The translations under genes were made by a program, and so were the position numbers. The notes beneath the pieces are model-generated. The model ran no database searches. It saw only the letters and a list, made by a program, of their open reading frames with translations, and was not told the origin of the DNA. DNA of 37,271 bases from Ardenticatenia bacterium (GTDB lineage Bacteria > Chloroflexota > Anaerolineae > 4572-78 > NAK82): NCBI GenBank assembly GCA_003130875.1, contig QEXY01000040.1:1-37271 (forward strand). Reading direction: 5' to 3'. This document shows positions 1-37,271 of this stretch, one piece after another; within the stretch, counting starts at the first letter, position 1; each line of letters starts with the position of its first letter.

Positions 1-1119
1 TCGATCGATCCCCCCACACTGCTTCAGGCGGTCACGCTGCTGGAGATGTTAAAAAATGAGGGTATCCCGGTGTTGGCGATTGAGGGAAACCATGACCGCC
101 CGCATTATCAAGATGTTATCTCCTGGATGGACTTCTTGGCCGATCGAGGCTATCTGATCGCGTTGCGTCCCTCCTTTCAGAACGGAAAAGCGGTCTTAAA
201 AGAATGGGATGGCTTTTCCGGAGCTTATGTGGATTTGCGGCCACGCCGCGATTCCAAAGGGGTCGTGCGCGTCTATGGCACGCCCTATTATGGTGCCGCC
301 ACGAAACAGGTGATCCATATGCTCCAAGACGCGCTGGCCGAGATGGATCACGGCCATGTGGACTATGTCATTATGATGTTGCATGCCGGCCCGGACGACA
401 TATTGCCGCGCTACTTCGCCACCGTGCCACAGAGCGTGTTGGCCCCACTGCGCCAATTTGTACACTACCTGGCTATGGGACATATCCACAAACCCTACGA
501 GCGCGAAGGCTGGATTTTCAATCCCGGCTCTCCGGAGACGTGTAGCATCGAAGAGGCAGCATGGCCTGAGCGGGGCTTCTATTTGGTCGAGGTGGACACA
601 GCAGCACTTTCTATCCACCGCGCACGACGCATTCAAAATCCACGCCGGCCTTTCGTGCAAGTGAGAATTAAAGTCGATGATTTCCGAGAGGTGCAGCGGT
701 TCTATGAATCAATCCCCGCCAAGCTAGCGGATCAAACCCAATATCTCCATTCTCCTCAGCCAGTGATCGAGGTCGTTCTGGAAGGTGTCTGGCCATTCGC
801 AGCAGAGAGAGTCGATATCGAGCGTGTTCGCTCTATTGTCGAACAACATGTCGAACCATTGATGGTGCGGGTCACCAACCGCACCGTTGCACGTGGGACA
901 TTCGAAACAGGTGAGGCATCCTCGTACGAAGAGCTCGTGCAGCGCGTGTTTCAGGGATTCTTCGAGCAAGACGTGCGTTATCGGTCACAGGCCGCACAGT
1001 GGGCTCATCTGGCCATCGAGATCAAGCGGATGGTGTTGGAAGAGTCCTCTCCGCAAAGTATCGTGGAGCATTTGCAGCGCCAGATGGAAGGGCAACAGCT
1101 GGATATTCCAGACCTGTAG
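1..1119 (+). CDS. sbcD: Exonuclease SbcD/Mre11 nuclease subunit, 5'-truncated by window edge
   Basis: The reading frame is open from base 1, so the N-terminus lies outside the window; the first internal Met (base 46) is not the start. Calcineurin-like phosphoesterase motifs of Mre11/SbcD are visible: GNHDRPH, then LHAGPDD, then GHIHKP followed by NPGSPE. Those residues bind the two Mn ions of the nuclease site. The remainder is the capping and C-terminal region that contacts SbcC. The visible 372 codons against about 400 for the family suggest that roughly 50-70 residues, including the first metal-binding motif, are missing. The stop is 12 bp before sbcC, the usual sbcDC pair, whose complex resects double-strand breaks and cleaves DNA hairpins. 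The identification is firm; only the upstream extent is unknown. Confidence 0.93.
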   Translation, partial: SIDPPTLLQAVTLLEMLKNEGIPVLAIEGNHDRPHYQDVISWMDFLADRGYLIALRPSFQNGKAVLKEWDGFSGAYVDLRPRRDSKGVVRVYGTPYYGAATKQVIHMLQDALAEMDHGHVDYVIMMLHAGPDDILPRYFATVPQSVLAPLRQFVHYLAMGHIHKPYEREGWIFNPGSPETCSIEEAAWPERGFYLVEVDTAALSIHRARRIQNPRRPFVQVRIKVDDFREVQRFYESIPAKLADQTQYLHSPQPVIEVVLEGVWPFAAERVDIERVRSIVEQHVEPLMVRVTNRTVARGTFETGEASSYEELVQRVFQGFFEQDVRYRSQAAQWAHLAIEIKRMVLEESSPQSIVEHLQRQMEGQQLDIPDL

Positions 1120-1131
1120 GGAATTGCAGCT

Positions 1132-3846
1132 ATGCTGATCATACGCGTTGAATTGCAGAACATTAAGAGCTATCGTGATCAGACCGTTGAGTTTGCTGAA
1201 GGCACCAATGCCATTTGTGGTGAGAACGGTGCCGGCAAGAGCACATTGCTCGAGGCGATCGGCTCTGTCCTTTTTAACTACCCTCCCGCGCGTCAATCCG
1301 ATTTCATACGCCAGGGGCAGCCAAGCGGCTGTGTCACCGTCCACTTCATCTCAGGCCGAGACGCGCGCCCATATCAAGTGGTACGACGCTTTGGAAAGGC
1401 TGCAGAGTATTATGTCTACGATCCTGAACTAAAGGCCAGAATTGCAAGTGGTCGTAAAGACGTGCTGGACTGGCTCAAGGAACACTTGGGCCTCGAGGGG
1501 ACGGCAGATCCGGCCGTCCTGTTTCGCGATGCCATTGGCGTGCCACAGGGGTTGCTCACGAGCGCCTTCTTACAATCCCCCTCAGAACGTAAGTCGACGT
1601 TTGATCGCCTGTTGCAAGTGGACGACTTTGAGAAAGCGTATGAATCCCTTCGTGAGACGCGCAATCACCTCAAAGAGCGTATGGCCGAAGTGCGGGCGCG
1701 CATCGCTGCGCTGGAAGAACGGGCGAGGCGACTGCCTGAGCTGGAGCGAAAACTGGATACGCTGAGGAGCAGGATTTCTGAAGCGGAGAAACGCCTGGAC
1801 GCAATCGGCGTCCAGCTGGCGCCTGTGGCAAAGCGGCGGGGTGAGCTGGAAGCCCTAGGGCAGCAACTGAATGCCCTGGAACATCAGTTAAGACAAGTTG
1901 AGATTCACATAGCCAAGGCCCAAGAGCAACTAGGGATGTCTCAGGTGGAGCTTGAGAGGTCTGAGAAGGCTGCCCGGGTCGTTGAGGAGTGTCGCGCGGA
2001 TTATGAGGTATACCAGGAAGCGCAGCAGCGCTTTGCATTTCTGGAAGAGGAACGCAGGAAGCGCGACGCGCTGCACGAACGCAAGCGTGACCTGCAGCAC
2101 CAGGTCGAGCTGAACCAGGACCGAGTGAGACAACTGGAGACAAGTCTGCGGGAAGCTGAGGAGGCTGCAAAACAGATGAAAGTGCTCCAGCCCCTGGCTG
2201 ATCGTCAGACGCAGCTGGAACGCGAGATACAGAAGCTGCGCGAAGAGGTGCGCGAGCTGGCCTTTTTGCAACAGCAACTGCAGAAGTTACGTAATGACGT
2301 GCACCAGAACTGGACGCGCCTGAAGGCAGTGAAAGAGGCGCTGGGGAAGGCACTCTACCTCGAAAATGAGCTGCAGGTAGCGGAACAAGAGCTGGAGCAA
2401 GCGCGCGAGGATAAAGGTGCTGCAGAACAGCAACAAGGCATCTTGCAGGCCGAGACGGAGCGCTTAAAAAAACAGGTTGCAACTCTGGAGACAGCCGAAG
2501 CGGCTATCTGCCCGGTATGTGAACAACCGCTCTCCGCGTCACACCGAGACGAGCTGTTAGTGCGAAACCGTGCCCAAATTGAGGAGATGCGCACTCAATA
2601 CAGGGTGATAACCCGACGGATTGCTGAATTGTCCGAGAAGATCCAACAGTACGAGAGGCGGTGTGCGGAACTGAGGTCGCAGTTGCGTCGGCTGCCAGAT
2701 GACAGGGCGCGCACGGATTTGGTTGAGCGGTTGGCTCAGCTGCGCGCGGAAAGAGCACAATGGCGCAAACGCCTGAGGGAGCTAGAAGCAGTGCCTAGCT
2801 CTCTCCAAGCATATGAAAATGAGCTGAAGGCATTGGGTGATCCGCGCGCGGAACATCAACGTCTCTCTGGCATCGCGCAGAAACGAGAAACTATTGCCCG
2901 GTATATAGCCTCCGTCCAACGGGAGATCGAGGACTTGCAGATAAAACTGACCGGTGTGGAAAACGAATTGCTCCCATATGCCAACCTGGACGCTGCCATG
3001 GCGCAGCTGCGTGCTGAAATGGCAGCTCGAGATCTGAACTACAGGCGCTTTCTGGAGCATTCACCCCTGGCTGACATGGTGCCGAAATGGCAGAGCCAGC
3101 TTGAGCGCCTGAAACAGGATCTTCAGAGCCTAGAGCACCAGCGCGAACAAATCTCCAAAGAGCGGGATAAGGTGGCCGGCGCGTTCGACGTGGATGCGTT
3201 GGAGGCACTCCGTGATGAAGAAGAGAGATTGAAAAGCGAGCGGTCCAGGTTGGAGGGTGAACTCGAGATTCTGAAAAAGCAATTGAGGCAGGTCGAGCAA
3301 GAGAGGGCAGAAATTGAAGGTGTCAAGGAAGAATTACAGCGCACGCTCGAGGAGCTCAAGCGGATCGAGCGCACCGACCAGGTGATCGAATTCATGCGCA
3401 ATGTCATCCGCAAAGCTGGCCCGCATTTGGTACGCTTGGTGGCAGCACGTGTCTCAGCAGCGGCCACACGCATTTTTCGGGAGATCATGGCGGATCCAAC
3501 CTTGCGCCTGCACTGGAAGGAGGACTACGGTATCGTCCTGGAAGTGGACGGCCGCGAACGCGATTTCGAGCAGCTGTCAGGCGGCGAACAGATGGCCGCC
3601 GCGTTGGCTGTGCGATTGGCATTGTTGCGCGAGCTGTCGGATGTGGATGTGGCTTTCTTTGATGAGCCCACCTCCAATCTGGACAGCACACGGCGCGGAA
3701 ATCTGGCTGAACAGATCGCCGCTATCCGCAACACCGGCTTGTCTCAACTCTTCATCATCAGTCACGATGATACTTTCGAGGAAGTGACCGACCACGTGGT
3801 ACGCGTGCGCAAAGAGCACGGCGAGAGCATCGTGGAAACACTTTAG
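1132..3846 (+). CDS. sbcC: Exonuclease SbcC/Rad50-type ATPase
   Basis: This 904-residue SMC-like ATPase is the partner of SbcD in double-strand-break processing. In order one sees the Walker A motif GENGAGKST (residues 30-38), a long heptad-rich coiled coil rich in Glu, Arg, Gln and Leu, a zinc hook CPVC (Cys460/Cys463) near the middle that dimerises two molecules, a return coiled coil, the ABC signature LSGGEQ (815-820), the Walker B motif VAFFDEP (840-846) and the switch His in ISHD. The hook lies close to the centre of the chain, as the folded-back coil requires. Length is within the usual range (about 850-1050). The start ATG is 12 bp after the sbcD stop with an AGGGA upstream, so the two genes are co-transcribed. 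No key residue is missing. Confidence 0.96.
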   Translation: MLIIRVELQNIKSYRDQTVEFAEGTNAICGENGAGKSTLLEAIGSVLFNYPPARQSDFIRQGQPSGCVTVHFISGRDARPYQVVRRFGKAAEYYVYDPELKARIASGRKDVLDWLKEHLGLEGTADPAVLFRDAIGVPQGLLTSAFLQSPSERKSTFDRLLQVDDFEKAYESLRETRNHLKERMAEVRARIAALEERARRLPELERKLDTLRSRISEAEKRLDAIGVQLAPVAKRRGELEALGQQLNALEHQLRQVEIHIAKAQEQLGMSQVELERSEKAARVVEECRADYEVYQEAQQRFAFLEEERRKRDALHERKRDLQHQVELNQDRVRQLETSLREAEEAAKQMKVLQPLADRQTQLEREIQKLREEVRELAFLQQQLQKLRNDVHQNWTRLKAVKEALGKALYLENELQVAEQELEQAREDKGAAEQQQGILQAETERLKKQVATLETAEAAICPVCEQPLSASHRDELLVRNRAQIEEMRTQYRVITRRIAELSEKIQQYERRCAELRSQLRRLPDDRARTDLVERLAQLRAERAQWRKRLRELEAVPSSLQAYENELKALGDPRAEHQRLSGIAQKRETIARYIASVQREIEDLQIKLTGVENELLPYANLDAAMAQLRAEMAARDLNYRRFLEHSPLADMVPKWQSQLERLKQDLQSLEHQREQISKERDKVAGAFDVDALEALRDEEERLKSERSRLEGELEILKKQLRQVEQERAEIEGVKEELQRTLEELKRIERTDQVIEFMRNVIRKAGPHLVRLVAARVSAAATRIFREIMADPTLRLHWKEDYGIVLEVDGRERDFEQLSGGEQMAAALAVRLALLRELSDVDVAFFDEPTSNLDSTRRGNLAEQIAAIRNTGLSQLFIISHDDTFEEVTDHVVRVRKEHGESIVETL

Positions 3847-3906
3847 CTGGAGCGAGAAAAATCCTGTCGCTGCGGAGAATTTGCAAGGAGCCAGCATACA
3901 AGCAAG

Positions 3907-4914
3907 ATGGAACATGTGAACGGAAAGTCCTCTTCAACATCCACACTGTCGGGTTTCTTATCCCAACGATCGTCGCTCACCACGTGTATGATAGTGGCCC
4001 TGGTCACGGTCTCGTTCTCCATCGGTGGCCTGTTGGGCGGCATTGTCGGGGGAGGGCTGGTCTTATGGGCCAGCGGTTTGCCGCTGAGTGCCGCACCGAC
4101 ACCCGCTGAGAAAGTTGATCCATCCCTGTGCGAGGCGGTGGCATCTGAAGCACTTCTCGCGTCTCCCCTCCTGACCCCGACCCCCACGCAGACATCAACA
4201 CCGACGCCGACACCCACCTTATCCCCACCCACGCCAACGGCGACGCCCTCCCTTGCAGACAGCGTAGCGCGCGTTCTGCCTGCCGTCGTGACCATTGTAA
4301 ATCAACGCCCGGCGACCAGCATGGGCCGAAATGACTTGAACACCCGCATTCGGGGATCGGGTACGATTATCGACACGCGCGGATATATCGCGACGAACTA
4401 TCATGTAGTGCAAGGAGCAGGCCAGCTGACCGTCATCCTGGCGACCGGACAGGAGCTGCCGGCACGCCTGGTGGCCCTCGATGCGCAGCGCGAGATGGCT
4501 CTGGTGCGCGTAGAGCACGAGAACCTGCCGGTCGCAGTCTGGGGTGACTCGAACGCCGTCCGATTGGGCGAGTGGGTCGTCGCAATCGGCAGTGCCCTGG
4601 GCGATTTTCCCAACTCCGTCACCGTGGGTGTCATCAGTGGCATCAACCGTTCCGTCGACTTGGACGGCAATGTTCGAATCAGCGGGCTCATTCAAACGGA
4701 TGCCGCGATTAACAAGGGTAACTCAGGTGGACCATTGGTGAACCAGCACGGCGAGGTGATCGGCATCAACACATTTCTCATCCGCGAGAACCGCCGCGTG
4801 GGTGTGGCAGAGGGGATCAGCTTCGCCATACCATCCGCGCTCGCTCGTGAGATCCTGGAGCAGTGGATTGCCGCGGACACACATCGAGCAGCTTCCGAAT
4901 CTCCCTTACCATAG
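3907..4914 (+). CDS. Membrane-anchored trypsin-like (HtrA-type) serine protease without PDZ domain
   Basis: The 335-residue protein has a short cytoplasmic N-terminus, one hydrophobic Gly-rich membrane segment (about residues 28-57), a Pro/Thr-rich stalk (about 93-118) and an HtrA/DegP-like S1C protease domain. The catalytic His166 is in NYHVV and Ser273 in GNSGGPL. The position that aligns with the catalytic Asp of DegP, 30 residues after the His and before MALVRV, is Glu196 (codon gag), so the triad reads His-Glu-Ser. The protein stops soon after the protease domain, so the PDZ domain usual in DegP/DegQ is absent. An AAGGAG lies 16 nt before the ATG, further than ideal, but no other in-frame start is nearby. 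It probably acts on the outer face of the membrane in protein quality control. Substrate is unknown, and activity with Glu in place of Asp is uncertain. Confidence 0.85.
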   Translation: MEHVNGKSSSTSTLSGFLSQRSSLTTCMIVALVTVSFSIGGLLGGIVGGGLVLWASGLPLSAAPTPAEKVDPSLCEAVASEALLASPLLTPTPTQTSTPTPTPTLSPPTPTATPSLADSVARVLPAVVTIVNQRPATSMGRNDLNTRIRGSGTIIDTRGYIATNYHVVQGAGQLTVILATGQELPARLVALDAQREMALVRVEHENLPVAVWGDSNAVRLGEWVVAIGSALGDFPNSVTVGVISGINRSVDLDGNVRISGLIQTDAAINKGNSGGPLVNQHGEVIGINTFLIRENRRVGVAEGISFAIPSALAREILEQWIAADTHRAASESPLP

Positions 4915-4927
4915 GGTTATGGAGTTG

Positions 4928-6604
4928 TCACCTTCCAGGTATCTCCAACACGGCTCCCCGGCTGGCACTGGTCACCATACTCGCATAGCGTGCCAGCCAT
5001 CCAGTAAGATGGGACTGTGAAGGCAGTCGCCACGCGGCACGTCGACGTGCCATTTCTTCCGCGGACAGGGCCACATTCAGTTGGCCAGCTGGGATGTCTA
5101 TCTCGATGATATCCCCATTGCGTAGTAGCGCGATGGGGCCTCCGGCAGCTGCCTCCGGACTCACGTGCCCGATACAGGCACCTCGGGTGCCGCCGGAGAA
5201 ACGGCCGTCTGTCACCAACGCTACGGAGCTTTCTAACCCCATCCCAATGATGTTGCTGGTGGGTGCCAGCATCTCTTGCATTCCCGGACCGCCGCGCGGA
5301 CCTTCGTTGCGGATGACCACCACCTCGCCCGGCTGCACCTCCCCGCTTAAGATGCCAGCGTTTGCCTCATCGTGGCTTTCATACACACGCGCCGGTCCGC
5401 GATGCCGTAGCATCTCGGGCAGCACACCGGCGGTCTTGACCACTGCCCCCTCAGGAGCCAGATTGCCGAACAAGATGGTCAAGCCACCTGTGGGACTATA
5501 GGGGTCGCGCACCGTACGGATGCATTCGGTGTCCTGGCTGTCACAACCTGCGATGTTTTCCCTCAAGGTCTTGCCGGTGACCGTCATCTGATCCAGGTGC
5601 AAAATGCCCGGCTTCTTGCTGAGTTCCCAAAGGATGGCACTGACGCCTCCGGCACGGTCCACGTCCTCCATATGATAAGGCGAGGAAGGGCTGACCTTGC
5701 ACAAAGTGGGCACCTGGCGGCTGATCTCGTTCAACCGCTCCAGCGGATATTGGATGCCCGCTTCCCACGTCAGAGCGATAGTGTGCAACACGGTATTGGT
5801 GCTGCCCCCCATCGCCATGTCAAGCGCGAAGGCGTTGTCAATTGCCTCGCGGGTGACGATATCGCGCGGCTTCAGGTCCATTTCGATCAGGCGCATGATC
5901 TGTCTTCCCGCTGCGCGAGCCAGCTCTTTACGTCGCGGATCAATCGCCAGGATGGTGCCGTTGCCAGGCAAGGCGAGGCCAAGCGCCTCACACAGGCAGT
6001 TCATGCTGTTGGCGGTAAACAGGCCGGAACACGAACCGCAGGTGGGGCATCCGTGGTCCTCGATCTCCTTCAGCTGTTCTTCGGAGATGACCCCCTTCTT
6101 ATAGGCGCCCACTGCCTGGAATACGCTGATCAGGTCCACCACTCTCCCATCCGGGGTACGGCCAGCCGCCATCGGGCCGCCACTGACAAAGATGGTGGGA
6201 ATGTTGCAGCGCAAGGCGGCCATCAGCATGCCAGGCACGATCTTGTCACAGTTGGGGATACAGACCATGCCATCGAACCAATGAGCCTTGATCATTGTCT
6301 CTACGCAATCGGCGATCAGCTCACGGCTTGGCAAGCTGTACTTCATGCCGATGTGGCCCATCGCGATGCCATCGTCCACCCCGATTGTGTTAAACATGAA
6401 TGGGACACCGCCCGCTTCGCGCACTGCTTGGCGCACTATCTCACCGAATTCGTTCAGATGAACGTGTCCTGGGATGATATCCACGTAGCTGTTGACAATG
6501 GCGATGAATGGCTTGCCCATATCGGCATCGGTGACACCCACCGCTTTTAGGAGACTGCGATGCGGTGCGCGTTCGAATCCTCGTTTGATGACATCACTGC
6601 GCAT
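4928..6604 (-). CDS. ilvD: Dihydroxy-acid dehydratase
   Basis: IlvD removes water from 2,3-dihydroxy-isovalerate and 2,3-dihydroxy-3-methylvalerate, giving the keto acids of valine and isoleucine. With the start chosen here it has 558 residues. Cys119 (PNCDK) and Cys186/189/192 (CPTCGSC) are the iron-sulfur ligand region. The N-terminal motif PGHVHL resembles the oxygen-sensitive [4Fe-4S] E. coli-type enzyme rather than the [2Fe-2S] type, which has a Cys there; the cluster type is inferred. The frame can be extended to a GTG at 6622, but the ATG at 6604 is preceded by AAGGAG at 7 nt spacing while the GTG lies inside that ribosome-binding site, so 6604 is preferred. It overlaps the leuB stop by 11 bp and is the last gene of the operon. 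It converges with the protease gene 13 bp away, and no hairpin is visible between them. Confidence 0.96.
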
Positions 6605-7688
6605 AGGTGAACTCCTTCTCACAAGCGGCTACGACCAGGTCTCCCATCGCGCGCGTGCTCACCGTTGGCTCGCCCGGCGCCGCCAGGTCGGCGGTGCGGT
6701 AGCCCGCGGCCAAGACGGTCTCTACAGCGCGCTCGATCACCTCTGCTTCACGCGACAACCCCAGCCCCAGGCGCAATAACATCGCAGCACTGAGGATAGT
6801 GGCGAGGGGATTGGCGATACCCTTGCCGGCAATATCGGGTGCTGAGCCATGGATCGGCTCAAACAGGCCGGGACGGCCCTCCCCCAAAGAGGCAGAGGGC
6901 AACATCCCCAATGACCCTGTCAACATAGAGGCTTCATCGGAGAGGATGTCGCCGAACATGTTCTCAGTGGCGATGACATCGAAGTCGGCAGGGCGGCGCA
7001 TCAGGTACATGGCGCACGCATCCACCAGCACATCCTCATACGCCACATCGGGGTAATCGCGCGCCACTTCGTGGGCCACTTCACGCCAGAGACGCGAGGT
7101 CGCCAGCACGTTGGCCTTGTCCACCGAGGTGATCTTCCGACGACGCGCGCGTGCCAGGTTGAAAGCAACGCGCATTAGACGTTCTATTTCTCGCTCATTG
7201 TAGCGCAAGGTGTCCACTGCACCACGCCCCTCAGGGGTTTGTTCGCGCCCTTGAGGTTGCCCGAAGTACAGACCACCGGTCAGCTCGCGCACGATAACCA
7301 GATCGACACCTTCTATCACCTCAGGTTTGAGAGGACTGGCTGATATCAGAGCAGGGATGACCCGGACCGGGCGCAGGTTAGCAAACAATCCGAGCTCTTT
7401 GCGGATTTTCAGAAGCCCTTGTTCCGGACGCACCTCGGCACGCGGGTCGCTCCAGCGCGGACCGCCTACAGCAGCCAGCAACACCGCGTCGCTGCGACGA
7501 CACATCTCCAGCGTCGCATCCGGCAGAGGATCGCCTGTTTCGTCGATGGCGACCCCGCCGATCAGCCCCTCTTGAAACGTCACCGTGTGACCAGCGCGAT
7601 GCAAGACCGTCTCAAGCACCTTGCGCGCCTCAGCAATGATTTCCGGCCCGATGCCATCGCCGGGAAGGAGAGTGATCGTGTAATGCAT
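6594..7688 (-). CDS. leuB: 3-Isopropylmalate dehydrogenase
   Basis: LeuB oxidises and decarboxylates 3-isopropylmalate to 2-oxoisocaproate in leucine synthesis, and also 3-methylmalate (from citramalate) to 2-oxobutyrate for isoleucine. The 364-residue length matches the family. Visible signatures are the N-terminal [10 protein letters not shown], the substrate-binding ELTGGLYFG, and the metal and NAD segment [25 protein letters not shown]. The ATG is 9 bp after the stop of the ybaK-like gene, and only a GGAG about 12 nt upstream is seen, so translation may be partly coupled to that gene. Its 3' end overlaps the ilvD start. Placement next to cimA and downstream of leuCD fits one enzyme set serving two pathways. 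Confidence 0.96.
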
Positions 7689-7697
7689 AGTAGATTG

Positions 7698-8174
7698 TTA
7701 CTCCGTCTTTAAGTCTGCAATGATGCCCTGGGTAGCACGGATCAGGTCATGCGGTGTGATGGCAAACACACTGTGCGGTGTTCCGGCAGCAGCCCACACC
7801 ACGTTGAAACCCATCAAGTCAGCATCTATGTATACTGGAAGGGTGGAGATGTGCCCGAAAGGGGGAATCCCTCCAATCGCAAAGCCGGTGATCGTCTTGG
7901 CAGTTTCTGCATCCGCGCGTTTCACATTGTGCGGAGTGGTGCCACGTAGCGCGGCCAATTTCGCCTCGCTCAGCCGATTGGCGCCTGACACAAGCGCGAG
8001 CACCGGTTGGCCATCGACGAGGAAGAGCAAACTCTTGACAATTTGGGCGACATGACAACCGATGGCGTTAGCTGCGTCGGGTGCGGTGCGCGTCGTCTCG
8101 GCGAATTCCACGATCTCGATGCTTAATCCCATTCCCTGCGCAGCATGGGCTACTTTTTGTGCGGAGGGATGCAT
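7698..8174 (-). CDS. YbaK/EbsC-family aminoacyl-tRNA trans-editing protein
   Basis: This 158-residue protein has the YbaK/prolyl-tRNA-editing fold. The conserved Lys47 in QIVKSLLF, the GANRLSEAKLAAL segment, the IGGIPPFGH loop and the C-terminal WAAAGTPHSVFAITPHDL are all as in the free-standing YbaK/ProXp group, which hydrolyses wrongly acylated tRNAs. The exact substrate (Cys-, Ala-, 2-aminobutyrate- or other-tRNA) cannot be read from the sequence. A GTG at 8177 is also in frame. The ATG at 8174 is preferred because it overlaps the cimA stop as TGATG and has GAGAGG at suitable spacing, so it is translationally coupled to cimA. Its place inside a branched-chain amino acid operon is unusual; see findings. 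Confidence 0.88.
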   Translation of the reverse strand: MHPSAQKVAHAAQGMGLSIEIVEFAETTRTAPDAANAIGCHVAQIVKSLLFLVDGQPVLALVSGANRLSEAKLAALRGTTPHNVKRADAETAKTITGFAIGGIPPFGHISTLPVYIDADLMGFNVVWAAAGTPHSVFAITPHDLIRATQGIIADLKTE

Positions 8175-9766
8175 CACGCACCTCTCTTTCTCTCTGTCTC
8201 GTGCAACAGAGCGTATTCCATACTGTCCGCCAGCGCACGCCAGCTGGCTTCGATGATGTTGGTGCTGGCACCGACCGTGCTCCAGTGGTAGGCGCCATCG
8301 CGTGTGTCGATGAGCACGCGCGTCGTGGCACCTGTCGCCTTGTCGCTATCCAAGATGCGCACTTTGTAGTCCACCAACTTGACAGTGGCCAGGCTGGGGT
8401 ACACGTCCAGCAACGCCTTGCGCAAAGCAGCGTCCAGTGCGTTGACCGGGCCGTTTCCCTCGGCGGCAGTATGGACGATCTTGGGACCGACACGCACTTT
8501 GACCGTTGCCTCGGCCAACAGTCCGCGCCCGCGCCGCCGCTCGACCAGCACCATAAAGTCGATCAGTTCAAAGGGTGGGACATAGCTTGGCAAGGTGCGG
8601 CGCAACATCAACTCAAAGGAGGCCTCCGCGCCCTCATAGGTAAAACCTTTCGCCTCCATTTGCTTAATCTGTTCTAACACCTCTGCGATCTGCGCACCAT
8701 CCACTTCGATGCCCAGCTGGCGCGCCTTCTCGATCACATTGCCACGCCCGGAGAGCTCCGAAACAACACTACGTCGCTCGTTTCCCACCAATGCCGGATC
8801 AATATGCTGGTAGCTGGACGGATTTTTCAACATCGCAGCGACGTGGAGACCACCTTTATGGGCAAAGGCGCTGGCGCCGACATAGGGCTGGTGATCGTCA
8901 TGTGTCAGGTTGGCGATCTCGGCGACGAAGCGAGACAGCTGGGTGAGATGGGTCAGCCGCTCCGGCGGCACGCAGAAGACACCCATCTTGAGCTGCAAAT
9001 TCGGGATGATCACGCAGAGATTGGCGTTAGCAACACGCTCACCGTATCCATTGATCGTCCCTTGAACATGGATAGCACCAGCACGCACGGCAGCCAACGT
9101 GTTGGCAACGCCGCAGCCGGTGTCATCGTGGCAATGGATGCCCAGCGGTGTGGTGAACCGTTCAGCCACCGCTTTCGTGATTTCCTCAACCTCCCACGGC
9201 AGACATCCCCCATTGGTGTCGCATAATACCAACACATCCGCGCCTGCTTCGGCAGCAGCCTGCAAGGTCGCCATTGCATAATCGGGGTTCGCTTTATAGC
9301 CGTCGAAGAAGTGTTCCGCATCAAAGTGCACCTCACGTTGTTGCGCTTTGACAAAGCGGATGCTCTCGCGGATCATAGCGAGGTTTTCTTCCATGGTGGT
9401 GCCGATGATTTCCGTGACGTGCATGTCCCAGCTCTTGCCCACCAGGGTGACGACAGGTGTCTCCGCCTGCAGGAGCGCAAGCAAGTTAGCGTCCTCTTCC
9501 GGGCGTATACCTTTCCGCCGGGTGCTTCCGAAAGCGGCCAATCGCGCATTGGAGAAGGACATCGCACGAGCACGCCGGAAGAATTCCGCATCCTTGGGGT
9601 TGGAGCCGGGCCATCCGCCCTCGATGTAGTGAATGCCGAACTCATCGAGACGGTGAGCAATTTTCAGCTTGTCATCCACCGACAACGAAATTCCTTCGCG
9701 CTGGGTGCCATCGCGCAATGTTGTGTCATAAAGAAACACCTGGGCTTTGCCCTGTTGCGTCTCCAT
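8174..9766 (-). CDS. cimA: (R)-citramalate synthase
   Basis: CimA condenses pyruvate and acetyl-CoA to citramalate, the threonine-independent entry to isoleucine. The 530-residue protein has a DRE-TIM barrel: DTTLRDGTQREGISLS at the N-terminus, the metal-binding His pair in IHCHDDTGCGVANTL, and NGYGERVANANL. A C-terminal LeuA-dimer-type regulatory domain follows from about residue 390. The motif YIEGGWPGSNPKD near residue 50 marks the citramalate synthase group (TIGR00977), whereas LeuA in this window has [13 protein letters not shown]. The start ATG directly abuts the leuD stop (TGAATG), with GGAGGAG inside the end of leuD. The C-terminal domain is usually where isoleucine inhibits. No ilvA is seen in the window. 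Confidence 0.92.
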   Translation of the reverse strand: METQQGKAQVFLYDTTLRDGTQREGISLSVDDKLKIAHRLDEFGIHYIEGGWPGSNPKDAEFFRRARAMSFSNARLAAFGSTRRKGIRPEEDANLLALLQAETPVVTLVGKSWDMHVTEIIGTTMEENLAMIRESIRFVKAQQREVHFDAEHFFDGYKANPDYAMATLQAAAEAGADVLVLCDTNGGCLPWEVEEITKAVAERFTTPLGIHCHDDTGCGVANTLAAVRAGAIHVQGTINGYGERVANANLCVIIPNLQLKMGVFCVPPERLTHLTQLSRFVAEIANLTHDDHQPYVGASAFAHKGGLHVAAMLKNPSSYQHIDPALVGNERRSVVSELSGRGNVIEKARQLGIEVDGAQIAEVLEQIKQMEAKGFTYEGAEASFELMLRRTLPSYVPPFELIDFMVLVERRRGRGLLAEATVKVRVGPKIVHTAAEGNGPVNALDAALRKALLDVYPSLATVKLVDYKVRILDSDKATGATTRVLIDTRDGAYHWSTVGASTNIIEASWRALADSMEYALLHETERKRGA

Positions 9767-10384
9767 TCACTCCTCCATAATGCGTGTGCTGACTCGTGCC
9801 GGATGCAATGCCTCGTACGCCTGGATGAGCGGCTCTTGCTTCAGCAAGTAACCCAATTGGTCAATGCCTTCCAATAGGCATTTCTTGTTGAAGGTATCGA
9901 TCGGGAAGTACACCTGCTTCCCATTGGGTAGAATGAGACTTTGCTCTGCCAGATCAATGGTGAGAACAGTGGACGGGTCAGCCTCCGCCATCTCGAAGAG
10001 CTGCCGATGAGTATCGATGTCTACGACCACCGGAAGTAAACCATTCTTGAGCGCATTGTTGCGAAAGATATCGGCAAAGGAAGTACTGATGATTGCCCGG
10101 AAGCCGAAGTCGATCAACGCCCACGGGGCATGCTCTCGGCTGGAGCCACAACCGAAATTATCTCCCACGAGCAGAATGCGTGCTTCGCGCGCTCCTGGCT
10201 GATTGATGGGAAAATCGGGCTTGGGGCTGCCATCCGGATTGTAGCGCCAATCAGCAAACAAATGCTGGCCCAGTCCCTCTTTGCTGATCGTTTTCAGAAA
10301 ACGTGCCGGGATGATTTGATCCGTGTCGATGTTGTCGATGGGCAGAGCGACGACTCGGCTTGTGATTCGCGTAAAGGGTTGCAT
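9767..10384 (-). CDS. leuD: 3-Isopropylmalate dehydratase small subunit
   Basis: LeuD is the swivelling small subunit that closes the active site of LeuC. Together they isomerise 2- to 3-isopropylmalate and citramalate to 3-methylmalate. The 205 residues match the bacterial long form (E. coli 201). Typical segments are the N-terminal ALPIDNIDTDQIIPARFL, GDNFGCGSSREHAPWAL and FADIFRNNALKNGLLP. A GGAG precedes the ATG by 9 nt, only 7 bp after leuC, so the two subunits are made from adjacent cistrons. The 3' end carries the ribosome-binding site of cimA. Confidence 0.96.
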   Translation of the reverse strand: MQPFTRITSRVVALPIDNIDTDQIIPARFLKTISKEGLGQHLFADWRYNPDGSPKPDFPINQPGAREARILLVGDNFGCGSSREHAPWALIDFGFRAIISTSFADIFRNNALKNGLLPVVVDIDTHRQLFEMAEADPSTVLTIDLAEQSLILPNGKQVYFPIDTFNKKCLLEGIDQLGYLLKQEPLIQAYEALHPARVSTRIMEE

Positions 10385-10391
10385 TGTTTAT

Positions 10392-11804
10392 CTACTCCAA
10401 CAGAGTGCGTGGGTCGGTGACGACACCCGTGATGGCCGCTGCGGCGGCAGTCAGCGGACTGGCGAGGAGTGTACGACCGCCAGGCCCCTGTCGTCCCTCG
10501 AAATTGCGGTTGCTGGTGCTCACAGCATACTGCCCAGGTTGCAGCTGGTCGCCGTTCATTGCGATGCACATGCTGCATCCCGATTCGCGCCACTCTGCAC
10601 CGGCTTCCAAAAAGATGCGATGTAATCCCTCAGCTTCCGCAGCCCGCTTGACCGATTGTGAGCCCGGCACCACCAGCACTCGAACACCTTCCTTGACACG
10701 GCGTCCCTTGAGCACACTGGCCGCCTGGCGCAGGTCAGAAAGTCGCCCATTCGTGCAGCTGCCGATGAACACCACGTCTATGGGATGGCCCAGGAGACGT
10801 TGTCCGGGTCTGAGTCCCATGTACCGCAGCGCCTTTTCCATCGCCTGGCGTTCACCGAGATCGGACACACCGGCAGGATCCGGAACGACCCCGGTGACCG
10901 GAATGGCCATGGCCGGGTTCGTGCCATAGGTGATCATCGGCTCCAGTCGCCTTGCGTCCAGTGTGATGGTGTGGTCAAAACGGGCATCGGGATCGCTGGG
11001 CAGCGCGCGCCACCGCTTCAGCGCTGCGTCCCAAGCTTCTCCTTTAGGGGCATACAGTCGGCCGGCCAGGTACTCAAAGGTGGTATCGTCCGGGGCAATC
11101 ATGCCCGCGCGGGCGCCGGCCTCGATACTCATGTTACATACAGTCATCCGCTCTTCCATCGACAGGGCGCGGATGGCTGGACCCGCATACTCAAACACAT
11201 AACCGGTACCTCCTCCGCTGCCAATTTGGGCGATCAGGCCCAGGATGAGGTCTTTGGCCGTCACCCCTTTGTTTAAATATCCATCGACGTACACCTGGCA
11301 GGTGCGCGGTTTGCGCTGCAGCAAGCATTGGGTGGCGAGCACATGCTCGACCTCGCTGGTGCCGATGCCGAAAGCGAGCGCCCCAAATGCCCCGTGGGTC
11401 GAAGTATGGCTGTCTCCACAAACGATGGTCATGCCCGGTTGGGTCAGCCCCAGCTCAGGGCCGATGACGTGGACGATGCCCCGCGTCGGGCTGCCGACGC
11501 CATAGAGCGGGATGCCGAACTCGCGACAATTTTCCACGATTTGCTGGATCTGACGGGCTGCCTGTGGGTCAGCAATTGGCACCTCAGGCGGTGTTGTGGG
11601 GATGCTATGATCGATCGTCGCGACCGTCTGGTGCGGACGCCGCACGCGCAGCCCACGTCGGCGCAAACCGTCAAATGCCTGAGGGGATGTGACCTCGTGG
11701 ATCAGGTGCAAATCGATATACAAGACAGCAGGGCTGTCCGGTTCCTCAACTACAACGTGGTCATCCCATATTTTATCGAAGAGGGTGCATGGTGTGGATG
11801 TCAT
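10392..11804 (-). CDS. leuC: 3-Isopropylmalate dehydratase large subunit
   Basis: LeuC is the aconitase-family catalytic subunit carrying a [4Fe-4S] cluster. The 470 residues match the bacterial long form (about 466). Cluster cysteines are seen in FIGSCTNGR and in GCSMCIAMN (CxxC), and the early motifs [18 protein letters not shown] and [23 protein letters not shown] are present. The start ATG has GGGAG 7 nt upstream and lies 32 bp after leuA. It works with LeuD on both isopropylmalate and citramalate, so it links the leucine and isoleucine branches here. Confidence 0.96.
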
Positions 11805-11836
11805 CCCTTTTCTCCCGTGGTGTTCCTGGTGGGCAT

Positions 11837-13498
11837 CTACGTTGTTGACGATGATAATGTCTCAGCCGGAGCAGCTTTCCGCGATCGGCGCTCCCGGTCG
11901 GCGATCAAGCGATTTAATGCGTTGATGTACGCACGTGCGCTGGCCACGATAATATCCGTGCTCACGCCATGGCCGCTATAAGTGCGTATAATGGGTTTGC
12001 CCGTTTGAGGATTGATGGGCAGGTCTTGGTCATCCTCGGCCGGCTGAATCCGGATGGTCACCTCGCCGGCGGCATCCATGCCCTCGGTGATCGCTTTGAC
12101 GCTGAATTCGTTCAGTGTATTCGGCACCTTCACAATACGGTTGATAGCTTTGTAAAGTGCATCCACCGGACCATAACCCAACGCCGCTTCCTCATATACC
12201 TGGCCATCCGGACCGGTCAGGCTGACGCTAGCGGTGGGCATGCTGTGATCACCACAGGAGACCTGGATATGGTTGAGATGCCATATTTCCGGGGGTTGGT
12301 AGACCTCGTCGGCGATGATGGCCTCGATATCCGCATCCGTGACCACCTTTTTCTTGTCTGCCCATCGCTTGAAACGTTCAAAAGCTTGATTGATTTCTTC
12401 TTCGGTCAGATCGGTGTACCCCAGTTCCTGCAAACGCACACGAAAGGCATGTCTGCCGGAGTGTTTGCCCAGCACCAGACGCGAGGTGGACAGTCCAACC
12501 GTCTCCGGGCGCATAATCTCGTAGGTGAGATGGCTCTTGAGCATACCATCTTGGTGGATACCAGCTTCATGAGCAAAGGCGTTGGCACCGACGATTGCCT
12601 TGTTGGGCTGCACGACGATACCAGTGTAGGAGCTGACCATACGGCTGGTGCGCATAATCTGGGTGGTGTCGATGTTGGTCTTCAACCCGAAGAGCTGCTG
12701 GCGCGTGTAGATGGCCATAACCACCTCTTCCAGCGAGGTATTGCCAGCTCTTTCGCCGATGCCATTGACGGTCACCTCGGCCTGACGGGCACCTGCACGG
12801 ATGCCGGCCAGGGTGTTGGCCGTCGCCAATCCCAGATCGTTGTGGCAATGCACCGACCATACCACGCGGTCCGCACCGGGCGTGTGCTGGATCAGATAGC
12901 GGATCAGCTGGCCAAACTCTTCTGGCGTCGTGTAGCCGACCGTGTCGGGGATGTTGATCGTGGTGGCACCGGCTTTGATCACTTCGCCGAGCACGATGGT
13001 CAGGAACTCCGGATCCGAACGTCCGGCATCTTCCGGCGAGAACTCGACGTCCTCGCACAGGCTACGCGCGTAAGCGACGGCTTCAGCGGCGCGTCGAATG
13101 CACTCCTCGCGACTGATTTGCAACTTGTGCTGCAGGTGGATGTCACTCGTGGCCAGAAAGGTGTGAATGCGATGACGCGGAGCCGCCTTGACCGCTTCGT
13201 AAGCGCGGTAGATGTCCTTCTGATTCGCACGCGCCAGGGCAGCGATGACCATCGGTTGGCCGGTCTTACGCCCTTCTGTCAGCGGTCCGACCTCTGAGGC
13301 GATCCGGCTGACCGCCTCAAAGTCACCAGGAGAGGCGATCGGGAAACCGGCTTCGCAGATATCTACCCCTAGCCGCGAGAGCTGGCGCGCTATCTCCAGC
13401 TTCTCATGGACGTCGAGCGTGGCGCCGGGCGATTGCTCTCCGTCGCGCAAGGTTGTGTCGAAAATGAGCAGGATATCCTGGGGTACGTGATCACCCAT
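11837..13498 (-). CDS. leuA: 2-Isopropylmalate synthase
   Basis: LeuA joins acetyl-CoA and 2-oxoisovalerate, the committed step to leucine. The 553-residue protein begins with the catalytic DRE-TIM barrel ([32 protein letters not shown]). It continues with the metal-binding [16 protein letters not shown] and [16 protein letters not shown], and ends with a LeuA-dimer domain from about residue 395 where leucine normally inhibits. The last 20-30 residues, rich in Arg and Ser, extend beyond the usual domain and look non-conserved. The ribosome-binding site is strong (AAGGAGG, 9 nt before ATG). It is a separate paralogue of cimA in the same operon, and motif differences assign the two reactions. 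Confidence 0.95.
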
Positions 13499-13531
13499 AT
13501 ACGAGTCCCTCCTTCAGTGATTACGGTGTGG

Positions 13532-14545
<1,014 letters not shown>

Positions 14546-14623
14546 CTATACTCCTTTTCTTGCGATAAGGGGTTCTCCAGGGATTGAGTGCCAATGTGGC
14601 AGATGATACTACAACCCACCCGA

Positions 14624-15136
14624 TTACGATACTCCATTGTGCCGGATGGGCGGTTTCGCGTTGCTGCCGCGCACCATCGCTACCTGTCCGGTACGCACCA
14701 TTTCCAAAATCCCAAAATTATTTAACAGTTTGACGAGCGAATCGATGCGCTCTTCTGTGCCAGCAATTTGGATGATCAGTGAATCCACGTCGACGTCTAC
14801 GATGTTGGCACGGTATATGTCCACCAGCTGGATGATCTCGGCCCGATTGGCGCTGGTGGCGCGCACTTTGATCAACGCCAGCTCGCGAATTACGGTAGGT
14901 TCGTTGGTGACATCCTCAATCGCGGTTACGTTAATCAGCTTGAACAACTGGGCCTGTACCTGATGGATCTGCCGGTCATCTCCGTCCACGACAAAGGTCA
15001 TGCGGCTGATGCCAGGGGTTTCGCTGTGTCCCACGGTCAAGCTCTCGATATTGAAGTTGCGCCGGCGAAAGAGACCCGCCACCCGGCTGAGCACGCCAGG
15101 TTTGTCTTCCATCCATGCGATGATCGTGTGTTTCAT
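14624..15136 (-). CDS. ilvN: Acetolactate synthase small (regulatory) subunit
   Basis: This 170-residue ACT-domain subunit binds valine and stimulates or feedback-inhibits IlvB. The N-terminal ACT domain is clear ([29 protein letters not shown]), followed by the second ACT-like C-terminal domain ([18 protein letters not shown]...). A GTG at 15145 would overlap the ilvB stop as GTGA, but the ATG at 15136 has GAGGAG at 8 nt spacing, so the ATG is preferred. The ribosome-binding site lies inside the last ilvB codons, favouring coupled synthesis of the two subunits. The symbol ilvN is used although ilvH is an equally common name for this type. Confidence 0.95.
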
Positions 15137-15141
15137 TGGGT

Positions 15142-16857
15142 TCACTCCTCTTCGACTTCTGCGGGCAACGGCCGACGGATCATGTCGGCATTGCTTTTAC
15201 CGGGTGCCACCATAGGATAGACGTTGGTGAAAGGCTCGACCTGGAACTCGATCAAGAATGGACCATTGTGCGCCTGAGCTTGGCGGATGGCCGGCGCCAC
15301 CCCTGCGCGATCGGTCACGCGCAGGGCTGGGATGTTATACGCTTCAGCAATCTTGACAAAATCGGGGTTGTAAAGTGCTGTGCTGGCGTAGCGCTTATTG
15401 TAGAACACGTCCTGCCACTGGCGCACCATGCCCAGGTAGCCATTATTGAAAATGGCGATCTTGAGTGGCAGCCCTTCCTTGGCAACAGTGGACAGCTCAC
15501 CCATTGTCATCTGGAAACCACCGTCGCCGGCAATCACCCAGACCGTCTCGTCGGGGCGGCCCATTTGCACCCCGATCGCCGCCGGCAAGGCGAATCCCAT
15601 CGTGCCCAGTCCACCCGAGGTGAACAGACTTCTCCGTTTGACGTGCAGGAAGTATTGCGCTTCCCACATCTGGTGTTGCCCCACGTCGGTCACCACGATG
15701 CAGTTCCCGCCATCCGTCAGATGCCACAACTGACGCACGATGAAGGGAGGCACCAAGTCATCGGTTTCCTGGGCCAGCAGGTCGCGCCGGTCGGTATCGC
15801 GTTTCCACTCAGCAATTTGTTCCATCCAAGAGGTGTGCTGGTTGGGTTCCACCAGTGGGATGAGTTCGCGCAAGGTCAGTTTGGCATCTCCAACCAGAGG
15901 AACGTCAATGCGCAGATTCTTGCCCAGCTCCGCCGGGTCGAGGTCCAGATGGATGATGCGTGCCTTGGGGGCGAAGGTGCTGAAGGCGCCGGTGAGCCGG
16001 TCGTCCAGACGCGCGCCGATGACCAACAGCACGTCGCTTTCTTGCAAGGCGTAGTTTGTGAAAGCTTCCCCATGCATACCTCCCCACCCGATGGAAAGCG
16101 GATGGGTCTGTGGGATGGCGCCGATGCCGAGCAGGCTGGTCGCCACCGGGATGTGAGCCTTCTCAGCTAACTGAACCAGCTCGTCTTCGGCATTGGCGAT
16201 GATGACCCCGTGACCAGCCAGGATGACCGGTCGTTCGGCCAGGTTAAGGAGTTGTGCCGCGCGCGCAACGCCTTCCGGATCAGCAGCGGTCAGCTTGGGT
16301 TGATAACCGGGCAGATTGACTTCTTCGGGATAGATGCACTCGGTCTCCGCCTGCTGAACATCTTTGCAGATATCAACTAAGACGGGGCCGGGCCGTCCGG
16401 TGCGCGCGATATAGAATGCTTCCTTGAGCACCTGGGCTAACTCACGCACATCGGTCACGAGATAATTGTGTTTTGTGATGGGCATGCTGACGCCATGGAT
16501 ATCCGCTTCCTGGAACCCATCGCGTCCTAGCAAGCTCGTCGGCACCTGACCAGTGATGGCCACCACGGGCGAGGAATCCATGTATGCAGTTGCCAGACCA
16601 GTGGTCAGGTTCGTGGCCCCTGGTCCCGAGGTGGCCATACATACGCCGACACGGCCGGTGGCCCGTCCATAGCCGTCGGCCATGTGCGCCGCCCCCTGTT
16701 CGTGGGTTACCAATACGTGGCGGATCGGATACTCATACTTGGCCAACGCGTCGTAGATGGGCAGTGTTGCCCCACCGGGCAGACCGAACACTACCTCCAC
16801 CCCCTCGCGCAACAAGCTCTCCCAGACGATCTGTGCGCCCGTTTTCCTCTCGGCCAT
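15142..16857 (-). CDS. ilvB: Acetolactate synthase large (catalytic) subunit
   Basis: IlvB uses thiamine diphosphate, FAD and Mg to make acetolactate from pyruvate, and acetohydroxybutyrate from pyruvate plus 2-oxobutyrate. The 571 residues match the family. Present are the N-terminal [15 protein letters not shown], the catalytic Glu53 in [18 protein letters not shown], the central FAD-binding domain, and the thiamine-binding [12 protein letters not shown]...[12 protein letters not shown] near the C-terminus. The latter segment supports a genuine biosynthetic enzyme rather than a pyruvate oxidase. The ATG has GGAGGAG at 8 nt spacing. It is the first structural gene of the operon, about 340 nt after the transcription start, behind the attenuator. 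Confidence 0.96.
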
Positions 16858-16907
16858 TTTCGCATCTCCTCCAGATAAAATTACGGAACCTTATGTCCTG
16901 ATACAGG

Positions 16908-16946
16908 CAGGCGCTCGAAAGCCCTATTGTCATGGCCGAGCGCCTG
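16908..16946 (-). other. 10-bp stem-loop between attenuator and ilvB
   Basis: A perfect 10-bp inverted repeat (caggcgctcg at 16908-16917 with cgagcgcctg at 16937-16946) encloses a 19-nt loop. In the ilvB transcript it lies about 50 nt before the start codon and leaves the ribosome-binding site free. No T-run follows on either strand, so it is not an ordinary terminator. It could stabilise the mRNA or bind a protein; its function is unknown. Confidence 0.6.
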
Positions 16947-17014
16947 TGCCCTTTGCCCACTTTTGACTGAATATGGTGCGAATCGGTTCAGCTTCTGCTC
17001 CTCTATAAACCGAA

Positions 17015-17038
17015 GGGCCTCCCTGATCTGGGAGGCCC
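17015..17038 (-). terminator. Attenuator terminator of the ilv-leu operon
   Basis: A perfect 9-bp GC-rich stem (GGGCCTCCC with GGGAGGCCC, loop of 6) lies in the leader between the leader peptide and ilvB. On the transcribed strand it is followed by CTTCGGTTTAT, a modest U-rich tail. Two further A-T pairs can be added across a one-base bulge. It is segment 3:4 of the attenuator described in the findings. Confidence 0.85.
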
Positions 17039-17144
17039 CTTGGTAGTCTAATCTGGATCACTTGGGTCGCGCGTCAACCTCCCAGCAGCAAAGAAGGGCT
17101 CACAATAAGGAGCACTACAATTACAATAATGATAATGCTGCTGG
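17028..17144 (-). promoter_or_regulatory. Pause hairpin and antiterminator segments of the ilv-leu attenuator
   Basis: Segment 1 (CCAGCAGCA, 17136-17144) lies just before the Ile/Val/Leu codon run and is fully complementary over 9 bases to segment 2 (TGCTGCTGG, 17082-17090) near the end of the leader ORF. An overlapping part of segment 2 (CTGGGAGG, 17078-17085) is fully complementary over 8 bases to CCTCCCAG (17028-17035), the 5' arm and loop edge of the terminator; two G-U pairs extend it. A ribosome stalled at the hydrophobic codons would cover segment 1 and free segment 2 to block the terminator. A ribosome at the stop codon would cover segment 2 and let the terminator form. Confidence 0.82.
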
Positions 17145-17175
17145 TGATCAGAACGTGCAACCCTCTCACACGCAT
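17074..17175 (-). CDS. Ile/Val/Leu leader peptide of the branched-chain operon
   Basis: This is a 33-codon ORF starting ATG at 17175, with AGGA a few bases upstream and a TGA at 17074. Residues 14-25 are IIIIVIVVLLIV, twelve consecutive regulatory amino acids; another V-L-I group and LLL flank them. Such runs are the hallmark of ribosome-mediated attenuation leaders (compare the enteric ilvL and ilvB leaders in principle; the sequence itself is different). All three branched-chain amino acids are represented, fitting an operon that makes all three. It begins about 24 nt after the predicted transcription start and ends 36 nt before the terminator stem. The peptide itself probably has no other role. 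The ORF is too short for automatic gene callers and would normally be missed. Confidence 0.9.
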   Translation of the reverse strand: MRVRGLHVLITSSIIIIVIVVLLIVSPSLLLGG

Positions 17176-17205
17176 ACTTCCTGCCTGAATTCTAAATCAA
17201 CACCT

Positions 17206-17234
17206 ATATTAGCACATAGATCAATTTTTGTCAA
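17206..17234 (-). promoter_or_regulatory. Sigma70-type promoter of the ilv-leu operon
   Basis: The -35 box TTGACA (17229-17234) is perfect. It is separated by exactly 17 bp from the -10 box TAATAT (17206-17211), which is preceded by TGC, an extended -10. Transcription should start near 17199, about 24 nt before the leader-peptide ATG. No other promoter of this quality is seen between here and ilvD. Confidence 0.85.
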
Positions 17235-17333
17235 ATCTTTGTGATTATGAGCAGGATTCCTGCAAAATATGTGTAATACAGATATTTCTCAAACCGCTGA
17301 AAAATGTTGCAAGGCTCTCCCAAGTGCAGAAAG

Positions 17334-17349
17334 CTGCCTCATAAGGCAG
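17334..17349 (-). terminator. Weak terminator after the nitrilase gene
   Basis: A 6-bp stem CTGCCT/AGGCAG with a four-base loop, 11 bp after the nitrilase stop, is followed on the minus strand by CTTTCT. It would separate the nitrilase unit from the downstream ilv promoter. The stem is short and the T-tract poor, so termination may be partial. Confidence 0.45.
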
Positions 17350-17360
17350 GCGACATGCTC

Positions 17361-18200
17361 TTAGAGCGCCTGATAAGTTCCGAGTGTCGCGTATACGTCC
17401 GGTCGTTGCAACCTCAGCACGGGCATCTCACTTCGCCGCCTTTGCACCAGCGTGCGGTCCACCTCCGCAATGAGCACACATTCGCCCTCTTCCGGTGCAG
17501 CGGCCAATATCTCCCCCCATGGGCCTATGATCATACTGTTGCCGTAGTGCCAATGTCTGGCGGCATCTTGACCACACTGCGCCGCCGCCAGGACGTAAGC
17601 ATGGTTTTCGATGGCCCGTGCACGCAGCAAGATCTCCCAATGTTGGGCACGACCAGTCACACGCATAAATGCTGCCGGGATGGCGAAAGCCTCCGCCCCC
17701 GCCAGAGCCATCCGACGGTACATCTCCGGGAAGCGCAGGTCGAAACAGATCGAGAGACCCAGCACCAGTTCGGGCAGTCGCGCCAGACATAGCGTATCAC
17801 CGGACACGATCACCTGTGATTCGTGCGTGCCGAGCAGACCGGGCAGATCCACATCGAACAAATGTACCTTGCGGTAGACGGCGATCAAAGCACCCTGGGG
17901 ATCAAACACGAGGCTGGTGTTATAGAAACGACCGGCCACGGGAGACCGTTCGATCAAGCTGCCGGCGTGCAAGTAAATCTTATGCTGTCGTGCATAGGCA
18001 GCCAACGTTTCCGCGGTGGGACCAGGGATCGTCTCGGCCACATCGGCAAAGCGTTCAATCTCCCCCAAGAAAGTCACATATTCCGGCAACACGACCAATT
18101 GGGCACCCCGGCGTGCCGCCTGCTCGATCAACTGCAAGGCGCGCGCCAGATTCGCATCGCGATCTCCTGTCACGTTCATCTGGACGACAGCAACACGCAT
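17361..18200 (-). CDS. Carbon-nitrogen hydrolase (nitrilase superfamily, NIT1/NIT2-like amidase)
   Basis: The 279-residue enzyme has the complete nitrilase-superfamily triad: Glu40 (LPEY), Lys111 (YRKVHLFDVDLPG) and Cys152 (SICFDLRFPE). The HLFD-DLPG motif and the overall length place it with the NIT1/NIT2 (omega-amidase or deaminated-glutathione amidase) branch rather than true nitrilases or N-carbamoyl hydrolases. The likely role is repair or recycling of small alpha-keto acid amides in the cytoplasm; the substrate is not determined by sequence. The ATG has GGAGG 10 nt upstream and lies 25 bp after the permease stop, so it is the third gene of a CBS protein-permease-amidase unit. A weak terminator follows. 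Confidence 0.88.
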   Translation of the reverse strand: MRVAVVQMNVTGDRDANLARALQLIEQAARRGAQLVVLPEYVTFLGEIERFADVAETIPGPTAETLAAYARQHKIYLHAGSLIERSPVAGRFYNTSLVFDPQGALIAVYRKVHLFDVDLPGLLGTHESQVIVSGDTLCLARLPELVLGLSICFDLRFPEMYRRMALAGAEAFAIPAAFMRVTGRAQHWEILLRARAIENHAYVLAAAQCGQDAARHWHYGNSMIIGPWGEILAAAPEEGECVLIAEVDRTLVQRRRSEMPVLRLQRPDVYATLGTYQAL

Positions 18201-18225
18201 CGGGCCTGAACCTCCATGTCTTCTG

Positions 18226-19494
18226 TTACAAGTAACGCAACCAGACGTAACAGCTGGAAAGCACCAAGGACATTGTGGTGGTGATTACCCCATAGCGGAT
18301 AAAGTGCCAGAAGCGGATCGGATGGCCGCTGCGCTCGCTCAAACTTGCCATTACCACATTGGCAGAGGCACCCACCAGCGTGGCATTTCCGCCCAGGCAT
18401 GCCCCCAAAGCCAAACACCACCATAATGGCTGACCCGCCATGGTGTGGGTTAGGCTTTCGACCACTGGGATCATTGTAGCCGTGTAGGGAATATTATCCA
18501 CAATGCCGGAGACGGCGGCGGAAAGCCAAAGGATGAGCATAGCCGTCAATGGGAGGTTGCCGTGCGTCACTTCAAGGGCTTCTTGGGCCAACCAGCTGAT
18601 GAGTCCCACCTGCACAACCCCTTGCACCACAATGAACAGACCCACAAAGAAAAGCAACGTCGTCCATTCGACTTCTCGCAGAACCCGTTGTGGATCGATG
18701 CCGCTCCAGAAAAGCAGCAAGGTAGCGCCACTCATCGCGATCGTAGCCGGTTCCAAATGCAGGAACCCGCTGACCAAAAATCCCACGATCACCAGCACCA
18801 TAATAGCTAGAGAACGTAGCAGCATGCCCCGGTCGGTGATCAGAGTGCGGGTGTCCAGCCCGGCGATATCAGGGTACGGGTCGGCATCGGTTTGCAATTC
18901 TCGACGGAACATGAGTCGCACCAGTCCCAAGAAGGCCAACAGAATCAACCCACTGATAGGCCCCATATGGACCAGAAAAGTGAGGAAATCAATGTCGGCC
19001 GCGCTGGCAATGAGAATATTAGGTGGGTCGCCAATCAACGTGGCTGTACCACCGATATTGGAAGCCAACACCTCGCTGATCAGAAAGGGCAAGGGATCCA
19101 CGTGCAAGTTGGCAGCCACAAACAAGGTGATAGGCACCACCAGCACCACAATGGTTACGTTGTCTAGAAAAGCGGAGCTCAATGCCGTAATTAGCGCGAG
19201 AATTGCCAGAATACGATAAGGACGACCATTCCCCAGTCGCACCGCCTGAACTGCAACCCACTGGAACAATCCCGTCTCACGCAGGATGGCAGTGATAGCC
19301 ATCATGCCGAGCAAGAGGAAAATCACATTCCAATCGACCGCACGGAATGCCTCCTCTTGGCTCAGCACCCCACCGAGCACCATACATAGGCCACCTAACA
19401 GCGCTGAGACCGTGCGGTGCACCCGCTCGCTGACGATCAGCGCATACGTGATGAAGAAAATGGTGCCAGCTATCAAGGTGGGAGACAAGGACAT
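18226..19494 (-). CDS. ArsB/NhaD-superfamily (ion transporter/P-protein-like) permease
   Basis: The 422-residue membrane protein has about 10-12 hydrophobic segments and the ArsB/NhaD/P-protein signatures: SAFLDNVTIVVLVVPI in the first half, EVLASNIGGTATLIGDPPNILI, and in the second repeat SGIVDNIPYTATMIPV with ACLGGNATLVGASANVV. These two inverted halves form the ion and substrate path. The family includes Na+/H+ antiporters, arsenite pumps and the melanosomal P protein, and the substrate cannot be told from the sequence. The open frame extends upstream to a TTG inside the CBS gene, but the ATG at 19494, preceded by GTGGAGTG, avoids overlap and is preferred; the ribosome-binding site is not ideal. 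It starts 20 bp after the CBS gene, so the two are co-transcribed. Confidence 0.87.
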   Translation of the reverse strand: MSLSPTLIAGTIFFITYALIVSERVHRTVSALLGGLCMVLGGVLSQEEAFRAVDWNVIFLLLGMMAITAILRETGLFQWVAVQAVRLGNGRPYRILAILALITALSSAFLDNVTIVVLVVPITLFVAANLHVDPLPFLISEVLASNIGGTATLIGDPPNILIASAADIDFLTFLVHMGPISGLILLAFLGLVRLMFRRELQTDADPYPDIAGLDTRTLITDRGMLLRSLAIMVLVIVGFLVSGFLHLEPATIAMSGATLLLFWSGIDPQRVLREVEWTTLLFFVGLFIVVQGVVQVGLISWLAQEALEVTHGNLPLTAMLILWLSAAVSGIVDNIPYTATMIPVVESLTHTMAGQPLWWCLALGACLGGNATLVGASANVVMASLSERSGHPIRFWHFIRYGVITTTMSLVLSSCYVWLRYL

Positions 19495-19514
19495 CACTCC
19501 ACGCCTAGCTCTCC

Positions 19515-20378
19515 TCAAAGAGGATGGGGCAGGCCACAAATGGTCAGCAATAAGGCAAGCAAGCTGATGTATCCGACTACATGGTAAGTGTCATCCACCA
19601 CTGGGAGACCAGGCAGCTGATGCTGATGGATCCGTCTGAACACCAATTCCCCCGGATCATCTCGGCGCACGCATACAGGGGGCTTCATCACATCCCCAGC
19701 AGTGCGCACCCGGCTGCGCTCGGCGAACTCGATCACGCCCTCAAGGTCGGTCACCTCACTAAGAAACTCTTCGGGCATCTCATGGAACAACAGCGCATCG
19801 GCCAGATCGGTCAAAGGGAGCAAGCCCACAAGCACGTCATCCTCTGAGGTCACGCACACCACCTGCACACCTGGCTGCGCCGCAAGGGCTTGGGGGATCT
19901 GCCCTAACGTCGTTTCACGCCTTACGATGACCGGCTGCAGATCGAGCAGCTTTGCTATCTCTGCCGCGGATTTTTTGCGCCAGGCCAGCCAACCAACATG
20001 AGCTGCTTTATGAGGACGTATTTCTGCCTCGATTGGGAGTGCTTTATGGAGTCCGAGCACACGCAGCGCTGGCAACACCACCAGAAGGCCACTGCCCGGA
20101 CGGTCGAATCCGCCCACGAGCCGTTCTGCCTCCGCAATGGCACGATCCAGAACTGCCTCATCCTCAATGGCAGCTAACAGCGTGCGCCGGCTTGTTTCCT
20201 CCAATTCGAACAATCGATCCAAAGCACCCAATCCCATGCGGCGAAGCCATTTCTGGGTACGATAAGCCCCTGCACTCTGCAGAATCGTCACACCCGGCAC
20301 CCCGACCGACTGCCAAGCTTCCAGGAGAGCCGGCAACACGGCCATGTCGTCCAGGACAAGCAATACCAAATGTCCCAA
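19515..20378 (-). CDS. CBS-domain protein with N-terminal PII-like region, TTG start
   Basis: The 287-residue protein has an N-terminal alpha/beta region (LVLLVLDD...LLEAWQSVGVPGVTILQSAG) similar in pattern to the PII-like domain that precedes CBS pairs in some bacterial regulators. Two CBS motifs follow: DLQPVIVRRETTLGQIPQAL...VGLLPLTDLADALL, and DVMKPPVCVRRDDPGELVFRRIHQHQLPGLPVVDDTYHVVGYISLLALLL. CBS pairs bind adenine nucleotides such as AMP or ATP. The end is hydrophobic. A GTG at 20420 is in frame but has no ribosome-binding site, whereas a TTG at 20378 is preceded by GGGGAGGTGG at ideal spacing, so TTG is chosen. The neighbouring permease suggests that it senses energy state to control transport, which is inference. 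Confidence 0.8.
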   Translation of the reverse strand: MGHLVLLVLDDMAVLPALLEAWQSVGVPGVTILQSAGAYRTQKWLRRMGLGALDRLFELEETSRRTLLAAIEDEAVLDRAIAEAERLVGGFDRPGSGLLVVLPALRVLGLHKALPIEAEIRPHKAAHVGWLAWRKKSAAEIAKLLDLQPVIVRRETTLGQIPQALAAQPGVQVVCVTSEDDVLVGLLPLTDLADALLFHEMPEEFLSEVTDLEGVIEFAERSRVRTAGDVMKPPVCVRRDDPGELVFRRIHQHQLPGLPVVDDTYHVVGYISLLALLLTICGLPHPL

Positions 20379-20564
20379 TGTATCCACCTCCCCGCTTGTC
20401 TGAAACGCGAGAGCGTGCACGTGCCGTGAGGGTGGCTCTGCACAACTGGGCAGGGTAAGTCGAGGACGTTCGTGACACTATGGGCACGTTGCGTGCTCTA
20501 GCTCGCTATGGTATTGTTGCTGCGATAGCAGCATGCCACATTCTATTCTGGGGCGCAAGGGTCT

Positions 20565-21014
20565 ATGCGTGCGATTATCCAACGAGTGAGCTACGGATCT
20601 GTCAGTGTGGCAGGTCAATCTCCCCAAACCATCGGCGCCGGCCTGGTGGTCTTAGTCGGAGCCACCCACAGCGATACTCCCGCCGAGGCACTCTTGCTAG
20701 CCCGCAAAACTGCACATCTGCGCATCTTCGAAGATGAGGCTGGCAAAATGAACCGCTCGGTGCTTGAGGTGGGAGGTGCAGTTCTGGTAGTGCCTCAGTT
20801 TACCCTCTATGCCGACTGCCGCCACGGACGCCGCCCGAGCTTCACTGAAGCAGCTCCTCCTGACCAGGCACGCCCCCTCATTGAGGCGTTCATCACGGCG
20901 CTGCGTGCGGAAGGAGTTGCCCACGTGGCAAATGGCTTCTTCGGCGCGCATATGTTGGTGCAAATCCACAATGATGGCCCGGTGACCATCGTGCTCGATA
21001 CTACTCTATTATAG
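20565..21014 (+). CDS. dtd: D-aminoacyl-tRNA deacylase
   Basis: DTD hydrolyses D-aminoacyl-tRNAs and thereby keeps D-amino acids, and also glycine on tRNA-Ala, out of proteins. The 149 residues match the family. The N-terminal MRAIIQRVS, the KMNRSV segment, CRHGRRPSF and the C-terminal Gly-cisPro motif NDGPVT are present. The otherwise near-universal SQFTL motif reads PQFTL here (Pro77), while the rest of the site is intact. The ATG is preceded by AAGGG 3 nt upstream. It is divergent from the CBS gene and ends at a strong bidirectional terminator, so it is monocistronic. Confidence 0.95.
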
Positions 21015-21024
21015 ATAACGTAAA

Positions 21025-21055
21025 AAAAAGCGGCCAGGATGGTTGGCCGCTTTTT
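21025..21055. terminator. Bidirectional intrinsic terminator between dtd and the glycosidase gene
   Basis: The stem GCGGCCA/TGGCCGC (21030-21036 with 21044-21050, 7-nt loop) is flanked by A5 on the left and T5 on the right, so it has a U-tract in both directions. It lies 11 bp after the dtd stop and 26 bp after the convergent glycosidase stop. Confidence 0.93.
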
Positions 21056-21080
21056 ACCACTGCGACAGTCACTCAATGGA

Positions 21081-22562
21081 TCATTTGGGAATGCTGAGCA
21101 AAGCCTGATAGGCAGGCGTCGGACCTGATGGGGTCAAGATGCTGAAGGCCGCTTGTTCAGAGCCCGGCTTGGTGACCCCATAGTTCAGATTCCAGAGGAA
21201 CATCGGGCCGACCCAACCCCACGCTTGTGCCTGCTGGAAGGCGCTGACGATCCATTGCGCTTGCTCCTCGTAAGTGTTGTCCGCAGCGTACTCATAATTT
21301 TGAGGAGGCGGATTGGCCACTGCCCAGCCGAATTCGGTCGGCCACAGCAACTTGTCGGCATCGCCATTCGCGACCATCACATTGCGGTAGCCCTCCATTG
21401 TGCCACGGAAACACCAGCTGTGATGGCGGTTCTCGAAAGGGCCACGGAAGCGCGCCGTTGGGTCGCTTACCGTCTGCCAATCGGCATCCGCCGGGCAGTT
21501 ATAGCCGCTGGGGTGGACGCCGATCGCGTCGGAGACATTCTTGAGACCGGCGGCGTACATTTGTTCTAAATAACGAATGTCATCGATGGCGGCACCCGGC
21601 ACGTCGCCCGCCGGCGTAGGTGCACCGCTGACCACGATGACAGAGGGATCGACGGATTTGATGGTACGATAAGCAGCAGAAAGCAACGCCACGTATTCCC
21701 CAGCGGGCATCGGAGCACCACCGCCCTCGCGCGCCAGGTTCTGTTCATTCCACACCTCAATCGCTTGTACACCGGTGCGGTAGCGCTGCAGCATCTCGCC
21801 GACAAAACGTGCAAATGTCTCAGGATTCGCCGGGGGACCTTCCTGGCTGAAATCAGTGTTGGCCGGCCTGGCCCAATCTGGCGACTTGACCACGCTGAGC
21901 AAGATGTAGAAACCCGCCTGATGATAGGTCAGCATGATCTGGTCCCAGGCCCCCCAGTTATACTGCCCCTGGCTGGGCTCAATGTCCTCCCAGGAGAGTT
22001 GGAACTTCACCCATTTGATACCCAATCGTTTGACATGCTCCACCACTTCACGGGATGCGCCATCCGGATCCACCTGGATGCCGTAGGCAAAGCGATTGGG
22101 CGCACCGGCGGAGGGTGGAGGCGCCTTTTTGGGCTTGGTAGGTTTGGGGGTGGGTGTTACTTTCTCGGCAGGCACCGCTTCCGGCGATGGCGGCTCAGTC
22201 GGCTGGCCAGATGCTTGCACCGGAGTGAGTTCCACAGGTGTGACAGTCGGTGCCACTGCCTGGACAGGTTGCGTGGGAGATGGAGGCAACGGTGTGGGAG
22301 TTGGAAGAACAACCGCCGCCGACTGTTGTGGCTGTTGTGGCTGTTCCCTCACGAAGCGCACCACCTGCCCTCCCGGTGTGGGGGGATCCACGTGTGGCGT
22401 GGGAACTGGCGGTCGCCAAAGGAACGCGAATACCACGAACGCGGCTGCACACGTGACGGAAGCCACCGAGCCTCCTAGCAAGATGACGGGCAACAACCAG
22501 CGCATGCTATTCGAACGGACCGGCCGAGGCGTGGTCGGTCGAATGGTTGTGTCACGTTGCAT
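21081..22562 (-). CDS. Membrane-anchored clan-A glycoside-hydrolase-like protein (cellulase-fold TIM barrel)
   Basis: The 493-residue protein has a short Arg-rich cytoplasmic tail, one membrane segment (about residues 21-49), a long Pro/Thr/Gln-rich linker (50-155) and a TIM-barrel domain (about 157-493). Glu273 in EVWNEQNL fits the general acid/base at the end of strand 4, and Glu410 in LWPTEFGWA fits the nucleophile on strand 7, as in clan GH-A families such as GH5 and GH39. The domain is outside the membrane, presumably acting on cell-surface or environmental polysaccharide; the exact family and substrate are not clear. It lies 14 bp after a larger paralogue with a closely similar C-terminal domain, from which it probably arose by tandem duplication. 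It ends at the bidirectional terminator. Confidence 0.82.
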   Translation of the reverse strand: MQRDTTIRPTTPRPVRSNSMRWLLPVILLGGSVASVTCAAAFVVFAFLWRPPVPTPHVDPPTPGGQVVRFVREQPQQPQQSAAVVLPTPTPLPPSPTQPVQAVAPTVTPVELTPVQASGQPTEPPSPEAVPAEKVTPTPKPTKPKKAPPPSAGAPNRFAYGIQVDPDGASREVVEHVKRLGIKWVKFQLSWEDIEPSQGQYNWGAWDQIMLTYHQAGFYILLSVVKSPDWARPANTDFSQEGPPANPETFARFVGEMLQRYRTGVQAIEVWNEQNLAREGGGAPMPAGEYVALLSAAYRTIKSVDPSVIVVSGAPTPAGDVPGAAIDDIRYLEQMYAAGLKNVSDAIGVHPSGYNCPADADWQTVSDPTARFRGPFENRHHSWCFRGTMEGYRNVMVANGDADKLLWPTEFGWAVANPPPQNYEYAADNTYEEQAQWIVSAFQQAQAWGWVGPMFLWNLNYGVTKPGSEQAAFSILTPSGPTPAYQALLSIPK

Positions 22563-22576
22563 AGTGCTATGTCCCC

Positions 22577-25531
22577 TTACTTTGGCATATTGGCAAGCGC
22601 AGCATAGGCCGGCACCGGCCCGGATGGCGTCAACAGGCTGAAAGCGGCAAGCTCAGTGCCTGCGGCCGTCACCCCGTAATCCAGATTCCAGAGGAACATC
22701 GTTCCAACCCATCCCCATGACTTAGCCATCTGATACGCCTGCACGATCCACTGAGCTTGCTCTTCATATGTGTTGTCACGGGCGTACTCGTAACCCGGAT
22801 GCGGATTGCCCGAGACCGCCCAACCGAATTCAGTCGGCCAGATCGTCTTGGCGCCATCTCCATTGGCTAACATGACGTTGCGGTACCCCTCCATAGTTCC
22901 GCGGAAACACCAGCTGTGGTGACGATTGTCGAAGGGACCGCGGAAGCTGGTGGCAGAGGGATCTTCAACAGTCTGCCAGTCGGCATCCGCCGGGCAGTTG
23001 TAGCCGCTGGGATGGGCGCCGATCGCATCGGACACATCTTTCAATCCGGCGGCATACATCGCGCTCAGGTAATTGATGTCATCAATCGCCTTGCCAGCGA
23101 CATCGCCCGCGGGTGTCGGGGCACCGCTGACGACGATCATGCCGGGGTTGACCGCTTTGATCGCTTGATAGGCAGCGCGCAGCATCGCTACGTATTGATC
23201 AGGCGGCATGGGTGCCCCACCACCTTCATACCACAGATTCTGCTCATTCCACACTTCGATAGCTTGCACTTTTCCGTTGTAACGGCTGGCCACCTGGGAG
23301 AGGAAGTTGGCAAACGTGTTGAAATCGGCAGGTGGTCCTTCCACGCTCATATCCGAGTTCGGTGGACGCGCCCAACGCGGCGCTTTGGGGATGCTCAACA
23401 GCACTTTGATGCCGGCGCCAGCGTATGCACCGATGACGTCATCCCACATGCCCCAATGATAATTGCCTGGTTCGGGTTCTACATCCTTCCAGGGCATCTG
23501 GAGCTTCACCCAGCGGAATCCCAGGGCCTGGACATGCGCGATGTTGGCTGCCTTGTTGCCACGCGGATCCACCTGGATGCCATAGTCAAACGGTAAGTTA
23601 CCCTGCGCTGGGGGTGGTGCACCTTGAGCTGTCTGTCCAGACGCCGGTTGTCCCGAGTCCTGCGGTTTAGGTTTGGGCTTCGGCTTGGGAGTTGGAGTCG
23701 GCGTGGGCACTGGGGTTGGAGTGGGCACCGGCGTCGGCGTGGCAACCAGCACCTGGAGGCTGCTGCGCGCCGCGGCGCTGTTGCCGCCGTCGGTCGAAAT
23801 CGCCGCCGCAATCAAGTACTGACCACCCTGCTGCGGCGCAGTCCACGCATAGCGCGGCGCCGTAATGTCCGACTTGTCCTGGGCGATCACGCCACCGGCA
23901 TCATCTTGCACAGTCCAGACCACAGAAAATTGATTTTCAACCGGTGGGATCACCAAGTTGATGAACTTGCGCATTACCTCCCAGATTTGTGTATCGTTGT
24001 CTTCGCCCAACAGGTTTTGCACGGCTACACCGCGCAAATTGTATTCGGCGACATATTGCAATTTGCGCGCGATACTGGCGGCGTTTTCAATCCACACAGT
24101 GCGCTGCTGTCCATTGGGATCCACATAGGCAAACCAGTAGATACCGCTGGTAGGATCAAACTGGATGCCAGTGGACTGCTGCAGCGTTTCCAGGCTAAAG
24201 GTCACCTGCTGGCCTGGATTGACCACCGTGCTACCTCCCTCAATGTTCACCCGGCTGAACGGCGCTAACGCGTCAACATAAGGGATCTGATGCCGGGCGC
24301 CATCTTGCATCTCCTCGATGCTGCGCGTGGAGATCAGCAGCTGGATCTTGTAGCGGTTTACCTGTCCGACTGCCCATGAGAGCAGGGCATCCATCTGTCC
24401 GCCCGGCTCATAGGCGCGCATGTCGGTGGGCACCGGGATCTTCACAATGTCGGCTGCCATCCCGATGGACGTCCAATCGTAAATCCCGGTATCCCAACTC
24501 TCCGCCGATATCTGCACAGGCATTTCAAAGCGCACCGAGAGCAGCTTCTGATTCTGATGCAGCGCATCGGCCAGCTCGCGGATGAAAAGGGCAAAATCCT
24601 CCTTCAGTTCCGGGCTGAAGCCACGATAGTCGATGTCTACACCGGGATAAGCATTGCGTACGACCAGCTCGACAATGCGTTGAATATGCCGCTCGCGCGC
24701 GGCGGGATCGATCAACATATTGTCGATCAAGTCGCTGCGCACCACTCCGCTTTCCTCCCAGTTGCGCAGCGTAGGGATCACAATAAATGTGGCACTCTGA
24801 TCCGGGCGCAACACGGCACCCAGGTCGCCCCGAATCTCACCCTCGGCGTCCAGATAGAGGCCTTGGGAGTTAATCTCTACGATGGTATCGCGTGCCTGCT
24901 CCGGCACCGTGGAAGCAGGCGCCAAATCGGCAGACACAGAAGGCTGCAGCGGTTTGGTCTGCATGACCACTGCCGATTCAGGCAGGAAGTTGAGATTCGA
25001 CTCGATGACAGCATCTCCAGGCGGGATGGTATGCGGCAACCACACCCATGTATCGCCATCCCAGGAATAAAGATCAATTGTGCGCAAGGGGTTCACATCG
25101 CTTGGCAAAGGTAACGAGAGCACCACACGATTGGGGGGTGCATCACCCTTGAATTGAATACGATAGAAGGGGCTCTTCATCACCAACCAGGGGGGAATGC
25201 TCTCCGCGCCGGCCAACAGGTCACTTCCAGCCGAACCTTCCAGGAAATCGCTGCGCGGCACGACCGAGAATTTGATTCGGGTTCTGCCTTGCACCCCCTC
25301 AGGCAGGATGGCGAGCTGGGCGCCGTCCTCCAGCGTGATCACCTTGCCCTCTTCTGCGGATACCCGCTCATAATCCCAGGCCAGCAAGCGTTCACCCAAC
25401 GAGATCGGGGGAAGCAACAAACCCGCAATCAAGAGCACAACGATCAAACCATAGATGACCAGACCCGCCAAAGTGGTTTCAATCGCTCTCTCCAATGGGC
25501 GCAACTGTTTTCTGCTCATGTGGTGTGCCAT
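22577..25531 (-). CDS. Membrane-anchored protein: degenerate GH18-like module plus clan-A glycosidase domain
   Basis: With the start chosen here the protein has 984 residues. A membrane segment (about 20-45) is followed by a beta-rich domain and then a GH18/YaaH-like TIM barrel (about 220-560). Its strand-4 motif reads GVDIDYRGF, where active chitinases have DxxDxDxE, so the catalytic Glu is Arg. After an Ig-like module (FSVVWTVQDDAGGVIAQ...) and a TPTP-KPKPKP linker comes a C-terminal clan-A domain with Glu at about 763 (VWNEQNL) and 901 (WPTEFGWA). This closely matches the next gene. The frame runs up to 25651, but the ATG at 25531 behind GGAGAAGGAG puts the membrane segment in the usual place. 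It may bind glycan with the dead barrel and cut with the second. Function is inferred. Confidence 0.8.
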   Translation of the reverse strand: MAHHMSRKQLRPLERAIETTLAGLVIYGLIVVLLIAGLLLPPISLGERLLAWDYERVSAEEGKVITLEDGAQLAILPEGVQGRTRIKFSVVPRSDFLEGSAGSDLLAGAESIPPWLVMKSPFYRIQFKGDAPPNRVVLSLPLPSDVNPLRTIDLYSWDGDTWVWLPHTIPPGDAVIESNLNFLPESAVVMQTKPLQPSVSADLAPASTVPEQARDTIVEINSQGLYLDAEGEIRGDLGAVLRPDQSATFIVIPTLRNWEESGVVRSDLIDNMLIDPAARERHIQRIVELVVRNAYPGVDIDYRGFSPELKEDFALFIRELADALHQNQKLLSVRFEMPVQISAESWDTGIYDWTSIGMAADIVKIPVPTDMRAYEPGGQMDALLSWAVGQVNRYKIQLLISTRSIEEMQDGARHQIPYVDALAPFSRVNIEGGSTVVNPGQQVTFSLETLQQSTGIQFDPTSGIYWFAYVDPNGQQRTVWIENAASIARKLQYVAEYNLRGVAVQNLLGEDNDTQIWEVMRKFINLVIPPVENQFSVVWTVQDDAGGVIAQDKSDITAPRYAWTAPQQGGQYLIAAAISTDGGNSAAARSSLQVLVATPTPVPTPTPVPTPTPTPKPKPKPKPQDSGQPASGQTAQGAPPPAQGNLPFDYGIQVDPRGNKAANIAHVQALGFRWVKLQMPWKDVEPEPGNYHWGMWDDVIGAYAGAGIKVLLSIPKAPRWARPPNSDMSVEGPPADFNTFANFLSQVASRYNGKVQAIEVWNEQNLWYEGGGAPMPPDQYVAMLRAAYQAIKAVNPGMIVVSGAPTPAGDVAGKAIDDINYLSAMYAAGLKDVSDAIGAHPSGYNCPADADWQTVEDPSATSFRGPFDNRHHSWCFRGTMEGYRNVMLANGDGAKTIWPTEFGWAVSGNPHPGYEYARDNTYEEQAQWIVQAYQMAKSWGWVGTMFLWNLDYGVTAAGTELAAFSLLTPSGPVPAYAALANMPK

Positions 25532-25612
25532 CGCTACCGAACCATCTCCTTCTCCACGAACGTTTATAACAAGAAAAGAAAAGGCGGTAGACTCCACCGG
25601 ATAACCGTGCTT

Positions 25613-25703
25613 CGTCGGGTGACGAGATGCAGACAGGTGACACTCACCCATCTGTCTCTCGAGTGATGCGGATTCATCTCCTGTTTGTCACCACTGCCCG
25701 ACG
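25613..25703 (-). ncRNA. Possible structured leader RNA upstream of the large glycosidase gene
   Basis: Nested inverted repeats fill this 91-bp stretch. An outer pair CGTCGGG/CCCGACG (25613-25619 with 25697-25703) encloses either GGTGACA/TGTCACC (25636-25642 with 25686-25692), or GAGATG/CATCTC (25624-25629 with 25675-25680) plus AGACAG/CTGTCT (25631-25636 with 25652-25657). The inner sets exclude one another. It lies about 80 nt before the preferred start of the downstream gene. No known riboswitch class is recognised. Helices of 6-7 bp can occur by chance. Confidence 0.3.
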
Positions 25704-25903
25704 TTTCCTGCCTACCGCCTGACCTGTGTGTAGGATTCACTCCCATTTAAACGCATTGTACATGAGCACATCCCATTTAGCAAAACGCTGTTAGTACTTG
25801 CGCCAGGAGATCGTTGCCAGGTGATTGAGGCGATCTGGACAAAAGGCGGCACTCCTCGCATCTATGAGTTGTGGCAACAATTACGCCAGGAGGAGCACCG
25901 CCT

Positions 25904-26560
25904 ATGGCCGAACCGGCTTATCGGGAAGGATACGCGATGCACTGGGTGAGGGCAAGGGGGCGGTTGGTGTGTACGTACCACGAGTTGGGCAGCATCCGTG
26001 CCACAGCGCGAACGTGGTGCGTCAATGGGTGGCGCGATCAGACTGAGGGAGCGGCAGGGCTGCAAGACCGTTCACGCTGCACGCCGGCGGAGTGGGAACA
26101 GCCGGTGGTGCCGGCCCATCAAGCGACGGGTCTGGAACAGCGACATCAGACGCCGTGCTTACAACCGCACTGTGAGGGAGCCGTCTGAGCCACTTGCTCA
26201 CGCGCGCGGCTCGGTTATACCATCCGCGCCGCGACCGTCAGGGAGCGGCACGAAACGCACCGCAAAGAACGCCGAGGTTTCTTTCCTCTGTTCATTCTCT
26301 ACGCCCTCGGCGTGCCCGGCGGTAAGATCTCTGCCGCTTGCTCACACGCGCAGCCCGGTTTACACCATCCGGCAAATCCTGCGGCACTGTGGTCAGCGGA
26401 AGCCACGTCGCGCACGCCGGGTGTCGATCCGGCGTACGGGGCGTGGGAGGTGGAGGAGCCCTTCCACCTCATTCAGGCAGAGATGTGAAGGACATCCAGC
26501 GTCCGCACACGAAGGTGGGATGGAGAACCAACCGCCGCTGGCGGTGTTGCAGCGTTGGGG
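25904..26560 (+). pseudogene. Decayed IS481-like (integrase-type) transposase
   Basis: Pieces of one transposase can be read across several frames. Near 25960-26080 there is an N-terminal helix-turn-helix, YHELGSIRATAR, followed one frame away by NVVRQWVAR and then GLQDRSR, typical of IS481/IS3-like proteins. At 26359-26400 comes VYTIRQILRHCGQRKPRRAR, then in another frame WEVEEPFHLIQAE (about 26445-26485), and after a further shift DVKDIQ. The last two correspond to the conserved EEPF-LIQADVKDI start of the DDE catalytic core. No frame is open throughout, and the C-terminal half is unrecognisable or missing. A start at 25904 with AGGAGG upstream is plausible. Terminal inverted repeats were not found. 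The family assignment is from memory of motifs. Confidence 0.7.
26191..26371. repeat. Palindromic repeat flanked by ~36-bp imperfect direct repeats, inside the transposase relic
   Basis: The stretch at 26191-26226 (cacttgctcacgcgcgcgg...) recurs at 26335-26371 with about four transitions and one indel. Between the copies is an imperfect palindrome: 26259-26277 (accgcaaagaacgccgagg) is largely the reverse complement of 26305-26323. Short 'cgcaaag...' palindromes of this type are scattered in many genomes as small non-autonomous repeats. The second copy continues the transposase frame, so the insert appears to have duplicated the flank. Confidence 0.6.
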
Positions 26561-26685
26561 ATATCGCGGGGATGAGCGGATCGCCCTTTTCCCGCCGGTG
26601 TTGTTGGATGGCATTGCGGCCGATCGGCTCCTCGCCTTTGACCCAGAGGCTGGTGACAATCTAGTGGTTCATTGCACCTCTTTTC

Positions 26686-26714
26686 TTGCTCTGCATCACA
26701 CAGTGTGCTAATAT
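26686..26714 (+). promoter_or_regulatory. Probable extended -10 promoter of the Spo0M-like gene
   Basis: The -10 box TAATAT (26709-26714) is preceded by TGC and lies 17 bp after TTGCTC (26686-26691), a weak -35. The string GTGCTAATAT is identical to that in the ilv operon promoter. Transcription would start near 26721, about 60 nt before the gene. Confidence 0.6.
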
Positions 26715-26779
26715 GGGTTAAACCTTTGGTCCACCCCTCCTCCAACATGTGCCCTCAGGGCTAGATTAAGGAGCTACCA

Positions 26780-27676
26780 ATGCTCGATTTTCTCAAAGGT
26801 GGCAAAGCGACCGTAACGATCACGGTCGACCGTCCTGCCCAACCCTACTTCACGGGCGAGACAATTCAGGTGAAAGCTGAGGTTCAAGTACAAAAGGAAC
26901 TCAAAATCACCGAGGCACGCGCTCAGCTGGTCTGTCAAGAGAAATATCAATACCGTGACGAGAGTAGGGACATAGATGATGATGGCGGTGCACACTCCAG
27001 TATCGAAAAGAAATGGGCAACGGTCGAACAGGTGGTCTGTCAACAGTCACTGCTGCCAGAGGATACCCTTCCAAGCGGTTTCAGTCGATCCTTCGAATTC
27101 GTAGCCCCCATCCCCGTCGACGCGCCCCCAACCTGCCGAAACGGCAAGATCGTGAGTGTCGAGTGGTTTGTCAGGGCGACGCTCGCCCGTAAGCTGGCCC
27201 GGGATATCGAAGCCTTGGTGCCCATCCAGCTGCTTTCCGCTCCCACCGGTGAGGCGGCCAGGGAAGGTGTGTATGGGTTTTCCAATGAGCCGGACGAAGC
27301 AACCCTCCATTTTGCCTTGAGCTCGCTGGAATGGTGTTTGGGCGACACCGTGCAAGGCACATTCGTGGTACAGCCCCAGAAAGGTTTCGACGTGTCGGAA
27401 GTGCGGTTGGAGCTGGGGCGTCAGGAGTACGTGCCACAGGGCAAAGGCAACACATTTCGTGAGGCGAAGCAGATCAAGCTGGCCGGCCGAATGCGCCTGC
27501 AACCTGGCCAGGAGCTGGCCATTCCTTTCAGCATCGCCATTCCGGAAGCTGCACCGGTGACGATGCGCACGCCCCATAGCACAGTGACATGGTCCCTGAT
27601 GGGAGTCCTTGCGCGGTCATTACGGCGTGATACGTATGTAGAACAGGAGCTCTTCGTCTTCAGCAGGCGTCACTGA
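26780..27676 (+). CDS. Spo0M/arrestin-fold protein
   Basis: The 298-residue soluble protein matches the two-lobed arrestin-like beta-sandwich family that contains Bacillus Spo0M (SpoOM/Vps26-like). The N-terminal lobe has VTITVDRPAQPYFTGETIQVKAEVQV, then the strand LPSGFSRSFEFVAPIPVDAPPT and VEWFVRATLARKLARDIEA. The C-terminal lobe has FALSSLEWCLGDTVQGTFVV and IPFSIAIPEAAPVTMRTPHSTVTWSLMGVLAR. No signal peptide or membrane segment is present. In Bacillus the family member affects sporulation control and cytoskeleton contacts; its role here is unknown, and no sporulation genes are seen nearby. AAGGAG lies 6 nt before the ATG. It is preceded by a promoter and stands about 100 bp before the methyltransferase gene, so it may be separate. 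Confidence 0.82.
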   Translation: MLDFLKGGKATVTITVDRPAQPYFTGETIQVKAEVQVQKELKITEARAQLVCQEKYQYRDESRDIDDDGGAHSSIEKKWATVEQVVCQQSLLPEDTLPSGFSRSFEFVAPIPVDAPPTCRNGKIVSVEWFVRATLARKLARDIEALVPIQLLSAPTGEAAREGVYGFSNEPDEATLHFALSSLEWCLGDTVQGTFVVQPQKGFDVSEVRLELGRQEYVPQGKGNTFREAKQIKLAGRMRLQPGQELAIPFSIAIPEAAPVTMRTPHSTVTWSLMGVLARSLRRDTYVEQELFVFSRRH

Positions 27677-27773
27677 GGCCTTCTTACCATCCACGAAACA
27701 GTCACGTACTGTCCTTTGCTTGTGGGGATCCCGTATCGTCGAAGTCATGCATAAATGAGGAGATGTGAGAACG

Positions 27774-29240
27774 ATGAAGACAGGTGCGAAAGGCGGCAAC
27801 TTAAGGATCCTCTCCGATGAGGAAATGATGCGTATTCATCAGGCAGCTTTAGATCTGTTATGGGATCCGGGCTTGTTTAGTGAGTCCGATCTCTTCCTCG
27901 ACATTTTCGCAAAAGGTGGCGCCCCTGTCGATCGCGACGCACGTGTCATCCGGGTGCCGGCCGAGATGGTGGATGCTGCACTTGCCTCGGCCCCTCACTC
28001 CTTCGTCTTGTACGGGCGGTTTGATCCGGCGATGGACATGCTGTTGGAACACGGCCGCGTTTACTATGGCATGGGAGGCACTTCCGAACCATTGTTCTGG
28101 GATTATGCGCTATGGCAGGCACGTCAGCCCACTAAGCAGGACATGATCACCAGCACGCGCATCGGCCATGCGTTGCCCAACATTGACTTCGTGCAGACCC
28201 TGTGCATGTCAGGTGACTATCCGACGGATGTCATCTTCTTCCACGATTTCGACGCCATCTTCCGCAACACCACCAAGCCCACTGTGATCAACATCTTGGA
28301 GAGGCCGTTCACAGTGCGCTTGCTGGAGATGACCGCCGCCGCGTCCGGTGGAGAAAGCGCCTTGCGGGAAAAGCCCAGTGTGTTGGGCATCGTTACGCCG
28401 GTCTCCCCACTCAAAGTCGCCGTTATGAATGAAGGGATCGTGGACGCCGTTCAGGCGGGTGTTCCCATTCTCTATTCACCTGGCCCGTTGATGGGCGCCA
28501 CCGGCCCGGCGACGGTGGCCGGCACGATTGCGTTGACCATTGCCGAGGTGCTGTTTGGAGTGGTGCTCACCCAGTTGATCAAACCTGGCGCACCAGTGGT
28601 GCTCAAACCGGATACGGATGTGTTTGACATGAAAACCACCCAATGCACCTATGGCAGTCCGGAGCAGAGTTTGGGCAAGCTGGCGGTGACGCAACTGGCT
28701 CGACACTACAATTTGCCCATCTACGGATTAGGCGGCGGGGTGGAGGCCAAGGTGCCAGATGCCGAAGCAGCTGCCGAAGCGATGATGAACATGTTGCTCA
28801 ATGCACTGGCTGGCATGACAATGTCGCAGAGCTTGGGCACGCTGTCATGGGGACAGTATGGCTGCCAGGAAATGGTGGTCATCTGCGATGAACTGGTACA
28901 TATGATCAAACGCGTCCTGAAAGGCATCACCGTCAACGAAGACACCCTGGCCATCGATGTCATTCGCGAGGTGGGACATGGAGGCAGTTTCCTGCAACAC
29001 GACCACACAGTGCGCCATTTTCGGGAGGAGCTTTTCTTCCCTGTGCTTTTCCGTCGTCAGACCATTGAGCAATGGCTGAGGAGCGGCGGGAAAATGATCC
29101 ATGAAGTGGCGCACGAGCGAGTGCAAGAGATTCTGGCCCAGGCTGGCCCGGTGCCCTTGCCTCCCGAAGTGGATGCCGAACTGGAGCGCGCTCTCAACAA
29201 GGCGGTCCGCGAGACGGAGCGGGAACGTCGTTCATCGTAG
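27774..29240 (+). CDS. MttB-superfamily (trimethylamine methyltransferase-like) corrinoid methyltransferase, non-pyrrolysine
   Basis: The 488-residue protein fits the MttB superfamily, TIM-barrel methyltransferases that move a methyl group from a quaternary or tertiary amine to a corrinoid protein. Typical segments are the N-terminal ILSDEEMMRIHQAALDLLWDPGL, YYGMGGTSEPLFWDY, PVSPLKVAVMNEGIVDAVQAGVPI, GATGPATVAGTIALTIAEVLFGVVL and the C-terminal DVIREVGHGGSFLQHDHTVRHFREELFFP. There is no in-frame TAG, so it belongs to the pyrrolysine-free group, which includes glycine betaine and other demethylases. Substrate is unknown. A GTG at 27765 is in frame, but ATG 27774, with GAGGAG 11 nt upstream, is preferred. 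No corrinoid protein is encoded beside it; the isomerase-like gene follows after 12 bp. Confidence 0.87.
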   Translation: MKTGAKGGNLRILSDEEMMRIHQAALDLLWDPGLFSESDLFLDIFAKGGAPVDRDARVIRVPAEMVDAALASAPHSFVLYGRFDPAMDMLLEHGRVYYGMGGTSEPLFWDYALWQARQPTKQDMITSTRIGHALPNIDFVQTLCMSGDYPTDVIFFHDFDAIFRNTTKPTVINILERPFTVRLLEMTAAASGGESALREKPSVLGIVTPVSPLKVAVMNEGIVDAVQAGVPILYSPGPLMGATGPATVAGTIALTIAEVLFGVVLTQLIKPGAPVVLKPDTDVFDMKTTQCTYGSPEQSLGKLAVTQLARHYNLPIYGLGGGVEAKVPDAEAAAEAMMNMLLNALAGMTMSQSLGTLSWGQYGCQEMVVICDELVHMIKRVLKGITVNEDTLAIDVIREVGHGGSFLQHDHTVRHFREELFFPVLFRRQTIEQWLRSGGKMIHEVAHERVQEILAQAGPVPLPPEVDAELERALNKAVRETERERRSS

Positions 29241-29252
29241 GGGGGAGAGATT

Positions 29253-30095
29253 ATGCAGCTCAGCTGCTTGCCAGTTTCATTCTTCTCCGATATCATTGCC
29301 GGCCGCATGACGGTCGGCGAGTGGGCACAGATGGGAGCATCATTGGGGCTGGATGGCATCGACTTGAGCATCCTGTTTGTGCCGGACCGCTCGCCACAAG
29401 CCGTCAAGGCGATGCGTCGCGACATCGAAGCCGCCGGCATCCGAGTGGTTATGGTGACCAGCTACCCCGACTTCACCCACCCTGACCCTGTCCAACGCGC
29501 GCGAGAATTGGATCTAGAGGAAGAGGTCTTCCGCGTCGCCGCCGACCTGGGTGCCAGGTATGTGCGTGTCACGGATGGTCAGGCACACCCCGAAACAGGG
29601 CGTGCAGAAGGGATTACATGGGCGGTAGAAGGGTTAAGTCGACTGGTCGAACGTGTGCGCGACAGCGGGGTCATCCCCGTGTTTGAGAATCACGCCAAGC
29701 CAGGTGCTTGGCAATACACCGATTTTTCCCAATCACCTGATATCTTCCTGGAGATCGTGCGTCAGACAGAGGGGATCGGGCTGGGCATCAATTTCGACAC
29801 GGGCAATGCCGCTGCCTATGCAGAAGACCCGCTCGCACTGCTGAACGCGGTGCTCCACCGTGTTGTCACCGTACATGCAGCCGACACCGCGGTGAAGGGC
29901 GAATTGCGACATGTCTTGCTGGGCACGGGCGTCACCCCGTTCCTGGAGCTGTTTGAACACTTGGTGCGCTCCGGGTGGGACGGCTGGATTTGCATGGAAG
30001 AAGCTGCTTATCAGGGGCGCGAAGGAGTGGAGAAAGCGGCGCGCTTTGTGCGCCAGACGTGGGAGGAGGCAAAACGACGCGCGGCAAGGGACTAG
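29253..30095 (+). CDS. Xylose isomerase-like TIM-barrel protein (sugar phosphate isomerase/epimerase family)
   Basis: The 280-residue protein has the xylose-isomerase/AP-endonuclease-2 barrel. Conserved metal-site residues can be placed as Glu145 (VFENHA), Asp182 (NFDTGNA), His208 (TVHAAD) and Glu249/250 (CMEEAAY), the usual E-D-H-E set for a divalent ion. These enzymes isomerise or epimerise sugars, inositols or hydroxypyruvate-type compounds; the substrate cannot be assigned. It starts 12 bp after the methyltransferase gene with GGGGGAG at 5 nt, so the two form a pair, perhaps in breakdown of a methylated osmolyte or sugar-like compound. That link is inference. It converges with the radical SAM gene, and no terminator is visible in the 32-bp gap. 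Confidence 0.86.
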   Translation: MQLSCLPVSFFSDIIAGRMTVGEWAQMGASLGLDGIDLSILFVPDRSPQAVKAMRRDIEAAGIRVVMVTSYPDFTHPDPVQRARELDLEEEVFRVAADLGARYVRVTDGQAHPETGRAEGITWAVEGLSRLVERVRDSGVIPVFENHAKPGAWQYTDFSQSPDIFLEIVRQTEGIGLGINFDTGNAAAYAEDPLALLNAVLHRVVTVHAADTAVKGELRHVLLGTGVTPFLELFEHLVRSGWDGWICMEEAAYQGREGVEKAARFVRQTWEEAKRRAARD

Positions 30096-30127
30096 TCCGT
30101 CGAGCTCTTGTGGTGTGAGTCCCTTGG

Positions 30128-32014
30128 TTATGTGTCCGAAAGAGGAGATGCTCGCACAACGGGAGGACACTGCCATTCGGCAGCGAGGCCAGTGTGATGC
30201 ATCTCAGCAAATGTGCGCAGTATGCCACAGCCATGACAGATGTGACGGCAATCCATCTTAACTTCGCCGCGCAGTGCTGCTTGCCAGTCCGCCCATAGCC
30301 ATGCACGTGAAACCCCTGTCTCGATGTGATCCCAGGGAAAGATTTCGTCTGCGTCACGGGGTCGCGTGGCGTACCAATGCATATCCAGGGTGTGCGCGCG
30401 GAACGCAGCATCCCAAATTTCGGGCTTGAAGTGTTCGTGCCATGCGTCGAAGCGACAGCCGTTTTGCCACGCTGTCAATATCGCCTGACTAACCCGTCGG
30501 TCGCCGCGTGTCAAAGCCGCTTCAAGCAATGACTCCTGCGGGTCATTCCAGTTGTAGATAATCCCTCGAGTGCGACCGAAGGCCTGACGCAACAGCTTCT
30601 GCTTGTGCCGGATGAGGTCAGGAGGATCCAACGCAGCCCATTGGAAGGGGGTATGTGGCTGAGGGACGAACGTGCCGACACTCACGCGCACTTGAGCCTT
30701 GTTGCGATGATATTTTCGCCCGATATCGAGCACCTCCTGGGCCAAGCGAGCGATGGCAAGCACATCCTCTTCGGTCTCAGTGGGTTGTCCAATCATGAAG
30801 TACAGCTTGATCTGTCGCCAGCCACGGCTATACACCGCATCGACCAAGTCAAGCAGCTCTCGTGAAGGGATGGGTTTGTTGATCACCTCGCGCAGACGGT
30901 CGCTGGCCGCTTCGGGAGCGAAGGTGAAGCCAGTTCGTCGCCCTTGAGTCAGCAGGTCGACCATCTCGACTGTGACACTCTCCACTCGCGAGCTGGGCAG
31001 CGAGAGCGAAACACGCTGCTCGCGTGTGTTTTCTAACAACGTGCGGACGAGTGTTTCGATGGCGCGATAATCCGTGCTCGAGAGGCTGAGCAGACCGATC
31101 TCACCGTGGCCAGTGTGTTGGACGATCTCCAACACTGCTTTGACGATTTCCTCCACTGGGCGCTCGCGCACCGGACGATAGACGACACCCGCCTGGCAAA
31201 AACGGCAGCCACGTGTGCAGCCACGCTGGATTTCCACGGCAGCCCGGTCGAACACGATACCCAGATAAGGCACCACAAAACGCGTGACCGGCTTGGGCAG
31301 AATAGAAACAATGCGCTTGACAATTTTTCGTGGCACCTCGGCGCAGACCGGCTCAGTCGCTTCTAACTTCCCATCCGGAGCATAGCGTGCACGATAGAAA
31401 CGTGGCACATACACGCCAGGGATCTGGGCGAAGCGGCGCAGTTGGGTCTCGCGATCGGCACCTCGCACTTCGCAAAATGTATCCACAATTTCCATGATGA
31501 CTTCTTCGCCTTCGCCAATGACGAAGAAGTCGATGAAGTCGGCCATGGGTTCCGGGTTGTACGTAGCACATCCTCCTGCCATCACCAGCGGATGACGTGC
31601 ATCGCGTGCAGCGCTCAAAACCGGCAGCCCGCCCAGCTCGAGCAGCGTCAACGTATTGGTATAGAGCTGGGGATAAGGCAGGCTGATGCCGATCAGATCG
31701 AAGTCGACGAGTGCGTGGCGGCTTTCCAGCGAATAAAGCGGGATCCCTGCACGGCGTAGCGCCTGTTCCATGTCCGGCCAAGGTACATAGACGCGCTCGG
31801 CCAGGACATCCGGGCGCTGGTTGAGGATGTCATACAGGATCGCCAGGCCCAGGTTGCTCATCCCCAGCTCATAGATATCCGGGAACGCCAGGGCCACCTT
31901 GACATCTACCCGTTGCCAGTCCTTGGTGACGCTGTTATATTCGCCTCCAACATAACGCGCCGGCTTCTCAACCTCTAGGAGAATGGCGTCCAGCTCACGT
32001 TCGTCCACAACCAT
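30128..32014 (-). CDS. B12-binding-domain radical SAM protein (TIGR03960 type)
   Basis: The protein has 628 residues with the start chosen here. An N-terminal cobalamin-binding-like Rossmann region (VKVALAFPDIYELGMSNLGLAILYDILN...) is followed by the radical SAM core with CTRGCRFC (CxxxCxxC binding the 4Fe-4S cluster), then LPSSRVES, GFTFAPEAASDRLREVINKPI and a C-terminal DCRHICHGCG cysteine cluster. This layout matches the TIGR03960 family of unknown function, which often precedes a DUF2344 protein; none is adjacent here. The frame opens with TTG at 32047, but the predicted transcription start falls on that codon, so the ATG at 32014 (just before VVDERELDAILLEVEKPARYVGGEYNSV) is preferred. 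Its ribosome-binding site is weak, so the exact start is uncertain. Confidence 0.88.
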   Translation of the reverse strand: MVVDERELDAILLEVEKPARYVGGEYNSVTKDWQRVDVKVALAFPDIYELGMSNLGLAILYDILNQRPDVLAERVYVPWPDMEQALRRAGIPLYSLESRHALVDFDLIGISLPYPQLYTNTLTLLELGGLPVLSAARDARHPLVMAGGCATYNPEPMADFIDFFVIGEGEEVIMEIVDTFCEVRGADRETQLRRFAQIPGVYVPRFYRARYAPDGKLEATEPVCAEVPRKIVKRIVSILPKPVTRFVVPYLGIVFDRAAVEIQRGCTRGCRFCQAGVVYRPVRERPVEEIVKAVLEIVQHTGHGEIGLLSLSSTDYRAIETLVRTLLENTREQRVSLSLPSSRVESVTVEMVDLLTQGRRTGFTFAPEAASDRLREVINKPIPSRELLDLVDAVYSRGWRQIKLYFMIGQPTETEEDVLAIARLAQEVLDIGRKYHRNKAQVRVSVGTFVPQPHTPFQWAALDPPDLIRHKQKLLRQAFGRTRGIIYNWNDPQESLLEAALTRGDRRVSQAILTAWQNGCRFDAWHEHFKPEIWDAAFRAHTLDMHWYATRPRDADEIFPWDHIETGVSRAWLWADWQAALRGEVKMDCRHICHGCGILRTFAEMHHTGLAAEWQCPPVVRASPLSDT

Positions 32015-32052
32015 AGGCTTGGATACCAATCCGATTTTATTGCTCAACTTAT

Positions 32053-32081
32053 ATCATAGCATCGCTGCTGCGCTGTGCCAA
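32053..32081 (-). promoter_or_regulatory. Promoter of the radical SAM gene
   Basis: TTGGCA (32076-32081), a 17-bp spacer and TATGAT (32053-32058) preceded by TGC form a good extended -10 promoter. Transcription would begin near 32046. It lies in the gap before the radical SAM gene and downstream of the pilin-M23 gene. Confidence 0.72.
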
Positions 32082-32098
32082 CCTGAGCAGGACGTTTA

Positions 32099-32677
32099 TC
32101 ACGGTAGGTATAAGCTGGGGTCGACCAGCTCACGACCTAAGCGAATCTCAAAATGGAGATGAGGGCCGGTGGAGAAACCAGTATTACCCATCAGCCCCAA
32201 CACGGTGCCTCCAGATACCGACTGACCGTTTGAGACACTGGGGGCTTGCTTGAGGTGCGCATAAAGGGTTTGATATCCGCCGTGGTCCAGTACCACCATA
32301 TAGCCGTAGCCGCGGTCGCTCCAGCCGGCGAAGCGCACGACCCCTCCTGCCACCGCGCGCACCGGAACCCCTTCATCGTTGGCGATGTCCAGGCCCTTGT
32401 GGCAGAACCAGTAGCTCTGCGTAACCGTGCCCTCAGCGGGGCGTTGGCTGAGGGTGGGCGGACTGGACGCAGGAGTTCCCTCACCGGCGTAGCTGCGAAA
32501 TGTCTCGGCACTCACCTGGCCGCAGCCGAACTGCAGCGCTTCCGCGATACCGTAGAAGACAGTGTACAAATTACGCCCCAGGATGAAAACCGCACCGATC
32601 ACCACCATGGCAATCAAGGCGATCAGCAAGGCATATTCTACCAGACCCTGTCCTTGGCAGTTTTTCACAAATGGCAT
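32099..32677 (-). CDS. Flp-type pilin segment fused to M23 (LytM) peptidase
   Basis: Numbered from the ATG at 32677 (192 residues). Residues 1-50 look like a whole Flp/Tad pilin: a short leader, the prepilin peptidase site G9 before QGLVEY with Glu14 at +5 and Tyr15 at +6, a hydrophobic helix ALLIALIAMVVIGAVFILG, and NLYTVFYGIAEAL. After a Ser/Pro/Thr linker (about 60-85) comes a compact M23 endopeptidase with all zinc and catalytic residues: His93 and Asp97 (HKGLD), His141 (YAHL), His173 and His175 (HLHFEI). M23 enzymes cut peptidoglycan cross-bridges. The frame runs up to a GTG at 32731 without a ribosome-binding site. The ATG gives a normal pilin leader, though its own upstream signal (GCGGGG) is poor. 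No other Tad gene is seen nearby. Confidence 0.82.
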   Translation of the reverse strand: MPFVKNCQGQGLVEYALLIALIAMVVIGAVFILGRNLYTVFYGIAEALQFGCGQVSAETFRSYAGEGTPASSPPTLSQRPAEGTVTQSYWFCHKGLDIANDEGVPVRAVAGGVVRFAGWSDRGYGYMVVLDHGGYQTLYAHLKQAPSVSNGQSVSGGTVLGLMGNTGFSTGPHLHFEIRLGRELVDPSLYLP

Positions 32678-32819
32678 CCCCGCGTTCGCGGCCTCAATCT
32701 GTGAGGCATGTACTCGGACTGAGCCGCACACAACGGCAGTCGATCCTTTTTGACGGCTGACATACTAGCAGCGACGATCGTTCGTGTGACATTCAAGATA
32801 GGACTCTGCCGCTCCAAAA

Positions 32820-33959
32820 TCAAGTCTGGACCATCTGACGATATGCATCCAGTGTGGCAGCAGCGGTTTGCTGCCAGGTGAAGGTGGCCGCACGTGCCAG
32901 CCCCCGACGACGCATCTCCTCACGCAGCGCCTCATCCACGCACAGTGCGACGATGGCGGCACCCATGCTGCGCGTGTCCTCTGGAGATATCTGGAAGGCG
33001 GCATCACCAGCCAGCTCGGGAAGCGAGCTGACGTTGCTGGTGACCACGGGGGTGCCACACGCCATCGCCTCCAGGATGGGTAGGCCGAAACCTTCATAGC
33101 GCGAGGGATAGACAAACACACTCGCCGCGCTGTACACCGCCGGCTTATCCTCCTCGGCGATGAAACCAGGATACAACACAGCAGCGGTGATTTCCAGTTC
33201 TCTGGCGATGCGACGTGGGTCGGGAAAGAGGGGAGTATCTCGCTCCGGTAATTTGCCGGCCATCACCAAGGGATATGTATCCCCCAAAGCGTGCACCACC
33301 CATGTATAGGCATGCAACAATGCAGCTGCGTTCTTACGCACATCAAATCCAGAAAGCCATAACACGAAATGTTCTGGAAGGTGATATTTCTCGCGCACCG
33401 CATGCAGGACAGCAGCATCATTTACCGGGCGGTAATACGGTGCGGCTGCCAGATAGACGACGCGCACTTGGTCGTGCGGAATATGCAGATGTTCCTGGAT
33501 ATCTCGGCAACTGGCCTGTGAATCGGTCAATATGAGGTGGGCACGGCGCGCTGCCGTGGCAACCAATGCGGTGTACAGGCGCACGAGCGGCCCTCCGCGG
33601 TACGCCGGCAACACCAGCGGGATCAGGTCATGGATGGTGACCAGCGTCGACTGGAGAGGGTGCAGAGGCGATGCAAAGTAAGGGATATGGACTAAGTCAA
33701 CCCGGTATTGAGCGCAGAGACGGGGAAACGTAACCTGTTCGAACCACACCTTGCCGAGATGGCTGTGATGACATGGCGCCGCTACGACCCGCACACGTGG
33801 TAACCGTATTGGGGCATGATCCGCCACCCAACGTGGCAGTACCAGTAGAATCTCAAGCGACTCGTCCGCCTCGAGCAACGCAGGCAACAGATGGCGCACC
33901 ATTTGGCCGCTACCGGTGGTCGATTGATCCCAGAACCAGCCGTTTATTCCAACTCGCAT
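32820..33959 (-). CDS. GT4-family glycosyltransferase
   Basis: The 379-residue GT-B-fold enzyme has the GT4 (glycosyl transferases group 1) pattern. The N-terminal acceptor domain begins MRVGINGWFWDQSTTGSGQMVRHLL with a Gly-rich loop, a central FVLWLSGFDVRKNAAALLHAY holds the Arg/Lys contacting the nucleotide phosphate, and YEGFGLPILEAMACGTPVV is the E-x7-E motif that binds the donor sugar. Relatives transfer mannose or rhamnose from NDP-sugars to lipid-linked glycans. No signal peptide is present, so it acts at the inner face. The ATG has only a weak upstream signal. No other polysaccharide genes are in the window, so its product could be a surface glycan or glycolipid. Confidence 0.9.
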   Translation of the reverse strand: MRVGINGWFWDQSTTGSGQMVRHLLPALLEADESLEILLVLPRWVADHAPIRLPRVRVVAAPCHHSHLGKVWFEQVTFPRLCAQYRVDLVHIPYFASPLHPLQSTLVTIHDLIPLVLPAYRGGPLVRLYTALVATAARRAHLILTDSQASCRDIQEHLHIPHDQVRVVYLAAAPYYRPVNDAAVLHAVREKYHLPEHFVLWLSGFDVRKNAAALLHAYTWVVHALGDTYPLVMAGKLPERDTPLFPDPRRIARELEITAAVLYPGFIAEEDKPAVYSAASVFVYPSRYEGFGLPILEAMACGTPVVTSNVSSLPELAGDAAFQISPEDTRSMGAAIVALCVDEALREEMRRRGLARAATFTWQQTAAATLDAYRQMVQT

Positions 33960-34196
33960 GGCAAGTGGGGTCAGATTATCGTCTCCATAGAAGTCAATCG
34001 TTGTTCCATCTTAACACCCCCATCTTGGCGCAGTCAAAGGAAGGGGTTAAGGGTTGGTTTGAGACTTGCCACCACTTTGCTTGATGGAGAGCGGGTTTTC
34101 TATTAGTTGAGGAATGACAAGACGGTTTCGTAGTGAGGGTGTTGAAAAACTCTTTAGTTACCCGCTTTATTGACCCATTTTCCTATGAAAATCCAT

Positions 34197-34225
34197 TTGA
34201 CAAAATTGGTCTATTATGATATGAT
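34197..34225 (+). promoter_or_regulatory. Promoter of the beta-helix surface protein gene
   Basis: A perfect -35 TTGACA (34197-34202) and TATGAT (34220-34225) are 17 bp apart, giving transcription from about 34232 and a 70-nt leader. The remaining part of this gene-free gap, 33960-34196, shows nothing convincing beyond AT-rich sequence. Confidence 0.82.
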
Positions 34226-34246
34226 AAAAGTCAACCAATTCGCATA

Positions 34247-34274
34247 GCTGGATCGCACATAAGGGCGATCCAGC
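34247..34274 (+). promoter_or_regulatory. 10-bp stem-loop in the leader of the beta-helix protein gene
   Basis: GCTGGATCGC (34247-34256) and GCGATCCAGC (34265-34274) form a perfect 10-bp stem with an 8-nt loop, between promoter and ribosome-binding site. A run of five T begins only 6 nt after the stem, so it resembles but does not match an intrinsic terminator. It could be a regulated attenuator, an mRNA-stabilising hairpin or an operator. Confidence 0.55.
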
Positions 34275-34300
34275 CCACAGTTTTTAACAGGAGACTATCC

Positions 34301-35584
34301 ATGCGACTCCATACGGTACGTTTTCCCCTCGGTTTAACATTGTGGATAGTTGGCTTTTGGCTGTTGTTGGGCACATCGCTTCTCTTGAATGTTACTCCGG
34401 CCTATGCTAGCGGCGTGGTCGGGGATGGAACACCCGCGAGCTGCAACGATGCTGTTTATGCGGCAAGGATGGCAGGTGGTGGATTGGTCACCTTCAATTG
34501 TGGACCTAATCCGATTGTCATCTCAGTGAACACGCAGGTGATCAATTCGGGCGTCACAACGACGGTTGATGGCGGCGGTCTGATAACCCTTGATGGCGAG
34601 AGCTCGCGCCAGCTCTTTTTGGTCCAAAACGGGGGGACGCTGAATCTGCGAAATGTCACTCTGAACCGCGGACAATTCTTCTCAGGGGGAGCTATCTACA
34701 ACAACATAGGCGGTACAGTGGACCTTTATCGTGTCCGCATCGAAAATAGTGTTGCGGAGGGGACATCATCGGGCAACGGAGGCGGCGCGATCTATAGCCT
34801 AGGAACACTGCGCATCGATCGTTCACACATTGCCGGCAACGAAGCCAAACGACTAGGAGGTGCACTCCTCGTTGGTGGCACCGTGACTGTACGCGACACC
34901 TCCTTCACGGCTAACAAAGCGACAGTCGGGGGCGCCATCTGGCAGACGAATCCAAGCACACTGACGTTGGAGAATGTGAGTTTCATCAGCAACCGCGTAG
35001 AGCAGCTTGTCTTGCTCCCGCGCCAAGGAGGTGCCATCTATACCTTCGGCAACTTTAGTGCGATCAATACCACGTTTGCCTTCAACGTTGCAGATACTGG
35101 GGGAGGTTTATATGCGGCGACTGGATCGTCTAACTCGCTCGTCAATGTGACGATGTATGCGAACCGTGCCGACATCGGGGGTGCTATCTTCAACGAGTCG
35201 AGCAGCATCACGTTGCGGAACACGGTGGCGGACTACTCCCGCAATTGCCTCAATACGGCGTCTAGCCTCAACTGCGACAGCAACGGGGCCAACACCACCT
35301 CGGGTGGGCACAATGTGATCAGCGACAACAGTTGCTTCATTGCGCCAGCTGCTGGTGATCAGCTGAACGTCAATCCCCAACTGGCTGGTCTTGCGGATAA
35401 CGGGGGACCGACGTTGACCGTGATGCCATTGGCAGGCAGCCCGGTGATCAACAATGGTAACAATTGTCCGGCGACCGATCAACGTGGTGCGACGCGACCG
35501 TTTGGCCTGGCGTGTGATGTGGGAGCAGTGGAATTTGGCGCACATCCACCCATACTATGGTTGCCTATCGTACGCCTCGGCTAG
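34301..35584 (+). CDS. Secreted beta-helix protein with choice-of-anchor-Q domain
   Basis: The 427-residue protein begins with a signal peptide (about 1-36, hydrophobic core LTLWIVGFWLLLGTSLLL, cleavage near AYA-SG). A right-handed parallel beta-helix of about 20-25-residue coils follows, with repeated GGAIYN/GGALLVGG/GGAIWQ/GGGLYA motifs as in polymorphic outer-membrane and pectate-lyase-like proteins. The end (GGHNVISDNSCF...NPQLAGLADNGGPTLTVMPLAGSPVINNGNNCPATDQRGATRPFG...CDVGAVEF) is the choice-of-anchor Q domain common in Chloroflexota and other surface proteins. No catalytic residues can be named, so it is more likely a surface or adhesion protein than an enzyme. The ATG has AGGAG at 7 nt. 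It is transcribed alone from its own promoter. Confidence 0.88.
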   Translation: MRLHTVRFPLGLTLWIVGFWLLLGTSLLLNVTPAYASGVVGDGTPASCNDAVYAARMAGGGLVTFNCGPNPIVISVNTQVINSGVTTTVDGGGLITLDGESSRQLFLVQNGGTLNLRNVTLNRGQFFSGGAIYNNIGGTVDLYRVRIENSVAEGTSSGNGGGAIYSLGTLRIDRSHIAGNEAKRLGGALLVGGTVTVRDTSFTANKATVGGAIWQTNPSTLTLENVSFISNRVEQLVLLPRQGGAIYTFGNFSAINTTFAFNVADTGGGLYAATGSSNSLVNVTMYANRADIGGAIFNESSSITLRNTVADYSRNCLNTASSLNCDSNGANTTSGGHNVISDNSCFIAPAAGDQLNVNPQLAGLADNGGPTLTVMPLAGSPVINNGNNCPATDQRGATRPFGLACDVGAVEFGAHPPILWLPIVRLG

Positions 35585-35619
35585 GGGTTAAGAACCAACG
35601 TCTCGGAGGACGTCCTTGG

Positions 35620-36951
35620 CTACCAGCCAGGGATCGTCCTCCTGAGCAGTGGCAGCGCATCATGGATTGGCCGTACGTATGCCATTTTGGCAATGAATCC
35701 CCGGCTCACCACAAAAGTTGGTACACCTACCAGTTGGTACTGAGCGTTCAACGCTGCTCCGCCACTATTGCCCGGTGACATGTTGGCATCAGTCTTGATC
35801 AGACCTTCTACGAAGCCGGAGACTCGGCCACGCGTGATGGTGACGGTACTTCCGCCAACTTCAGGGAATCCCACAATGATCAGATCGTCTCCAGGTACGA
35901 GCTCTCTGGAATTGCCGAGCAGCATCGTGGGGAATCCAATGATAGGAAGATCATCGCCTTCCCAGGTTGCAACCAATCTCAGGACAGCAAGATCCATCCT
36001 CTCATCGGTGTCCACAACAGAGGCGTAGTACCATCGCTCAGGTGACCTGTTATATGGATCCGCCTCATCGAGCAAGCCCACCTTTATGACACAGTGTGCT
36101 CTATTTATGCACAAGACACCTTCCTTCTCGTCATGCACCACGTGACGATTAGTGAGCACATAGCCTCGCGGGTCAACCAAACTGCCTGATCCCATCAGTC
36201 TGATATCCGTGTCGTTGTCTATGGTGATGACTTGCACCGTCGCCAGCACAGCTCTCGTTTTGGGATCTCCATTTGCAGGGGATGGAGATGAGCTAGGAGC
36301 TCCCCGCTCGTCAAAAGAAATCTCATAGACGAAGGCCGGGTACCCCTGTTGGTCGCGGATGGTTGTAACCTCCTCACCCGGTTCGATTTGCACATCACAT
36401 GGATCCAACCAGCCTTTCATTGCTGCGCGCACGTGCAAACTTAGTGTGGTCGTATCGGGCTTCGGATAGATGTCCACATAGATGGTATGGCTCACACCTG
36501 TTGGCCAGTCTTCCCAGACTAGCTCAGCCATAGGATGAGATAGCAATCCTTGGCCGGAGCAAGGAGGATATTGAGCTGCGGTCAGGCATGTCGTTCCATT
36601 TCCATAGAGTCGTACAGCGGGGGGGTGTGGATAGCACGTTTCATCATAAGGACTTAGTAGCGTGACACCAGGTTCGCCAAAACTGAGGCCGAGCGGGTGA
36701 TCATCAGGCGATGAGACCGTGATAGTACCGAGCGTCGCCGGACCACCCTGGTTGATAACCTGAACTGCCAGAGTCAACGCACCAAAAGGCGGTGTATAGT
36801 TGTCCGGAAGGTATACTCTCTTAATATGTGGTCGAGGCGGTCGTTGTGCCTGTGCTGGCATTGGGGCCGCAAGAATTGCAGTGAAGATCAGCGCACATAT
36901 CAGCAACCCGGTGACCATAGATGTTCCATATAGCAACCGTCTGGATGCCAT
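35620..36951 (-). CDS. Secreted trypsin-like serine protease with N-terminal beta-sandwich domain
   Basis: The 443-residue protein has a signal peptide (about 1-36, ending PAQAQ) and an N-terminal region of about 190 residues with four to six Cys and a CARDB/NEW3-like strand pattern (LTLAVQVINQGGPATLGTITVSSPDD). A trypsin-like domain with an intact triad follows: His in YVLTNRHVV, Asp in DERMDLAVLRL, Ser in SPGNSGGAAL. As in the first protease of the window there is no PDZ domain. The ATG has GAGGA at about 6 nt. It is probably released or surface-bound and degrades extracellular protein; the target is unknown. It is convergent with the beta-helix gene across 35 bp. Confidence 0.86.
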   Translation of the reverse strand: MASRRLLYGTSMVTGLLICALIFTAILAAPMPAQAQRPPRPHIKRVYLPDNYTPPFGALTLAVQVINQGGPATLGTITVSSPDDHPLGLSFGEPGVTLLSPYDETCYPHPPAVRLYGNGTTCLTAAQYPPCSGQGLLSHPMAELVWEDWPTGVSHTIYVDIYPKPDTTTLSLHVRAAMKGWLDPCDVQIEPGEEVTTIRDQQGYPAFVYEISFDERGAPSSSPSPANGDPKTRAVLATVQVITIDNDTDIRLMGSGSLVDPRGYVLTNRHVVHDEKEGVLCINRAHCVIKVGLLDEADPYNRSPERWYYASVVDTDERMDLAVLRLVATWEGDDLPIIGFPTMLLGNSRELVPGDDLIIVGFPEVGGSTVTITRGRVSGFVEGLIKTDANMSPGNSGGAALNAQYQLVGVPTFVVSRGFIAKMAYVRPIHDALPLLRRTIPGW

Positions 36952-37110
36952 TGTCTTTCCTCACGTAAAAAAGAGAAATTCTGTTGCATACACCAGGGAG
37001 CCTGGCCCAACGAAGGCTTTCTAACCGCGATCTCGCGGCACGGCAACGTACTCTATATTTCTTGGCGAGGGTCAACTGGCCTCCTTCCTTAGCAGTTGAT
37101 CCCAACCTTA

Positions 37111-37269
37111 TCATACAATTCCTCCTATGAACAGGGGTTCTACAGCCCGGCAGGGCTTTTCAGTTCTCAAGGGAAGCTCCCTCCACTCGGATACAAAAGG
37201 AGGCTCAGACCCCGGTCCGGTTGTGCCGCCAGTGCCCGCCAGCCGTCCGGGATAAAACGAAACCCTAGA
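37111..37269 (-). CDS. Possible 3' end of a transposon-borne (TnpB-like) gene, truncated by window edge
   Basis: A frame is open from the window edge for 52 codons to a TGA at 37111. It is rich in Pro, Arg and Glu (PGRLAGTGGTTGPGSEPP, later EWRELPLRTEKPC, ending LFIGGIV). Low-complexity tails of this kind, lying over stable hairpins, are seen at the ends of IS200/IS605 tnpB genes. No catalytic motif is within the window, so this is a suggestion only, and the frame may also be non-coding. Confidence 0.3.
   Translation of the reverse strand, partial: SRVSFYPGRLAGTGGTTGPGSEPPFVSEWRELPLRTEKPCRAVEPLFIGGIV
37144..37203. repeat. Cluster of short hairpins at the right window edge
   Basis: AGCCC/GGGCT (37144-37148 with 37153-37157, then TTT) looks like a small terminator on the plus strand. 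AGGGA/TCCCT (37170-37174 with 37178-37182) and CCTCC/GGAGG (37180-37184 with 37199-37203) overlap and exclude one another. They may belong to a transposon end or guide-RNA-like segment. Only the pairing is certain. Confidence 0.4.
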
Positions 37270-37271
37270 GA

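Follow-up and report, generated by a model that had tools for sequence, protein, structure and literature searches.

The ilv-leu operon in the window (the whole 37,271-nucleotide stretch of DNA analysed here, a contig of a 3.49-Mb assembly) is preceded by a leader containing a promoter, a short open reading frame (ORF) with an uninterrupted run of Ile, Val and Leu codons, alternative RNA pairings and a terminator hairpin. From the anatomy of this leader, its conservation and its covariation we infer, with a probability of roughly nine in ten, that the operon is controlled by ribosome-mediated transcription attenuation, ribosome stalling, termination and the response to amino acids included. 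The mechanism is already known in other phyla, and a Chloroflexota example seems to be unreported as far as we found. The nearest relatives of the ilvB protein are encoded by MAGs labelled Ardenticatenia, Anaerolineae and Chloroflexi, which places the host in Chloroflexota and probably in the class Anaerolineae.

Anatomy of the leader and its operon

A preliminary description of this DNA had listed a promoter, an ORF of 33 codons that includes 12 consecutive Ile/Val/Leu codons, complementarities of 9 and 8 bp and a perfect 9-bp terminator, all of which were recovered when checked against the sequence, at coordinates that proved exact on the minus strand. The features of the leader are as follows.

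17206–17234, minus strand: sigma-70-type promoter TTGACA-N17-TAATAT, with 10/12 consensus matches and a TG ahead of the -10 (extended -10)
17074–17175, minus strand: leader peptide ORF of 33 codons plus TGA, read from the sequence, with equivalently placed ORFs in 93 other upstream regions
17136–17144, minus strand: segment 1, CCAGCAGCA, the 5' arm of the 1:2 protector hairpin, forming 9 bp with segment 2 and extending out to 17163
17101–17136, minus strand: regulatory run of 12 consecutive Ile/Val/Leu codons, IIIIVIVVLLIV, codons 14–25 of the leader ORF
17078–17090, minus strand: segment 2, TGCTGCTGGGAGG, partner of segment 1 or segment 3, within the last codons of the leader ORF
17028–17035, minus strand: segment 3, CCTCCCAG, partner of segment 2 (antiterminator) or, via CCTCCC, of segment 4 (terminator)
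17015–17038, minus strand: terminator hairpin GGGCCTCCC-AGATCA-GGGAGGCCC, a perfect 9-bp GC-rich stem with the tail TTCGGTTTAT

The -35 hexamer TTGACA (17234-17229) and the -10 hexamer TAATAT (17211-17206) are separated by a 17-nt spacer, and transcription probably starts at about 17199. The leader ORF begins with the ATG at 17175, has a modest Shine-Dalgarno match, and ends with the TGA at 17076-17074, encoding the peptide MRVRGLHVLITSSIIIIVIVVLLIVSPSLLLGG. Its regulatory run reads ATT ATC ATT ATT GTA ATT GTA GTG CTC CTT ATT GTG, so that ATT accounts for five of the six Ile codons, against 17% in the ten neighbouring genes (p = 0.0007). Leader runs across the class are likewise skewed, with 80% ATT and 49% CTT; a possible effect of this skew is to keep the run free of structure, or else to sharpen the response.

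Segment 1 (17144-17136) is complementary to the TGCTGCTGG portion of segment 2 (17090-17082), and the antiterminator is formed by pairing of CTGGGAGG (17085-17078) with segment 3 (17035-17028), such that the 1:2, 2:3 and 3:4 pairings are mutually exclusive. Segment 1 abuts the codon run and segment 2 ends 2 nt ahead of the stop codon. The main local weakness is the poor U-tract of the terminator, UUCGGUUUAU, because of which a simple, strict terminator scan scores no match at this position. The terminator hairpin scored 36.8; none of the shuffled controls reached 34.

The folding energy of the complete leader is -74 kcal/mol (z = -3.86; 0/200 shuffles as good), and the scores of the 1:2 and 2:3 pairings were matched by 8/500 and 14/500 dinucleotide shuffles, respectively. 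When sub-transcripts were folded as if no translation occurred, an extended 1:2 hairpin (17163-17064) formed, followed by the terminator. Masking the RNA upstream of 17120 or 17108, with segment 4 absent, led to formation of 2:3, and placing a ribosome at the stop codon left only the terminator. With segment 4 already present the terminator is more stable, and the switch must therefore be kinetic, as in known attenuators. The segment positions and these predicted folds support the geometry of ribosome-mediated attenuation proposed in the preliminary description.

In the proposed mechanism, the promoter at 17234-17206 would give rise to a leader of about 190 nt. With charged Ile-, Val- and Leu-tRNA in good supply, translation would continue to the stop codon and the ribosome would cover segment 2, upon which the 3:4 terminator would form and transcription would end near 17010. 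If the cell ran short of any one of these amino acids, the ribosome would stall within the run, masking segment 1 and freeing segment 2. The latter would then pair with segment 3 ahead of the synthesis of segment 4, letting polymerase enter ilvB and nine more genes. Without translation the 1:2 hairpin would form, and the operon would be off by default.

The ten ORFs downstream of the leader could be named as follows, in agreement with the ten-gene operon described earlier, although the eighth scored below its curated cut-off.

15142–16857, minus strand: ilvB, acetolactate synthase large subunit (TIGR00118, 744 bits, above cut-off)
14624–15145, minus strand: ilvN, acetolactate synthase small subunit (TIGR00119)
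13532–14542, minus strand: ilvC, ketol-acid reductoisomerase (TIGR00465)
11837–13498, minus strand: leuA, 2-isopropylmalate synthase (TIGR00973)
10392–11804, minus strand: leuC, isopropylmalate dehydratase large subunit (TIGR00170)
9767–10384, minus strand: leuD, isopropylmalate dehydratase small subunit (TIGR00171)
8174–9766, minus strand: cimA, citramalate synthase, for isoleucine from pyruvate (TIGR00977, 750 bits, above cut-off)
7698–8177, minus strand: YbaK-like aminoacyl-tRNA deacylase (TIGR00011, 68 bits, below the curated 153-bit cut-off)
6594–7688, minus strand: leuB, 3-isopropylmalate dehydrogenase (TIGR00169)
4928–6622, minus strand: ilvD, dihydroxy-acid dehydratase (TIGR00110)

The order ilvB-ilvN-ilvC-leuA-leuC-leuD-cimA-YbaK-like-leuB-ilvD is interrupted by gaps of at most about 80 nt. 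The operon makes precursors of Ile (from pyruvate via citramalate), Val and Leu, which fits a leader reading all three amino acids. The YbaK-like deacylase gene lies within the ilv-leu operon, between cimA and leuB. Elsewhere in the window, positions 26780–27676 of the plus strand encode a protein that matches Spo0M and has both of the arrestin-like domains, N and C.

Conservation of the leader and alternative explanations

To follow the leader across relatives, ilvB upstream regions were gathered from public genomes, from members of the same family, order, class and phylum, and from 120 further stretches. A leader was scored wherever a strong ILV run fell within an ORF no longer than 70 codons. 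Of 264 regions 94 contained such a leader; the reverse strand gave 2, and dinucleotide shuffles about 1. The class loci for which 390 nt or more of upstream sequence was available comprise 79 with the leader and 44 lacking it; 39 of the latter have a same-strand gene directly upstream, placing ilvB inside its operon there. Where no same-strand gene precedes ilvB, and ilvB is apparently first, 67 of 72 class loci carry the leader. Outside the class but within the phylum, leaders were also seen in families f71, f76 and f102, on thinner evidence.

Of 84 distinct leaders, 83 have an intrinsic terminator 3' of the stop codon, and 97.6% of leaders reach a terminator score that 2-3% of shuffled sequences reach. 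Most relatives have a good U-tract after the terminator, whereas it is poor in the genus of the window (TTCGGTTTAT and TTCGATTTAT). A second species of this genus retains both promoter hexamers and their spacing (TTGACA-N17-TATTAT) together with all pairing arms, its 1:2 pairing being shorter than that of the window.

The sequence of the antiterminator varies by family (GGGGGCGTTTG:CAAACGCCTCC, TGTTGGGTG:CGCCCAACA, GGTTGGAAGG:CCTTCCGACC, GCGTTGGGAGG:CCTCCCAACGC and GCGCTGAGGGG:CCCCTCAGCGC). Despite these differences, segment 2 of every leader fits its own terminator arm, with a mean 2:3 score of 23.6 for the leader's own pairing versus 17.6 after exchange of arms among loci (z = 16.6). When each of the 21 families was represented by one leader only, the covariation was still evident at z = 7.0, a value reached in 0/20,000 permutations. 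The preliminary description had expected homologous leaders to preserve the codon run and both alternative pairings; the run and the 2:3 pairing are indeed kept, but class-wide the 1:2 pairing lies only slightly above swapped controls (z = 2.9), which lends it weak support. In the leader peptides of relatives, only the ILV run and the residues dictated by RNA pairing with the terminator arm are kept. The location of segment 2 inside the ORF would explain the otherwise odd conservation of the peptide C-terminus (KGAF, EPLPVG, VG). In two variant loci (L179 and L185) the stop codon of the ORF directly follows the run, and segment 2 is found just beyond that stop codon, outside the ORF.

Other explanations of the leader were weighed against these data. 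The ORF could encode a small single-span membrane protein that lies ahead of ilvB by chance, the hairpin being the ordinary terminator of that transcript, and indeed the hydrophobicity of the peptide would suffice for a membrane span, and its ORF is equipped with its own promoter and terminator. However, the RNA covaries and the peptides of relatives show no conservation beyond that described above, which makes a membrane protein unlikely; moreover, the ORF is always positioned upstream of ilvB together with a covarying 2:3 pairing, and a membrane span has no need of the ATT codon skew. Taken together, this explanation appears very unlikely indeed. Coincidence of an ILV-rich ORF with a nearby terminator is extremely improbable given the recurrence and covariation of the arrangement across more than 20 families, even though the shuffle statistics of each pairing in the single genome (8/500 and 14/500) are modest.

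The choice between 2:3 and 3:4 could alternatively fall to another sensor, such as a riboswitch, a T-box or an RNA-binding protein, with the ORF setting the basal level only. Such a role would recall the ilvB leader of Streptomyces coelicolor, where codon mutations are described, in a passage of PMC1262725 that cites the work, as being without effect on regulation. Against it, a search for Rfam families returned 0 matches at gathering thresholds in the window and at eight related loci, by a method that finds a T-box at trpE, and the ILV run is the sole conserved part of the leader apart from the pairings. Control by another sensor is thus considered very unlikely. Ribosome-mediated attenuation is further favoured by the identity of the three amino acids of the run with the end products of the operon (Ile via cimA, Val and Leu). 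Counting against attenuation in its simple form is a second terminator between the first and ilvB in many relatives, which it leaves unexplained.

Relation to known attenuation systems

Ribosome-mediated attenuation at ilv operons is textbook knowledge in enterobacteria, where the ilvGMEDA and ilvBN attenuators of E. coli combine a leader peptide of mixed Ile, Val and Leu residues, alternative hairpins and a terminator ahead of a branched-chain amino acid (BCAA) operon. The leader of the window shares each of these elements with the E. coli systems, but comes from another phylum, has no sequence similarity to them and has no Rfam match. Unlike the E. coli ilv systems, the operon of the window includes leuABCD and cimA, and a single leader thereby covers three pathways. 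Attenuation of E. coli ilvB is cited in a passage of PMC10272879.

Attenuation of this kind has been described for Actinobacteria as well, whose ilvB leaders (Corynebacterium, Mycobacterium and Streptomyces) are similar in having a BCAA-rich upstream ORF, a terminator and an antiterminator (PMC10272879, PMC1262725), and reporter control has been shown for the ilvB-II motif of Corynebacterium (PMC10272879). For the leaders treated in PMC1262725, however, codon runs and candidate terminators share sequence, and the mode of control was called unclear, whereas in the window the run, segment 2 and the terminator occupy distinct stretches and the antiterminator pairing shows covariation.

T-box leaders likewise attenuate transcription in answer to aminoacyl-tRNA status, although they read uncharged tRNA directly. 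A T-box at ilvB of the window was ruled out, no Rfam covariance model matching upstream of the gene, with trpE serving as the positive control. The trpE gene of the same genome is preceded by a T-box leader (RF00230, 96.4 bits; L328, 3053–3387, minus strand). With a T-box at trpE and the proposed leader-peptide attenuator at ilvB, two sensors of tRNA charging would share the amino acid operons of one genome. A Trp leader at trpE was sought within the same order to test the generality of attenuation, and none was found.

A 2010 survey described leader-peptide systems as previously known from Proteobacteria and Actinobacteria only, and added Firmicutes (PMC2965389). In our literature searches no published report of leader-peptide attenuation in Chloroflexi/Chloroflexota was found, in agreement with the preliminary description, which had called such leaders little documented in this group; subscription papers such as the survey of Lopatovskaya et al. 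2010 lay outside the scope of these searches, and that survey may contain one. Leader-peptide attenuation would be the prevailing ilvB arrangement across one class of Chloroflexota, and other classes of the phylum also contain candidates. This prevalence suggests an earlier origin of the mechanism, or an easier reinvention of it, than published work would indicate. With more than 80 leaders aligned, the mechanism can be tested directly in cultured Anaerolineae or Chloroflexia; the alignment also exposes a second conserved control element, which is undescribed so far as we found.

A second terminator element upstream of ilvB

Many relatives have, between the attenuator and ilvB, a second terminator with RGCAAYGANGCC ahead of it (L084, L085, L101, L112-L118, L130-L150, L153, L165, L171 and L202), and 38 of the 40 loci bearing this element also have an ILV leader. 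Its stem covaries, with 91.8% of cells paired, 35 double changes and a covariation score as high in 0/500 shuffles. The 5' side of the element can form a GGC-AAYGAN-GCC hexaloop hairpin that overlaps the 5' arm of the terminator, and formation of this hexaloop would sequester that arm. Across 22 sequences from relatives, the G at loop position 4 is invariant and the A at position 1 is present in at least 90%. A degenerate counterpart was identified in the window.

16909–16951, minus strand: degenerate second element, a GGGC-ACAGGC-GCTC hexaloop hairpin overlapping a AGGCGCTCG...CGAGCGCCT stem, positioned as in relatives

This counterpart has the hexaloop and the stem but no U-tract, and is therefore probably decayed in this genus.

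The hexaloop-terminator element was also found 5' of gltB-like (L303, L304, L305 and L308) and thrC-like (L295) ORFs, that is, upstream of glutamate synthase in four genomes and of threonine synthase in one, the names being assigned by eye from the proteins. No ILV leader was found at these gltB or thrC loci. The element was also recorded at an ilvB locus (L296). A pattern search was used in place of a covariance model (R1), for which RNAalifold had picked only a four-pair hairpin; because its pattern is rigid, many members escape it, and chance matches in coding regions are numerous. A short pattern, GGGCAANGACGCC, was uninformative within the window's own genome, giving hundreds of matches at two mismatches versus about 230 in the control.

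The element resembles the RNA targets of ANTAR proteins (EutV, NasR and AmiR) in placing a hexaloop with A1 and G4 over the 5' arm of a terminator, and it matches the published 13-mer of the ANTAR P2 hairpin, AGCAANGRRGCUY (PMC3369931), the counterpart here being RGCAAYGANGCCY. It differs from these targets in that the required upstream P1 hairpin with the same hexaloop is absent from most of the second-element loci examined, and in that the terminator in the window is without a U-tract. The genome of the window encodes one ANTAR protein. ANTAR genes occur in 36 of 40 element-bearing genomes versus 62 of 82 others, a difference that is not significant (p = 0.09). In a genome of the same family (G001), an ANTAR response regulator is encoded between histidine-kinase-like and glutamine-synthetase-like genes (L320; names by eye), a neighbourhood that suggests a link to nitrogen.

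A tentative reading, to which we give clearly less than even odds, is that ilvB of Anaerolineae is governed by two independent terminators in series, the Ile/Val/Leu attenuator followed by a probable ANTAR-type single-hexaloop antiterminator common to gltB and thrC, and that the genus of the window has lost the second gate. If so, amino acid supply and a two-component signal, perhaps for nitrogen, would be coupled on one transcript. A different second terminator was observed in family f37 (L102, L103 and L109), where a conserved GCAGAAAAC...GTTTTCTGC stem, preceded in part by GGAAACGGCCGT, lies between the attenuator and ilvB.
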